Source: Paenibacillus sp. UNC451MF
GTDB lineage: Bacteria > Bacillota > Bacilli > Paenibacillales > NBRC-103111
NCBI RefSeq assembly: GCF_000686845.1
Contig: NZ_JMLS01000022.1
Coordinates: 1-64,000 of the forward strand
Length of the DNA: 64,000 nucleotides
Reading direction: 5' to 3'
Positions 1-64,000 of the stretch are shown here, piece by piece. Below the pieces are notes generated by a model. That model did not search any database, was not told the DNA's origin, and worked only from the letters and a program-made list of their open reading frames with translations. Each line of letters starts with the position of its first letter. The first letter of the stretch is position 1. The position numbers and the translations under genes were made by a program.

Positions 1-118
1 GTTTGGTGATGATGGCGGAAGGGAACCACGCGTACCCATACCGAACACGAACGTTAAGCCTTCCAGCGTCGATGGTACTTGGACCGCAGGGTCCTGGGAG
101 AGTAGAACGTCGCCAAGC
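1..118 (+). rRNA. rrf: 5S ribosomal RNA
   Basis: The sequence has the Bacillales 5S pattern: a 5' TTTGGTGA arm pairs with the 3' TCGCCAAG arm, and the conserved internal segments AACCACGCGTACCCAT and CCGAACACGA are present. It appears essentially complete, beginning at base 1 or 2. It must be the last gene of an rRNA operon whose 23S lies outside the window. The position just before guaB matches the oriC-proximal rrn operon of Bacillus. Confidence 0.95.
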
Positions 119-126
119 AACTGATG

Positions 127-161
127 AGTCTTCTCGGAACAAATCCGAGAAGACTTTTTTG
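127..161 (+). terminator. Rho-independent terminator of the rRNA operon
   Basis: An 11-bp perfect stem (AGTCTTCTCGG with CCGAGAAGACT) around a 7-nt loop is followed by a run of T. It lies 8 nt after the 5S gene. Confidence 0.93.
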
Positions 162-243
162 TTTTGTAAATGATCGAGCTTGCTTTTTGGTGTATGTGGG
201 TAAAGGATAAAGTGTTTTTCATGAAAGAAAACAAGTTATTTGA

Positions 244-378
244 TTAGTAAATATATTCATAATTTTCTTTACACTTTGGGCATTCTAAAGGGGAAGAAAG
301 GGCATTTAATTCTTGTATTTCCATAGTTTGTACATAATTTCGAAGATACTCTAACGGTTGAGAAGATAAGCTTGACAT
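244..378 (-). pseudogene. Possible 3' remnant of a minus-strand gene
   Basis: On the minus strand an open frame ends at a TAA at 244-246. It can start at an ATG at 376-378 (44 codons), and it stays open back to a TAG at 442-444. Its last residues include a CPKC pair of cysteines in a plausible amphipathic context. In B. subtilis the same slot between 5S and guaB holds minus-strand yaaC, but I do not recognise YaaC here. The guaB promoter overlaps the frame. It may be a decayed gene tail or chance in AT-rich DNA. Nothing else was seen in the 5S-guaB gap. Confidence 0.2.
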
Positions 379-400
379 TAAAAATAGGCTTTTGTTAATA
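372..400 (+). promoter_or_regulatory. Candidate sigma-A promoter of guaB
   Basis: A perfect -35 TTGACA (372-377) is separated by 17 bp from TTAATA (395-400). It lies about 50 bp before the guaB start. No riboswitch or PurR box was recognised in the leader. Confidence 0.55.
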
Positions 401-445
401 TTGCAATAATATCTACGGGCAAGTAAGAATTTGAAGGAGGACTAA

Positions 446-1906
<1,461 letters not shown>

Positions 1907-1923
1907 TGTTTAACCATATTTTG

Positions 1924-1958
1924 GAGACAAGGGCTCAGGTCTTTGTCTTCTTTTTTTT
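1924..1958 (+). terminator. Terminator after guaB
   Basis: The arms AGACAAGG and CTTTGTCT form a stem with an 8-9 nt loop. TC and eight T residues follow. It separates guaB from dacA. Confidence 0.75.
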
Positions 1959-2011
1959 GGTTACGTTGGTATGCTACAATAAAGGCACAAAATGAATGGG
2001 AGAGTGAAGAA

Positions 2012-3310
2012 GTGAACAGGTTTTGGAAATGGGGAAAGCTACTACTAGCTGCTTCGATCGTAGCACAAATTGCAATATCCCCACTAGTTGCTAATACAGC
2101 CCAAGCAGCGGAGGCAGAAGCCCCGAATTTAGGTTTAAGTTCGAAATCGGCGATATTGATGGAGGCTTCAACGGGACAAGTCCTGTACGCTCAAAATGAG
2201 AATACTCCTATGCCACCAGCCAGTATGGCCAAAATGATGACTGAATACTTAGTTCTTGATAGCATTGCCAACAAAAAGATAGATTGGACCGATACGCTTA
2301 CTATCAGCGACTACTCTGCTTTTTTATCGAATAACAAAGCATTATCCGGTATTCCTAAAGCAGCGGGAGATCAATATAGCGTTCAAGATTTGTTTAATGC
2401 AGTAACGATTTATTCAGATAACGGAGCTGCAGTCGCCTTAGCGGAGAAGATCGCAGGTTCCGAAGAAAAGTTTGCACAACTGATGAATGAAACAGGAGCT
2501 AAGCTAGGCCTGTCCAAGGATGCTTATTTTATCAATACTTCGGGCTTGGACCGAGTGGATTTGGGTAAGTACGCACCGGCTTCATTACCGGGTGAAACGA
2601 TCTTTACTGCCAAGGATGCTGCACTAATCGCTTATCATTTAGTTAAAGATTATCCGGATATTTTGAAGTTCTCTAGCATTGTCTCCAAGAAATTCAGAAC
2701 AACAGATACCAATCCTATGATTAACTATAACTGGATGCTTGAAGGAAACAAGGATAATGTAAACTTCAAAAAGTATGTTTATCAGGGCTTGGATGGACTC
2801 AAGACGGGGCATACAGACCAAGCTGGTTACTGTTTTACTGGAACGGCTATCCGTAACGATACGAGACTTATCTCCGTTGTCATGAATTCGAGCAGCAGGG
2901 ACAACAGCTTTTTTGATACTAAAAAGTTGCTAGATTATGGTTATACGAATTTCGAAAAGAAAGAAATCGTTAAGGCAGGCAGCCCAGTAGAGTCATTGGC
3001 AACTGTGCCTATTAAGAAAGGTACGAATACAGAAGTACCGGTTGTTACTGGTGAAGGTTTATCGCTGTTGGTTAAGAAAGGTACTCCGGATACTGCTTTT
3101 GCAAAAACAGCGGAAGGCAAGACGGATCTTATAGCTCCTATTACAAAGGGGCAAGAAATTGGTACGATGACGGTTACTTTTGAAAATAAGCCGTATACTA
3201 TAAAATTAGTGGCAGCTAATGATGAGGAAAAAGGTGGCTGGTTCCGCTTATTTTTCCGGGCAATCAAAAACTTCTTTGTTGATATGATTAGCGGCGCTAA
3301 GAAGGCGTAA
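2012..3310 (+). CDS. dacA: D-alanyl-D-alanine carboxypeptidase (PBP5-type, S11)
   Basis: This low-molecular-weight penicillin-binding protein removes the terminal D-Ala from peptidoglycan stem peptides outside the membrane. All three active-site motifs are present: SMAK (Ser about residue 71), SDN (about 135) and KTG (about 264). The N-terminus has a signal peptide ending near AQAAEA. The last ~25 residues form an aromatic and basic amphipathic helix, the usual PBP5 membrane anchor. I chose the GTG at 2012, directly before the signal peptide. An in-frame upstream codon at 1943 lies inside the guaB terminator. An extended -10 (TGCTACAAT, 1972-1980) precedes it. Synteny guaB-dacA-pdxS is as in Bacillus. 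Confidence 0.95.
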   Translation: MNRFWKWGKLLLAASIVAQIAISPLVANTAQAAEAEAPNLGLSSKSAILMEASTGQVLYAQNENTPMPPASMAKMMTEYLVLDSIANKKIDWTDTLTISDYSAFLSNNKALSGIPKAAGDQYSVQDLFNAVTIYSDNGAAVALAEKIAGSEEKFAQLMNETGAKLGLSKDAYFINTSGLDRVDLGKYAPASLPGETIFTAKDAALIAYHLVKDYPDILKFSSIVSKKFRTTDTNPMINYNWMLEGNKDNVNFKKYVYQGLDGLKTGHTDQAGYCFTGTAIRNDTRLISVVMNSSSRDNSFFDTKKLLDYGYTNFEKKEIVKAGSPVESLATVPIKKGTNTEVPVVTGEGLSLLVKKGTPDTAFAKTAEGKTDLIAPITKGQEIGTMTVTFENKPYTIKLVAANDEEKGGWFRLFFRAIKNFFVDMISGAKKA

Positions 3311-3427
3311 AATCCGGGTTTACGGGTTGTATAATTAAGGTTGTTCATGTAAAATAATTGCTTAGTTAGTTTGTCGCATTTTGCGTATCGTGAATTGATT
3401 ATATGGGTTTTTAGGAGGAGTCGGGAA

Positions 3428-4309
3428 ATGGAAACTGGTACATCACGAGTTAAAAAGGGCATGGCAGAAATGCAAAAAGGTGGCGTCATTATGGACGTCA
3501 TGAATGCAGAGCAAGCAAGAATCGCTGAGGCTTCAGGAGCTTCCGCTGTTATGGCATTGGAGCGTGTACCTTCAGATATTCGTGCAGCAGGCGGCGTAGC
3601 CCGGATGGCTGACCCAACCGTTATGGAAGAGGTTATGAAGGCCGTATCGATTCCTGTTATGGCAAAGGCGCGTATCGGACATTTTGTCGAAGCGAAAATT
3701 TTGGAGTCCATGGGTGTGGACTATATCGATGAGAGTGAAGTACTTACTCCTGCCGATGAAGTATTCCATATTAATAAAAGAGACTTCACAGTTCCGTTTG
3801 TTTGTGGAGCAAGAGATCTTGGAGAAGCACTGCGCAGAATCGGCGAAGGCGCGTCTATGATTCGTACTAAAGGTGAACCAGGAACGGGTAACATCGTTGA
3901 AGCGGTTCGTCATATGCGCATGATGGTAGGGCAAATTAAAAAGGTACAAGCTATGGCCAAAGACGAGCTGATGGCTGAAGCTAAAAACCTGGGCGCTCCA
4001 TACGAGCTGCTGTTGCAAGTCCACGAGACAGGCAAATTGCCGGTTGTTAACTTTGCTGCAGGTGGCGTAGCGACTCCAGCAGATGCTGCTCTTATGATGC
4101 ATTTGGGTTCTGATGGCGTATTCGTGGGTTCCGGTATTTTCAAATCGGACAGCCCAGAAAAGTTCGCTAAAGCTATTGTGGAGGCGACAACGCACTACAC
4201 GGATTATGCCTTGATCGCTCAAATATCCAAAAACTTAGGAACACCAATGAAAGGTATCGAAATTTCTAAGCTGGATGCTACTCAACGCATGCAAGAGCGC
4301 GGCTGGTAA
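3428..4309 (+). CDS. pdxS: Pyridoxal 5'-phosphate synthase lyase subunit PdxS
   Basis: PdxS makes PLP from ribose 5-phosphate, glyceraldehyde 3-phosphate and ammonia, which PdxT delivers. The product is 293 residues, the usual length. It shows the family signatures [16 protein letters not shown], the [13 protein letters not shown] segment, [14 protein letters not shown] and the [12 protein letters not shown] phosphate-binding region. The ATG at 3428 follows TTAGGAGGAG. An upstream in-frame codon at 3371 lacks a ribosome binding site. pdxT follows after 25 bp, so the two subunits of the dodecamer-forming complex are co-expressed. Confidence 0.97.
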
Positions 4310-4334
4310 TTGTTCGATAAAGGATGGATTAGCC

Positions 4335-6205
<1,871 letters not shown>

Positions 6206-6252
6206 AACTTGATAAACAAGAGTCAAATGTGATACAATCCATTTTGTCACCC

Positions 6253-6342
6253 GGAGAGGTGGTCGAGTGGTTTAAGGCAGCGGTCTTGAAAACCGCCGAG
6301 GTCGTGAGGTCTCCGTGGGTTCGAATCCCACCCTCTCCGCCA
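6253..6342 (+). tRNA. tRNA-Ser (UGA)
   Basis: A 90-nt class II tRNA with acceptor arms GGAGAGG and CCTCTCC, discriminator G, an encoded CCA end and a long variable arm. The anticodon loop CTTGAAA gives anticodon TGA. It lies 47 bp after serS, the arrangement known for B. subtilis serS and trnSL-Ser1. Confidence 0.96.
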
Positions 6343-6373
6343 TTTAAACAAAATGGCATTACATATAAATATT

Positions 6374-6412
6374 AAGCTGTATCATCCATATAGAGGATGA
6401 TGCAGCTTTTTT
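6374..6412 (+). terminator. Terminator after tRNA-Ser
   Basis: An AGCTGTATCATCC arm pairs with GGATGATGCAGCT (one G-U pair), with a short AT loop and a TTTTTT tail. Confidence 0.9.
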
Positions 6413-6530
6413 GCTTTTTCGGAGGATCCGAGGAACCGATCTGAAGGCCAAATTCCTTATTTTACTTTACCCTAGGCGAATAAAGAGGATTTAGGAATCG
6501 CACCTTAAAGAGTGTGGAGGTGTTGAAAAG

Positions 6531-6875
6531 ATGGCGAAGACAGATACATTGACAATCGATCAACAAGAGCTGGCTGCTGCCTGGTCCAGAACATTGCCGA
6601 CATTATTAAATGCATCCGACCGGGCGGAAGTACTGGCTGATGAGGCGGAATCTAATGTCCTACGCGTGCATATTGCCACTGCTGGGCATTCCGACTACAG
6701 TTTTGACTTTAAGTGTACGTATGTAGATTCCAGGGAAATAAAAGTGGAGCTCGTAGATGTAGAGTGTGAGGGTCGCAATGTGGATGAGCGTACAACAATC
6801 ATTCAAACTTTAGTGGATGATTATGTCCGGCACATTCATGAATGCGCGCAACAGCTGCACGTGGTGACTAAATAG
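6531..6875 (+). CDS. Conserved hypothetical protein, 114 aa
   Basis: I do not recognise this family. The product is a small acidic cytosolic protein without signal peptide or membrane segment. It has alternating strand-like segments in the middle (VLRVHIATAGHSDYSFDF, KIKVELVDVECEG-like) and a C-terminal helix with two His and one Cys (DDYVRHIHECAQQLH). The pattern resembles a compact alpha/beta fold. The ATG is preceded by GTGGAGGTG at a good distance. It is followed by two further small genes on the same strand (23 bp and 26 bp gaps), the last being sspP, so all three may be co-transcribed. A role in spores is only inferred from that neighbour. Confidence 0.75.
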   Translation: MAKTDTLTIDQQELAAAWSRTLPTLLNASDRAEVLADEAESNVLRVHIATAGHSDYSFDFKCTYVDSREIKVELVDVECEGRNVDERTTIIQTLVDDYVRHIHECAQQLHVVTK

Positions 6876-6898
6876 TCTGATTGCCGGAGGGATAAGCT

Positions 6899-7087
6899 GT
6901 GACTAAAAATAAGAGCAATGTAGATAAGAATCTGCAAAATGTCGTCAAGGATCTTGAGCATACCTCTGTAAATAGTCATCATGCTCAGCAAATTCAACAG
7001 CAAACGAATGATCGGCGGCATCAAGATGCGCTAAATCATGACGAGCCTACTCAAACTCAAACGGCGAGCTTATCGGATAAAGATTAA
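6899..7087 (+). CDS. Small hydrophilic hypothetical protein, 62 aa
   Basis: The product is very polar, rich in Gln, Asn, Asp, His and Lys. It has no hydrophobic core and no Cys, resembling small intrinsically disordered spore proteins. No family signature was recognised. The GTG start follows CCGGAGGG at 6884-6891. It lies 23 bp after the preceding hypothetical gene and 26 bp before sspP. Its strong ribosome binding site and conserved spacing support a real gene, and a spore function is inferred from context only. Confidence 0.65.
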   Translation: MTKNKSNVDKNLQNVVKDLEHTSVNSHHAQQIQQQTNDRRHQDALNHDEPTQTQTASLSDKD

Positions 7088-7113
7088 ATTTTAAATATAG
7101 GAGGGCCTACCAA

Positions 7114-7257
7114 ATGCCTAAGGATATTCCTCAACCTGTGAATCCCCCAAGTGGACAAAAAAACCGTGAAAAGGATACTCAGCCTACCGAGCCTTTATCC
7201 GGTTCTAAGAAGGTTAAGCAAGCCAATCATTCAAGACATAACAATGGTGAAGGTTAA
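7114..7257 (+). CDS. sspP: Small acid-soluble spore protein P
   Basis: A 47-codon gene starting at ATG 7114 behind TAGGAGGG (7099-7106). The product matches the SspP pattern known from B. subtilis: a polar N-terminal half rich in Pro and Gln, the signature EPLSGSKKVK, then a segment ending NHSRH. SspP proteins are minor small acid-soluble proteins made in the forespore and degraded on germination. In B. subtilis the ssp minor genes are under sigma-G. I could not identify a convincing sigma-G promoter here. A terminator follows immediately. Confidence 0.85.
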   Translation: MPKDIPQPVNPPSGQKNREKDTQPTEPLSGSKKVKQANHSRHNNGEG

Positions 7258-7280
7258 TCCAAGCCCAACGGTGTAGAAAT

Positions 7281-7322
7281 AACGACAGTTCCTCTCCTCA
7301 GTAGGAAGGAATTGTCGTTTTT
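7281..7322 (+). terminator. Terminator after sspP, probably bidirectional
   Basis: The arms AACGACAGTTCC and GGAATTGTCGTT form a long stem. T residues follow on the plus strand, and the complementary strand also ends in AT-rich sequence. It lies between the convergent sspP and the minus-strand gene ending at 7326. Confidence 0.85.
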
Positions 7323-7325
7323 ATA

Positions 7326-7541
7326 TTACGCATTTTTGGCAGATAGGTATTGGAAACATTCGACTAACATCATTTGTGCAATTTCTTCGTTGTCAGCGTA
7401 GCCATATATTGTGCTTCCTGCCGCTAGTTCTTCACAAACATCATCAAGAAAAGAACAAATAGTAATCGTTAGTTCATCATAAACAATGTAGAATCGATTG
7501 TCCTGCAGCACGCTGTCCAACACCTCGCTCTTAGATTGCAA
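7326..7541 (-). CDS. Hypothetical protein, up to 71 aa
   Basis: This is an acidic small protein with strand-like segments (RFYIVYDELTITIC) and a C-terminal helix (EEIAQMMLVECFQYL), predicted cytosolic. No family was recognised. The longest frame starts at TTG (7541) without a clear ribosome binding site. GTG at codon 11 (minus strand, 7509-7511) has GAGGTG about 9 nt upstream and is the better start, giving 61 residues. It is convergent with sspP, with a shared terminator between them, and divergent from map. Confidence 0.6.
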   Translation of the reverse strand: MQSKSEVLDSVLQDNRFYIVYDELTITICSFLDDVCEELAAGSTIYGYADNEEIAQMMLVECFQYLSAKNA

Positions 7542-7694
7542 TTATTTTACCATGAAGAATAATAAAAGAGAATGCATTTTATCACTTACAAAGATACAGA
7601 TTACTGTTTGGAAATTAAAGGTTGAGCGAATGCAGAGGTCCTTTTTCCACCCTTACTACGTATTATGGTAAAAAAGAATGCTGAGGCGAAAAAG

Positions 7695-8441
7695 ATGATC
7701 ATTTTAAAAACACCTCAACAAATTGCAAAAATCCGCAAAGCAGGGCAAGTGTTAGCCAAGTGTCATCAGGAAATTGCTAAATTAATCCGTCCCGGAGTTA
7801 CTACGGCATATATTAATGATTTTGTTGAACGATTTTTGAACGAAAATGGGGCTAAGCAAGTCACGAAAGGATATCAAGGGTTTCCTTTTGCAACCTGTGC
7901 TTCTGTTAATGATGTAATCGCACACGGATTTCCGGATGACAGACCACTACAAAGCGGCGACATCCTCAAAATGGACATTGTTTGCAGTTATGATGGTTGG
8001 ATGGCCGACTCCTGCCGCACCTACCCTGTAGGAACGATTTCTCCCAATGCTGAGCGACTGATTAACGTAACAAGAGAATGTCTCGACCTTGCTATTATAA
8101 AGGCTGTAGCAGGCAATACGATCGGCGATATGATGCATGTCGTTCAGAAGCATGCGGAAGGAGCAGGATTTTCAGTTGTTCGCGATTTGCTGGGACACGG
8201 TATTGGACAGTCGCTTCATGAGAAGCCTTCCTTTCAGCATATTGGGCAACCGGGAAAAGGCTATAAGTTGAAGGAGGGCATGGTCATTACGGTTGAACCA
8301 ATGCTTAATGTGGGTGGATATGAAATGTATATAGATTCCGACGGATGGACGGCCCGCACGTGGGATGGCTCTTTGTCCGCACAGTTTGAGCATACAATAG
8401 CTATTACTAAGGATGGACCATATGTATTGACTCAGCTGTGA
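7695..8441 (+). CDS. map: Methionine aminopeptidase, type I
   Basis: Map removes the N-terminal Met from nascent proteins using a dinuclear metal centre. The five expected ligands are visible: Asp in LKMDIV, Asp in WMADSCRTY, His in LLGHGIG, Glu in TVEPML and Glu in QFEHTI. The substrate-binding His is in VIAHGFPD. The 248-residue length is standard. I start at ATG 7695 (MIILKTPQQI). An in-frame ATG at 7665 has no ribosome binding site. This copy stands alone rather than in the secY-adk-map ribosomal-protein operon, so it is probably a second paralogue, as in other Bacillales. Confidence 0.93.
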   Translation: MIILKTPQQIAKIRKAGQVLAKCHQEIAKLIRPGVTTAYINDFVERFLNENGAKQVTKGYQGFPFATCASVNDVIAHGFPDDRPLQSGDILKMDIVCSYDGWMADSCRTYPVGTISPNAERLINVTRECLDLAIIKAVAGNTIGDMMHVVQKHAEGAGFSVVRDLLGHGIGQSLHEKPSFQHIGQPGKGYKLKEGMVITVEPMLNVGGYEMYIDSDGWTARTWDGSLSAQFEHTIAITKDGPYVLTQL

Positions 8442-8525
8442 TGTTGAATATTGATAATGATTTAAGTAGCAGCAGTCTGAGGACTTTTGCTTAGCCGCCA
8501 TTTGTGATAAACTACTAGGTAGCGC

Positions 8526-8602
8526 GCGCCCGTAGCTCAGCAGGATAGAGCGACAGTTTCCTAAACTGCAGGTCGTACGTTCGAATCGTATCGGGCGCGC
8601 CA
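8526..8602 (+). tRNA. tRNA-Arg (CCU)
   Basis: A 77-nt tRNA with acceptor GCGCCCG paired to CGGGCGC, discriminator G and encoded CCA. The D arm contains GCTCAGCAGGATAGAGC. The anticodon loop TTCCTAA gives anticodon CCT, decoding AGG. It is a singleton with its own terminator. Confidence 0.95.
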
Positions 8603-8624
8603 TTTATATTTGTTACTAACGAAC

Positions 8625-8648
8625 CTCCTATGCTGTAGGAGTTTTTTT
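8625..8648 (+). terminator. Terminator after tRNA-Arg
   Basis: A CTCCTA/TAGGAG stem with a 5-nt loop is followed by seven T residues. Confidence 0.88.
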
Positions 8649-8767
8649 GTTTACCAATGGATTTGTAATAAGCGGAGACTACGCCCCAAAAGTGTGATCT
8701 TAGTACCTGTTTTTATAAAAGGATACAATGTACAATAAAGGCATATTATGGAATTAAAGGAGTAGAG

Positions 8768-9127
8768 ATGAACTTAAAATGGATTGCAATGACGCTTGCT
8801 GTAGCTTTAAGTTTAGTTGGGTGTGGAGGAGAGTCAGCTAAACAGACGTCCGGGCAAACGAATAAAACCGAAGCTTCAGAGAAACAGGAAGGCAACTCCC
8901 TTATAACGAAAGCCAAATTCGAAAAGATAGAAAACGGAATGAGTTATGAAGAAGTGGTCAAGATTATCGGAGGATCAGGTGAATTATTGTCGGAGATCGG
9001 CAAAAAGGGCGAAAAAACTCACACTACGGTTTACGTATACAAGGGTGAAGGAACGGTTGGAGCTAATGCCACCCTCACATTTCAAGACGGGAAACTGATG
9101 GCGAAGGCACAAGCCGGATTAAAGTAG
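8768..9127 (+). CDS. Lipoprotein with a small SmpA-like (DUF3862-type) domain
   Basis: A 119-residue secreted lipoprotein. The signal peptide ends in a lipobox LVGC (Cys at about residue 19), so the mature protein is lipid-anchored on the outer face of the membrane. A Ser/Thr/Gln/Lys-rich linker (about 20-45) leads to a compact domain. That domain carries the motif FEKIENGMSYEEVVKIIGGSGE and ends in a beta-rich TLTFQDGKL segment, the layout of SmpA/BLIP-like DUF3862 proteins. The function is not known. The ATG follows AAAGGAG. It is monocistronic, with a terminator downstream. Confidence 0.85.
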   Translation: MNLKWIAMTLAVALSLVGCGGESAKQTSGQTNKTEASEKQEGNSLITKAKFEKIENGMSYEEVVKIIGGSGELLSEIGKKGEKTHTTVYVYKGEGTVGANATLTFQDGKLMAKAQAGLK

Positions 9128-9154
9128 CAAGAGTTCTATGTAGGACTATCGGAG

Positions 9155-9204
9155 AAAGACGGAAGCACGTAGGATATTCTTTCCTGCGGCACCCGTCTTT
9201 TTTT
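9155..9204 (+). terminator. Terminator after the lipoprotein gene
   Basis: The arms AAAGACGG (9155-9162) and CCGTCTTT (9193-9200) enclose a partly paired loop and lead into a T run. Confidence 0.78.
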
Positions 9205-9386
9205 GTTCATTTTACATAGATACTCGCCTGAGTGCTCTTCCCAAACATAGGATGAGGGAATTGATTGAAAGCGGCTCTTTTTTTGCTGTTGTACAATAAG
9301 GGGAGTTCTAGAAAAAAATAATCGATCATGTGCAGGGGTTTGCTGCTGGGCTATCGTCTATTCTTTCGGAGAGGAGGGGGAGAACC

Positions 9387-9935
9387 ATTTCAGAGGAAAC
9401 AGAGTGGATCGAGCGCATTGTAGCCGGCGACGTGCAATCATTTCGCTTATTGATGGACAAATATAATACGTATTTATATCAAGTTGCGTTCTCTGTGCTG
9501 CATTCGAGTAAAGACGCAGAGGATGTGACGCAGGAAGCACTGTGGAAAATATATGCTTCTCTCCCTACCTACCAGCATCAAGGCTTTAAAACATGGATTA
9601 CTCGTATAACCGTAAACAAGGCGATAGATTATAAACGTTCGCTCGAACGAAAACGAGAGCAGTTAACCGACGAACCCGAGCAGCTCATTCCGTTGAATCC
9701 TGTACATACGGTGGAGGAGGAAGTACTCCATAGACATCGTCAGCAGCGTATTCGAGAATGTCTGGATGACTTGCCTGACAATTACCGGGATGTAGTCGTA
9801 GCCTTCTATATTGAGGACAAAAGCTATCAACAAATTGCATCGGAGCAGGGAGTTACTCTGAAAACAGTGGAATCGAAGCTGTATCGAGCCAAGCAGTGGA
9901 TTCGCAAGCATTGGAAGGAGGAAGAGTGGGGATGA
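9387..9935 (+). CDS. ECF-type RNA polymerase sigma factor, probable AUU start
   Basis: The protein has sigma region 2 (about residues 15-80, DAEDVTQEALWKIY) and region 4 (about 115-175, LPDNYRDVVVAFY then an HTH in SYQQIASEQGVTLKTVESKLYRAK), with no regions 1 or 3. It directs RNA polymerase to stress promoters. The only strong ribosome binding site (GAGGAGGGG, 9371-9379) points to ATT at 9387, giving (M)SEETEWIERIVAGD, a typical ECF N-terminus of 182 residues. The upstream in-frame GTG at 9330 has no ribosome binding site and would add 19 untypical residues. The stop overlaps the anti-sigma start (ATGA). Confidence 0.9.
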   Translation: MSEETEWIERIVAGDVQSFRLLMDKYNTYLYQVAFSVLHSSKDAEDVTQEALWKIYASLPTYQHQGFKTWITRITVNKAIDYKRSLERKREQLTDEPEQLIPLNPVHTVEEEVLHRHRQQRIRECLDDLPDNYRDVVVAFYIEDKSYQQIASEQGVTLKTVESKLYRAKQWIRKHWKEEEWG

Positions 9936-10459
9936 AGCATTACACGGTAGAAGAATGGTCCAGGTATGCTAGACAGGAACTAACTGCCGAGGAGCAGCAT
10001 GAGTACGAAATACATCTCAGTTCATGTAATGAATGTCTTGAAAACTATATGCAAGGATTGGAACTCACGGCGGATACCTTCCCTAGGCTTGCAGAGGCAG
10101 CAGAGACGGCTATTGTTGAGTCGGTTATGAAGCGAATAGAGTCTGAGTCCACACTATCAGTGCAGGTCGTAGAGGCTACTTCTGAGCCTATTCAGCAGTA
10201 TCAAGATCGAAAAGCCTCATCGTTCCTGCGGCATCCCGCGTTCCATTATGCAGTAGCTGCTGTCATCACACTATTGCTGATGGGAACGAGCACCTTCCAG
10301 TCGATGATGGATCGGATAGGTTCTGCGGAGACGAACATTGAGGCAGGGCCATGGGTACAGGAGGAAAACCGCTCATCCGTTTCCCAAAAAATCATGGAAA
10401 AAACGATTGTAATGTTGGACTCGATTCAGCCCAAACACGAAAGAGGGGGAACACGATAA
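9932..10459 (+). CDS. Anti-sigma factor with zinc-finger (zf-HC2) domain
   Basis: A single-pass membrane protein of 175 residues. The cytosolic N-terminus has the HxxxCxxC zinc-binding motif of ZAS anti-sigma factors (IHLSSCNEC, about residues 31-39). A helical linker follows, then one membrane segment (about 112-130, YAVAAVITLLLMG) and a short exterior tail. It overlaps the ECF sigma gene by 4 nt and is expected to hold that sigma factor at the membrane until an envelope signal arrives. The ribosome binding site GGAAGGAGG lies inside the sigma gene. Confidence 0.9.
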   Translation: MKHYTVEEWSRYARQELTAEEQHEYEIHLSSCNECLENYMQGLELTADTFPRLAEAAETAIVESVMKRIESESTLSVQVVEATSEPIQQYQDRKASSFLRHPAFHYAVAAVITLLLMGTSTFQSMMDRIGSAETNIEAGPWVQEENRSSVSQKIMEKTIVMLDSIQPKHERGGTR

Positions 10460-11550
10460 TGAAACCTAAAAGTCCGATGGCAGCGCTGCTGCTATCCTTT
10501 ATCCCCGGAATGGGACACTTATATTTGAACCGTTTGGTAAGGGCGGTTATTTACGGCATTGGGTTTTTCGGACCGGTTTCGTTGATGTTCTTGCTGGTTC
10601 TGACAGGGAAATACCGGCACAACGGCGATTTTCTCGTCATTCTGATGGTCGTTGCCCTATTTTTCGGGGTGATCAACATGATTGACATGGTCATAGCTAT
10701 CGCGCGGGGCCGTGTGCCAACCTTGGCTGTCTCTCCTAGCTACACAGAGGATGGAATGATGCTGGTCCAGCCAAACCAGGGGAATGACCGGTTTCTTACG
10801 ATTATCCTGTCATTTATTCCAGGGCTAGGGCATTTCCAGCTTGGCTTGATGCAGAGAGGATTAGCCTTTCTAATCGCTTTCTTCGGAACATTGGCGATGG
10901 TCATTTTCGTAGCTGTGCTGACCCATAGGGATGGGTTTCTAGCCTTTCTCTGCATACTGCCTATCATCTGGCTTTACTCTATGTTCGACTGCGTACAGCA
11001 GCTGAATAGGAAGCAGCGAGGAGAAGAGCTTGTCGATCAGACGTTCTTCGAGGATTTCCAGGAAAGTCGTGAGGACGGCAGAAAAAGTAAAATGATCGCT
11101 ACTTTCCTGTCTATCGTACCTGGAGCGGGACATATGTATCTCGGTTTACAAAAAAGAGGGCTTCAGCTGATGGCCGCCTTCCTGCTGCTCATCTACATTA
11201 TGGATGTGCTTCGTCTATCGATTTTCCTATTTTTGATTCCCATTCTATGGTTTTACAGCTTCTTTGACGCTCTGCAGCAAATTTCAAAGCAAGGGCGAGA
11301 GGAGCTCAAGGATCTACCTTTTGTCGATTGGTTGATTAACCATCAAAAATGGGTCGGTATCGGACTGCTCGCCTTAGGTGTGTATTACTTGGCTGATGAG
11401 GTAGTCTTAAGCGCATTGGATCGGATGTTTCCTAAAGAACGGATTTCCATGCTGTTCCATCAATACTTTCAAACCTTTGTTGTATCCGTAATCTTGATCG
11501 GCGGCGGTCTACGACTGCTGGTCGGAAGCAAAAATCGAAAGGACGGATAG
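10459..11550 (+). CDS. Multi-pass membrane protein with three internal repeats
   Basis: The product has 363 residues, starting at ATG 10459, which overlaps the anti-sigma stop (TAATG). The same unit occurs three times at about residues 8, 110 and 211, a period near 101: LLSFIPGMGHLYLNRLVRA, ILSFIPGLGHFQLGLMQRG and FLSIVPGAGHMYLGLQKRG. Each begins a helical hairpin with PGxGH at its turn, similar to TM2-type domains. The tail has one or two further membrane segments. I cannot name the function. Its place between anti-sigma and a LiaF-like protein suggests a sensor or target in envelope-stress signalling. Confidence 0.8.
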   Translation: MKPKSPMAALLLSFIPGMGHLYLNRLVRAVIYGIGFFGPVSLMFLLVLTGKYRHNGDFLVILMVVALFFGVINMIDMVIAIARGRVPTLAVSPSYTEDGMMLVQPNQGNDRFLTIILSFIPGLGHFQLGLMQRGLAFLIAFFGTLAMVIFVAVLTHRDGFLAFLCILPIIWLYSMFDCVQQLNRKQRGEELVDQTFFEDFQESREDGRKSKMIATFLSIVPGAGHMYLGLQKRGLQLMAAFLLLIYIMDVLRLSIFLFLIPILWFYSFFDALQQISKQGREELKDLPFVDWLINHQKWVGIGLLALGVYYLADEVVLSALDRMFPKERISMLFHQYFQTFVVSVILIGGGLRLLVGSKNRKDG

Positions 11551-11553
11551 CCT

Positions 11554-12216
11554 ATGAAAAAATGGCGGGTAGGCACATTGTCGATGGGGTTAACCTTAAT
11601 TTTGTTAGGTGTCATCCTGTTTATGTCTCAGTGGCAAGGCATCCAGGCGTTCGATGCGTTCATCGCTTGGTGGCCGATCATCTTCGTATTACTGGGACTC
11701 GAAATTATCATATATTTATTGTTCTCCCGAAAAGAAAACAGCATCCTCCAATATGATTTTATGAGCCTGTTTTTCGTCGGAGTGATTTGCATAGGGTGCT
11801 TAGGCTTTGCTTTACTGACGTCAGTTGGCATAATGGGCGAGGTTCGCTCTATGATGGGGGCGACGGAGGAAACTCGCGATTTACCTACCGTGAAGGAAGC
11901 ATTGGGCGATGGTGTGAAAAAAATCGTCGTACAGTCCGCAGACCAAAATGTAAAAATAGATAAGTCGGCGGATCGATCCGTCCAGATATTCGGTACTTTC
12001 CGTGAAAGGATTAAAGGGGGAGGGCAATCCCGCCCGTTGGACAAGGACCAGATTATATCGGTACATACGGCTGGAGATATCATGTATGTGCAGATCAAAC
12101 GACTTCCGTCCGAACAAGGGATCCAATCCTATTATCCTTGGATGACGGTAACCGTAGTGCTGCCGCAGGATGTGCAGGTTGAGCTCAGAGGTTCTGACAA
12201 TCGAATCATATCGTAA
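11554..12216 (+). CDS. LiaF/LiaI-like membrane protein (DUF5668-type N-terminus)
   Basis: The product has 220 residues. The N-terminus has paired membrane helices (about 8-25 and 38-57) with the WWPIIFVLLGLEIIIYLL motif typical of LiaI/LiaF-type DUF5668 domains. A third helix (about 68-90) follows. The C-terminal ~110 residues are soluble and beta-rich (KIVVQSADQNVKIDKSADRSV, TVTVVLPQDVQVEL), like a toast-rack adhesin-type domain. It lies 3 bp after the repeat-containing membrane protein and ends the operon. LiaF-type proteins modulate cell-envelope stress responses, and a similar role is inferred here. Confidence 0.75.
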   Translation: MKKWRVGTLSMGLTLILLGVILFMSQWQGIQAFDAFIAWWPIIFVLLGLEIIIYLLFSRKENSILQYDFMSLFFVGVICIGCLGFALLTSVGIMGEVRSMMGATEETRDLPTVKEALGDGVKKIVVQSADQNVKIDKSADRSVQIFGTFRERIKGGGQSRPLDKDQIISVHTAGDIMYVQIKRLPSEQGIQSYYPWMTVTVVLPQDVQVELRGSDNRIIS

Positions 12217-12220
12217 TGAA

Positions 12221-12258
12221 AAAAGCAGGAGCCGGGATAAACCGAGCCTCCTGCTTTT
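12221..12258. terminator. Bidirectional terminator between the ECF operon and tadA
   Basis: A perfect 10-bp stem (AAAAGCAGGA with TCCTGCTTTT), with inner GC pairs, has A and T tracts on both sides. It can therefore end both the plus-strand ECF operon and the minus-strand tadA transcript. Confidence 0.85.
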
Positions 12259-12359
12259 CTTACATAGGAAATGTTAATTTCGCTAAAGGATTAACGAAAG
12301 GAATTTCATATTGCCGATAAAAACCTCCGCCTACGAAAGTACGTCAATAGACGATTTTC

Positions 12360-12833
<474 letters not shown>

Positions 12834-12844
12834 CTAATATTAAC

Positions 12845-12931
12845 TTATTCACATGTGCATGCTGACGAACAAATATTCGATTTGTTAACATGCTGTGGAT
12901 AACCTTGTGGATAACCCGTTTATTATGCACA
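12845..12931. promoter_or_regulatory. Cluster of four DnaA-box matches
   Basis: Four exact matches to TTATNCACA fall within 87 bp: TTATTCACA (plus, 12845-12853), TTATCCACA on the minus strand at 12894-12902 and again at 12906-12914, and TTATGCACA (plus, 12923-12931). A near-match TTATCCCCA is at 12999-13007 on the minus strand, inside a TATCCCCA/TGGGGATA palindrome (12989-13006). The boxes lie upstream of tadA and downstream of the DCC-family gene. They could titrate DnaA or let it regulate tadA. Confidence 0.7.
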
Positions 12932-13033
12932 TTTTATTGTAGGAAATTGGGGATAGTTCCGCAAGTTCCCTCTATTTGTCCAAACGGCTATCCCCAAATG
13001 GGGATAAGCGCTAATGAACCTCATTGCTTATTA

Positions 13034-13480
13034 TCATATAAATTTGCGTCTTATTTCGGGTGTTGGAATCATGCAATTGTCCTGTTTCCCGAACAGTTTG
13101 TGACGTCGTTTGGCGACCCAACGGTAAATGACATCTCGCCAAGGTGCAGGCACACTGGCAAATACATAGAGCAATGCCCAGCCACGTCCGAGTCGTCTGC
13201 ATATTTGCAGCACAGCGGCAGAGTGAGTATAAACGATACCTTTATCGATGAGAATGACTGAATCCATGGTTGGATCTTCCCTAATCTCTTGAGGCAATAA
13301 GGATTGGGCCGTATCGGATTGCAGTGGGGCAAAGCGGAACACGTCCTTCTTATCTTTACGGATAATAAACTGGACCGAGCCGCTGCAAAAACGGCATTCT
13401 CCGTCAAATAGCATAATCGGGTGCTTGAACGTATCGTGCTTTGGGTCAGATACAGGGCAGGGGGCTTTCACTACGATCAC
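13034..13480 (-). CDS. DCC-family thiol-disulfide oxidoreductase-like protein (YuxK/DUF393)
   Basis: The product has up to 148 residues. The family signature is DGECRFCSGSVQF near residues 25-38, a thioredoxin-like DxxCxxC active site. Downstream are FRFAPLQSD, the SVILIDKGIVYTHSAAVLQICRRLG block (only its ends quoted: SVILID and AVLQICRRLG) and the YRWVAKRRHKLFGK segment with the basic C-terminus expected for DUF393. Function in bacteria is uncharacterised, with likely redox chemistry. GTG at 13480 gives the full frame. GTG at 13469-13471, three codons in, has better spacing from AAAGGTGATC. Confidence 0.88.
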   Translation of the reverse strand: MIVVKAPCPVSDPKHDTFKHPIMLFDGECRFCSGSVQFIIRKDKKDVFRFAPLQSDTAQSLLPQEIREDPTMDSVILIDKGIVYTHSAAVLQICRRLGRGWALLYVFASVPAPWRDVIYRWVAKRRHKLFGKQDNCMIPTPEIRRKFI

Positions 13481-13637
13481 CTTTTTTCATGGAGAAGTAT
13501 ACATTCATTATACTGTTATATCTACCGATCGTTAATGCTTTGGTCGAACTAGCGTACAGGTATTTCACTTGGAAGGCTTGTTTTATGCAGTAATGGATAG
13601 GCAACCAATGATTTTTGCTGGAAAATGGAGCAGCAAG

Positions 13638-13667
13638 GTGACAGCAACCCTATTTTTGCGATATAAT
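13638..13667 (+). promoter_or_regulatory. Candidate sigma-A promoter of ychF
   Basis: GTGACA (13638-13643) and a perfect TATAAT (13662-13667) are separated by 18 bp, about 50 bp upstream of the ychF start. Confidence 0.55.
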
Positions 13668-13715
13668 AACTATTTAGGAATATTGAATAACGATAATTAA
13701 GGAGTTGTCCTATAC

Positions 13716-14816
13716 ATGGCTTTGAAAGCTGGGATCGTGGGCCTGCCGAACGTTGGCAAATCCACTTTATTTAATGCGATTACGCAAGCGGGCGCTGAGT
13801 CGGCAAACTACCCTTTCTGCACGATTGATCCGAACGTAGGTGTAGTAGAGGTTCCCGATGAGCGGCTGGTGAAGTTAACGGAGATGGTCGTTCCTAAAAG
13901 TGTCGTTCCGACGGCATTTGAATTTGTAGATATTGCTGGTCTAGTTAAAGGCGCAAGCCGAGGCGAAGGACTGGGCAACAAGTTTCTTGCCCACATCCGC
14001 GAAGTGGACGCCATTGTCCACGTAGTTCGCTGTTTTCAAGATGAGAACATTACGCACGTATCCGGTACGGTTAATCCTATCAGCGACATTGAGACGATCA
14101 ACCTGGAGCTGATCTTGGCTGACGTTGAATCGGTTGAGAAGCGGATTGAACGTTCCCGTAAAAATATGAAGGGCGGCGACAAAAAATACGCTGCTGAGGT
14201 TGAATGTCTGGAGCGGGTTAAAGAAGCTTTGTACAACGATAAACCGGCTCGCAGTGTGGATTTGAGCGACGAAGAGAAGCTGTTGATTCGTGATCTTCAT
14301 TTGCTGACTATGAAGCCAATGCTGTACGCAGCTAATGTGAGCGAAGAGGAAGTAGCGAGTGCAGACGACAATCCTTTCGTACAAAAAGTTCGTGAATTCG
14401 CGGCTCTTGAAGGTGCCGAAGTAGTTCCTATCAGCGCGAAGGTGGAATCCGAGATTGCTGAGCTGGAAGGCGAAGACAAGGAAATGTTCCTTGAGGAGCT
14501 TGGATTGCAGGAATCCGGCTTAAATCGTTTGATCAAGGCTGCTTATAAGCTGCTTGGATTGTATACGTATTTCACCGCTGGAGTGCAAGAGGTTCGCGCT
14601 TGGACGATTCGCAAAGGAATGAAAGCTCCGCAAGCAGCTGGAGTTATTCATACTGATTTCGAACGCGGATTTATTCGCGCAGAGGTTGTTGGCTATGATG
14701 AGTTGGTGAATGCCGGATCGATGAACGCGGCTAAGGAAAAAGGACAACTGCGTCTGGAAGGAAAAGAATACGTGGTGCAGGACGGCGATGTTATGCACTT
14801 CCGTTTTAACGTCTAA
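13716..14816 (+). CDS. ychF: Redox-regulated ATPase YchF (Obg-family)
   Basis: A 366-residue P-loop protein of the Obg/OLA1 group that binds ATP rather than GTP and associates with ribosomes. G1 is GLPNVGKST at the N-terminus, and G3 is [20 protein letters not shown] (only DIAGLVKGA needed). The coiled-coil insertion lies at about 130-200 and a TGS domain occupies the C-terminal ~85 residues ([21 protein letters not shown]). The ATG follows AAGGAG. In B. subtilis the orthologue yyaF is also origin-proximal. It is followed by prfA after 34 bp. Confidence 0.95.
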
Positions 14817-14850
14817 AATAAATACTAACCATTTGTGACATAAGGGGTGA

Positions 14851-15930
14851 ATGATGATGTTAGATAGACTGCAATCACTGGCAGACCGTTATGATAAATT
14901 AAGCGAGCTTCTATGTGACCCGGACGTAACAAGCGATACGAAAAAGCTGCGGGAATATTCTAAAGAGCAATCCGATCTTCAGGAATCCTATGAAGCTTAC
15001 ACCGAGTACAAAGGCGTTGTAGAGCAGTATGAGGCTGCACGGGCTATGCAAAACGAGAAGCTGGACGATGAGATGCGTGAGCTCGTTAAGATGGAGCTCG
15101 ATGAGCTTTCTCAGCGTAAAGAAGAACTGGAGGAGCGCATCAAAATTTTGATGCTTCCAAAGGACCCTAACGACGACAAAAACGTTATCGTCGAGATTCG
15201 TGGTGCTGCTGGTGGCGATGAAGCGGCTTTGTTCGCATCTGACTTGTATCGGATGTATTCGAAATACGCAGATACCCAAGGCTGGAAGACGGACATTATG
15301 GACGTCAGCATGAACGATCTGGGTGGATTTAAAGAAATCATCTTTATGGTGAACGGCAAGGGAGCGTACAGCAAGCTGAAGTTTGAAAGCGGCGCTCACC
15401 GGGTACAACGTATCCCGACGACGGAATCGGGAGGGCGGATTCATACGTCCACTTCCACGGTAGCTGTACTGCCGGAGATGGAAGATATCGATATCGAAAT
15501 TAATGACAACGATATTCGCGTAGATACATTCTGTTCCAGCGGAGCAGGGGGACAGTCCGTTAATACAACGAAATCGGCGGTTCGGGTAACTCACGTACCG
15601 ACTGGCATTGTTGCAACATGTCAGGACGGAAAGTCGCAGAACTCGAATAAGGAAAAAGCACTCCAGGTACTTCGTGCCCGGATTTTCGATAAGCTGCAGC
15701 AGGAAGAAATGTCCAAGTATGCGGGCGAGCGTAAGAGCAAGGTTGGTACAGGTGACCGAAGCGAACGTATCAGAACCTATAACTTCCCGCAAAGCCGTGT
15801 AACCGACCATCGTATCGGTTTAACACTGCATCGTTTGGATGCTGTGTTGAACGGTGATATGGATGAAATCATCTCCACCTTGACGATTGCTGCTCAATCG
15901 GACCTTATGGATAAAGGGGAACAAGAGTAA
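14851..15930 (+). CDS. prfA: Peptide chain release factor 1
   Basis: RF1 recognises UAA and UAG and triggers peptidyl-tRNA hydrolysis. The catalytic GGQ lies in [12 protein letters not shown] at about residue 231, and the Gln is the methylation target of PrmC. The anticodon-mimic domain precedes it, and the C-terminal part reads [16 protein letters not shown]. Three in-frame ATG codons occur at 14851, 14854 and 14857. The third gives the usual MLDRLQ start with the best spacing from AAGGGGTGA, so the true protein is probably 357 residues. prmC follows 4 bp after the stop. Confidence 0.96.
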
Positions 15931-15934
15931 ACCA

Positions 15935-16846
15935 ATGACCGTCGAACGGAAGTTGACGATTCGTGAAGCCTATGTTGAGGCTTCTTCTTTTTTACAGGGG
16001 CATGATGTGAGCGAAGCCTCCAATTGTGCCGAATTGCTGCTGCAGCATCTGCTCGGTTGGAGCCGCAGTGAAATGCTGCTCCGATGGCATGAAATGTTCC
16101 CCGTGGAACTTGAACGGCAGTGGCATGAGCTGCTGGAACGTAAAGCGGCTGGAGAGCCGGTTCAATATATAATGGGGGAACAGGATTTCTATGGGCTTAC
16201 CTTCAAGGTAACGCCAGCGGTGCTAATACCTCGTCCTGAAACCGAGCTGCTGGTCGAACAGGTTGTTCTGCTGGGTAGCAAGCTATGGCCTGAAAAGGAT
16301 GCTTCTCCCCTTGTAGCTGATATAGGAGCGGGAAGCGGGGCGATAGCTGTGACCCTTGCCGTGGAGTGTCCACTTTGGCGTCTGATGAGCTCGGACATTT
16401 CGCCATCTGCTCTGGAGGTTGCACGTGGCAATGCGGAGCGATTAGGGGTCGGAGAGAGGGTCACCTTCCTAGAGGGTGACCTGCTGGTGCCTTACATCGA
16501 GCAGCAACTGCGGGTCGATGCGGTAATATCCAATCCTCCGTATATACCGGAGGAGGGTGAAGCCGGGCTTCAGCCGGAGGTGCGGCTGTATGAGCCAGCA
16601 TCCGCATTGTATGGCGGACAAGATGGTCTGGTGTTGTATCGCCGTCTCATTGCACAGCTGAGCGAGCTAGTGGCGATGCCTTCCCTTGTCGGGCTCGAGG
16701 TTGGAATGGGCCAGGCTGAAGCTGTGTCAGTAATGCTTGCTGAAGCAGCGGAGTGGGAAGAGATACGTATCGTGCCGGATTTGGCGGGAATTGGACGACA
16801 TGTTATTGCGTGGAAGTCTGGAGTTATGGAGTCTAGCAAAAAATGA
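15935..16846 (+). CDS. prmC: Release factor glutamine N5-methyltransferase
   Basis: PrmC methylates the GGQ glutamine of RF1 and RF2 using SAM. The 303-residue protein has a helical N-terminal domain, the linker VLIPRPETE, a SAM-binding motif (VADIGAGSGAIAVTLA) and the catalytic NPPYI. The ATG at 15935 gives MTVERKLTIREAY. The gene lies directly behind its substrate gene prfA, as in most bacteria. No strong ribosome binding site is evident, consistent with translational coupling. Confidence 0.95.
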   Translation: MTVERKLTIREAYVEASSFLQGHDVSEASNCAELLLQHLLGWSRSEMLLRWHEMFPVELERQWHELLERKAAGEPVQYIMGEQDFYGLTFKVTPAVLIPRPETELLVEQVVLLGSKLWPEKDASPLVADIGAGSGAIAVTLAVECPLWRLMSSDISPSALEVARGNAERLGVGERVTFLEGDLLVPYIEQQLRVDAVISNPPYIPEEGEAGLQPEVRLYEPASALYGGQDGLVLYRRLIAQLSELVAMPSLVGLEVGMGQAEAVSVMLAEAAEWEEIRIVPDLAGIGRHVIAWKSGVMESSKK

Positions 16847-16857
16847 TAGATTGCTAG

Positions 16858-16913
16858 GTTTAAAACCTCTCTTATCGGTTCATACTAAAACTATGAAGCG
16901 ATAACGAGAGGGG
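16858..16913 (+). promoter_or_regulatory. Sigma-F-like promoter inside an inverted repeat covering the spoIIR ribosome binding site
   Basis: GTTTA (16858-16862), 14 bp, then GG at 16877-16878 with ATACTA downstream resembles a sigma-F promoter, although the -10 has an extra base. The sequence forms an interrupted inverted repeat: arm 16866-16884 (CCTCTC, TTATCG, TTCATA) pairs with 16892-16911 (TATGAA, CGATAA, GAGAGG), with one bulge, one mismatch and a 7-nt loop. The 3' arm contains the ribosome binding site GAGAGGGG (16906-16913). Confidence 0.6.
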
Positions 16914-16923
16914 AAAACAAGCC

Positions 16924-17727
16924 ATGGTGAAACGGACTTCCCGAGTACGGTATTATTATATAGCTTTTGCACTTATTCTATTAATTTTTTGCTGGGAAGC
17001 TCAACGTGAAAATGCAATAGTATTTGCCTCTAAGGTGGAGGCAGCCTCGGCTAGCTCGGAGGGCGTTATCCCTCAAGAGTCGATTCGTCTTCGCATTCTG
17101 GCCAATTCGGATTCCCCATCGGATCAATGGGTTAAAAGAGAAGTACGTGATGCTATTGTGGAGCAAATGAGTCGGTGGGTTACTGGACCGCAAACGATTG
17201 AGGAGGCAAGGCAAACGGTCCGCAATCATTTGCCGGAGTTGAATGATCTGGTTGGGCACACTTTGCGCAAAAACGGATTTGATTACACCTATCAGGTAGA
17301 ATTGGGCGTTGTTCCTTTTCCTACGAAAATGTATGGCAGCGAAGTGTACCCTGCCGGAAATTATGAGGCGCTTCGGGTATCCATCGGTGAGGCTGAAGGG
17401 CAAAATTGGTGGTGTGTCCTGTTTCCTCCACTTTGCTTCGTTGACTCAGAAGTGATTGCTAAGAAGTCGAACGAGGTACGTGCAGAAGCAGCCCCTGAAA
17501 CGGAGAAAGCTGCAATAAGCAACGCAAAAGATGGACAAGTGATCAAGGCTAATAAAGATACGAAAGTAACCAAGTCGACAAATGGGTCGGTTCAAGAAGC
17601 TAAAGTCGCAGCAGCATCAGAGAATGGGAAGGCAGCGGTAGCCAAGGCCGATGCCCAGCCTGAACAACCTGAAGTTAGGTTCTTTCTGTGGGATTTGATT
17701 AAAAAAATAGGATCGATGTTTGCGTAA
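16924..17727 (+). CDS. spoIIR: Stage II sporulation protein R
   Basis: SpoIIR is made in the forespore under sigma-F. It is secreted across the septum and triggers SpoIIGA to process pro-sigma-E in the mother cell. The 267-residue product starts with a basic and hydrophobic signal segment (about 9-24). The family core follows: IRLRILANSDSP, VKREVRDAI, then YPAGNYEALRVSIG and GQNWWCVLFPPLCFVD. The C-terminal ~90 residues are a Lys/Ala-rich variable linker ending in a small hydrophobic cluster (FFLWDLIKKIGSMF). ATG 16924 follows GAGAGGGG. Synteny prfA-prmC-spoIIR-tsaC matches B. subtilis. Confidence 0.95.
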   Translation: MVKRTSRVRYYYIAFALILLIFCWEAQRENAIVFASKVEAASASSEGVIPQESIRLRILANSDSPSDQWVKREVRDAIVEQMSRWVTGPQTIEEARQTVRNHLPELNDLVGHTLRKNGFDYTYQVELGVVPFPTKMYGSEVYPAGNYEALRVSIGEAEGQNWWCVLFPPLCFVDSEVIAKKSNEVRAEAAPETEKAAISNAKDGQVIKANKDTKVTKSTNGSVQEAKVAAASENGKAAVAKADAQPEQPEVRFFLWDLIKKIGSMFA

Positions 17728-17835
17728 ACCAGTTGTTCAAAAATATCAAGCTTTGCTATGAATAAGAAGCACTTCCCATAGGGATTCGGATAAATAGGGG
17801 TACGCAAAGGACATCGGGATAAGGATGGATTGAGG

Positions 17836-18909
17836 ATGACTGCATACTGGAAGGTCTCACCGGATCAGCCGCAGCCGGAATCATTGTCGGAAGCGGCAGA
17901 AACGATTCGACAGGGTGGTTTGGTAGCTTTTCCTACGGAGACCGTATATGGTTTAGGGGCGGATGCCCGGCAAACGGATGCGGTAGAAAAGATTTTCAAG
18001 GCCAAAGGAAGGCCGTCGGACAACCCGCTGATCGTCCATATTGCACATCGGTCTCAAGTAGAGGAGCTGGCCGCTTCTCCGGATGAGGCCGTTTCGCGTT
18101 TGCTGGACGCCTTCTGGCCGGGGCCGCTCACTGTAGTGCTGCCAGTCCGGCCAGGCGTCCTGTCCCCGCTGGTCACCGCGGGGCTGAACTCGGTCGGGCT
18201 GCGTATGCCCGACCATCCTGTAGCGCTGAAGCTGATTGCTGCTGCAGGCTGCCCTGTGGCCGCTCCGAGCGCTAACCGCTCGGGCAGGCCAAGCCCAACA
18301 CAAGCGCCGCATGTGTTGCAGGATCTCGCTGGCCGCATCGACGGCATCGTCGACGGAGGGCCGACAGGGGTCGGCGTAGAGTCGACGGTGGTGGAGTACA
18401 CAGCGGCAGCGGATGAAGCCGGCGGCGGTGTGCTCCACATCCTGCGGCCCGGCGGCATTACCGCAGCGCAGCTTCGCGAAGCGCTGCCCGGTGTCACGGT
18501 GCGCGAAGCTTCAGCGCACCACGAGCCCTCCGCGGCTCCCCGCGCGCCGGGGATGAAGTACACGCATTACGCCCCGCGCGGCGTAATGACCCTCGTTCAG
18601 GGCGATGCCCCTGAACGGGTGCTTGCCCGCATTCAACGCGAGCTCGATGAGGCTCACGCGCGCGGGGAACGCACAGGCGTACTCACGTACCGTGAGCACA
18701 CAGCGCTGCTGCGCGCAGATCACATCGTCGCCTGCGGAAGCGTCGGCGACCTGGAATCGCTGGCGCACGGACTGTACGCCGCGCTGCGCGAGTTCGATGA
18801 AGAGGGAATCCACTTCATCGTAGGAGAAACCTGTCCCGAAGAAGGCATCGGGGCCGCAATCATGAATCGGCTGCGCAAAGCAGCTGGCGACCGTGTTATA
18901 CATGCGTAG
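17836..18909 (+). CDS. tsaC: L-threonylcarbamoyladenylate synthase (Sua5/TsaC2 type)
   Basis: The enzyme makes threonylcarbamoyl-AMP from Thr, bicarbonate and ATP for the t6A37 modification of ANN-decoding tRNAs. The YrdC domain covers about residues 15-205 (FPTETVYGLGADA, KGRPSDNPLIVHI, APSANRSGRPSPT). The Sua5 domain follows the APGMKYTHYAP linker. At 357 residues it is the long two-domain form. I chose ATG 17836, 8 nt after AAGGATGG. The 18.1-18.8 kb stretch is far richer in G+C than its neighbours (43 and 45 of 60 bases in two counted lines). It corresponds to B. subtilis ywlC. Confidence 0.94.
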   Translation: MTAYWKVSPDQPQPESLSEAAETIRQGGLVAFPTETVYGLGADARQTDAVEKIFKAKGRPSDNPLIVHIAHRSQVEELAASPDEAVSRLLDAFWPGPLTVVLPVRPGVLSPLVTAGLNSVGLRMPDHPVALKLIAAAGCPVAAPSANRSGRPSPTQAPHVLQDLAGRIDGIVDGGPTGVGVESTVVEYTAAADEAGGGVLHILRPGGITAAQLREALPGVTVREASAHHEPSAAPRAPGMKYTHYAPRGVMTLVQGDAPERVLARIQRELDEAHARGERTGVLTYREHTALLRADHIVACGSVGDLESLAHGLYAALREFDEEGIHFIVGETCPEEGIGAAIMNRLRKAAGDRVIHA

Positions 18910-18913
18910 ACCC

Positions 18914-18958
18914 ACACCCTGTCATTCCAAAATTAACGGAATGGCGGGGTGTTTTTTT
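18914..18958 (+). terminator. Terminator after tsaC
   Basis: ACACCC and GGGGTGT outer arms with an inner CATTCC/GGAATG pairing are followed by seven T residues. The ~240 bp from here to mntP hold nothing I can assign. Confidence 0.87.
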
Positions 18959-19202
18959 GCTGCATGGATGACTGTTTCGTACTCCTGGGCCCTAAATGTC
19001 GGGTCGAGCCTATTTTAACGATACAGGTCCGTCATAGGTGTAGTGAATAATTCCTCCCCCTATTGCGAAAAATGGCAATAAAATACGAGCCTCTTCAAGG
19101 GTATTGTTTGCGCTAGCTAATCTGTGAAAGCACCCCAAAGTCATGATTTTCTACTCGTCCGCATATGTTGATTAGGGACGGGGACAAGGGGTGAGTAAAA
19201 TA

Positions 19203-19766
19203 ATGGATTGGACATCTCCGCTGATGGTGGGGCAGTTTATCGCAATATTGATCATGGCCATCGCCTTGGGGCTGGATGCGCTATCGCTCGGCATTGGTAT
19301 TGGGATGAGGGGCATACGCAAGCTGGATATAATAAAGCTCAGCTTTGTCATAGCCGTATTTCATATGATAATGCCGTTGATGGGAATGTTTACAGGCAGC
19401 TACGTAAGCTCTCTAATGGGTGGTATTGCGACCAAGGTTGGAGGGGCGCTGCTTCTGCTGCTTGGTATTCATATGGTGTACAGCTCTTTAAAGGGCGAAG
19501 AAGCACGTTCAATCGATCACCGCACGTTAGGGGGACTGCTCCTATTCGCTCTCAGTGTCAGTATCGATTCCTTTTCCGTTGGCGTCTCCCTAGGTATGTT
19601 TGCAGGAGACATGGCTCTAACGGTTATTATGTTCGGGACTGTCGGTGGAATCATGTCGATTATCGGACTGCTGCTTGGCAGTAAGATGGGACGATGGATT
19701 GGCGAATACGGGGAAGCGATGGGCGGGATTATTTTATTGGCCTTTGGCGTCCATTTTTTAATATGA
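19203..19766 (+). CDS. mntP: Manganese efflux pump MntP
   Basis: A six-helix membrane protein of 187 residues (DUF204) that exports Mn2+. The two inverted halves each carry a DA/DSxS motif in a helix: GLDALSLGIGIG near residue 22 and SIDSFSVGVSLG near residue 120. The ATG at 19203 has AAGGGGTGA about 8 nt upstream. The in-frame GTG at 19191 overlaps that ribosome binding site and is less likely. The order tsaC-mntP-ywlE follows B. subtilis ywlC-D-E. No yybP-ykoY Mn riboswitch was recognised upstream. Confidence 0.92.
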   Translation: MDWTSPLMVGQFIAILIMAIALGLDALSLGIGIGMRGIRKLDIIKLSFVIAVFHMIMPLMGMFTGSYVSSLMGGIATKVGGALLLLLGIHMVYSSLKGEEARSIDHRTLGGLLLFALSVSIDSFSVGVSLGMFAGDMALTVIMFGTVGGIMSIIGLLLGSKMGRWIGEYGEAMGGIILLAFGVHFLI

Positions 19767-19885
19767 TAGAAGTCTATTTTATAAAAAATGAATTGTCTAC
19801 CGTTCCCTATTTTCAGCATTTTAAGGTACAATAATATTGAAGGCTGCGTTAGACAAATTATGAAAAGTAAAGGCAGGGATCCCAG

Positions 19886-20470
19886 ATGAATCGAATCCTA
19901 TTCGTTTGTACCGGCAATACCTGCCGCAGTCCGATGGCTGAAGGATTGCTCCGGCGGCTGCTGGCGGAACATCAGTTGCAGCATCTTGAAGTCCGTTCGG
20001 CTGGAGTTGCAGCTTATGACGGCACTCCGGTATCCCATCATGCGGCGGCAGTATTGAAGGAAAAAGGCTCTGACTGTGACATGAGCTCCAGTGCGTTAAC
20101 CGGCTCGCTGATCGAGTGGGCGGATGTAGTGCTGACCATGACGTCCGGCCATAAACAGCATGCAATTGGACGATATCCGGAATTCGTCGATAAAATATAT
20201 ACGTTGAAAGAATATGTGGAAGACGATCCGGATGCGGCTGACCGAATTGCGGAGATGGAGAGGCTGATTGCCGATCTGCAAGTGAAGAGGGCATTGTCTC
20301 AACAAGTCACTGATGAAGAACGAGCACGGATTTTAACGCTGGAGCGAAAGCTGCCTGATTATGATATCGCCGATCCCTTTGGCGGTTCTTTATCCCAATA
20401 CAGGGCCTGTGCGGCAGAGATTGAAACCTCGCTGCTTAAGCTGATTGCCAAGCTGAAGGCATCGCTGTAA
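19886..20470 (+). CDS. ywlE: Low-molecular-weight phosphatase, probable protein-arginine phosphatase
   Basis: The N-terminal P-loop VCTGNTCRSPMAEG contains the Cys nucleophile (residue 8) and the CX5R signature. The Thr between Asn and the second Cys is the residue that favours phospho-arginine in B. subtilis YwlE, replacing the Ile of tyrosine phosphatases. The general-acid loop DYDIADPFGGS is near the C-terminus. YwlE opposes the McsB arginine kinase. At 194 residues it is longer than YwlE (about 150). The extra lies in a charged helical insertion at about 115-155 (ERLIADLQVKRA to ERARILTLERK). The function as an arginine phosphatase is inferred from the Thr and synteny. Confidence 0.9.
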   Translation: MNRILFVCTGNTCRSPMAEGLLRRLLAEHQLQHLEVRSAGVAAYDGTPVSHHAAAVLKEKGSDCDMSSSALTGSLIEWADVVLTMTSGHKQHAIGRYPEFVDKIYTLKEYVEDDPDAADRIAEMERLIADLQVKRALSQQVTDEERARILTLERKLPDYDIADPFGGSLSQYRACAAEIETSLLKLIAKLKASL

Positions 20471-20529
20471 CGAGTCTCATACCATGAATTATTCCTGTAT
20501 AAGTCTTCGGAGCCAATGGCTTTTTAGGC

Positions 20530-20558
20530 TTTACACATGACGTCATTTCCGCTATGAT
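20530..20558 (+). promoter_or_regulatory. Sigma-A promoter of the riboswitch-led rpiB operon
   Basis: TTTACA (20530-20535), a 17-bp spacer and TATGAT (20553-20558) put the start near 20565, just before the aptamer. Confidence 0.7.
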
Positions 20559-20572
20559 AAAGATACAATCTA

Positions 20573-20646
20573 GGACCCTGATGTAACTGGCGACGAGTGG
20601 ACTTAACCACAGTGGAGCATGAGGGTATACGGCCGGTCGCCTGGGC
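20573..20646 (+). promoter_or_regulatory. ZTP (pfl) riboswitch aptamer
   Basis: The conserved pfl elements occur in order: ACCCT pairing with AGGGT, the internal TGTAACTGGCG, a GTGG/CCAC hairpin, GGAGC, and the 3' CGCCTGGGC whose CGCC can form the pseudoknot with GGCG. ZTP riboswitches sense ZMP/ZTP, which accumulates on 10-formyl-THF shortage, and turn on one-carbon and purine genes. glyA lies in the downstream unit, which fits that role. Confidence 0.88.
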
Positions 20647-20648
20647 AA

Positions 20649-20692
20649 AGAGCATCGTTGTGCTGGAAACAGCACACAGCATGCTCTTTTTT
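20649..20692 (+). terminator. Riboswitch expression-platform terminator
   Basis: AGAGCAT (20649-20655) pairs with ATGCTCT (20681-20687) around an inner GTGCTG/CAGCAC stem, followed by a T run. It starts 3 nt after the aptamer, so ligand binding could prevent its folding, giving an ON switch. Confidence 0.85.
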
Positions 20693-20753
20693 CGTGTTTC
20701 GGCTATCTATCGGTTATAATGGAGCTAACTATGGTTAGGAGGCGAAAGACAAG

Positions 20754-21212
20754 ATGAAAATTGCAATTGGAGCAGACCACGCTGGAGTTCGTTTGAAGGA
20801 TGAATTGGTAGGATTTATCGAATCAATGGGTCACCAGGTGGCCGATTTAGGCTGTAACTGTACGGATTCCGTCGATTATCCGGATTATGCGATCGCCGTA
20901 TGTGATCAAGTAGTCGCAGGGCAGGCGGACAAAGGAATCTTGATTTGCGGAACAGGGATCGGAATGACTATTGCCGCGAACAAAGTACCTGGCATCCGTT
21001 GCGCGCTGGTTCACGATTTGTTCTCCGCAAAAGCAACTCGCGAGCATAACGATACGAACGTACTTGCGATGGGCGAACGTGTTATCGGACCCGGCGTAGC
21101 ACAAGAAATTATTAAAGTCTGGCTGGAGACGGAATTCTCTCATGGAGAACGCCATCAAAATCGGATTAATAAAGTTAAAGCGCTGGAAGATAAATATGCG
21201 CTGCATCCGTAA
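20754..21212 (+). CDS. rpiB: Ribose-5-phosphate isomerase B
   Basis: RpiB interconverts ribose 5-phosphate and ribulose 5-phosphate, feeding PRPP and purine synthesis. The 152-residue protein has the RpiB N-terminus IAIGADHAG, the catalytic Cys in ICGTGIGM and the RCALVHD and REHNDTNVL segments. It is the first gene behind the ZTP riboswitch. ywlG follows after 32 bp and glyA after that, as in B. subtilis ywlF-ywlG-glyA. Confidence 0.95.
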   Translation: MKIAIGADHAGVRLKDELVGFIESMGHQVADLGCNCTDSVDYPDYAIAVCDQVVAGQADKGILICGTGIGMTIAANKVPGIRCALVHDLFSAKATREHNDTNVLAMGERVIGPGVAQEIIKVWLETEFSHGERHQNRINKVKALEDKYALHP

Positions 21213-21244
21213 ACGGAAAGCCTGACGAAAGAGGCGAATCCCTT

Positions 21245-21874
21245 ATGGATAACATAGAGCAACTGCAGGAAGCTGCAGTGGAAGAGAAATCATTGGATTT
21301 AAATGCAATTCGTGTCCATCTGGAGCAGGCGCTTCGTGAGCTTATTCAGGCGGGCCACATAGAACCGGGGCAGCTTGTAGTCTTCGGGACAAGCACGAGC
21401 GAAGTGTTAGGCAAGCATATTGGTACTTCCGGAACGGAAGAAGTAGCCGAGCAGCTGTTCGCGGCCATGGAGGCTGTGCGGAAGGAAGTCCAATTTTATC
21501 CGGCCTATCAATGCTGTGAGCATCTGAACCGAGCTATTGTAGTTGAACGCGAAGCTATGAGAGAATATCGACTGGACCCGGTCTCGGTTATTCCAGTACC
21601 TAGGGCAGGCGGTTCCATGGCCTCTTACGCGTTCAAGAAGCTAACACAAGCCTGTGTAGTTGAGACTATTGAAGCTCATGCAGGTATCGATATCGGCGGT
21701 ACGCTCATCGGCATGCATCTGAAGAGGGTAGCGGTTCCGTTCAAGCCGTCGATAAGAATGATCGGACATGCGTCTATCTTGGCTGCATATACCCGACCGA
21801 AGCTTATCGGAGGGGCACGTGCTGTTTATACCATGGAGGATTCAGCATCGCTGAATTCAAGCACTTGTATGTAA
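21245..21874 (+). CDS. ywlG: TIGR01440/UPF0340 family protein
   Basis: The 209-residue protein matches the UPF0340 family seen beside glyA in Bacillales. Recognised blocks are VVFGTSTSEVLGKHIGTSGT, CCEHLNRAIVVERE and VIPVPRAGGSMASYAFK. It is predicted cytosolic. The biochemical function is unknown. The fold has been likened to amidase or phosphatase-like alpha/beta proteins, but I see no assignable catalytic set. It lies in the riboswitch-controlled unit between rpiB and glyA. Confidence 0.88.
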   Translation: MDNIEQLQEAAVEEKSLDLNAIRVHLEQALRELIQAGHIEPGQLVVFGTSTSEVLGKHIGTSGTEEVAEQLFAAMEAVRKEVQFYPAYQCCEHLNRAIVVEREAMREYRLDPVSVIPVPRAGGSMASYAFKKLTQACVVETIEAHAGIDIGGTLIGMHLKRVAVPFKPSIRMIGHASILAAYTRPKLIGGARAVYTMEDSASLNSSTCM

Positions 21875-21922
21875 TGAATTTTCTTTATAAAAATATAAGC
21901 ATATCCTAAGGAGGAACTTACT

Positions 21923-23170
21923 GTGGAACAATTACGCAAGCAAGACCCCAAAATCGTTGAGGCTATGAACCTGGAAATCGGCCGTCAACGTGACAAAATC
22001 GAATTGATCGCTTCCGAGAACTTCGTAAGCGAAGCTGTAATGCAAGCTATGGGTACTGTACTTACGAACAAATATGCGGAAGGTTACCCAGGTCGTCGTT
22101 ACTACGGTGGTTGCGAATACGTTGATATTGTAGAAGATATCGCTCGCGATCGCGCAAAAGAATTGTTCGGTGCCGAGCATGCGAACGTTCAGCCTCACTC
22201 CGGCGCACAAGCCAATATGGCGGTTTACTTGGCAGCTTTGCAACCAGGTGATACTGTATTGGGCATGAACCTGGCTCACGGCGGTCACTTGACTCACGGT
22301 AGCCCAGTTAACGCATCCGGTCTTTTGTACAACTTCGTTGCATACGGCGTAAGAGAATCCGATTCCCGTATCGACTATGATGAAGTACGTAAAGTAGCAT
22401 TCAAACACAAGCCTCGTCTGATTGTAGCGGGTGCTAGTGCATATCCGCGCATCATCGATTTCGAAGCATTGAGTCAAATCGCTAATGATGTAGGCGCATT
22501 GTTCATGGTGGACATGGCTCATATCGCTGGCTTGGTTGCGGCTGGTTTGCACCCGAACCCAGTGCCTTATGCGCATTTTGTAACGACAACAACACATAAA
22601 ACGCTTCGCGGTCCACGTGGCGGTATGATTTTGTGCCGTAAGCCTTGGGCAGCAGCTATTGATAAAGCGGTATTCCCAGGAACACAAGGCGGCCCATTGA
22701 TGCATACAATCGCCGCTAAAGCCGTATCCTTCGGCGAAGCTTTGCAACCAGAATTCAAAACCTACGCACAAAACGTTGTTAACAATGCCAAAGCATTATC
22801 TGAAGCTTTGATCGCTGAAGGTGTTGACCTCGTATCCGGCGGTACAGACAATCACTTGATGCTGATTGACCTGCGCAGCTTGAACATTACTGGTAAAGAT
22901 GCAGAGCATCTGTTGGATGAAGTGGGCGTTACCGTTAACAAAAATGCGATTCCTTTCGACCCTGCTAAACCTATGGTAACAAGCGGTGTACGTGTAGGTA
23001 CGCCTGCGGCAACATCCCGCGGCATGAATGAAGAAGCTATGAAGACTATTGCCAAAATCATTGCTTTGACATTGAAAAACCCAACCGATGCAGCAGTACA
23101 TGATAAAGTACGCGGCATGGTAAAAGATTTGACAGCTCAATTCCCTCTTTATCCAGGATTGGCATACTAA
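21923..23170 (+). CDS. glyA: Serine hydroxymethyltransferase
   Basis: GlyA is a PLP enzyme converting Ser and THF to Gly and 5,10-methylene-THF, the main source of one-carbon units. The 415-residue protein has the PLP-Lys motif [13 protein letters not shown] (Lys near residue 228), the [11 protein letters not shown]-terminal motif and [18 protein letters not shown]. The GTG start follows AAGGAGGAAC. Codon choice is biased towards GCT/GGT/CGT types, suggesting high expression. A strong terminator follows. It is likely under the ZTP switch upstream of rpiB, possibly with its own promoter. Confidence 0.97.
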
Positions 23171-23183
23171 TTGCTCAACCACA

Positions 23184-23218
23184 AGTCGGCACTGCTTAGC
23201 AGCTGCCGGCTTTTTTTT
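23184..23218 (+). terminator. Terminator after glyA
   Basis: AGTCGGCA and TGCCGGCT arms, with an inner CTG/CAG pair, are followed by eight T residues. Confidence 0.9.
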
Positions 23219-23387
23219 ATGATATAAAACTCGTGTGGAGCTACTCGTAGGTGACTCTATAACCCTCCCATATAATGACCGTGCAAGGTCCATCATGAAG
23301 AAATAATAGGCGTACTGCTTGTATATTCAACGAGGTTTAGTAAAATAAATACAGTGCTTCACGAAAATTTGGAGGAGGATTGTATTC

Positions 23388-24548
23388 ATGAGTACGGAAC
23401 AAACTGCGGGTTACTTTGGTTCATTCGGGGGCAGCTTTATTCCTCCCGAACTTCAGGAAGTTATGGATTATTTGGCGCAGCAATTCGAGACTTACAAGAC
23501 AGACCTTGAATTTGTAGAAGAATTTCAATATTATTTAAGAGAGTATGTCGGGCGTGAGAATCCATTAACTTACGCAAAGCATTTAACAGATAAGCTCGGC
23601 GGAGCCAAAATTTATTTGAAACGCGAGGATCTCAATCATACGGGCTCTCATAAAATCAATAACGTCCTCGGTCAAATTTTGCTTGCCAAGCGGATGGGTG
23701 CCAAGCGTATTATTGCGGAAACCGGAGCTGGACAGCACGGCGTAGCGACAGCAACGGTATGCGCCATGTTCGATATGGATTGCACCATTTATATGGGAGC
23801 AGAGGACACACGCCGTCAGGCTTTGAACGTATTCCGGATGGAGCTGCTTGGAGCCAAAGTAGTACCAGTAGAAAAAGGTCAAGGCAGATTGAAGGATGCA
23901 GTCGATGAGGCGTTGGGGGATCTGGTGCAGAACTACCGCAACACCTTTTATTTGCTGGGTTCGGCTGTAGGACCGCATCCGTTCCCTACGATGGTCAAAC
24001 ACTTTCAATCCATCATTAGCGAGGAGTCCAAGCGTCAAATCCTTGAAAAGGAAGGGCGTCTACCGACAGCTGTATTAGCTTGTACCGGTGGAGGAAGCAA
24101 TGCCATTGGATCGTTCGCTCATTATATTGACGAACCGTCGGTTCGTTTGATCGGTGTGGAGCCGGACCAAGCCCCTAGTCTCACTGAGGGAGTGCCTGCC
24201 GTGTTGCATGGCTTTAAATGCTTGGTGCTTCTAGACGAAAATGGGGAGCCCCGTAAAACGTATTCGATTGCTGCTGGACTTGATTATCCGGGTATCGGAC
24301 CTGAGCACAGCTATTTGAAAGAAAGCGGACGCGCGGAATACTATACGGTGACTAACGAGGAAGTGCTTAACGCCTTCCAGGTGCTGTCCAAAACAGAAGG
24401 CATCATTCCGGCACTCGAAAGCGCCCACGCCGTAGCACACGCTCTCAAGATGGCTCCGACGATGTCTAATGACGACATCCTGATCGTCAATCTGTCCGGA
24501 CGTGGCGACAAGGACGTGGAACAAGTGTTCCACATGCTTCAGAAGTAA
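23388..24548 (+). CDS. trpB: Tryptophan synthase beta chain, orphan copy
   Basis: TrpB condenses indole with serine using PLP. The 386-residue protein belongs to the TrpB1 type: PLP-Lys in HTGSHKINN (about residue 83), GAGQHG, the phosphate-binding loop GGGSNAIG, and the conserved GLDYPGIGPEH and ESAHAVAHA segments. The ATG follows GGAGGAGG. No trpA or other trp gene is adjacent. It sits alone between glyA and upp, a slot without trpB in B. subtilis. No T-box or TRAP-type repeats were recognised upstream. It may be a second TrpB that uses free indole. Confidence 0.94.
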   Translation: MSTEQTAGYFGSFGGSFIPPELQEVMDYLAQQFETYKTDLEFVEEFQYYLREYVGRENPLTYAKHLTDKLGGAKIYLKREDLNHTGSHKINNVLGQILLAKRMGAKRIIAETGAGQHGVATATVCAMFDMDCTIYMGAEDTRRQALNVFRMELLGAKVVPVEKGQGRLKDAVDEALGDLVQNYRNTFYLLGSAVGPHPFPTMVKHFQSIISEESKRQILEKEGRLPTAVLACTGGGSNAIGSFAHYIDEPSVRLIGVEPDQAPSLTEGVPAVLHGFKCLVLLDENGEPRKTYSIAAGLDYPGIGPEHSYLKESGRAEYYTVTNEEVLNAFQVLSKTEGIIPALESAHAVAHALKMAPTMSNDDILIVNLSGRGDKDVEQVFHMLQK

Positions 24549-24698
24549 TACTGGTGTGTAGAGGCTCTTTTTCGCGATGTGCTGAGTAAGTTTCAGTCCG
24601 CGGTAAGGGGCTTTTTTTTGCTGTTTAGGTAAGAGTTTTTTATACGAGAGGGCTTCAAATGAAAATGTCAATCTTGAGAGGATAACCTTCTGCAATTG

Positions 24699-24707
24699 TG
24701 GTATAAT
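24699..24707 (+). promoter_or_regulatory. Extended -10 promoter of upp
   Basis: TGGTATAAT (24699-24707) is a perfect extended -10. No good -35 is seen at the usual spacing. It lies 30 bp before upp. Confidence 0.5.
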
Positions 24708-24737
24708 AGACAAGATTTGGCGTAAAGGGGACATAGT

Positions 24738-25367
24738 ATGGGAAAAGTATTTGTGTGCGATCATCCGTTGATACAGCACAAGCTCACTTACATAAGAGAC
24801 AAGGCGACAACGACGAAAGATTTTCGAGAGCTTGTCGATGAGGTGGCCACGCTGATGGCTTACGAGATTACAAGGGACATTCCTTTGCAAAAGGTAGAGG
24901 TGCAAACACCTGTTGCTACCGCCGATTGCCGTGTTATATCCGGCCGGATGCTTGGATTGATCCCCATTTTGCGTGCCGGTCTAGGCATGGTAGATGGGAT
25001 ATTGAAGCTTGTTCCGGCGGCTAAGGTCGGCCATATTGGTTTGTACCGCGATCCGGAAACGCTCGAACCGGTAGAATACTACGCCAAACTTCCTACCGAT
25101 GTACAGGAGCGGGAGCTGATCGTTATCGATCCGATGCTTGCCACTGGAGGCTCGGCTAATGCTGCCATTACCGCATTGAAGAATAGAAACTGCTCGCAAA
25201 TTAAGCTGATGTGTCTGATTGCCGCGCCGGAAGGTGTACAAGCTGTGCAGAATGCACATCCGGATGTCGATATTTATGTGGCTGCCATTGACGATTATTT
25301 AGATGATCACGGGTATATTATTCCGGGTCTCGGTGATGCGGGCGACCGTTTATTCGGAACGAAATAA
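24738..25367 (+). CDS. upp: Uracil phosphoribosyltransferase
   Basis: Upp salvages uracil with PRPP to UMP. The 209-residue length and the motifs fit the family: [21 protein letters not shown], the PRPP-binding loop [12 protein letters not shown], and [18 protein letters not shown] at the C-terminus. The ATG follows AAAGGGG. The order glyA-(trpB)-upp-mnaA-atp matches Bacillus glyA-upp-atp, with trpB and mnaA inserted. Confidence 0.97.
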
Positions 25368-25418
25368 GGCAATACGAGATAGTAAGGAATTATGGGCATA
25401 CATGGAGGGGAAACGAAC

Positions 25419-26561
25419 ATGAGCAAAATTAAAGTTATTACGATTTTCGGTACAAGACCGGAAGCCATTAAGATGGCACCGCTCGTGTTAGAGCTTCAGA
25501 AGTATCCTGAGCAGATCGAATCGCTGGTTTGCGTGACCGCACAGCATCGCCAGATGCTTGACCAAGTATTGGATACGTTCAAAATTAAGCCGAATTATGA
25601 TCTAGATGTCATGAAGGAGCGTCAAACGCTGAACGAGATTACGATCCGCGTGCTTCAAGGGCTGGACCCGGTTTTCCGCGAGGAGAAGCCTGATTTGGTC
25701 CTCGTCCACGGGGATACTTTAACAACCTTCCTGGCGAGCTATGCCGCTTTCATGCAGCAGGTGAAAGTAGGTCATGTTGAAGCGGGATTACGGACATGGA
25801 ACAAGATGTCCCCGTATCCGGAAGAAATGAACCGCCAATTAACGGGCGTGCTGTCAGATCTTCACTTTGCTCCTACGGATTTGTCGGCTAGTAATCTTCG
25901 CAAGGAGAACAAGTCCGAAGAATCCATCTTTGTTACGGGCAATACGGTTACGGACGTGTTCCAATATACGGTTCAAAAAGACTTCACACATCCTGTGCTT
26001 GAATGGGCGGAGGGTAAACGTCTTATTCTGATGACGGCTCATCGCCGTGAAGCGCAAGGAGAGCCTCATCGTCAAATTTTCCGCGCTGTTCGCCTCATTG
26101 CCGACGAATTCGAGGATATCGCAATCGTATATCCAGTGCATCCAAGTCCTGCGGTGAAGGAGCCAGCTTATGAAATGCTCGGTGGACATCCGCGAATCAA
26201 ATTGATAGAACCGCTAGACGTTTTTGAGTTCCATAACATTTATCCGCATGTACATATGATTTTGACAGATTCTGGCGGTCTTCAAGAAGAAGCACCTTCG
26301 TTCGGAGTTCCGGTACTTGTTCTTCGCGAAACAACGGAACGTCCTGAAGGGATTGATGCAGGGACGCTCGAACTAGTAGGAACGAATGAGGAGAAGGTAT
26401 ACGAACGGGCAAAAGCACTGCTGACAGACGCTGATTTATATCAAAAAATGAGTCAAGCAGCCAACCCGTATGGGGATGGAAAAGCGTCAGAACGTATCGT
26501 TCAAGCCATCCTTTACCATTTTGGACAAGCCTCTGCAAGACCTGAACCATTCCAACCGTGA
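25419..26561 (+). CDS. mnaA: UDP-N-acetylglucosamine 2-epimerase (non-hydrolysing)
   Basis: The enzyme interconverts UDP-GlcNAc and UDP-ManNAc, giving the ManNAc donor for wall-polymer linkage units. The 380-residue GT-B-fold protein has TIFGTRPEAIKMAP at the N-terminus, the VHGDTLTTF and GHVEAGLRT motifs, MTAHRRE, and LTDSGGLQEEAPSFGVPVLVLRETTERPEG (ends LTDSGGLQEE and RETTERPEG). ATG 25419 follows GGAGGGG. An upstream in-frame ATG at 25392 has a weaker ribosome binding site. It is separated from tagA and tagO by 35 kb but probably feeds the same pathway. Confidence 0.94.
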   Translation: MSKIKVITIFGTRPEAIKMAPLVLELQKYPEQIESLVCVTAQHRQMLDQVLDTFKIKPNYDLDVMKERQTLNEITIRVLQGLDPVFREEKPDLVLVHGDTLTTFLASYAAFMQQVKVGHVEAGLRTWNKMSPYPEEMNRQLTGVLSDLHFAPTDLSASNLRKENKSEESIFVTGNTVTDVFQYTVQKDFTHPVLEWAEGKRLILMTAHRREAQGEPHRQIFRAVRLIADEFEDIAIVYPVHPSPAVKEPAYEMLGGHPRIKLIEPLDVFEFHNIYPHVHMILTDSGGLQEEAPSFGVPVLVLRETTERPEGIDAGTLELVGTNEEKVYERAKALLTDADLYQKMSQAANPYGDGKASERIVQAILYHFGQASARPEPFQP

Positions 26562-26679
26562 CAATCTCATGACAAACGTTACAGCGTACAGTTGCACTGT
26601 TTGGTTTGGAAGTGAAAAAAACCTTGCTGCGACTGGGTTTTTGTGATTTCGATCACTGTTTGTTAACAAAGATCGGTAA

Positions 26680-26709
26680 TTGACAAACCTCGCATCGCTT
26701 CGTTACAAT
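26680..26709 (+). promoter_or_regulatory. Sigma-A promoter of the atp operon
   Basis: A perfect TTGACA (26680-26685) and TACAAT (26704-26709) are separated by 18 bp and lie 26 bp before the first atp gene. Confidence 0.75.
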
Positions 26710-26735
26710 AAGTGAGGATTCTCAGGAGGGTGCTT

Positions 26736-26957
26736 ATGAAACAGCCAAACCGCAACGATAATCCGTGGCGAGCCGCTGCATTGACGAGCGCCATTGGAAT
26801 CGATCTTGTTGTATGCTTAATGGCCGGGTATTGGCTCGGAGATTGGTTAAGTCATACGTTAGGCGGGCAATTATGGCTGCTAGGAGGCTTTCTGCTGGGG
26901 CTTGTGTCTGCAATTATGAGCATTTACTTTATGATCAAGCAGTACGGAGGGCTATAA
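26736..26957 (+). CDS. atpZ: AtpZ/AtpI-family small membrane protein
   Basis: A 73-residue protein with two membrane helices (about 13-32 and 42-64) separated by a GDWLSHTLGG turn. It belongs to the AtpZ family (ATP synthase gene 1), which heads many Firmicute atp operons and is linked to Mg2+ handling or assembly of the enzyme. ATG 26736 follows CAGGAGGG. Its stop overlaps the atpI start (TAATG). Confidence 0.82.
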   Translation: MKQPNRNDNPWRAAALTSAIGIDLVVCLMAGYWLGDWLSHTLGGQLWLLGGFLLGLVSAIMSIYFMIKQYGGL

Positions 26958-27352
26958 TGGATGATTTTTCGGCCCATCTGAAAACGGTTCAAAATGTGTT
27001 TCTTTTCTTTCTTTCCTTTTGTTTGGTCGTTTGGGCGATTTTCGTCGAATTCCGGCCGTATTCGGCAGGACTGATGCTTGGTTCAATCGTCAGCATGATC
27101 AACGCTAGGTATCTTGCATGGAAAATCCGCAAGCTATCTGAGAAAGTGATCGAAGCTCCACCCGAGCAAAAAGTACCTAACAAAGCTAACATAGGATTTC
27201 TGACAAGAGCGGCCATTGCTGGCTTGGCGGGGCTTGTAGCTATTCGCTTTCCAGAGCATGTCGCCATACTTACAACCATTGTCGGATACTTTTTCGCTCA
27301 ATTGGCAACACTCGTATTGGGTATTCTTTCTATTAAAAGATCCAAGAAGTAA
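26957..27352 (+). CDS. atpI: ATP synthase subunit I
   Basis: A 131-residue protein with four predicted membrane helices (two at about 15-32 and 37-55, two at about 82-100 and 102-122), the layout of AtpI. AtpI helps c-ring assembly and is not part of the final enzyme. ATG 26957 overlaps the previous stop by one base. It is followed after 24 bp by atpB. Confidence 0.87.
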   Translation: MDDFSAHLKTVQNVFLFFLSFCLVVWAIFVEFRPYSAGLMLGSIVSMINARYLAWKIRKLSEKVIEAPPEQKVPNKANIGFLTRAAIAGLAGLVAIRFPEHVAILTTIVGYFFAQLATLVLGILSIKRSKK

Positions 27353-27376
27353 ATCCATTCGTGGAAAGGGGTGAAA

Positions 27377-28087
27377 ATGGAAAACATGGAACATCACGTG
27401 CCGGGTATAGAACTGTTTGGTCTTCACTTCGATTTATCAGCGCTTCTTATGATCGTAGTGACTAGTATTATCGTATTAATTCTCGCCATCTCTGGCGCTA
27501 GCAAAGGATCCGTTACGAATCCTTCGAAAATTCAAAACTTTATGGAATGGGTCGTAGAGTTTGTAGAGGGCATTATCGGCAGCACCATCGGTACGAAGCA
27601 CGGGAAACCGTTTATCGCACTGGGGCTTACACTCATCATGTATATTTTTGTCGGTAACATGCTGGGACTTCCGTTCTCGATCGTTACAGAGGATCATGTC
27701 TCTTGGTGGAAATCACCAACGGCGGATATTGCAGTAACGGCTGCATTGACAGTCATTGTCATCGTACTTAGCCATTACTTAGGTATTACTCGTAATACCA
27801 AACATTATTTTGCGCATTACTTTGAATACAAAGGCGCTATGCTTCCACTGCATTTGATTGAAGTGGTATCTAAGCCGCTGACGCTCGCTTTCCGTCTATA
27901 CGGTAATATTTATGCGGGTGAAATAATGATTTCTGTCATCTTGGGGGCAGGTTGGTTTGGTATTGTGCCTCTATTTGTTTGGCAGGGCTTCAGTGTGTTC
28001 GTAGGTGCGATTCAAGCTTTCGTATTTACGATGCTGACGATGGTTTACATTTCGCAAACTTTGGTCCACGAAGAAGAGGGCCACTAA
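27377..28087 (+). CDS. atpB: ATP synthase Fo subunit a
   Basis: Subunit a forms the two proton half-channels next to the c-ring. The essential Arg lies in the helix KPLTLAFRLYGNIYAGE (about residue 175). GNMLGLPFS and the C-terminal FVGAIQAFVFTMLTMVYI are family motifs. The protein has 236 residues with five or six helices. I start at ATG 27377, just after AAAGGGGTG. The in-frame GTG at 27371 overlaps that ribosome binding site. Confidence 0.96.
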   Translation: MENMEHHVPGIELFGLHFDLSALLMIVVTSIIVLILAISGASKGSVTNPSKIQNFMEWVVEFVEGIIGSTIGTKHGKPFIALGLTLIMYIFVGNMLGLPFSIVTEDHVSWWKSPTADIAVTAALTVIVIVLSHYLGITRNTKHYFAHYFEYKGAMLPLHLIEVVSKPLTLAFRLYGNIYAGEIMISVILGAGWFGIVPLFVWQGFSVFVGAIQAFVFTMLTMVYISQTLVHEEEGH

Positions 28088-28148
28088 GAGCAAGACTCAC
28101 CTCGGGATATAAACTCGAGTCATTTTATAAAAAAACTTTTCAATTTAA

Positions 28149-28388
<240 letters not shown>

Positions 28389-28465
28389 GAAACCGTTTGG
28401 CGGGGATGGCGACATAGCCTCCACGCCTTCGTTTTGCCCACGTTATCAGAAGGGAGTGACGTTAC

Positions 28466-28951
28466 TTGCATATCGAATGGACCACGTTTTTTATTCAAAT
28501 TGTAGCCTTCTTGATTTTGTACTTCCTGCTGCAAAAGTTTGCGTTCGGCCCTTTATTCGGCATGATGGAAAAACGCAGACAGCTCGTGAAGGATCAAATT
28601 CAAACGGCTGAAAATAGTCGCAAGCAAGCTGAGCAATTGTTAGAGGAGCAAAAACAAGCCCTTCAACAAACTCGTAAAGAAGCACATGATATTATTGAGC
28701 AAGCTAAACAAACGAGTTCCAAACAAGCGGATGAGATTGTTGCTGCAGCACGTACAGAAGCAGATCGTCTGAAAGACGAAGCGCTTAAAGATATCGAGAA
28801 CGAGAAGAACAAAGCGGTTGCAGCTCTGCGCAGCCAAGTGAGCGCGATGTCCGTTTTGATCGCCTCCAAAATTATCGAGAAACAAATTGACGAGAAATCT
28901 CAGAACGAGTTGGTTGAGACTTACCTCAAAGAGGTAGGAGGCAACGTATGA
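28466..28951 (+). CDS. atpF: ATP synthase Fo subunit b
   Basis: A 161-residue stator stalk protein: one N-terminal membrane helix (about 5-25, TTFFIQIVAFLILYFLL) then a long charged coiled coil (EQLLEEQKQALQQTRKEAHD region). TTG start at 28466 behind AAGGGAGTGA. Its 3' end overlaps atpH by 4 nt. The atpE-atpF gap (28389-28465) can fold through GGCG/CGCC arms. Confidence 0.95.
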   Translation: MHIEWTTFFIQIVAFLILYFLLQKFAFGPLFGMMEKRRQLVKDQIQTAENSRKQAEQLLEEQKQALQQTRKEAHDIIEQAKQTSSKQADEIVAAARTEADRLKDEALKDIENEKNKAVAALRSQVSAMSVLIASKIIEKQIDEKSQNELVETYLKEVGGNV

Positions 28952-29481
28952 GTGACATCGTTGTAGCGAAGCGATATGCCAAAGCTCTATTCGAGGTAGC
29001 TAAGGAAAAAGGTATTATTTCCGGAGTGGAAGAAGAGCTGAAATCTGTAGTCGATGCGATTAGGGACAATGCGGATCTGCAGAAGTTCCTGGGCCATCCG
29101 AATATCGGGGCTTCCGTCAAAAAGGACCTGCTGAAGCAGATTTTTGAAGGCAATGTTTCCGAACCGGTGTGGAATACGCTGCAGATTTTGATCGATAAGG
29201 GTAGAGAGGGCACTTTAGCCCAATTGGTTTCCGACTATGTGAAAATTGCGAATGAAGCTTTGGGTCAGGCTAATGCTACGGTTTATGCACCGTTTGTAAT
29301 TTCTGAAGCTCAACAGGCTGAAATTGCAGCACAGTTCGGCAAACTTACGAATAAAACCATCCGTGTGCAAACCGTTGTTGAGCCTAAGCTGCTTGGCGGT
29401 ATTCAAGTGCGGATCGGCGACCGTTTATATGATGGAAGCTTGTCGGGACGTCTGAATCGTCTGGCAAGTTCTTTAAAATAA
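28948..29481 (+). CDS. atpH: ATP synthase F1 subunit delta
   Basis: A 177-residue stator subunit joining the b dimer to the top of F1. The helical N-terminal domain starts VAKRYAKALFEVAKEKG. The C-terminal motif is VVEPKLLGGIQVRIGDRLYDGSLSGRL (ends VVEPKLLGG and YDGSLSGRL). The ATGA overlap with atpF indicates translational coupling. Confidence 0.96.
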   Translation: MSDIVVAKRYAKALFEVAKEKGIISGVEEELKSVVDAIRDNADLQKFLGHPNIGASVKKDLLKQIFEGNVSEPVWNTLQILIDKGREGTLAQLVSDYVKIANEALGQANATVYAPFVISEAQQAEIAAQFGKLTNKTIRVQTVVEPKLLGGIQVRIGDRLYDGSLSGRLNRLASSLK

Positions 29482-29508
29482 GCACAAGCACTGTAAGAAT
29501 AGGGGTGA

Positions 29509-31029
<1,521 letters not shown>

Positions 31030-31041
31030 TATACGAACGGT

Positions 31042-31067
31042 CTGAGCTTCTCGTCTGAGAAGCTCGG
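31042..31067 (+). other. Intercistronic stem-loop atpA-atpG
   Basis: A perfect 9-bp repeat GAGCTTCTC/GAGAAGCTC with a GTCT loop, extended by two G-U/C-G pairs, lies in the 122-nt atpA-atpG gap. No T run follows, so it is not a standard terminator. It probably acts in mRNA processing or stability. Confidence 0.6.
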
Positions 31068-31151
31068 TGTTCCATTTTAAGTCTTTTAACAGGCTTTTCG
31101 AGTGAAGGCTTTTCCGTAAGAAGAGAAGCTTCGAGAGAGAGGTGAGCAAGC

Positions 31152-32012
31152 ATGGCAAAAGGAATGCGCGAAATTAAGCGCCAGATCAAGTCCAAACAAA
31201 ACACGAAGCAAATCACGAAAGCGATGGAGATGGTAGCTGCCTCGAAGCTGAGAAGAGCGCAAGAGGCTGCTGAAGCTGCACGTCCTTACGCTGACAAGCT
31301 GAAAGAAGTGGTTGGCAGTATTGCAGCAGGCACCAAGGGTGTAAAACACCCAATGCTGCAAAATCGCGAAGTGAAGAAGACGGGCTATCTCGTTGTCACT
31401 TCAGACCGCGGTCTGGCGGGTGGTTACAATGCGAACGTGTTGCGTAGAGTAATGACCGAGATCCAAGAAAGACATAAGTCTCCAAATGAATATTCGATTT
31501 TCGTAATCGGACGTAAAGGCAGAGATTTCTTCAGCAAACGCAATATGCCGATTGTTGAAGAGGTGGTTGGACTATCCGACTCACCAACTTTCGGGGACAT
31601 CAAGTCAGTAGCAGCAGCTGCTGTGAAAAACTTTGAGAACGGATCATACGACCAGCTGTTCCTGGTGTATAACAGGTTTGTCAATGCAATCTCCCAAATT
31701 CCAACGGTAAAACAGCTTTTGCCGATGGAAGATATGAGCGGAACGGTAGTAGCCAACTACGAATACGAGCCATCTCCGGAGGGTGTATTGGAAGTGTTGC
31801 TGCCTAAATATGCGGAGACATTGATTTATAGTGCTGTATTGGACGGTAAAGCGAGCGAATTCGGCGCGAGAATGACAGCTATGAACAGTGCAACGAAAAA
31901 TGCGACGAAGATGATCAATACGTTGACACTTTCTTACAACCGTGCACGTCAAGCTGCCATCACTCAGGAAATTTCTGAGATCGTAGCTGGTGCAAGTGCC
32001 GCACAAGGATAA
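31152..32012 (+). CDS. atpG: ATP synthase F1 subunit gamma
   Basis: A 286-residue central-shaft subunit. N-terminal coiled-coil helix [22 protein letters not shown] (ends GMREIKRQI and KQITKAM) with [10 protein letters not shown], the Rossmann-like middle with [13 protein letters not shown], and the C-terminal helix [15 protein letters not shown] follows GAGAGAGAGGTGAGC. Confidence 0.97.
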
Positions 32013-32027
32013 AACCGATCGGCTTGA

Positions 32028-33542
<1,515 letters not shown>

Positions 33543-33612
33543 TCTAACATGTATCGCTGGGCATTCTTAACGGTTTGTCCAGCGAGATATAGAACAGGCA
33601 CGCGGCAAAAAG

Positions 33613-33635
33613 CGAGCTTTTCCATGAAAAGCTCG
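33613..33635 (+). other. Intercistronic stem-loop atpD-atpC
   Basis: A perfect 9-bp repeat CGAGCTTTT/AAAAGCTCG with a CCATG loop, not followed by a T run. Its arms resemble those of the atpA-atpG stem-loop (GAGCTTYT). A further GCTGG/CCAGC pair lies just upstream (about 33556-33583). Confidence 0.6.
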
Positions 33636-33646
33636 TTGTATGCTTA

Positions 33647-33680
33647 CGAAGTGGTTTGCTAAAGCAAACTCTTAGGAGGA
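33647..33680 (+). repeat. Stem-loop plus ribosome-binding-site cassette before atpC
   Basis: CGAAGT, then GTTTGC-TAAA-GCAAAC, then TAGGAGGA (33673-33680). The same arrangement with nearly identical sequence occurs before nuoL at 39716-39750. Confidence 0.6.
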
Positions 33681-33686
33681 ATCCAA

Positions 33687-34085
33687 GTGAGTACTTTCCT
33701 ACTGGAAATTGTAACTCCTGAACGTAAAGTGTTCGCTGAGGAAGCAAACATGATTATCGTGAAGGGCGTAGCTGGAGAGCTTGGTATTCTGCCAAATCAC
33801 ATTCCTTTGGTTACTCCATTGAAAGTGGCGCCAGTTACCGTGAAGCAGAACGGCAAGCAATTGTATATTGCGGTAAACGGCGGCTTTATGGAAGTCCGCA
33901 AGGATAAAGTGGTTATTCTGGCGGAAAGCGCTGAGCTGCCGGAACAAATCGATCTTGAGCGTGCTCAAGCAGCTAAAGAACGTGCTGAGAAGCGTTTAGC
34001 GTCCAAGGACAACTACGACTTCAAACGCGCGGAAGCAGCTTTGCAAAAAGCATTGAATCGGATTGAGGTTTATGGTAGAAAATAA
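33687..34085 (+). CDS. atpC: ATP synthase F1 subunit epsilon
   Basis: A 132-residue subunit with an N-terminal beta-sandwich (LLEIVTPERKVF, GELGILPNHIPLVTPL, FMEVRKDKVVILAESAE) and a C-terminal helical hairpin (AKERAEKRLASKDNYDFKRAEAALQKA, abbreviated by its ends AKERAEKR and AEAALQKA) that can inhibit ATP hydrolysis. GTG start at 33687 behind TAGGAGGA. Last gene of the operon. Confidence 0.96.
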   Translation: MSTFLLEIVTPERKVFAEEANMIIVKGVAGELGILPNHIPLVTPLKVAPVTVKQNGKQLYIAVNGGFMEVRKDKVVILAESAELPEQIDLERAQAAKERAEKRLASKDNYDFKRAEAALQKALNRIEVYGRK

Positions 34086-34102
34086 GAAGTTGAAATGATA
34101 AG

Positions 34103-34133
34103 GCGAGAGAACTTAGTTTCTCTCGCTTTTTTT
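34103..34133 (+). terminator. Terminator of the atp operon
   Basis: A GCGAGAGA/TCTCTCGC stem, extended by A-T, with a short loop and seven T residues. Confidence 0.93.
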
Positions 34134-34242
34134 ACTATTATGAATTTATAAGTTTCGGGGCTCCCCGCAAAGTACCTGAATCAGCTCCGAAGCCAAGGCC
34201 TCACTCTATGTGGTTATTTCATATAAGGAAATTCAGGAAATA

Positions 34243-34272
34243 TTAGACACCCCAACAGGCATTTGTTATAAT
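34243..34272 (+). promoter_or_regulatory. Candidate promoter of the nuo operon
   Basis: TTAGAC (34243-34248), an 18-bp spacer and a perfect TATAAT (34267-34272). It leaves a leader of nearly 190 nt before nuoA, in which I recognise no riboswitch. The remaining part of the 34134-34465 gap holds nothing assignable. Confidence 0.6.
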
Positions 34273-34465
34273 TATTTAGGCATAAATTAACAGTAGGTGT
34301 ATGTTCATTCAGATTTGTTCATAGAGAGCGGCCTAGGAATTTCATCTTGTTTACGCTTACATATAAAACAAGAAGAAAAGACGATTCCATCCTACCAAAT
34401 CTGTCCTGCACAACCTTCTGTAGAACATACTTTCCAATACATTAGTGGGAGGCGGATCGTTCACG

Positions 34466-34831
34466 ATGTACATGAACAATTACGTGGTCGTTGCCATTTT
34501 TCTCATGCTTGGAGTGTTACTTCCAATTGTAGCGCTTACAGTGGGACGATTGCTTCGCCCAAACAAGCCAGTGGAGGAGAAGTATACCACTTATGAAAGC
34601 GGAAATGAGCCCGTAGGCGAGAGCCACGTGCGCTTTAACATCCGCTATTACTTGTTTGCATTGATGTTTGTTATATTTGATGTGGAAACTGTATTTTTGT
34701 ACCCATGGGCCGTTGCGTATAAGCAATTAGGCTTGTTTGCGCTTGTAGAGATGTGCATTTTTGTCGGGCTTCTCGTAGTAGGGTTAATTTATGCTTGGAA
34801 GAAGAAGGTGCTGCAATGGACTTCAATTTAG
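34466..34831 (+). CDS. nuoA: NADH-quinone oxidoreductase subunit A
   Basis: A 121-residue membrane protein with three helices (about 5-25, 62-82, 88-108). The family motif [11 protein letters not shown] lies in the first loop, followed by [26 protein letters not shown] (ends FNIRYYLFA and [10 protein letters not shown]). I start at ATG 34466. GTG 34445 overlaps the ribosome binding site GTGGGAGGCGG. The end overlaps nuoB by 16 nt. Confidence 0.95.
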
Positions 34832-35334
34832 AGTCAATTTCCCCTGAAGAAAGACAAGAGCTTGAGCGAAATGTGTTTATGACAACATTGGAGCAAGTGA
34901 AGGCTTGGGCGCGAAGCAATTCCTTGTGGCCGTTGACCTTCGGTCTGGCCTGTTGCGCGATTGAGATGATGGGAACCGGTGCTTCACACTATGACCTGGA
35001 CCGATTTGGAGTTATCTTCCGTACATCGCCAAGGCAGTCCGATGTGATGATTGTTGCTGGTACGGTAACGAAAAAAATGGCTCCCCTTCTGCGCCGCTTG
35101 TACGAGCAGATGCCAGAACCGAAATGGGTTATTGCTATGGGTTCCTGTGCAACCGCCGGTGGCCCTTATGTGAAGTCCTATGCGGTCGTCAAAGGCGTCG
35201 ATCAGGTGGTTCCTGTCGATGTGTATATCCCGGGCTGTCCTCCGAACCCTGCTGCTTTAATCTATGGCATCAATAAGCTGCAGGAGAAAATACGGTACGA
35301 AGCAAAAACCGGTAAGCAGGTGACCAATCGATGA
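34816..35334 (+). CDS. nuoB: NADH-quinone oxidoreductase subunit B
   Basis: A 172-residue peripheral-arm subunit carrying the N2 [4Fe-4S] cluster next to the quinone site. Cysteine ligands: the tandem pair in [14 protein letters not shown], one in [10 protein letters not shown] and one in [12 protein letters not shown] 34816 with GAAGAAGGTG upstream, inside the end of nuoA. It overlaps nuoC by 4 nt. Confidence 0.96.
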
Positions 35335-36242
35335 GCGATGAGCAAAAGAAGGATGGTTTGCAGCCTGAAGAGGAAGTGAAGCCGTCTGCAAGTGCGGAAA
35401 CATCGTCAGCTGAGCCTCAGGCAGGTACTGCTGCTAAAGAGGTAGAAGGAACAGTGAAACCTGCTGAAGCGGCCTTAGATCAGAAGGAGAGCGATGCTGC
35501 TTCGCAAGCTTCTGGCGATAGCAAGAACGAGACAAAGCCTGTAGATGACACAGCAGCTCCAGTGAAGCCTGCACGGCCTGAGAGAAGAGCAGCCGCTGCT
35601 GCAAGCGAGTCTGCGGCGGAGGGTGCTACAGCGGAGAAAGCAGCACCCACTGATGAGGAAAAGGAAGCTAAAGCGAAGGCCGCCGCAGAGGCGAGAGCGG
35701 CACGAGCTAATGCGCGCGCCAAGAAGCCGGAGAGTGAGGAAGAATCCGCTCCTAAGGAGCCTTCCCCGAATCAGCCGAGGCTTGACCTGTGGGTGAAGAT
35801 CCTCAAGGATCAGCTAGGAAATGATATCGTTGAGGAAGCTTTTATCAATGAGAGGGATGCGCACCTCCCCTATATAGTAATTAAAAACGATAGGTGGTTC
35901 GAAACGGCTGAACAGCTGAGAGATCACAGCGATTTTAAAATGAATTACTTGCGTAACGTCTCCGGAATTGATCAAGAGACACATATGGAAGTTGCTTATC
36001 ACCTTCTCTCGTTGGATACGAAGCAGGAGATATGCATTAAAATTAAAACGAACAGGGAAACCCCTTCTATCCCATCCGTAACGCCTGTTTGGCCGACAGC
36101 CAATTGGAATGAACGAGAGATTTACGACTTGTTAGGCATTGATTTTCCGGGCCATCCGGACATGAGAAGAATCATGATGTCTGACGATTGGGTCGGTCAT
36201 CCGCTGCGCAAAGACTATGAACCGCTTGACCCGGAGGTGTAG
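35331..36242 (+). CDS. nuoC: NADH-quinone oxidoreductase subunit C with long disordered N-terminus
   Basis: The 30-kDa peripheral-arm subunit. The last ~150 of 303 residues form the conserved domain: [18 protein letters not shown]-like segment (here [19 protein letters not shown], ends WNEREIYDL and DFPGHPD), then [19 protein letters not shown]. The first ~150 residues are low complexity, made almost only of Ala, Glu, Lys, Pro, Ser, Thr and Asp. It overlaps nuoB by ATGA. The extension has no assigned function, although similar tails occur in other Bacillales NuoC. Confidence 0.93.
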
Positions 36243-36248
36243 AGTCTC

Positions 36249-37349
36249 TTGATTAGAACGGAAGAACTGTTGTTGAATGTAGGGCCTCAGCATCCGAGTA
36301 CTCACGGAGTTTTTCGGATTGTGGTTAAGCTTGACGGGGAAATCATCACTCATGCCGACCCGGTTATGGGTTATTTACACAGAGGGACCGAGAAGCTCGC
36401 GGAAAATTTAACTTACACGCAAATTATCCCCTATACGGATCGTATGGACTACGTTTCGGCTATGACGAACAATTACGTTCTTGTTCACGCTGTTGAAAAG
36501 CTGATGCAGCTGGAAATACCAGAACGCGCTGATTTTTTGCGGTTAATTGTTATGGAACTTCAGCGGGTAGCCAGTCATTTGGTCTGGTGGGGAACCTATT
36601 TATTGGATATCGGTGCGATGAGTCCTTTTTTGTATGCTTTTCGTGATCGGGAGATCATCATTAACCTATTTAATGAGCTATGCGGAGCACGGCTTACATA
36701 CAATTATATGCGAGTTGGCGGTGTGAAGTGGGATGCTCCGGAAGGCTGGATTGAGAAGGTTCGCAAGTTCATTCCTTACATGCGTGATAAGCTTGATGAA
36801 TATACCAACTTGGTCAGTGGCAACGAAATTTTCTTGGCACGGATTAAAGGGGTCGGCAAGTATGATGCTGAAACCGCCATCGCTTATGGACTGAGTGGTG
36901 CGAATTTGCGATGTACTGGCGTGAAGTGGGACATTCGTAAGGATCAACCATACAGCTTGTACGACCGTTTTGAATTTGACGTTCCTGTAGGGGAAAGAGG
37001 AGATTGCTACGACCGATATTTAATCCGGTTTGAAGAGATCAGGCAGTCGTTACGGATCCTCGAACAAGCTGTCGAGCAATTCCCGGCAGAAGGCGAGATT
37101 ATGGGTAAAGTACCTCGTGTGCTTCGTGCCCCTGAAGGGGAAGTGTATGCAAGGATTGAGGCGCCGCGCGGCGAGATCGGCTGTTATATCGTATCCAAAG
37201 GGAAAGATAAGCCTTATCGCCTGAAGTTCCGCAGACCCTCCTTTGTGAACCTGCAAATATTACCGAAGCTTTTAGTTGGAGAAACAATGACGAATCTCAT
37301 CACAATACTCGGAGGCATTGATATTGTCGTCGGGGAGGTGGACTGTTAA
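36249..37349 (+). CDS. nuoD: NADH-quinone oxidoreductase subunit D
   Basis: A 366-residue subunit that, with NuoB, forms the quinone-binding cavity. The N-terminal NVGPQHPSTHGVFR holds the quinone-headgroup His. RGTEKL, the YTDRMDYVSAM block with the conserved Tyr, and the C-terminal LGGIDIVVGEVD are typical. The TTG start at 36249 has GGAGGTG (36232-36238) upstream. The end overlaps nuoH by one base. Confidence 0.96.
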   Translation: MIRTEELLLNVGPQHPSTHGVFRIVVKLDGEIITHADPVMGYLHRGTEKLAENLTYTQIIPYTDRMDYVSAMTNNYVLVHAVEKLMQLEIPERADFLRLIVMELQRVASHLVWWGTYLLDIGAMSPFLYAFRDREIIINLFNELCGARLTYNYMRVGGVKWDAPEGWIEKVRKFIPYMRDKLDEYTNLVSGNEIFLARIKGVGKYDAETAIAYGLSGANLRCTGVKWDIRKDQPYSLYDRFEFDVPVGERGDCYDRYLIRFEEIRQSLRILEQAVEQFPAEGEIMGKVPRVLRAPEGEVYARIEAPRGEIGCYIVSKGKDKPYRLKFRRPSFVNLQILPKLLVGETMTNLITILGGIDIVVGEVDC

Positions 37350-38353
37350 TGGGAAGCTTATTGCATGAGCAGTTAAATTGGACGAATTTTGCGATCTTTT
37401 TCGCATGGGGCGTTTTATTGCTGCTGCTAGTCCTAGGCTTTGTAACGTATGCCATTTACTTCGAGCGCAAGGTTATCGGTTGGATGCAGCTTCGGATTGG
37501 GCCGAACAGGGTTGGACCCTTAGGACTTCTACAAAGTGTTGCCGACGTGTTCAAGCTGCTGATCAAAGAGGATACAATCCCTCGGAAGGCTGAACGTGAG
37601 TTATTTATTTTAGCTCCAGTCATTACGTTTATCCCTGCGTTTGTGGTCATTGCTGTAATACCCTATACGGATAAACTGATCAGCACCGATCTGAATGTAG
37701 GTTTGCTATTCTATGTTGCCTTGTCCGGAATTTCTACCATTGGGATTGTACTGGGAGGCTGGGCTTCTAATAACAAGTATGCGCTTCTTGGCGGCATGCG
37801 CTCGGCTGCTCAAATGATCAGCTACGAAATTCCGCTTGTCATATCCGTTATTGGAGTGATTATGACAACAGGCAGCTTAAATCTCAATACGATAGCCGAG
37901 CAGCAGGCGGGCGGATTCTGGCATTGGAACTTCCTCCCTCAAATTATCGGCTTTGTCGTATTTGTGATTGCCGGAGTATCGGAGTTAAACCGGACGCCTT
38001 TTGACTTACCGGAGGCGGAATCAGAGCTCGTTGCAGGTTATCATGTAGAATACAGCGGCTTTCGGTTTGCATTCTTTATGCTGGCGGAATATGTGTATGT
38101 CTTTGCCATCGCCGGGCTGACAACAACGTTGTTTCTGGGTGGATGGCATGCTCCGTTCCCGTTCCTTGACTTTATCCCGGGTATCATCTGGTTCCTGTTG
38201 AAGTTCTCCTTCATTGTGTTCTTCCTGTTCTGGATTCGGGCGACACTGCCACGGATTCGTGTGGATCAGCTGATGGGGTTAGGATGGAAAGTATTGCTGC
38301 CACTCGCTTTGATCAACATTTTTGTGACAGCCATTTATATGAGTATCGGATGA
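37349..38353 (+). CDS. nuoH: NADH-quinone oxidoreductase subunit H
   Basis: A 334-residue membrane subunit with eight or nine helices that links the peripheral and membrane arms. ERKVIGWMQLRIGPNRVGP, KEDTIP, the conserved acidic loop ELNRTPFDLPEAESELVAGYHVEYSG (ends ELNRTPFDLPEAE and YHVEYSG) and RVDQLMGLGWK are visible. Confidence 0.96.
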   Translation: MGSLLHEQLNWTNFAIFFAWGVLLLLLVLGFVTYAIYFERKVIGWMQLRIGPNRVGPLGLLQSVADVFKLLIKEDTIPRKAERELFILAPVITFIPAFVVIAVIPYTDKLISTDLNVGLLFYVALSGISTIGIVLGGWASNNKYALLGGMRSAAQMISYEIPLVISVIGVIMTTGSLNLNTIAEQQAGGFWHWNFLPQIIGFVVFVIAGVSELNRTPFDLPEAESELVAGYHVEYSGFRFAFFMLAEYVYVFAIAGLTTTLFLGGWHAPFPFLDFIPGIIWFLLKFSFIVFFLFWIRATLPRIRVDQLMGLGWKVLLPLALINIFVTAIYMSIG

Positions 38354-38402
38354 GTCGGTGTACTTCTATAAATAAAAGATGCTTTGGAAAGGGTGAGAAA
38401 TC

Positions 38403-38846
38403 ATGAAAGGCATAGTCAAAGGTCTCGGTGTTACCCTCAAAAGCATGACCCAGAAGAAAGTGACCTACGCGTATCCGGATGTTCCTTTGGAAATGCCGGA
38501 CCGTTTTAGGGGAATTCAACATTTTGACCCTGATAAATGCATCGTCTGTAATATGTGTGCTCGTGTTTGTCCGACGGAATGCATTACGTTAACGGGTAAG
38601 GCCAATCCAGACCCTGAGAAGAAGGGCAAGGTCATCGATACGTACGATATCAATTTTGAAATATGTATTTTATGCGATTTGTGTACGGAGGTATGTCCAA
38701 CGGAAGCGATTGTCATGACCAACAACTTCGAACTTAGTACTTACAGTCGCGATGATCTGTTTAAGAACCTCCAATGGTTGAACGAAAACAATGTAAATGT
38801 ACGGAAGGAAAATAACTCGGCGCTTCCGAAAGGTGGGGCGAAGTAA
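38403..38846 (+). CDS. nuoI: NADH-quinone oxidoreductase subunit I
   Basis: A 147-residue 8Fe ferredoxin-like subunit with two [4Fe-4S] motifs: CIVCNMCARVCPTEC and CILCDLCTEVCPTEA. ATG follows AAAGGGTGAG. nuoJ starts one base after the stop. In the absence of NuoEFG this may be close to the electron entry point. Confidence 0.95.
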   Translation: MKGIVKGLGVTLKSMTQKKVTYAYPDVPLEMPDRFRGIQHFDPDKCIVCNMCARVCPTECITLTGKANPDPEKKGKVIDTYDINFEICILCDLCTEVCPTEAIVMTNNFELSTYSRDDLFKNLQWLNENNVNVRKENNSALPKGGAK

Positions 38847-38847
38847 T

Positions 38848-39372
38848 ATGTTCGGAAATATCGCTTCTTTTTTATCCAGCGGAGAGAATATTGCTTTCTT
38901 TGTATTCGCATTAATGGCCATCGGTGGCGCGATCTTTATGATCAGCTTCAATAAGGTGGTCCATATGGTGGTAGCTCTGGCGCTGACCTTTATCAGCTTG
39001 GCAGGGCTTTACGTCGTCCTGGATGCGGAATTCGTCGCCTTTGTACAAATCCTCATATATGCCGGTGCGATTTCGATCCTCATGATCTTCGGGATTATGA
39101 TGACAAAGCACCAAGGGGAAGAAGAGGAGCCTAAGCGGCCTGTTCATAATACGCTGCTGATCATTGGAGCACTCGCCTTGTTCGGCGTACTGTTCTATGC
39201 GATCCAAAATGTTACCCTTCCGACAGGAGAATTTAAAGCGGCGGAAGACAATACATTGGAAATAGGCAAGCTTCTATTCAATCAGCATGTTCTTCCGTTC
39301 GAGATCATGTCAGTCCTCTTGACCGTAGCTTTTATCGGAGCCATTGTAGTAGCGAAGAGAGAGGAGGACTAG
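38848..39372 (+). CDS. nuoJ: NADH-quinone oxidoreductase subunit J
   Basis: A 174-residue membrane subunit with five helices. The helix with AEFVAFVQILIYAGAISILMIFGIMM (ends AEFVAFVQIL and ISILMIFGIMM) is the family hallmark. C-terminal VLLTVAFIGAIVVAKRE. ATG 38848 chosen. An in-frame upstream ATG at 38797 would overlap nuoI by 50 nt. Confidence 0.94.
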   Translation: MFGNIASFLSSGENIAFFVFALMAIGGAIFMISFNKVVHMVVALALTFISLAGLYVVLDAEFVAFVQILIYAGAISILMIFGIMMTKHQGEEEEPKRPVHNTLLIIGALALFGVLFYAIQNVTLPTGEFKAAEDNTLEIGKLLFNQHVLPFEIMSVLLTVAFIGAIVVAKREED

Positions 39373-39375
39373 ACC

Positions 39376-39687
39376 ATGGCAGGAATGGCCACCCCCTACT
39401 TAACCTTAGCGGCGATTTTATTCTGTATCGGATTGTATGGTGCACTGACCAAAAAGAATGCCGTCATCGTGCTGCTATCCATTGAGCTGATGCTGAATGC
39501 AGTCAATATCAACCTGGTCGCTTTCTCAAAGCTGGGCGTTCATCCGAGCTTGACGGGTCAAATTTTTTCATTGTTTAACATCACGATAGCCGCAGCGGAG
39601 GCTGCGGTAGGCATAGCCATCCTAATAGCGCTGTACCGCAACAAAGGAACGACGGACGTCAACGAGATGGATTCGTTGAAACGATAG
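39376..39687 (+). CDS. nuoK: NADH-quinone oxidoreductase subunit K
   Basis: A 103-residue three-helix subunit. Conserved acidic residues: Glu in [12 protein letters not shown] and Glu in [14 protein letters not shown], both on the proton path. It starts 3 bp after nuoJ. Confidence 0.95.
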
Positions 39688-39715
39688 CTTGCAAGCATAA
39701 GCTTAGCAGCGCTTT

Positions 39716-39750
39716 CGAAGTAAGTTTGCGAATGCAAACTTGTAGGAGGA
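39716..39750 (+). repeat. Stem-loop plus ribosome-binding-site cassette before nuoL
   Basis: CGAAGT, then AAGTTTGC-GAAT-GCAAACTT (perfect 8-bp stem), then TAGGAGGA at 39743-39750. It nearly repeats the element before atpC at 33647-33680. Confidence 0.6.
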
Positions 39751-39762
39751 GGACATAAATTC

Positions 39763-41646
39763 ATGATATCGGCCTACTCGCAGTATGCCTGGCTTATCCC
39801 GTTGTTCCCGCTGTTATCGTTCCTTATTTTAACGGCAGTTGGGCGTCAGTTAAAAGACGCGGGCGCATATATCAGCATTGTTGCCGTCTTCGCCTCGTTT
39901 GTTGTTTCTCTGCTCATTTTCATTGAGCGGCTGGGCGGCCAGATCGAAGACTTTACATGGAATAAGCTGCAGTGGATCAAATTCGGAACGTTTTCTTTGA
40001 ACATGGGGTTTGAAGTAACGAATTTGAACGCTTTGATGCTTGTGATCGTTACACTGGTCAGCTTGCTGGTCAATCTGTATTCCAAGGGATATATGAAAGG
40101 TGATGAGCGAATCAATGTATTCTTCGCGTACATAGCGCTATTTACTTTCTCCATGTTAGGCCTTGTCATCTCTGAGAATTTATTGGAGCTGTATATTTTC
40201 TGGGAGCTCGTGGGTGTCTGTTCCTTTCTCCTGGTTGGATTCTGGTACTTCAAGCCGGAAGCGCGAGCTGCAGCGAAGAAAGCGTTCATTGTCACCAGGA
40301 TCGGCGATGTAGGCTTATTGATAGCCATTCTGCTGCTGTTCTGGGCAATGCCGAATCATGCGCTCGACTTCACATCGATCCATAATGCAGTGTCCAGCGG
40401 GAAGATTTCCGGTGGCATGGTGACTTTAATTGCGATCTTGATCTTCGTAGGGGCTATCGGTAAATCGGGGCAATTTCCGCTTCATACTTGGCTGCCGGAC
40501 GCAATGGAAGGCCCTACGCCGATCAGTGCGCTCATCCATGCGGCTACGATGGTTGCAGCGGGCGTGTACTTGGTGGCGCGTACGTTTGAAATTTTCCAGG
40601 CTTCCCCTACCGCACTAACTGTGGTTGCTTGTGTCGGGGGCTTTACAGCTATATTCGCAGCCACCATCGGTACGGCGCAAAACGATATCAAACGAATACT
40701 TGCTTATTCCACGGTAAGTCAGCTTGGGTATATGATGATGGCGCTTGGTATAGGGACCTCGGTTGCTTATACGGCGGGTATTTTCCATCTATTTACTCAC
40801 GCATTCTTTAAAGCTTTGCTCTTCTTGGGGGCGGGCAGTGTCATTCATTCCGTACATACTCAAGACATCCATGAAATGGGCGGCTTAGGCAGTAAGATGA
40901 AGGTAACCGCATGGACGTTCGGTATCGGGGCGCTGGCATTGTCTGGGATTCCGCCATTGTCTGGATTCTGGTCCAAGGATGCTATTTTGTCGGAGGCCTT
41001 TGCACATAATCAGCTGCTGTTCTGGGTGGGGCTGATTGCGGCATTTTTCACAGCATTTTATATGTCGAGGCTGTTCTTCCTGGTCTTTATGGGCAAACCG
41101 CGCCATCAGGAGCACGTGCATGAATCGCCTCTTACAATGACGCTTCCTTTGGTCGTTCTGGCTGTGCTGGCGGTCGTTGCAGGCTTCGTATTCACGCCGT
41201 TTAGTCCATGGTTAGGTACATGGCTTACAGGACATGCGGAGGAAGAGAGCGCCAATGCAGTGGTGATGATCCTTTCTACAGTCGTAGGAGTGTTAGGGAT
41301 TGGACTCGGCTATCTTGTGTATATGAAAAAGTCGATTGCAAGCGATGCGGTATCGAGCCGTGCTCCATGGCTGTACCGATTATTAAATCGCAAATATTAC
41401 ATTGATGAAATTTATGAAAATGCTATAGTGAGACCGCTCAAGGGATTCGGTCTGGTGCTCCATCTGTTCGATGAGTACGTGGTTGACGGTATCGTGAAGC
41501 TGGTCAGCTATTCAGTTGTAGGCATCGGACGGATCGGATCTCGTCTGCAAAATGGTCAGGTGCAAACCTATGGTCTAGCGACGCTTCTGGGGCTGCTCAT
41601 TCTGATCCTTGCTATTGCAGGAAGGAGGTTCATCCATGTCGGATAG
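39763..41646 (+). CDS. nuoL: NADH-quinone oxidoreductase subunit L
   Basis: A 627-residue antiporter-like subunit with about 15-16 helices including the C-terminal lateral helix. Glu in LYIFWELVGVCSFLL, the Lys in GKSGQFPLHTWLPDAMEGPTPISALIHAATMV (ends GKSGQFPLHTWLPDAM and SALIHAATMV), DIKRILAYSTVSQLGYM and FFKALLFLGAGSVIH are present. The stem-loop cassette precedes its start. The end overlaps nuoM by 11 nt. Confidence 0.96.
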   Translation: MISAYSQYAWLIPLFPLLSFLILTAVGRQLKDAGAYISIVAVFASFVVSLLIFIERLGGQIEDFTWNKLQWIKFGTFSLNMGFEVTNLNALMLVIVTLVSLLVNLYSKGYMKGDERINVFFAYIALFTFSMLGLVISENLLELYIFWELVGVCSFLLVGFWYFKPEARAAAKKAFIVTRIGDVGLLIAILLLFWAMPNHALDFTSIHNAVSSGKISGGMVTLIAILIFVGAIGKSGQFPLHTWLPDAMEGPTPISALIHAATMVAAGVYLVARTFEIFQASPTALTVVACVGGFTAIFAATIGTAQNDIKRILAYSTVSQLGYMMMALGIGTSVAYTAGIFHLFTHAFFKALLFLGAGSVIHSVHTQDIHEMGGLGSKMKVTAWTFGIGALALSGIPPLSGFWSKDAILSEAFAHNQLLFWVGLIAAFFTAFYMSRLFFLVFMGKPRHQEHVHESPLTMTLPLVVLAVLAVVAGFVFTPFSPWLGTWLTGHAEEESANAVVMILSTVVGVLGIGLGYLVYMKKSIASDAVSSRAPWLYRLLNRKYYIDEIYENAIVRPLKGFGLVLHLFDEYVVDGIVKLVSYSVVGIGRIGSRLQNGQVQTYGLATLLGLLILILAIAGRRFIHVG

Positions 41647-43255
41647 TATGCATATCTTGTCTTTGATTACCTTCTCTCCGCTGCTCGGCGTTCTTGTTCT
41701 GTTGTTTATGCCGAAGAATCAAGGTCAGTGGATCAAGACGGTTGCCATTGTGACCACATTGATCCCGCTAGTATTATCCGCGTGGCTCTACTCCGCCTTC
41801 AATCATCAGCTGGAAGGGATGCAGTTTAGGGAGGAGCTTGGCTGGATTCAAGTGCCTCTGAATCATGAAGCGCAAGGCTTGAATCAGATGACGTCCTTTT
41901 TCTTTCAGTTTAAGTACACTATGGCTGTCGACGGATTGTCGCTGCCGCTGGTTTTCTTAACGGCTTTAATCGGTACTATGGCCGCGTTGGCTTCTGTCTA
42001 TATTAAGAAAAGATGGAAATCCTATTTCATCTTCTACCTGCTGCTTGAAACCGGAATGTTCGGTGTATTCATGGCACAGGACCTGTTCTTGTTCTTCGTA
42101 TTCTTCGAGGTAACGCTCATTCCGATGTTCTTCCTGATCGGAATTTGGGGCTACATGGAACGCGAGCGAGCGGCCAACAAGTTCTTGATATACAACGGGA
42201 TCGGCTCCGCGATTATGCTTATTGCCTTCATCATTCTCATTTGTACAGCAGGATTCGGACAGGTGTCGAACGAAGCTGGCAACTCGATTTTTTATAGTGG
42301 GGATATCAGTGTCATAACGAGTCATCTGTTCCAAGGGGAGGCATCCTACGTCAACCAGAGCGATTATCCGTTCTACCTGAGTGATACGATGAAGTGGGTG
42401 CTGTTCATTATGCTGTTGGTAGCTTTCGGAATCAAGCTGCCGATCTTCCCGTTCCATACGTGGATGCTCAGGGTTCATACGGAAGCCCCGCCGTCTATTG
42501 TTATGATTCACTCAGGCATCTTGTTGAAAATGGGCGCCTACGGGCTGATCCGCTTCGGCATTCTGCTCTTTCCTCAGCAAGCTACACAGTGGGCAACCGT
42601 ACTTGCTGTACTGGGAGTAATCAATATTTTGTACGGTGCGATACTCGCCTTTGTGCAGAAAGATTTCAAGCTGGTGCTGGCTTACTCCAGTATTAGTCAT
42701 ATGGGGATTGTGCTGCTTGGGATTGCAGCCTTCAATACGATAGGTATGGAAGGTGCTATCTTCCAGCTGGTGTCTCACGGACTCATCTCAGCACTTCTCT
42801 TCTTGCTGGTTGGTGCGATCTATGAGAGAACCCAGACAACAATGCTGGATCAATTGGGTGGACTCGCCAAAAACGTGCCGTTCATCTCTGGCATTCTACT
42901 AGTAGCGGGGATGGCTTCTCTCGGTCTCCCGGGTTTATCCGGGTTTATCAGTGAGTTCTTGGCGTTCGCAGGTTTGTTCCAGTCTGCTAAAGTCATCACA
43001 GTCATCGGAACCATCGGGGTCATTCTTACCGCCGTGTACGTGCTGCGAGGGGTGCTGGCAATTACATACGGACCGCCTAGAGTGCAGGGGGACGGAATGC
43101 GTGACGCGCGCTTAATGGAAGCCATTCCTATGGTAGCGTTAGTGGCTTTTGTAGTAGTACTGGGGATTTATCCTGCGGTACTGAGCGGACCGTTGCATCA
43201 AACCGTCAGCAGCTTCGATCAATTCATTCAAACTGTAGTGAAGATAGGGGGTTAG
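41636..43255 (+). CDS. nuoM: NADH-quinone oxidoreductase subunit M
   Basis: A 539-residue antiporter-like subunit with about 14 helices. FFVFFEVTLIPMFFLIGIWG with the conserved Glu, PIFPFHTWMLRVHTEAPP, DFKLVLAYSSISHMGIV and LPGLSGFISEFL are visible. ATG 41636 behind GAAGGAGGTT, inside the end of nuoL. Confidence 0.96.
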   Translation: MSDSMHILSLITFSPLLGVLVLLFMPKNQGQWIKTVAIVTTLIPLVLSAWLYSAFNHQLEGMQFREELGWIQVPLNHEAQGLNQMTSFFFQFKYTMAVDGLSLPLVFLTALIGTMAALASVYIKKRWKSYFIFYLLLETGMFGVFMAQDLFLFFVFFEVTLIPMFFLIGIWGYMERERAANKFLIYNGIGSAIMLIAFIILICTAGFGQVSNEAGNSIFYSGDISVITSHLFQGEASYVNQSDYPFYLSDTMKWVLFIMLLVAFGIKLPIFPFHTWMLRVHTEAPPSIVMIHSGILLKMGAYGLIRFGILLFPQQATQWATVLAVLGVINILYGAILAFVQKDFKLVLAYSSISHMGIVLLGIAAFNTIGMEGAIFQLVSHGLISALLFLLVGAIYERTQTTMLDQLGGLAKNVPFISGILLVAGMASLGLPGLSGFISEFLAFAGLFQSAKVITVIGTIGVILTAVYVLRGVLAITYGPPRVQGDGMRDARLMEAIPMVALVAFVVVLGIYPAVLSGPLHQTVSSFDQFIQTVVKIGG

Positions 43256-43259
43256 ACCG

Positions 43260-44774
43260 GTGGAACAACTACGTCTCCAATGGAGCGATCTCGGATACTT
43301 GGCACCGGAGCTGACTCTGGTTATTGCCGCAGTGGTATTATCGCTGCTCGATCTTCTGCTGCCGAAGCAAACGAATCGCACGGCCCTCGGTTGGCTATCG
43401 CTTGTTAGTATTATCGTCTCGGGTCTTTTTGTAGTAAGCTATCTGAACCCGACAGAGCCAAAGCAACTGCTGAACTATAGTTACCGCATTGATGACTTTG
43501 CAAATATAATCAAATTGATACTATTAACCGGCGCAGGCCTTGTCACTTTCATGAGTATAGGGTCTATCAAGGAAGAGGAAGTACCGCACATCGGGGAGTA
43601 TTACTACTTGCTACTGCCTGCAACCTTGGGTGGAATGATCATGTCATCATCAGGCGATCTGATCACGCTTTACGTAGGCCTGGAGCTGCTCAGCATTACC
43701 TCTTACATTTTGGTAGCGATGCGCAAAAAAGACCTACGATCCAACGAAAGTGCATTCAAGTATATCGTTCTTGGTGGTATATCTTCAGCCATTATTTTGT
43801 ACGGTATGTCGTTTCTATATGGGATGTCAGGCTCGACGAGCATTCCGGAAATTAACGCAGCCTTGGGGCAAAATGCAGAAGCTTTGCTGCCGTTCCTATA
43901 CTTATCGTTCTTTCTGCTGTTGGCGGGTTTTGGCTTTAAAGTAGCAGCGGCTCCGTTCCATATGTGGGCTCCGGATGTGTATCAGGGAGCTCAGACACCG
44001 GTAACCGCCTTTCTGGCCGTTGTGTCGAAGGCAGCTGCGTTTGCTATACTGTTTCGAGTTTTGTACGGGGTATATGCTATTGGCGGATTGATGGAACTGC
44101 CGTTCCATGGCGACGTTCTTCTCTCCCTCATGGTGATGGCGGCGTTGGCTATGATACTGGGTAATTTTACCGCACTGCGGCAAAATAACCTGAAACGCCT
44201 GTTAGCCTACTCCGGGATTGCCAATTCAGGATATTTGCTCGTTCCTATTGCTACCCATTTTTCCATGATCCACTATTCCAACTTTTCGGAATTCGCATTT
44301 TACTTGATCGCTTACTTGTTTATGAACATCGGTATTTTCGCTGTAATTATGATAATCGAACGTTCAACAGGTGATGAAACGATGAGCGGTTTGGCCGGTT
44401 TGTATTATCGGGCCCCCGGAACGGCTGTGGCGACCGTGCTGTTAGTTTTATCACTGGCTGGTTTGCCGTTATCAGGCGGATTTTTCGGGAAAGTGTTTAT
44501 TATGATGGGAGCGGTGCAAACGCAGCATTACTGGTTAGCAGCAGTGATGATTGTCACGAGTGTCGTGTCCTTCTACTATTACTTCGGCTTGATTCGCCAA
44601 ATGTTCATGCGAACGGATTTTGAATCTCGAGAGGTTACTGTACCATTGCCACTTGGCATTACATTGTGGTTATGCGCAGGGGTAAGTTTGCTGTTAGGTA
44701 TCGTTCCGCAGTGGGTTTTGGGCTGGATCGACCGAATTTTCTCCTTGACTCAGGATTTGTTTTTCTTCAGTTAA
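43260..44774 (+). CDS. nuoN: NADH-quinone oxidoreductase subunit N
   Basis: A 504-residue antiporter-like subunit with about 14 helices. LYVGLELLSITSYILVAM with Glu, KVAAAPFHMWAPDVYQGAQTPVTAFL (ends KVAAAPFHMWAPD and TPVTAFL), NLKRLLAYSGIANSGY and LAGLPLSGGFFGK are seen. GTG start 43260, 4 bp after nuoM. Last gene of the 11-gene operon. No nuoE, F or G is found. Confidence 0.96.
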   Translation: MEQLRLQWSDLGYLAPELTLVIAAVVLSLLDLLLPKQTNRTALGWLSLVSIIVSGLFVVSYLNPTEPKQLLNYSYRIDDFANIIKLILLTGAGLVTFMSIGSIKEEEVPHIGEYYYLLLPATLGGMIMSSSGDLITLYVGLELLSITSYILVAMRKKDLRSNESAFKYIVLGGISSAIILYGMSFLYGMSGSTSIPEINAALGQNAEALLPFLYLSFFLLLAGFGFKVAAAPFHMWAPDVYQGAQTPVTAFLAVVSKAAAFAILFRVLYGVYAIGGLMELPFHGDVLLSLMVMAALAMILGNFTALRQNNLKRLLAYSGIANSGYLLVPIATHFSMIHYSNFSEFAFYLIAYLFMNIGIFAVIMIIERSTGDETMSGLAGLYYRAPGTAVATVLLVLSLAGLPLSGGFFGKVFIMMGAVQTQHYWLAAVMIVTSVVSFYYYFGLIRQMFMRTDFESREVTVPLPLGITLWLCAGVSLLLGIVPQWVLGWIDRIFSLTQDLFFFS

Positions 44775-44790
44775 AAGAATTTATAAACTA

Positions 44791-44836
44791 AGCTCGGTTG
44801 GCGCTGTATTCTTATGCGTCAGCTGGGCTTTTTTTG
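44791..44836 (+). terminator. Terminator of the nuo operon
   Basis: A long stem AGCTCGGTTGGCGC with GCGTCAGCTGGGCT (several G-U pairs), followed by seven T residues. Confidence 0.9.
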
Positions 44837-45025
44837 GTTAAGTAACAATAGTTAGCAGATTAATGATACATTTTGACACCTAACCACAAGTTTACCCTTT
44901 TCCCCAGAATGAAGTTCATAAAACCTCCATCATTTACTAGGTGGTTTTCAGAAAACACGGCAGGAAACCGCATATCTTTATCGAAATAGTTAAGCTACTC
45001 CAATAAGCAAAGAAGGAACCATGAC

Positions 45026-47560
45026 ATGCTGCATAAATTATTGACTCGCCAACTCGCTCATTGGATCATTGGGGTCGTTATGATGCTTGCATTTACCGGA
45101 CAAGCGTTCGGCAATGCGCAACCAGTTACCATAGCGGCGCTGGCGAACGATCCCTTGTCAGAAAAGCAAGCATACTTGAACCAGATACATATCAATGAAG
45201 CGTGGGATATCGCCAAAGGTAACTCGAATATCACAATTGCCATTGTCGATACGGGCGTTGATTTGAATCATCCTGATCTGAAAAAAAATCTGGTGGCCGG
45301 AGTCAATCTGATCAATCCGAATTTGCCGCCTCAGGACGATAATGGACACGGGACAAATGTAGCAGGGGTCGTTGCAGCGGTAACAAATAATGATAAAGGC
45401 GTCTCAGGCATTTTATGGAACGCCAAGTTGATGCCCATAAAAGCATTGGATTCAGATGGTTCCGGAGGAGAAGCCAAGCTTGGGGAAGGTATTCGTTACG
45501 CTGTTGACCATGGGGCTAAAATTGTCGTTCTGTCCCTGGGATTAAATAAATATTCGACTTATTTGAGCGATATTGTGCGTTATGCTGAAGAGAAGGATGT
45601 CCTCCTTGTCGCTGCGACGGGAAATGAAGGCAATCCTGTTAAATATCCTGCAGCTTATCCTACGGTATTGGCTGTTGGCGGGATGACGGCAGACCTCACT
45701 GCACACGAACTCTCCAATAAGGGACCGGAGATTGATCTCGTGGCGCCTTGGGATGTATTCACTACAGCGCTAGGCAGCTTGTATGAGAGTAAGGATGGAA
45801 CTTCCATGGCGGCTCCACAAGTTGCTGCGGTAGCTGCATTGGCCTGGAGTAAATATCCGAACATGAAGGCTTATGAAATTCGGCAGCTTCTTCGGCAAAC
45901 GGCGGATGATTTGATGACCCCCGGATGGGATCAGTCAACAGGCTATGGACTGCTTCGTGCCGATCGGGCTCTGACGGAAATGCCACTTATGGATATGTAT
46001 GAACCGAATAACCGAAAGGATCTAGCCAAACCACTTTCCGTCAGCAAAATGATTTCGGCGTCGTTCTCCGACGGGTCGGATCCGGATTGGTTTTATTTTG
46101 ATGCTCCTTATGATGGAACCGTCAATTTAACGTTCGACATCCAGGAGGGGCAGTCGGTCTCCGTCCAGCATACGGATGCCAAAGGAACGTTTGTAGGGAT
46201 GACGGCACTTCCGGGACAACCGATAGCGTTAAAGGTTACTAAGGGGCGAAGCTATCTGCAGCTTCATTTGACTGATAGGAATCAGAAGAATGAAATTCCA
46301 TATAAGCTAACAACGTCTTTTGATATATACCGTGATCTGTTTGAGGATAATGACCGGCAGTACAAGGCCTACGTACTTCCTTCACGAAGTCAGACGATCA
46401 AGGGCACCTTCCATCAGATGAACGATCAGGATTGGTTTGAGTTCCCCGTGGAACAATCCGGGATGCTCACTCTTCACCTAAGCACCGATACGGCGCGGAT
46501 CGACCCGATTCTTTATGTACAGAAGCAAGGGGAGAAATCGATTACCGTCGATGATGGAGGAGATGGTATTCCGGAAGTGCTGGTGCTGCCAGAAGTGTTT
46601 CCGGGCAAATATTATATCCGGGTAAGCAATGTGAAAGAGTATGCTTTTCCCGTAACTGGGGAATACACGTTAAAAATAGAATATGATGCGAAGCAAATCG
46701 ATCCTAATGAACCTAACAACCGTTCCTATCAAGCGACTACCATATCACTGGATACGGAATATACCGGGTTGATTGATAAGGTGGACGATATCGATTGGTT
46801 TCAGTTCCAGCTCAACGAAGAGAGCTATGTTCAACTAAGTCTGACGGGAATTCCTCGTGGAGTGAACATGTATGCATTCATCTATGATAGAAGCATGAAG
46901 CCAATGGATAGCTCCAATTCAGCAAGTGAGATTCAGCTCAAGGAACGACTCCCTGCTGGAACCTACTATTTGAAGCTTACATCAAGTGCGCCTTTTGAGC
47001 GTGACGTGTACCAGCTTGTCGTAAGAGCTAAACCTTTAATTGGCGGCTACGCTGATATTGAAGGGCATTGGGCTGTAGACAGCATACTGGAGATGGGCAG
47101 CAAGCAGATCGTAAATGGCTATGACGATTATACGTTCAGACCGGATCTTCCGATTACCAGGGCGGAAGCGACAGCGATTATAAGCAGAGCCTTCAAGCTG
47201 AATAAGCAAAAGAATATTAATTATACGGATGTTAACAGCAGTCATTGGGCGTATGCGGATATTGCCAAGACGGCACAAAGTGGTATTATTGAGGGCTACC
47301 CCGATCAATCCTTCGCTCCCGATCAACCGGTTAGTCGAATGGAAATGACGGCGATGATTGCAAGAAGCATGAATATATCTGGCAAAAAACGTGGTGCGGT
47401 TCCGTTCACGGATGTAGACGACGATTATTGGGGAGTCGGGATATTGAAGCAAATGAAGGCCGAAGGCTGGATCGCCGGCTATACGGATGGAAGCTATAAA
47501 CCGGATCAACAAGCATCACGGGCTGAGTTCGTAACGATGCTGGCCAAAATTATGCCTTAA
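45026..47560 (+). CDS. S8 subtilisin-family serine protease with PPC and SLH domains
   Basis: A secreted 844-residue protease anchored to the cell wall. A signal peptide (about 1-31) is followed by the catalytic domain (about 45-315): Asp in AIVDTGVDLNHPD, His in DNGHGTNVAG, the oxyanion Asn in AATGNEG and Ser in DGTSMAAPQVAA. Three pre-peptidase C-terminal type beta domains follow, each introduced by DPNEPNN/YEPNN-like and DWFxF motifs (about 325, 435, 550). Three SLH repeats end the protein (about 675-844, DIEGHWAVDSILEM, DVNSSHWAYADIAK, DVDDDYWGVGILKQ). It stands alone behind the nuo terminator, followed by a DUF1146 gene. Confidence 0.93.
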   Translation: MLHKLLTRQLAHWIIGVVMMLAFTGQAFGNAQPVTIAALANDPLSEKQAYLNQIHINEAWDIAKGNSNITIAIVDTGVDLNHPDLKKNLVAGVNLINPNLPPQDDNGHGTNVAGVVAAVTNNDKGVSGILWNAKLMPIKALDSDGSGGEAKLGEGIRYAVDHGAKIVVLSLGLNKYSTYLSDIVRYAEEKDVLLVAATGNEGNPVKYPAAYPTVLAVGGMTADLTAHELSNKGPEIDLVAPWDVFTTALGSLYESKDGTSMAAPQVAAVAALAWSKYPNMKAYEIRQLLRQTADDLMTPGWDQSTGYGLLRADRALTEMPLMDMYEPNNRKDLAKPLSVSKMISASFSDGSDPDWFYFDAPYDGTVNLTFDIQEGQSVSVQHTDAKGTFVGMTALPGQPIALKVTKGRSYLQLHLTDRNQKNEIPYKLTTSFDIYRDLFEDNDRQYKAYVLPSRSQTIKGTFHQMNDQDWFEFPVEQSGMLTLHLSTDTARIDPILYVQKQGEKSITVDDGGDGIPEVLVLPEVFPGKYYIRVSNVKEYAFPVTGEYTLKIEYDAKQIDPNEPNNRSYQATTISLDTEYTGLIDKVDDIDWFQFQLNEESYVQLSLTGIPRGVNMYAFIYDRSMKPMDSSNSASEIQLKERLPAGTYYLKLTSSAPFERDVYQLVVRAKPLIGGYADIEGHWAVDSILEMGSKQIVNGYDDYTFRPDLPITRAEATAIISRAFKLNKQKNINYTDVNSSHWAYADIAKTAQSGIIEGYPDQSFAPDQPVSRMEMTAMIARSMNISGKKRGAVPFTDVDDDYWGVGILKQMKAEGWIAGYTDGSYKPDQQASRAEFVTMLAKIMP

Positions 47561-47580
47561 AGCGAGAAGTGGGGTCAAAT

Positions 47581-47832
47581 ATGGATTATGTACAGCAAAT
47601 GAATACCTCCATGGGAATGAACGGGATGATCAATATATTCGTTACATTGGTCTGCATCGCTTGTTCCTGGTGGGCGCTTCAAGAGTTAAACTTGGACAAA
47701 ATCGTTAAAAAACCGAAGAGCGTCCAGAGTAAAGTGCTTCAAGTTTTGTTATCTGTTGGATTAGGCTATCAGGTGGCGCGCTTTTTCATTGATTATTTTA
47801 ATTGGTCTACTTGGTTGTCGGGAATGTTTTAA
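47581..47832 (+). CDS. ywzB: DUF1146 family membrane protein (YwzB-like)
   Basis: An 83-residue protein with two hydrophobic segments (about 17-36 and 57-75) and the family segment WWALQELNLDKIVKKPKS between them. Function unknown. In B. subtilis ywzB also lies between atp and murAA. ATG 47581 with GTGGGGTC upstream. GTG 47569 overlaps that ribosome binding site. Confidence 0.85.
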   Translation: MDYVQQMNTSMGMNGMINIFVTLVCIACSWWALQELNLDKIVKKPKSVQSKVLQVLLSVGLGYQVARFFIDYFNWSTWLSGMF

Positions 47833-48091
47833 CCTGCGGACATTGGATTAATTATCTAGTAAGACATCTGAGGACACTGTACAAGTGAAGTGATTCATGA
47901 GCCGACAAAAGGGTGTTAGGCGGCTTCTCTGTATGAGGATAAGTGTTTCCGCTGAAAAAGAGTATCAAAACGGGTATGCATATGCAGTTCGCGAATAACT
48001 AAGGTGAATATTGTCAACAATGGATAGTACAACCGTTGTAAATCCCTTGTTTGCTCCGAACAGTATCATGATTGGTTTTTCAAAATGAAAA
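47833..48091. other. Gene-free stretch before the murA promoter
   Basis: No gene, RNA or clear terminator was recognised. A short AGCCG/CGGCT pair occurs at about 47899-47924 without a T run. Confidence 0.5.
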
Positions 48092-48120
48092 TTTACATGC
48101 TGAAGGTTCAATGCTAAACT
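48092..48120 (+). promoter_or_regulatory. Candidate sigma-A promoter of murA
   Basis: TTTACA (48092-48097), a 17-bp spacer and TAAACT (48115-48120), 38 bp before the gene. Confidence 0.55.
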
Positions 48121-48157
48121 AGTACAGTGTGCAATGAAAACAGCGCGGAGGGGGACC

Positions 48158-49480
48158 ATGATGAGCAAAATTATCGTCCGCGGCGGCCAGAGATTGTCAG
48201 GCAAAGTTAGAATACACGGTGCGAAAAACGCCGTTTTGCCGATTATCGCAGCCTCTATTTTGGGTACAGAAGGAGACAGCGTGATCCACGACGCACCTCC
48301 CTTGGACGACGTCATCGTTATTAATAAGGTTTTGGAAAGTCTCGGAGTACAGATCGAATATAAAGATGAAACTATACGCGTCAATGCACAGAACATTCAA
48401 ACGTGCGAGGCTTCCTATGAGTTAGTTCGAAAAATGAGAGCTTCTTTTCTTGTTATGGGACCTTTATTGGCCCGTATGGGTCAAGCGAGAATTTCCTTGC
48501 CTGGCGGCTGCGCTATAGGCACTCGACCTATTGATCAGCATTTAAAGGGCTTTGAGGCGATGGGAGCGGAGATTGAGCTTGGTCAAGGCTACATCGAGGC
48601 GAGAATCGCCGGGCGACTGAAGGGTGCTAAGGTATACCTGGATGTGGCTAGTGTAGGGGCAACGGAAAACATTATGATGGCAGCCACCCTTGCCGAAGGT
48701 ACGACTACCATTGAGAATGCAGCCAAAGAACCGGAAATTGTAGACCTGGCTAACTATCTAAATGCAATGGGAGCCAAAATTCGCGGTGCCGGTACGGGAC
48801 TCATTCGGATTGATGGCGTGGAGAAGTTAAGCGGTGCTGTACATACGGTCATACCGGATCGAATTGAAGCGGGTACATACATGATGGCTGCAGCTATTAC
48901 AGGAAGTGACTTGTATATTGAAGGCGCTATTGGCGATCACTTAAGACCGGTTATTTCCAAGATGCAGGAGATGGGGGTTACCATCGAGGAAGACGAGAAT
49001 GGCCTGCGTGTGTACACGGACAGAGCCCTTCGCTGTGTTGATGTGAAGACACTCCCGTATCCAGGATTTCCTACCGACATGCAGTCACAAATGATGGCGC
49101 TTCTGCTTACGGCAGATGGCACCAGCATCGTGACGGAAACCGTGTTCGAGAATCGGTTTATGCATGTGGAGCAATTGGTCAATATGAACGCATCCATTAA
49201 AGTGGACGGCCGTGCGGCAGTCATTAGTGGAGGCGGCAGGCTGCGTGGAGCGAAAGTGTGTGCAACGGACCTTCGTGCTGGAGCGGCTCTGGTTCTAGCT
49301 GCGCTTGCCGCGGATGGAGAGACCGAAATTACTGGTATCCATCATATTGATCGGGGCTATGTCGATATCGCGAACAAGCTGCGTTTGTTAGGTGCAGATA
49401 TTCAGCGGGTATCGCTTGAAATCGTAGAGCCGGAAGAAGAATCTATTTCCATCTTTGCGGTCAGCCCTAGCTTGGCTTAA
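48158..49480 (+). CDS. murA: UDP-N-acetylglucosamine 1-carboxyvinyltransferase
   Basis: MurA transfers enolpyruvate from PEP to UDP-GlcNAc, the first step of peptidoglycan synthesis. The 440-residue protein has the [13 protein letters not shown] motif with the catalytic Lys. The fosfomycin-target Cys lies in [15 protein letters not shown] (about residue 117). ATG 48158 or 48161 follows CGGAGGGGG. Synteny ywzB-murA-spoIID equals the B. subtilis murAA locus, with ywmB missing. Confidence 0.96.
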
Positions 49481-49497
49481 TTCAATAAACATATGGC

Positions 49498-49537
49498 AAG
49501 AGGAGAATCTCTCAATGAGGGGCACTCCTCTTTTTTG
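49498..49537 (+). terminator. Terminator after murA
   Basis: An AAGAGGAG/CTCCTCTT stem with an inner CTC/GAG pairing and a TTTTTT tail. Confidence 0.9.
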
Positions 49538-49650
49538 TTTCCTATTTCCGTGTTCTATTCTATTTTTCGGGCTCATAAGATGGAGTTATCTGGATTCACA
49601 GCAACAATAAACTGTCTTAGAGCCGACAGAAGATGGAGGAAGTAGAAACG

Positions 49651-50691
49651 ATGGACAAGAGAGTGATGCTCCAATGGGCTGCCGTATCTTTAACTAGTTT
49701 CTTAGCCGTCATAGTCATCGTACCCGCCATTCTCGTAAAAACCGTACACCCCGTGCTGCCAGCAGAGAGACAACAAGAATCAGCAGCAGTTCAGCTCAAT
49801 AATCAAGAAGGGGTCTCTTCCCTCGTAATCCCCGTATACTTAACCAAGACCAAGCAAGTGGAATCCATTCCTCTGGAAACTTACGTAAGAGGCGTTTTGG
49901 CTGCCGAGATGCCGATAGAGTTTGAACTCGAAGCCATGAAGGCGCAGGCCATGGCAGCACGAACCTATATCATTAGAAGGATAGTAGAGCAAGATTTCAG
50001 CAATATGCCTGTGACCAATGCTTGGGTAACGGATACAATCACCCATCAAGCTTATGTTTCTGATGAAGAGTTAAAGGCGCGTTGGGGAACGGCTTATCAA
50101 GCCAATTCGGACAAGCTGAATCAGGCTGTTAACGAAACCAAAGATATCATTCTGACCTATCAGCAAAAGCCGATTCAAGCCACCTTCTTCTCTACTAGCA
50201 ACGGTTATACCGAAAACTCGGAAGACTACTGGAACGAATACATTCCGTATTTACGCAGCGTCCCAAGTCCGTGGGATGCAAAGCTATCACCGCGTTACAA
50301 GGAGACAACTACCATTTCCGTAAAAGAGCTGCAAAGCAAGCTGGGCATTCGCGGAAGCGTCCCGGTTTCTTCCAATGGAAACGGTGGGTTGAAGATCTTA
50401 CAAACGACGGAAGGGCATCGGATCAAGAAAATAACGATTGGCGGAAAGACCTTTACCGGTCGCGAAGTACGTGAGAAGCTGGGACTGGCTTCCTCCCAAT
50501 TCCAATGGAGCTGGAAGGGGACGAATCTTCAGGTAACCACATTCGGATATGGTCATGGTGTAGGGATGAGTCAGTGGGGAGCTAACGGAATGGCATTAGA
50601 GGGACGCAAGGCGGAAGAGATCGTCAAGTACTTTTATACCGGAATAGAGATTAATAGAGCCTCAAACCTATTAAAAGGGAAAAGTTTCTAA
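49651..50691 (+). CDS. spoIID: Stage II sporulation protein D
   Basis: SpoIID is a mother-cell lytic transglycosylase required for engulfment, acting with SpoIIP and SpoIIM. The 346-residue protein has one N-terminal membrane helix (about 10-30). The conserved SpoIID core follows: IPLETYVRGVLAAEMP with the catalytic Glu, LEAMKAQAMAARTY, FFSTSNGYTENSEDYW, and GYGHGVGMSQWGANGMA near the C-terminus. ATG 49651 lies 10 nt after GGAGG. An ATG at 49633 overlaps that ribosome binding site. In B. subtilis spoIID is under sigma-E, but I could not fix a sigma-E promoter here. Confidence 0.96.
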   Translation: MDKRVMLQWAAVSLTSFLAVIVIVPAILVKTVHPVLPAERQQESAAVQLNNQEGVSSLVIPVYLTKTKQVESIPLETYVRGVLAAEMPIEFELEAMKAQAMAARTYIIRRIVEQDFSNMPVTNAWVTDTITHQAYVSDEELKARWGTAYQANSDKLNQAVNETKDIILTYQQKPIQATFFSTSNGYTENSEDYWNEYIPYLRSVPSPWDAKLSPRYKETTTISVKELQSKLGIRGSVPVSSNGNGGLKILQTTEGHRIKKITIGGKTFTGREVREKLGLASSQFQWSWKGTNLQVTTFGYGHGVGMSQWGANGMALEGRKAEEIVKYFYTGIEINRASNLLKGKSF

Positions 50692-50699
50692 AAAAATAG

Positions 50700-50752
50700 A
50701 TCACCTCGCGTATAAAACTCGTATCCGTGGCAACAATGATTAGCGAGGTGAT
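50700..50752 (+). promoter_or_regulatory. Sigma-F promoter bracketed by an inverted repeat covering the spoIIQ ribosome binding site
   Basis: GTATA (50710-50714), 14 bp, GGCAACAATG (50729-50738): the -10 fits the sigma-F consensus GGNRANAHTR fully. A perfect 10-bp inverted repeat ATCACCTCGC (50700-50709) and GCGAGGTGAT (50743-50752) flanks the promoter. The 3' arm is also the ribosome binding site (GAGGTGA) 7 nt before the ATG. Confidence 0.75.
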
Positions 50753-50758
50753 AAATCT

Positions 50759-51493
50759 ATGAATGATCAAAAGAGAGATTTGCAAAACAATGAAGAAGCT
50801 CCTAAAACTATCGAGGGAGCGCAAACCAAACCAGCTTTTTCCTGGAAAAGATTACTGGCGAAAAAGTGGGTATTTCCTGCAACTTACATGGCAGCGGCGG
50901 CAATTATCTTAACGTTAATGTGGGTGTACCAGGATGCCGGAAAGTCGTCCCTTACCAATGAATTGGGAATCGACAGCAGTAAATCGGCATCGGTAACCGA
51001 CAATGTGATGAAGCCGGATGCAGTAGCTGTCAACGCAAACACCGAAACGATGCAGTGGCCGTTCAAGGATCGCAGTGAGCTCGATGTGGTACTTCCGTAT
51101 TTTGATAGTAAAGCTTCTAACGAAGTAAGACAAACCGCTATGGTAGAGTACGGTGACACCTTTACTCCACACATGGGAATGGATTTCTCAAGACCGGATA
51201 ATCAGGCGTTTGACGTCATGGCAGCTATGAGTGGTAAGGTTACAGCAGTGGAGAAAAATCCGGTAGTTGGTAATCTGGTTGAAATTACGCATTCTAATGG
51301 TTTGGTTACTGTGTACCAAAGCTTAGCGGAAATTAACGTAGCCAAAGATGCTGAAGTGAAAAAAGGCGATATCATTGCCAAAGCCGGTCGCAACGAGCTG
51401 GAGAAGGAGCAAGGGAACCACCTTCACTTCGAGGTTCGCCAAGGCGAGAACGGACAAGCCGTAAACCCGGAAACCTTTTTGACAAGTCATTAA
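50759..51493 (+). CDS. spoIIQ: SpoIIQ-like forespore M23 peptidase-domain protein
   Basis: SpoIIQ crosses the forespore membrane and meets SpoIIIAH from the mother cell, making the engulfment channel. The 244-residue protein has a basic N-terminal cytosolic part, one helix (about 40-57) and a LytM/M23 domain (about 125-240). The zinc ligand positions are filled: His138 and Asp142 in HMGMDFS, His223 in HLHFEV. The usual catalytic His of the VYxHL motif is Ser188 (VYQSL). B. subtilis SpoIIQ instead lacks the first ligand His. The position between spoIID and spoIIID is syntenic. Confidence 0.92.
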   Translation: MNDQKRDLQNNEEAPKTIEGAQTKPAFSWKRLLAKKWVFPATYMAAAAIILTLMWVYQDAGKSSLTNELGIDSSKSASVTDNVMKPDAVAVNANTETMQWPFKDRSELDVVLPYFDSKASNEVRQTAMVEYGDTFTPHMGMDFSRPDNQAFDVMAAMSGKVTAVEKNPVVGNLVEITHSNGLVTVYQSLAEINVAKDAEVKKGDIIAKAGRNELEKEQGNHLHFEVRQGENGQAVNPETFLTSH

Positions 51494-51517
51494 TTCGAAT
51501 TAGGAATAAAGTTGGCT

Positions 51518-51544
51518 GGGGGCGCATAGACGCTCCCTTTTTTT
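51518..51544 (+). terminator. Terminator after spoIIQ
   Basis: GGGGGCG and CGCTCCC arms (one G-U pair), a 6-nt loop and a run of T. Confidence 0.88.
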
Positions 51545-51620
51545 CGCATAGAAGCCTGTCAATGCCGCTTGTCCTTGAAAATAATTGTGGCTTTATGGGC
51601 TTGTCACGCTTGGAAACAAA

Positions 51621-51648
51621 GAATATAAGTAAACGCCCCTCATATAAT
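51621..51648 (+). promoter_or_regulatory. Sigma-E promoter of spoIIID
   Basis: GAATATA (51621-51627), 13 bp, CATATAAT (51641-51648), one mismatch from the sigma-E -10 CATACAAT. spoIIID is a sigma-E gene in B. subtilis. Confidence 0.7.
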
Positions 51649-51682
51649 GTACCAAACTAACTCGAGTAGGGAGGCGAGGGGA

Positions 51683-51970
51683 GTGCACGATTACATTAAA
51701 GAGCGAACCATCAAAATCGGACGTTGCCTAGTGGAAACTAAGCATACGGTTCGCACAATCGCGAAAGAATTCGGTGTTTCCAAGAGTACGGTGCACAAGG
51801 ATTTAACCGAAAGACTGCCCGAAATTAACCCGGATCTGGCTAACCAAGTGAAGCATATTTTGGAGTATCATAAGTCGATTCGTCACCTGCGCGGGGGGGA
51901 AGCAACGAAGATCAAATACCGGAAAACACGCAGCCCAAAAGCTCAGGATAAACTGGTAACCGCAAAGTAA
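51683..51970 (+). CDS. spoIIID: Stage III sporulation transcription factor SpoIIID
   Basis: A 95-residue mother-cell DNA-binding regulator. The helix-turn-helix covers about residues 22-45 (TVRTIAKEFGVSKSTVHKDL). The strongly conserved GRCLVETKHT and the basic C-terminal helix (HLRGGEATKIKYRK), which adds minor-groove contacts, are present. GTG 51683 lies behind GGGAGGCGAGGGGA. Upstream in-frame codons would include that ribosome binding site. Confidence 0.97.
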   Translation: MHDYIKERTIKIGRCLVETKHTVRTIAKEFGVSKSTVHKDLTERLPEINPDLANQVKHILEYHKSIRHLRGGEATKIKYRKTRSPKAQDKLVTAK

Positions 51971-52158
51971 ATGATTATGATTTCGTTTACACTCCCCCAA
52001 ACCGATCCGAACCGACAACAGAAAGCGATAATTGTCGAAAAAACCGATTGAAAAAGAGGATTTTTAAAACGAATAGCGAATGGTATACATTAACGATTAT
52101 AATAGAGGTACCGCTTCTGTTTAAGGAATGGACGGTTTGTTTAGGGAGGAACATTTCA

Positions 52159-53157
52159 ATGTTAAGCAAGGATATTGGCATAGATCTAGGGACAGCGAAC
52201 GTCCTGATTCATGTGAAAGGACGCGGCGTTGTGCTGGATGAGCCGTCGGTTGTCGCCATTGAGAGCGACACGAAGCGGGTGCTGGCTGTTGGGGAAGAAG
52301 CGTTCCGCATGGTGGGACGTACTCCTGGCAATATTGTGGCTATTCGCCCGCTTAAGGACGGTGTCATTGCCGACTTCGAAATTACGGAGTTAATGCTCAA
52401 GCACTTCATTAATAAAGTAGGAGGGAAGCAGTGGTACAGTCATCCGAGGATTCTCATCTGCGCTCCGACTAACATTACGTCCGTGGAACAAAAGGCCATT
52501 CGTGAAGCGGCAGAGCGAAGCGGAGCACGTGAGGTGTTTTTGGAAGAGGAGCCAAAAGCTGCTGCGATCGGCGCAGGCATGGACATTTACCAGCCTAGCG
52601 GTAATATGGTCGTGGATATCGGTGGGGGGACGACAGATGTTGCCGTGCTTTCGATGGGCGATATCGTCACCTCCTCTTCTATTAAAATTGCGGGGGACAA
52701 GTTCGATAATAGTATTATGAAGTATATCAAGAGCAAATATAAGCTCCTGATTGGGGAAAGAACCTCAGAAGATATCAAAGTGAAGGTTGGAACGGTATAT
52801 CCGGACGGACGCAAGGAAACGATGGACATCCGCGGCAGGGATATGGTGAGCGGGCTGCCGTTGACGATTAACATCAACTCGAATGAGATCCAGGAAGCAC
52901 TGTGGGATCCGGTTTCTTCGATCGTGGCAGCAGCTAAGTCAGTGCTTGAGCGCACGCCGCCGGAGTTATCGGCTGATATTATTGATAGAGGTGTAATTTT
53001 GACGGGTGGCGGAGCTTTGCTGCACGGCATTGATCAATTGCTGGCAGACGAGCTTAAAGTTCCTGTCCTGATTGCGGAAGATCCGATGCATTGTGTCGTT
53101 AAAGGAACCGGCATTATGTTGGACAACCTGGATAAGGTATCGAAACGGAAGTTTTAA
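52159..53157 (+). CDS. mbl: MreB-like actin homologue Mbl
   Basis: A 332-residue bacterial actin that guides lateral-wall synthesis under the membrane. Phosphate 1 loop DIGIDLGTANVLIH, connect/phosphate 2 VVDIGGGTTDVAVLS, adenosine motif GVILTGGGALLHGID are all visible. ATG 52159 behind TAGGGAGGA. The spoIIID-mbl-flhO-flhP order is the same as in B. subtilis, which supports Mbl rather than MreB. Confidence 0.95.
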   Translation: MLSKDIGIDLGTANVLIHVKGRGVVLDEPSVVAIESDTKRVLAVGEEAFRMVGRTPGNIVAIRPLKDGVIADFEITELMLKHFINKVGGKQWYSHPRILICAPTNITSVEQKAIREAAERSGAREVFLEEEPKAAAIGAGMDIYQPSGNMVVDIGGGTTDVAVLSMGDIVTSSSIKIAGDKFDNSIMKYIKSKYKLLIGERTSEDIKVKVGTVYPDGRKETMDIRGRDMVSGLPLTININSNEIQEALWDPVSSIVAAAKSVLERTPPELSADIIDRGVILTGGGALLHGIDQLLADELKVPVLIAEDPMHCVVKGTGIMLDNLDKVSKRKF

Positions 53158-53202
53158 TTGACATACACTACTTAACTGACACGTCTGGGAGGATACATAA
53201 CC

Positions 53203-54117
53203 ATGCTAAGAGGTCTTTATACCGCAGCTTCGGGAATGATTTCACAACAGCGCAGACATGACATCGTGACGAACAACATCGCTAATATCAACACACCGGG
53301 CTTTAAACAAGGAAATGCTATCAACCGGTCGTTCCCGGAAATGCTCATTTCTAGAATAGGGAACGGTAAAGGAGAGCCTCAAGCCGTCCCTGTTGGTCGT
53401 TTGAATACAGGCGTAATGGCAGAAGAAAATGTTTCTGTCCATAAACAGGGTGATATTCAGGAAACAAGCAACCCGTTCGATTTTGCCATCATCTCCAATA
53501 TTCAAGTGCAGGGAGCCCGGTTTGACGCTTCCGGCAAATATGTGGATGAGAATGGACAACGGATTAATCAACCGCAGGCTTTATTTACCGTTCAGGACCC
53601 TAATGGAGAGCAGCGTTACACGTTGGACGGCAAGTTTTCTGTGGATATAAACGGACAATTGGTTTCTACGGCAGGTCTTCCTGTGCTTGGTAATGATGGA
53701 CAACCTATCGTACTGATGGATCCTGTTCAACAAACGCCGATTACCAATTTCCACATTACGAAGTCGGGGCAATTTCTTAATCCGGACGGCAGTGAAATAT
53801 TGAATGCTAACAACCAATCGATAAGCTTGCTTATTAGTCGAATTGAAGATCCCAATCAGCTGGTGCGTGAAGGTAACGGCTTGTACCGCTTGAATCCGGG
53901 TTCTGAAGGTATGGTAAGGGCTATTAACCCAAACAACCCTAATGATATGGAGCAGCTGGAAGTGCGCCAAGGCTTCATCGAGCGTTCTAACGTAGACGGA
54001 AGTCAATCAATGGTAGACATGATGTCTGCTTTGAGAGCCTATGAGGCGAACCAGAAGGTTGTTCAATTTTATGATAAAAGCATGGACAAAGCGGTTAATG
54101 AGGTCGGTCGGGTTTAA
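53203..54117 (+). CDS. flhO: Flagellar hook-basal body rod protein FlhO
   Basis: A 304-residue FlgF/FlgG-type rod protein. The N-terminal flagellar rod motif MLRGLYTAASGMISQQRRHDIVTNNIANINTPGFK (ends MLRGLYTAASGM and NNIANINTPGFK) and the C-terminal QSMVDMMSALRAYEANQKVVQ form the coiled coil of the axial proteins. No signal peptide; export is by the flagellar type III system. ATG follows TGGGAGGA. Confidence 0.94.
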   Translation: MLRGLYTAASGMISQQRRHDIVTNNIANINTPGFKQGNAINRSFPEMLISRIGNGKGEPQAVPVGRLNTGVMAEENVSVHKQGDIQETSNPFDFAIISNIQVQGARFDASGKYVDENGQRINQPQALFTVQDPNGEQRYTLDGKFSVDINGQLVSTAGLPVLGNDGQPIVLMDPVQQTPITNFHITKSGQFLNPDGSEILNANNQSISLLISRIEDPNQLVREGNGLYRLNPGSEGMVRAINPNNPNDMEQLEVRQGFIERSNVDGSQSMVDMMSALRAYEANQKVVQFYDKSMDKAVNEVGRV

Positions 54118-54161
54118 GTTGATTGACTTGTAGTTGTTACAAAACTCTTAGGAGGAAACGC

Positions 54162-55028
54162 ATGAACAATTCAATGATCAACGCGTCCGTTTCAATGCAC
54201 GCTCTGCAGCAGAAGCTCGATATATTATCCAACAATATCGCTAACATAGATACTAACGGATACAAACGTAAAGAAGCATCCTTCCAGGATGTCCTCACCA
54301 GTGTGAAGCAGCAGCCTAACGGGTTTCAAAAACAAGGTCGGCTATCTCCCTTAGGCTATAATCAGGGTTGGGGCACCATGCTCGTACAAGCTCAGCTCAA
54401 CATGGGACAAGGCTCCTTGCAGCCTACAGGCAACGATCTCGATTTGGCTGTTGAAGGTAACGGTTTGTTCGAGGTCAACAGCGTGGTCCGGGATGCCAAT
54501 GGGGCGCTAACAGCTCAAACAGTCTGGACGAGGGATGGCTCCTTTCAGTTGAGCCCTTCGGATAACCCGGCAGATGCTGATTTCTTTCTAATGACGAAAG
54601 ACGGTCGTTATGTGATGGGAACCGATGATACTCCAATCAGAATTCCAGCCAATCATAAGGTTAAAATCGAAGAAAATGGTACGATCATGGCACAGGACGA
54701 TGCGGATAAATCCGCTCCACCGCTAGAAGTGGGACAAATCAAGATGGTTCGTGTTCTACGTCCTCAGCTGCTGCAGCAGCTAGGTGAGAATTTGTACAGC
54801 TTGCCAGCGGATGTAGCGAATCGTGGTGATATTTTGCAAACCGTGGATACTGCCAATAATACGACGGACCGTGTAGCTGTACGTCAAGGTTTTCTGGAGA
54901 AATCTAACGTGAAGCTAGCCGATGAAATGACGGACTTGCTTCAAGTCCAGAGGTCCTTCCAATTAAACTCAAGGGCGATCTCTTCGTCAGATACGATGAT
55001 GGGTCTTGCGAACAGTTTACGTGGATAA
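54162..55028 (+). CDS. flhP: Flagellar hook-basal body rod protein FlhP
   Basis: A 288-residue paralogue of FlhO. N-terminus SMHALQQKLDILSNNIANIDTNGYKRKEASF (ends SMHALQQKLDIL and NIDTNGYKR), C-terminus DLLQVQRSFQLNSRAISSSDTMMGLANSLRG (ends DLLQVQRSFQLN and ANSLRG). ATG 54162 behind TTAGGAGGAAACG. It follows flhO by 44 bp, so they are probably co-transcribed. Confidence 0.94.
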   Translation: MNNSMINASVSMHALQQKLDILSNNIANIDTNGYKRKEASFQDVLTSVKQQPNGFQKQGRLSPLGYNQGWGTMLVQAQLNMGQGSLQPTGNDLDLAVEGNGLFEVNSVVRDANGALTAQTVWTRDGSFQLSPSDNPADADFFLMTKDGRYVMGTDDTPIRIPANHKVKIEENGTIMAQDDADKSAPPLEVGQIKMVRVLRPQLLQQLGENLYSLPADVANRGDILQTVDTANNTTDRVAVRQGFLEKSNVKLADEMTDLLQVQRSFQLNSRAISSSDTMMGLANSLRG

Positions 55029-55055
55029 GCCTCTTTTTGAAGTGAGGTTGGTAAT

Positions 55056-55301
55056 GTGACAGAAGTGGAGTCAAAAAAAGAGAGTAAAAATAAAGAAAAG
55101 AAGCGGATTAAGTCTTCGAAAAAGTGGAAACGAGTGGTCTTTTCGATAGGCAAGTGGTTATCGATTCCATTTTTATGTGTGGTCGCTTTATCCATAGGAC
55201 TTGTCTTAGGATATGTCTACGTAGGAAAGCGTCCGATGGATGAAGTCTATGAGATTGATACGTGGCGGCATTTGTATGACCTGGTCTTTTCCCAAACCTA
55301 A
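55056..55301 (+). CDS. EpuA-like small membrane protein (annotated as RNA polymerase subunit beta family, PF11772)
   Basis: An 81-residue protein: a very basic N-terminal third (Lys-rich), one membrane helix (about 38-55, PFLCVVALSIGLVLGYV), then a short outer tail RPMDEVYEIDTWRHLYDLVF. The Asp-Val...TWRH...D-V-F pattern is the EpuA signature. Databases often name the family DNA-directed RNA polymerase subunit beta, but nothing here resembles RpoB. GTG start behind TGAGGTTG. It follows flhP by 27 bp. Confidence 0.8.
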   Translation: MTEVESKKESKNKEKKRIKSSKKWKRVVFSIGKWLSIPFLCVVALSIGLVLGYVYVGKRPMDEVYEIDTWRHLYDLVFSQT

Positions 55302-55313
55302 TACCTTATAAGG

Positions 55314-55341
55314 AACTCCCTTGGTGGGAGTTTTATTTTTT
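55314..55341 (+). terminator. Terminator after the flhO-flhP-epuA group
   Basis: AACTCCC and GGGAGTT arms with a short loop, followed by a T-rich tail. Confidence 0.88.
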
Positions 55342-55411
55342 GTCCAAGAACGGTATAATATATGGATGGGACGAATGCCCAAATCACGTGGAAGGGGAGA
55401 AAGGTTTTTAC

Positions 55412-55960
55412 GTGTGGAACTTACCTAATCTGTTGACGGTATGCCGATTTTTTCTTATCCCCGTGTATTTGTTGGTGTTCGAAGCAGGTTATATCAGAAC
55501 CGCCTTTTTGATACTCTTACTGGCGGGAATGACGGATGTACTGGACGGATATATCGCTCGCAAACAGAAGCTGGTGACGCAGCTAGGTAGCATGCTGGAC
55601 CCATTGGCGGATAAAATGATGATGATTACAGTCATTCTGTCATTGGTTTTTTCCAAAATGATCTCGTGGGAAGCGGCAGTGGCTATGTTTTTGCGGGATG
55701 TCGGGATGATTGTGGGGTCGGCGATCTTTCACTTTCGCGGCAAACAGACGGTTCCGGCTAATGCCATGGGCAAACTGACCACCGTCTTATACTATGTGGC
55801 CATACTACTGATTATCTTTAAGCTCCCCTACGCTAATGCCTATCTGTGGTTTGTTATTATCGTTTCTTTTGTCACGTCGACCATATATATTTTCCAGTTT
55901 TATTTTCTCAATAAGAAGGGTAATGAAGTTCCGATAGATACCCAGAAGCCTAATCTGTGA
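55412..55960 (+). CDS. CDP-alcohol phosphatidyltransferase family protein (PgsA-like)
   Basis: A 182-residue membrane enzyme with about five helices. The family motif D-x2-D-G-x2-A-R-x8-G-x3-D-x3-D is complete in DVLDGYIARKQKLVTQLGSMLDPLADK (ends DVLDGYIARK and LGSMLDPLADK). The N-terminus NLPNLLTVCRFFLIP is typical of phosphatidylglycerophosphate synthases. The alcohol substrate cannot be settled by eye. GTG 55412 chosen with GAAAGG upstream. An in-frame upstream codon at 55340 overlaps the preceding terminator. Confidence 0.88.
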   Translation: MWNLPNLLTVCRFFLIPVYLLVFEAGYIRTAFLILLLAGMTDVLDGYIARKQKLVTQLGSMLDPLADKMMMITVILSLVFSKMISWEAAVAMFLRDVGMIVGSAIFHFRGKQTVPANAMGKLTTVLYYVAILLIIFKLPYANAYLWFVIIVSFVTSTIYIFQFYFLNKKGNEVPIDTQKPNL

Positions 55961-56028
55961 ATGTTATGTTCGATTGGTTTGCCTGCGAAGTGTAGACAAC
56001 CATTGCGATAGACCTTTTTATGTAAAAA

Positions 56029-56076
56029 GAGCTTATGTCTAGGCCGGCATACGTTGGCAAACCTATACATAAGCTC
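56029..56076. other. Long hairpin between the PgsA-like gene and fabZ
   Basis: GAGCTTATGT (56029-56038) pairs with ACATAAGCTC (56067-56076), with inner CTAGG/CCTA and GCC/GGC pairs. Downstream on the plus strand there is only CCCTTA, while on the minus strand a TTTTT run follows. It looks like a terminator read from the minus strand, yet no minus-strand gene is nearby. Confidence 0.6.
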
Positions 56077-56176
56077 CCTTATATCAACCTTCACTACTGC
56101 AGGTCATGAAGGGACAGCTATAGTGTAAGTTGAAAGAAAAGTTTTTATACCCAATTTCGAAAGGAGCAACATTACC

Positions 56177-56614
56177 GTGCTGGATGCCTTACAAATTCAA
56201 GAAATTATTCCTCATCGATACCCATTTTTGCTTATAGACCGAATATTAGAGGTGGAAGCCGGCGTCAGAGCGGTGGGGCTTAAGAATGTAACGATTAACG
56301 AGCCTTTTTTTGCAGGCCATTTCCCTTCCTATCCTGTTATGCCTGGGGTGCTGATTGTTGAAGCTTTAGCTCAAGTCGGTACAGTTGCCATGCTGCAAGT
56401 GGAAGCGAACCGGGGCAAGCTGGGCTTTTTTGCAGGTATTGATGAATTTCGTTTCCGCGGACAAGTCGTTCCTGGAGATACCTTAATTTTGGAAGTTGAA
56501 ATTACCCGCCTAAAGGGTTCAATCGGTAAAGGACAGGCTGTCGCCAAAGTGGGCGATAAGGTTGTAGCAGAAGGCACCCTAATGTTCGCTCTGTCCGATC
56601 CCGCTAAAAAATAA
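56177..56614 (+). CDS. fabZ: 3-hydroxyacyl-[acyl-carrier-protein] dehydratase FabZ
   Basis: A 145-residue hot-dog-fold enzyme of type II fatty-acid synthesis. [14 protein letters not shown] at the N-terminus, the catalytic His in [16 protein letters not shown] and the Glu in [10 protein letters not shown] are present. GTG 56177 behind AAAGGAGC. In B. subtilis fabZ (ywpB) is also close to flhO/flhP. Confidence 0.95.
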
Positions 56615-56668
56615 ATTCGTTGTTTACTTTTTTTACTACTATTATATAGGTCTAAAAGGAGATGGATT

Positions 56669-58375
56669 ATGAGCACGCAAAACCGGGTGGAAGAACAATA
56701 CAAACTATGGTTGAACGACCCTGCCATCGATGAAGACACGAAGAATGAATTGAACAGCATTGTAGGGAATCCGAAAGAAATTGAGGATCGCTTTTATCGT
56801 GATCTTGAATTCGGAACCGGGGGGCTTCGCGGCGTAATTGGTGCGGGCACAAACCGCATGAACGTATATACAGTAGGCAGGGCCACACAAGGTCTGGCAC
56901 AGTTTGTCAATAAAAATGGGCATGCTAATCCATCAGTAGTTATCGCCTATGATTCACGCAATCAATCCCCTGAATTCTCGCTGGAGGCTGCTAAAGTCCT
57001 GGCTGGCAATGGAATTAAAGCCTATGTATTTGAATCATTGCGTCCTACACCAGAGCTTTCTTTTGCAGTAAGAGCCTTGAAAGCTTCTGCAGGAATCGTG
57101 GTTACAGCTAGCCACAATCCGCCTGAATACAATGGGTACAAAGTATATGGATCTGACGGTGGCCAGTTAGTGCCAGACCAGGCTGAGCAGGTAATTGGTG
57201 AAATTCAGCGTGTTCAATCGTTCAGTGATGTAAAACGTGAGACACGTGCGAAAGCGGAAGCTTCCGGATTGCTGCAGTGGGTTGGAAAAGAGCTGGATGA
57301 ACAGTATATCCAGGCCGTTTCCTCTGTCAGCTTAAATCAAGACGTGATCAAAAAAATGAGCGATAGCTTCAAAGTCGTTTACACTCCATTGCACGGAGCA
57401 GGGAATATATCGGTTAGAGCGGTATTAGAAGCGGTGGGCTTCAGTCATGTTGATGTTGTTGCAGAACAAGAGCTTCCAGATGCCAAGTTCTCTACGGTAA
57501 AATCTCCGAACCCTGAGGAAAAGGAAGCCTTCACTTTAGCAATTCGCCAAGCGAAGGAAGTGGATGCCGACATTATTATTGGTACGGATCCCGACTGTGA
57601 CCGGATGGGTGCGGTAGTGAAGGATGCTAACGGCGAGTATTTCGTCCTGACTGGAAATCAATCCGGGGCCATTATGGTCGACTATATGCTTAGTGCTCTT
57701 AAAGAGCGTGGCGAGCTGCCTGCCAATGGGGTTGTTATTAAGACTATAGTGACCAGTGAAATGGGCGCGGCTATTGCTAAGTATTATGGCGTAGAAACAT
57801 TAAATACGCTAACCGGATTTAAATATATCGGAGAAAAAATGACGCAGTTCGAAGCCTCCAAAGAAGCGAAGTTTTTGTTTGGCTATGAGGAAAGCTATGG
57901 CTATTTGGCAGGTAATTACGCAAGAGATAAGGATGCAGTTATCGCCTCCATGCTTATTTGCGAAGCTGCGGCTTACTATAAGAATCAAGGAAAAACCTTG
58001 TATGAGGTGCTTCAGGAGCTGTACGAGCGTCATGGTTATTTCTTGGAGTCGTTGGAATCCCGGACTATGAAAGGGAAAGACGGCGTAGAGCAAATACAAG
58101 GCATCATGAGGGACTGGCGCGATAACCCTCCTGCAGAAGTGAATGGGCAATCGGTCGATAAAGTGGAGGACTTCTCGCTTGGACTGTACGGACTGCCTGT
58201 TGAAAATGTATTGAAATATACGCTAGCGGACAATTCTTGGTTCTGCTTGCGACCTTCTGGCACAGAGCCGAAGATCAAAGTATACTTTGCTGTCCGCGGC
58301 AATTCAGCGCAAGCAGCCTCCGACACGATTCATGGCTTGGTTAGCGCCGTCATGAGCCGGGTTGACCAAAAATAA
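56669..58375 (+). CDS. pgcA: Phospho-sugar mutase (alpha-phosphoglucomutase / phosphomannomutase)
   Basis: A 568-residue alpha-D-phosphohexomutase that interconverts hexose 1- and 6-phosphates. The active-site phosphoserine lies in VVTASHNPPEYNGYK (about residue 144). The metal loop is GTDPDCDRMG, the sugar-binding loop FGYEESYGYL, and the phosphate-binding loop RPSGTEPKIKVYF. Length and motifs match B. subtilis PgcA, which supplies glucose 1-phosphate for glycolipid and wall-polymer synthesis. The next gene overlaps or closely follows. Confidence 0.93.
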   Translation: MSTQNRVEEQYKLWLNDPAIDEDTKNELNSIVGNPKEIEDRFYRDLEFGTGGLRGVIGAGTNRMNVYTVGRATQGLAQFVNKNGHANPSVVIAYDSRNQSPEFSLEAAKVLAGNGIKAYVFESLRPTPELSFAVRALKASAGIVVTASHNPPEYNGYKVYGSDGGQLVPDQAEQVIGEIQRVQSFSDVKRETRAKAEASGLLQWVGKELDEQYIQAVSSVSLNQDVIKKMSDSFKVVYTPLHGAGNISVRAVLEAVGFSHVDVVAEQELPDAKFSTVKSPNPEEKEAFTLAIRQAKEVDADIIIGTDPDCDRMGAVVKDANGEYFVLTGNQSGAIMVDYMLSALKERGELPANGVVIKTIVTSEMGAAIAKYYGVETLNTLTGFKYIGEKMTQFEASKEAKFLFGYEESYGYLAGNYARDKDAVIASMLICEAAAYYKNQGKTLYEVLQELYERHGYFLESLESRTMKGKDGVEQIQGIMRDWRDNPPAEVNGQSVDKVEDFSLGLYGLPVENVLKYTLADNSWFCLRPSGTEPKIKVYFAVRGNSAQAASDTIHGLVSAVMSRVDQK

Positions 58376-58391
58376 CGGTAGGAGTTGGAAC

Positions 58392-60452
58392 GTGTTGACT
58401 GGGCGTTACTTGCACTGGAATCGTAAATGTATCAAATGGTTATGGTGGCTGGTTATTCTTGGACTGTTGGCTTCATTGCCTATAGCTTATGAAAGAAATG
58501 AGACGGAGCAGCAAACGGCTCGTAAGGTTGAGTTTGTGTTTGATTATCGGGATTTGTTAGAAATTTCGGATACACAGACCGATCCACGCCAGTTTGTTAT
58601 GAGTCAACTCAAAGAAATGAAGAGTGCCGGCATTCAATCGATGGCTGTTTATGAGTCCACGTTAAGTGAGCTTAGACTAAGCCGTAGGATAGAGGTGTTC
58701 TCTTCACATGAAGCGACAGCCCTAACACAGAGCCCGATTTCTCCGAATGAAAATTTCACTTATATTTTGTTCGCCGAAAAAGACTCTCAGGAAAAGCTGC
58801 AGCCGTTAATTACCCAAACCTTTGCTAACTTGAATGTAAAAACACGTCCGTGGAGCTTTAAAAACCAGAACGGCATGATTATCGAGATGGGCTTGGATGA
58901 AGCGAACCTTAAGCCGATGGACCCGGATCCAATTACGCTGCAAATGCTGAAGGAGCAAGGCTTCCAAATCGTCATGAGGATGTCCAACCGCAGACCTTTC
59001 GATGAGGCGCGTATTGACACATTGCTTGGACAATTGCAGCAATTGGGAGTGAAGCGGTTCATTATCGATGGCGAAACCGTGCCTGGCTTTGTCAGCGAGT
59101 CCAAGCCGGAAAACATCGAAGTGATGGCTGAACTGATGAAAAAGCATCATATGGGCTTAGCTAACATTGAATTGCAGAAGACCCAGCAAAAAGGGTTTAA
59201 CCGTTTAGCCAAATTAATTGACTACAATGTCGTACGTTTGCACTCCTTCACTGAGAAGGATGGAGAAAAGCTGACGGAAAACTTGACTGAGCAAGAATTA
59301 AACGAACGCATCCAGGGGGTAGCTGACCGCTTTGTGTTGGCTGTCAAAGATCGCAACATTCGTATGGTGTTCCTAAATGCGCGTGCGGTTAAAAACCTGG
59401 ATAAAGGAAAAATACTGAATCCGTTGGATTCAATGCGTGAAAGTTTAAAAGGCGAAGATGGTGCAATACCTCGTATCAAGGATGCCGGGTTTACCATGGG
59501 GATAGCGGAACGCTTCTTCCCATTCCACTCTGGATGGCAGAAAGCGGCCAAAGGGTTATTGTTCATTGGCGCCATATCCTTAATCGCTTTGACGGTATCG
59601 GCTTTTATTCCGGAAATTACGTTGTTTATCTTTATCGTAGGGTTGGTTGGTGCTGCCGGAATGTATGTGCTATCGCCAAATTTGTTTGCGCAAGCCTTGG
59701 CTCTATCCTCCGGGACATGTGCTCCTACGTTAGCGATAATTCACGCCATTCGTTCGGCCAAAGCTAAATATCAGGCGAGCACAGGCTCTCGTCTTGGGTT
59801 TGCCATTTGGCTTTTGCTGCGAACATCGGCGATTTCGGTTATCGGTGTACTTTTCATCGTTGGATTGTTGAATCAAATTATTTACCCGCTGGTCTTAGAC
59901 CAATTCAGAGGCGTAAGTGTACTGCACTTGCTGCCAATCGTGCTTGTTGCCCTATACTGGCTGCTGTTTAACGAGGGTCTTTCCCATCGGGATAAGCTGG
60001 CCAAAGGGAAAAAGCTGCTGTCGTCATACATTAGTGTGCTGTGGGTTATCGGCGCTGCAGCCATTGTTGGTGCGGGAATGTATTACTTATCTAGAACAGG
60101 GAACGAGGGACAGGCTTCTGCTTTCGAACGTTTGTTCCGGTCGTTCTTAGAGAATACTTTGGGCGTTCGCCCTAGAACAAAAGAATTTTTAATTGCTCAC
60201 CCGTTGTTCTTGCTTGGAGCTTACTTGTGCATGAAATATCGCAATGCTGTGCTTCTTATCTTGGTGGGTGTAGTCGGTCAAGCCTCTATCGTTGATACCT
60301 TTGCCCATTTACACACACCCCTAATGATCTCAGCGACTCGTATCGTTTATGGATTATCGTTTGGGATCTTGATCGGGATTGGTTACATCATTGTCTGGGA
60401 GATTGTTGTAAGGAGTTGGCGTCGTTGGACCCCGTTGTTACTAAAAGAATAG
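58392..60452 (+). CDS. DUF5693 family multi-pass membrane protein
   Basis: A 686-residue protein from GTG 58392, which has GTAGGAG 7-8 nt upstream. One N-terminal helix (about 12-30) is followed by a ~350-residue exterior or cytosolic alpha/beta domain (with FVFDYRDLLEIS, FIIDGETVPGF, NIRMVFLNARA). About eight C-terminal helices follow (from about residue 385). The soluble part has a TIM-barrel-like strand order, inferred by eye only. Function unknown. It lies between pgcA and csaB and overlaps csaB by 28 nt, so a role in wall-polymer pyruvylation or export is plausible. Confidence 0.85.
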   Translation: MLTGRYLHWNRKCIKWLWWLVILGLLASLPIAYERNETEQQTARKVEFVFDYRDLLEISDTQTDPRQFVMSQLKEMKSAGIQSMAVYESTLSELRLSRRIEVFSSHEATALTQSPISPNENFTYILFAEKDSQEKLQPLITQTFANLNVKTRPWSFKNQNGMIIEMGLDEANLKPMDPDPITLQMLKEQGFQIVMRMSNRRPFDEARIDTLLGQLQQLGVKRFIIDGETVPGFVSESKPENIEVMAELMKKHHMGLANIELQKTQQKGFNRLAKLIDYNVVRLHSFTEKDGEKLTENLTEQELNERIQGVADRFVLAVKDRNIRMVFLNARAVKNLDKGKILNPLDSMRESLKGEDGAIPRIKDAGFTMGIAERFFPFHSGWQKAAKGLLFIGAISLIALTVSAFIPEITLFIFIVGLVGAAGMYVLSPNLFAQALALSSGTCAPTLAIIHAIRSAKAKYQASTGSRLGFAIWLLLRTSAISVIGVLFIVGLLNQIIYPLVLDQFRGVSVLHLLPIVLVALYWLLFNEGLSHRDKLAKGKKLLSSYISVLWVIGAAAIVGAGMYYLSRTGNEGQASAFERLFRSFLENTLGVRPRTKEFLIAHPLFLLGAYLCMKYRNAVLLILVGVVGQASIVDTFAHLHTPLMISATRIVYGLSFGILIGIGYIIVWEIVVRSWRRWTPLLLKE

Positions 60453-61549
60453 TATTGTCCGGCTACTATGGCTTTGACAATAGCGGTGATGAGGCCGTGC
60501 TCCAATCCATATTGTTAGCTTTGGAAGAACAGGGAAAGGCGAACGGTGTACGATTCGTACCCGTCGTTCTTTCAGTTCAACCGGAGAAAACGAGCAAAAC
60601 ATATGGTGTTGAATCCGTTCATCGGATGAAGCTCGGCCAAGTGATTCGCGCGATTCGCGGGGCGGACGGGCTGATCAGCGGCGGAGGCAGTCTTTTACAG
60701 GATGCGACTAGTGCCAAGACCATTCCATATTACTTAGCTATTTTGAAAATAGCACAGTGGCTTGGAAGACCGACATTTATCTACTCGCAAGGAATTGGCC
60801 CGGTGAACCGGGGCATGTTTTTCGGATGGATTCGTTCTATTTTTAATAAAACGCTATATATATCCGTTCGAGACCAAGAATCTAAAGAGCTGCTTCAAAG
60901 AATGAAAGTATCTAAAGACATTACGGTTGTGCCTGATCCAGTGATGGGGATGCCACTCGGCTCCTATGATACGGATCAGGCACAAACAGCGGAGGCTCCG
61001 GTTATCGGAGTTTCCGTCCGTTATTGGAATCAGGACCGTTCCGAGTTAAAGGCTCTTGCCGAAGCTTTAAGACGTATGCTGGAGCAAAGTGAGGCAGTCA
61101 TTCGGTTTCTTCCGTTTCATCTGCCATCTGATGCAGCCGCTTCAGACGAAGTACGTGCTTTGATTGGTGAAAGCTTTGGGTCTCGGATTACTACGGCCGT
61201 TAGTGTAACTCATCCTCAGCACATGCTGGCGGAAGTCAGCCGCTGTAACTTATTAATAGGCATGCGTCTGCATTCCCTTATATATGCTGCTTCGCAAGAG
61301 GTGCCGATGCTGGGCATTTCTTACGATCCGAAGATCGATCAGTTTATGAAACGGCTGCAGATGCCTGTCGTTGCAACAACGAAGAGCATTCAACCGGATC
61401 GGGTAGCTGAAGAAGGGTTGCGTCTTCTTGAGCAACGCTCATCATGGCGCGAAGATAAAAAAGGGCTTATTTACAATCTTAAGAACGAAGCACAAAAGCC
61501 TGCGCAATATATGGCTTCATTTTTCACCAAAGGAAGGGATTCCAAGTGA
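60425..61549 (+). CDS. csaB: Polysaccharide pyruvyl transferase CsaB
   Basis: CsaB adds ketal pyruvate from PEP to secondary cell-wall polysaccharide, making the ligand of SLH domains. The 374-residue protein has the family start LSGYYGFDNSGDEAVL, GADGLISGGGSLLQD, YSQGIGPV, SVRDQES and the C-terminal LIGMRLHSLIYAASQEVPMLGISYDPKI (ends LIGMRLHSLIYA and GISYDPKI). TTG 60425 sits 9 nt after AAGGAG. TTG 60416 is too close to it. tagA overlaps its stop by 4 nt. Confidence 0.94.
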   Translation: MDPVVTKRIVLSGYYGFDNSGDEAVLQSILLALEEQGKANGVRFVPVVLSVQPEKTSKTYGVESVHRMKLGQVIRAIRGADGLISGGGSLLQDATSAKTIPYYLAILKIAQWLGRPTFIYSQGIGPVNRGMFFGWIRSIFNKTLYISVRDQESKELLQRMKVSKDITVVPDPVMGMPLGSYDTDQAQTAEAPVIGVSVRYWNQDRSELKALAEALRRMLEQSEAVIRFLPFHLPSDAAASDEVRALIGESFGSRITTAVSVTHPQHMLAEVSRCNLLIGMRLHSLIYAASQEVPMLGISYDPKIDQFMKRLQMPVVATTKSIQPDRVAEEGLRLLEQRSSWREDKKGLIYNLKNEAQKPAQYMASFFTKGRDSK

Positions 61550-62289
61550 CGATACCGAAAGTGTCCATATTCGGCGTACCGTTCTCCAAACTAAGTATGA
61601 AGGAAACGATCACTCATATAGCTCAGATGGTCGAATCCGGACGCCCACATCAAATCATTACGGCTAACCCGATTATGGTCATGTCAGCCTTGGAAAACAC
61701 GGCGTATCTAGAGATGATGAAAAAAGCAGACCTGATCGTGCCTGACGGAGCAGGGGTTGTATGGGCAGCCAATTATGTTGGCAGCCCAGTAGCTGAACGG
61801 GTGACGGGATTTGATTTGATTCAGAATCTCATGCAATTGGGTCAAACCAAAGGGTGGAAAATATATTTGCTCGGGGCATCCCCTGAAATTATCCAAGCCG
61901 CTGCGAATCGTTTAAAGGAACAGTTTCCTAATCTGCAGCTTGTCGGATATCGTGACGGATATTTTAAACCGGATGAAGATCAAAAGGTTATTGAGAATAT
62001 AAGATCATACCATCCGGACATCCTATTGGTAGGAAGATCAGCAGACACACAAGAGCCTTGGATTGCCAAGTATAAAGAAGCGCTTCAAGTCCCTGTTATT
62101 ATGGGGGTTGGAGGAAGCTTTGACGTCATGTCCGGCAAATTGAAGCGGGCGCCAAAATTATTCCAAAAGCTGCGTCTGGAGTGGTTTTACCGATTGCTTC
62201 AAGAGCCTTGGCGGTATAAACGAATGCTGGTCCTGCCGAAATTCGCTATGAAGGTGATCCGGGAGAAGGATACCGTACAGAGACCTTGA
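61546..62289 (+). CDS. tagA: WecG/TagA/CpsF-family glycosyltransferase
   Basis: The enzyme transfers ManNAc from UDP-ManNAc to undecaprenyl-PP-GlcNAc, completing the linkage disaccharide of wall polymers. The 247-residue protein has TANPIMVMSAL, ADLIVPDGAGVVWAA with the catalytic Asp, ERVTGFDL, LLGASPEI and GVGGSFDVMSGKLKRAP. GTG 61546 overlaps the csaB stop. mnaA (25.4 kb) would supply UDP-ManNAc and tagO the lipid acceptor. Confidence 0.92.
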   Translation: MTIPKVSIFGVPFSKLSMKETITHIAQMVESGRPHQIITANPIMVMSALENTAYLEMMKKADLIVPDGAGVVWAANYVGSPVAERVTGFDLIQNLMQLGQTKGWKIYLLGASPEIIQAAANRLKEQFPNLQLVGYRDGYFKPDEDQKVIENIRSYHPDILLVGRSADTQEPWIAKYKEALQVPVIMGVGGSFDVMSGKLKRAPKLFQKLRLEWFYRLLQEPWRYKRMLVLPKFAMKVIREKDTVQRP

Positions 62290-62363
62290 AAATAACTATG
62301 AAAACTTACTGATAAACGCCTGATTTCCTTAAAATTAATGTGGTGTTACGGTCTCAAACGGAG

Positions 62364-62369
62364 TATAAT
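62364..62369 (+). promoter_or_regulatory. -10 box of a tagO promoter
   Basis: A perfect TATAAT with a poor -35 (TGGTGT, 62341-62346, 17-bp spacer). Confidence 0.4.
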
Positions 62370-62405
62370 CTGTAGTGTTTGGGGTTTTTATAGATAAAAG
62401 GGGCT

Positions 62406-63527
62406 GTGAAAACAAAAATGAATGTATTATACGCAATTGGTTTTGCTGTCGCATGCTTGATTGCCCTTCTTATGACACCTTTGGTAAAAAAGTTTGCTTT
62501 CTGGGTAGGCGCTGTAGATGCACCCAATCATCGGAAAGTACATAGTCGCATCATGCCGAGGCTGGGCGGATTGGCCATTTTTGTTGGATTTGTAGGTGCT
62601 TATTTCGTTATTTCACCGGCTATTGACTCCTTAAACGGAGACGTTGCATTGGGATTGCTAATCGGAGGAGCTATTATCGTACTGTTAGGTGCATTGGATG
62701 ACAAGTTCGATTTATCCCCGAAAGTTAAACTGCTTGGGCAAATTCTTGCAGCGTGCGTTGTTGTTTATTCTGGTGTCGTTATTGATCTTGTTAACGTACC
62801 GTTCGGCGACACAACCGTTTCGTTAACCTGGTTAGCCATTCCACTCACGATATTCTGGATTGTCGGAGTAACGAATGCGATTAACCTTATAGATGGATTG
62901 GATGGACTGTCTGCTGGTGTATCGGGTATTGCGACAACAACTATTCTTATATTAGCTTTAATGATGGGGAACGTTACAGTGGTATTGCTGAGTATGATAC
63001 TGCTTGGCAGCATTGTAGGCTTCTTATTTTATAACTTCCATCCGGCCAAAATCTTTATGGGTGATTCTGGTTCGCTTTTCCTAGGGTTTAGCTTGGCAAC
63101 ATTGTCCATCTTGGGCTTTAAGCAAGCAACCGTGTTATCCTTGCTGGTACCTATTATGATTCTTGGAGTACCCTTGTCTGATACTTTCTTTGCTATATTG
63201 AGGCGTTGGGTTAATAACTTGCCTATCTCCAAACCGGACAAGAGCCATTTGCACCATTGTTTGCTGCAACTCGGCTTTAGCCATCGCGTGACGGTATTAA
63301 TTATTTATGGTGTTGCTTCCATTTTTGGAGGCGCAGCTGTACTGCTTTCTTACATGTCGGAGCAGCAGGCTATCTGGGGAATGGTACTACTGATCGTTGT
63401 TCTTATCGCAGTTTTGGTGTTAGGTGCGGAGGCAATCGGAATCATTAGTCAGACTAAGAAACCGGTCCTGCGTTTTTTACAAAAGATACGAGGATTGTCT
63501 GGTGACAGATCACGGATGATCAAATAA
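62406..63527 (+). CDS. tagO: Undecaprenyl-phosphate GlcNAc-1-phosphate transferase
   Basis: TagO/WecA transfers GlcNAc-1-P from UDP-GlcNAc to undecaprenyl phosphate, the first membrane step of wall-polymer synthesis. The 373-residue protein has about 11 helices. Loop motifs: DAPNHRKVHSRIMPRLGGLA, the metal-binding LGALDDKFDLSP, NAINLIDGLDGLSAG, FMGDSGSLFLGF and the C-terminal HLHHCLLQLGFSHR. GTG 62406 is close to AAAAGGGG. ATG 62418 is an alternative four codons later. Confidence 0.93.
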   Translation: MKTKMNVLYAIGFAVACLIALLMTPLVKKFAFWVGAVDAPNHRKVHSRIMPRLGGLAIFVGFVGAYFVISPAIDSLNGDVALGLLIGGAIIVLLGALDDKFDLSPKVKLLGQILAACVVVYSGVVIDLVNVPFGDTTVSLTWLAIPLTIFWIVGVTNAINLIDGLDGLSAGVSGIATTTILILALMMGNVTVVLLSMILLGSIVGFLFYNFHPAKIFMGDSGSLFLGFSLATLSILGFKQATVLSLLVPIMILGVPLSDTFFAILRRWVNNLPISKPDKSHLHHCLLQLGFSHRVTVLIIYGVASIFGGAAVLLSYMSEQQAIWGMVLLIVVLIAVLVLGAEAIGIISQTKKPVLRFLQKIRGLSGDRSRMIK

Positions 63528-63546
63528 ATAGATATAGTAAACGAAT

Positions 63547-63575
63547 CCCAGACCTTCAAAGGTTTGGGTTTTTTT
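63547..63575 (+). terminator. Terminator after tagO
   Basis: A perfect 8-bp stem CCCAGACC/GGTTTGGG with a 6-nt loop, followed by seven T residues. Confidence 0.93.
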
Positions 63576-63766
63576 GTTTTGTCAATTTTCAGGATTCGCT
63601 AAATTTTTCATGCGATAAAGCCGATAAGTAAAGTACATGAAACTTTTTTATTGCTGCGGGCGGCCTAAAATCTGCAGTAAAACACGCAAGGGGGGCTTTT
63701 CGAACGAAGGGGCTAACGACAGCAAGTAACAAATATCAAGGAAATATGACATAAGGAGGAACCATT

Positions 63767-64000
63767 TTGAAACGACTAACCTACAAATGGACGAGCTTTT
63801 CCATTGTATTGGCACTTGTTTTAAGTTTAGTGGCGCCTTTAACGGCGTTCGCTGAAGTAACGTTGAACGTTACGAACTTGCAGTATCGTAATACAGATGT
63901 AGTGCCTGACAGCAACTCTATTGTTGATCAGTTTACAAGTAATCCCATTTCCGTTACAGCTGATGTGAATGGTATTGGGGATGACGAGATTTCTAATATT
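63767..64000 (+). CDS. Secreted protein, N-terminal part (cut by the window end)
   Basis: Reading frame from TTG 63767 behind AAGGAGGA (63753-63760) continues to the last base, 78 codons. The N-terminus is a clear signal peptide: basic start MKRLTYKW, hydrophobic core, cleavage after TAFA. The mature part begins EVTLNVTNLQYRNTD, Thr/Asn/Val-rich and beta-like, as in surface-layer or cell-wall proteins. Domain content beyond residue 78 is unknown. The neighbouring csaB-tagA-tagO genes make an S-layer or SLH-anchored protein plausible, but that is inference. Confidence 0.85.
   Translation, partial: MKRLTYKWTSFSIVLALVLSLVAPLTAFAEVTLNVTNLQYRNTDVVPDSNSIVDQFTSNPISVTADVNGIGDDEISNI

Follow-up and report, generated by a model that had tools for sequence, protein, structure and literature searches.

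Why should a promoter be enclosed in an inverted repeat, and why should the far arm of that repeat hold the ribosome-binding site of the gene downstream? These questions are raised by the leader of spoIIQ in Paenibacillus sp. UNC451MF, of which we analysed one stretch of 64,000 nucleotides (the window; the features given here for the murA-spoIID-spoIIQ and spoIIR loci lie on its forward strand). NCBIfam returns SpoIIQ as the best match for the coding sequence at 50759..51493, with a score (228 bits) below the cut-off of 250; among the matches listed, which may omit the window's own record, the closest named SpoIIQ relative is that of Paenibacillus sp. RC67 (98% identity). The upstream gene, spoIID (49633..50691), scores 383.7 bits against a cut-off of 234.75, and SpoIIID is likewise over its cut-off. 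The spoIID stop codon ends at 50691, and the spoIIQ ATG lies 67 nt further on. Within this gap, the first-pass annotation had described a perfect 10-bp repeat around a promoter and a ribosome-binding site in the 3' arm, and both descriptions are borne out: the arms ATCACCTCGC (50700..50709) and GCGAGGTGAT (50743..50752) are 100% complementary along all 10 bp and are separated by 33 nt, and the 3' arm contains the Shine–Dalgarno (SD) sequence GAGGTGA (50745..50751), 7 nt before the ATG. The 5' arm lies directly 5' of the -35 element GTATA (50710..50714), and a 14-nt spacer leads from there to the -10 element GGCAACAATG (50729..50738). We take this promoter to be of the sigma-F type on the strength of the sigma-F consensus, and the spacing from the -10 would place its transcription start at about 50744.

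The best explanation that we can offer for the spoIIQ leader, and for that of spoIIR described below, is that the inverted repeat acts as an RNA element, a translation lock nested in a promoter; judging from the sequences, we put its probability at roughly 77%. What would such a lock do? In read-through RNA from spoIID, both arms would be present, the 5' arm would be the partner of the ribosome-binding site, and their pairing would bury the strong SD and nearby bases such that no SpoIIQ is made. Sigma-F polymerase, on the other hand, would start inside the repeat near 50744, giving an RNA that lacks the 5' arm and would be translated. In B. subtilis, spoIID is a sigma-E gene of the mother cell, and because of this a lock would keep SpoIIQ within the forespore with no terminator required. 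The sequences themselves show the anatomy of the site, its predicted sequestration, the excess of that sequestration over shuffles and over other gene starts in the window, its recurrence among relatives and the matching of arms across lineages; within this scheme, we infer the use of sigma-F, the start sites, the read-through, the loss of translation and the physiological role.

How strongly is the ribosome-binding site predicted to be hidden? RNA from 50680 to 50780 has a predicted folding energy of -20.4 kcal/mol (z -2.84), which 2 of 200 dinucleotide shuffles match, and sequence and predicted folding together place the spoIIQ ribosome-binding site within the 3' strand of a stable RNA helix. 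Opening the SD is calculated to cost 11.98 kcal/mol in read-through RNA versus 1.22 kcal/mol in RNA from the inferred sigma-F start; none of 100 upstream shuffles reaches the higher cost, and these shuffles, like those behind every sequestration z-score given here (for the window, the home family, other families and the genes sigG, rsfA and gpr), keep base composition and not dinucleotides. When the 44 gene starts of the window are ranked by the sequestration of their SD by upstream sequence, spoIIR comes first (z 4.7) and spoIIQ second (z 4.1), the mean over all 44 being 0.09; this ranking supersedes a cruder one based on duplexes at 51 candidate starts, which had spoIIQ second and spoIIR sixth. 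The gene starts at 28948 (z 3.3) and 23388 (z 2.83) also exceed 2, and their ribosome sites look sequestered by upstream sequence. At gathering score, the covariance models of Rfam 15 produce four matches in the window, none of them at 50700..50752 or 16840..16924. A ZMP/ZTP riboswitch is matched above its gathering score at 20573..20653. A genome-wide search with a sigma-F promoter pattern was uninformative, yielding 7 forward and 1 reverse matches versus 6 and 4 for a reversed control pattern.

The top-ranked gene, spoIIR (16924..17727, over its NCBIfam cut-off), had been said to show the same layout as spoIIQ; it shares the logic, but its 5' arm is placed differently. Rather than lying 5' of the -35 (GTTTA, 16858..16862), the 5' arm (16866..16884, with one mismatch) begins in the promoter spacer and extends into the -10 (CATACT, 16881..16886), and the 3' arm (16892..16911, with unpaired bases) covers most of the ribosome-binding site GAGAGGGG (16906..16913). 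The spoIIR leader has a predicted folding energy of -33.1 kcal/mol (z -4.74), and 0 of 200 shuffles fold as well. The same principle would operate here against read-through from the upstream neighbours, prfA-prmC, with promoter spacer and -10 serving as the 5' arm. Because of the identity of these neighbours, the spoIIR lock would be more about timing than about compartment, and it surpasses the spoIIQ lock both in predicted strength and in breadth of conservation.

Does RNA from upstream reach these leaders, or might the hairpins be terminators of upstream transcription rather than blocks to translation? Their location at the ends of spoIID and prmC would suit terminators, as would the short T runs that follow some spoIIR arms in the genus g17. 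A scan of the window, however, calls no terminator at either hairpin, nor any terminator-like hairpin elsewhere in the spoIID-spoIIQ or prmC-spoIIR junctions, and it does call an intrinsic-terminator-like hairpin in the murA/spoIID gap (49517..49532). No U-tract follows the spoIIQ hairpin, and the 3' arm is, time and again, the ribosome-binding site. Across the home GTDB family, a script that does detect the murA terminator scores terminator-like hairpins in 0 of 101 spoIID-spoIIQ gaps and in 3 of 79 spoIIR upstream regions; when 180 nt before each spoIIQ were scanned, since a few gaps are very short, 1 of 101 scored. On this evidence we consider termination a most improbable role for the hairpins. 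Because murA is followed by a terminator-like hairpin and the spoIID-spoIIQ gap contains none, the RNA that enters spoIIQ from upstream should be mainly spoIID RNA, i.e. mother-cell RNA; that entering spoIIR should stem from prfA-prmC.

Is the pairing that a translation lock would require kept among relatives? The first-pass annotation had held that a lack of conserved arm pairing would refute the idea. For spoIIQ, 103 of 104 genomes of the family were matched, and the removal of one locus at a contig edge (G019) and one with no promoter anchor (G013) left 101; for spoIIR, 103 of 104 were likewise matched and 79 leaders were read, the other 24 matched genomes lying outside the set. In each anchored genome we identified the pairing partners of the seven SD bases in read-through RNA, using a criterion of at least 0.5 for bases before the inferred start. 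The spoIIR SD pairs in this manner in 71 of 76 genomes and 20 of 22 genera (G091 and G092 lacked an anchor), and the spoIIQ SD in 58 of 101 genomes and 14 of 21 genera; as in all our genome counts, these genomes are related rather than independent, and kinship inflates the numbers. The outcome is mostly in favour of the idea, with the spoIIQ lock absent from 7 of 21 genera and spoIIR SD pairing to bases before the inferred start absent from 2 of 22.

Where the 5' arm lies depends on the lineage. For spoIIR (76 genomes), the partner usually falls within the spacer that separates -35 from -10; for spoIIQ (101 genomes), it usually lies directly 5' of the -35, with genera g7 and g19 having it in the spacer. 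In a second family of the order (f2), the putative -10 is itself the 5' arm of the predicted spoIIQ hairpin at 6 of 6 loci read (L344, L348 and L353-L356). The arm thus takes one of three places: 5' of the -35, within the spacer, or across the putative -10. It precedes the start of the proper transcript if that start is about 7 nt past the -10 T, and at all these placements an RNA started at the promoter would be without it. The original proposal, that a lock silences spoIID read-through and frees the forespore transcript, accordingly finds support in sequence and comparison as a probable function, and it has to accommodate both the unlocked spoIIQ genera and an arm whose position varies.

The strength of sequestration is also uneven. 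A z of at least 2 is reached in the home family by 54 of 78 spoIIR leaders (one, G049, was excluded for a wrong start), 45 of 101 spoIIQ leaders and, as a control, 23 of the 94 spoIID starts found in the spoIIQ loci (mean z 0.95); the SD-opening computation for spoIIR anchored 63 of 79 leaders. Mean z for spoIIR falls below 2 in genera g3, g4, g13, g16, g18 and g19, and 5 of the 13 spoIIQ leaders from the genus of the window are weakly sequestered (5.3–6.8 kcal/mol). The genus g17 (30 genomes, the P. alginolyticus group) has a spoIIQ SD that is more open than in shuffles (mean z -1.4), with no lock and no terminator in its place. Loci of this genus, e.g. L076 and L078, share a block of strong conservation, TCTATAAAAATATCTTTCTTCAAGTATAAAAC, that precedes and covers the spoIIQ -35.

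A perfect dyad around a promoter also brings to mind a DNA operator, that is, a site at which a dimeric transcription factor such as RsfA or SpoIIID would overlap the promoter. RsfA is a modulator of sigma-F genes and is found in 13 of 13 genomes of the genus. An operator for a dimer would nevertheless be expected to keep its spacing and the sequence of its arms constant, which is not what is found across genera. Arm spacing varies, because the stretch from the -10 to the spoIIQ SD arm measures 4 to 6 nt among genera; spoIIR arm sequences change from genus to genus with their self-complementarity kept; the arm shifts among the three positions described above; and some lineages keep the promoter and lose the arm. 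We see only a slim chance that the repeat is an operator.

Do the two arms of the proposed lock change together? The spoIIR arms differ in sequence and length, and because of this MAFFT alignment left them out of register; we therefore used arm permutation in place of column-wise covariation, exchanging 5' arms among species with one representative per home-family genus and one per other family. For spoIIR (45 representatives), native pairing averages -21.1 versus -15.2 for permuted arms (sd 0.49), with 0 of 20,000 permutations as low, and taking one representative per family (24) again gives 0 of 20,000. For spoIIQ (36 representatives), the values are -14.2 versus -12.4 (sd 0.35), with 0 of 20,000 as low; the count is 2 of 20,000 with one per family (16) and 62 of 20,000 when the 21 home-family representatives are permuted among themselves, a modest effect. 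Control spoIID starts (19) beat permutation too (152 of 20,000), less strongly than spoIIR; spoIID proved a poor null, probably owing to terminator hairpins in its leader like the one after murA. In this first permutation, the spoIIR representatives of other families had been hand-picked after their leaders were viewed, and we repeated the analysis with representatives drawn at random from the full sets of 148 spoIIR and 129 spoIIQ leaders. The result holds. For spoIIR, native pairing lies 11.0–13.5 sd from the permuted mean in 15 draws and 7.4–9.6 sd in 30 draws by family, with 0 of 5,000 permutations in every draw. The spoIIQ figures are 3.8–6.0 sd across all groups (15 draws; none of 5,000 in any of them), 2.0–4.9 sd by family (30 draws; median 0, at most 123 of 5,000) and 2.0–3.4 sd within the home family (30 draws; median 36, at most 131 of 5,000). 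The advantage of native over permuted arms is very strong for spoIIR and moderate for spoIIQ, for which it is near the spoIID control within the family. An earlier swap test, in which native pairing beat the swap mean in only 12 of 21 genera for spoIIQ and 18 of 21 for spoIIR, is superseded by these permutations.

A closer view of spoIIQ comes from an alignment of 31 genomes (30 distinct rows) from ten genera, chosen for having the arm 5' of the -35; it excludes 70 of the 101 genomes, including g5 and g15, whose partner also lies 5' of the -35. GTATA is present in 31 of 31 rows, GTATA itself having been used to seek the anchor. Among the 30 distinct rows, 85.8% of 330 cells are paired versus 22.8–54.6% in slid registers, leaving 47 cells unpaired, and 15 pair-breaking cells fall within pairs 6–13. 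None of 500 shuffles attains the observed covariation score or the observed share of paired cells. Two pairs show two-sided change, a number that 35 of 500 shuffles reach, as 94 of 500 do for the count of pair types; sliding the register by +3 also gives 2 two-sided pairs, with more such cells (15 vs 11). The first-pass annotation had suggested looking for compensatory changes in the spoIID-spoIIQ gap of relatives, and one clear case emerges: column pair 14/51 is G-C in 13 rows, A-U in 10 and G-U in 6, so that 29 of 30 distinct rows are paired. Changes in the core are otherwise one-sided, including 27 cells of pairs 6–13 that keep a G-U pair, or pair-breaking. Only one pair shows clear two-sided change because the spoIIQ 3' arm hardly varies.

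These data bear on another possibility, namely that the 5' arm persists because it adds to promoter strength, or simply reflects sequence composition, its pairing to the ribosome site being incidental. The spoIIQ 5' arm does adjoin the -35, and TATCAYCTCRC recurs as a sequence as well as in its pairing. Promoter function or composition alone would sit poorly, however, with g17, g18 and g11, which keep the promoter without the arm, with the two-sided change at spoIIQ pair 14/51 and with spoIIR arms that change together, and we think it unlikely that pairing is incidental.

How far does the proposed lock extend beyond the home family, and to which genes? Among other families of the class, z is at least 2 for 36 of 70 spoIIR loci (13 of 23 families by mean, with the mean below 2 in the remaining 10) and for 13 of 28 spoIIQ loci (7 of 15 families). 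The 70 spoIIR loci comprise the 30 best and 40 chosen from 177 matched genomes of 249; for spoIIQ, the best 30 of 96 matched (121 genomes) were read, and G158 and G111 were dropped for wrong starts. No strong lock appears in the spoIIQ leaders whose proteins begin with MRE (f14, f33 and f37), which we take to be the start of Bacillus SpoIIQ. As for other genes, sigG has moderate sequestration (mean z 2.36 for 15 loci scored of 30 fetched; 1.4 in the window's own genome), and its strength varies widely, from 0.8 to 16 kcal/mol over the 15 loci. In the window's own genome (L195), a hairpin CCgAGGAGA/TCTCCTTGG about 110 bases 5' of the sigG start overlaps the putative -10; in several genomes the sigG hairpin sequesters an anti-SD-like stretch as much as it does the SD. 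The genes rsfA and gpr, which are presumably expressed in the forespore, have no lock in the 13 genomes scored for each, with starts picked by script (mean z -0.75 and -0.41). The latter results speak against the lock being a general property of forespore genes.

Is this mode of regulation without precedent? The principle is already known from phage T4 gene e and has been proposed for B. subtilis sigG. According to a review, early read-through RNAs of gene e form an inhibitory structure that lowers lysozyme synthesis 100-fold, late promoters lie within the DNA that encodes the 5' strand of this structure, so that late RNAs are translated, and soc, 49 and I-TevI have inhibitory leader structures too (PMC3014915). 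Gene e resembles the loci described here in having a long RNA helix that hides the ribosome site and a promoter in the DNA of the 5' strand, from which a short RNA arises without that strand. It differs in that gene e is a matter of early and late timing in a phage, with experiments cited, whereas spoIIQ and spoIIR would exemplify a switch between cell types in bacteria, built on a sigma-F-type promoter and known from sequence. For B. subtilis sigG (spoIIIG), a hairpin of 20+ bp is proposed to block translation of spoIIGA-sigE read-through RNA, and RNA started at the sigG promoter is unable to form it (PMC5942855); the gene is a different one from spoIIQ and spoIIR. A second sigG hairpin likewise covers a forespore gene's ribosome site, but it lies inside the proper transcript and damps expression 2–4-fold (PMC5942855), whereas the proper transcripts of spoIIQ and spoIIR should lack their locks. 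A search of open-access literature by titles and abstract openings, with most subscription journals outside its reach, returned no description of such a lock for spoIIQ or spoIIR. What is new here is how widely the spoIIR lock occurs, the different places that the 5' arm takes within the promoter, and the absence of the lock from two other forespore genes tested.

There is also a broader proposition, on which we would accept even odds: promoter-nested locks may be a class-wide device of Bacilli that silences forespore checkpoint genes (spoIIR, spoIIQ and the already-proposed sigG) in read-through RNA, gained and moved repeatedly, with 5' arms drawn from upstream of the -35, the spacer or the -10, and standing in for terminators. 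Why might such a device matter to these organisms? SpoIIR is the activator of sigma-E, and in the channel between mother cell and forespore the forespore side is made by SpoIIQ; either protein in the wrong cell, or made too early, should upset cell-type identity. A lock would explain how these genes can be spaced, with no terminator, some 60–80 nt from genes that are read in another cell or at another time. If the lock is real, transcript maps alone would misjudge when SpoIIQ and SpoIIR are made.
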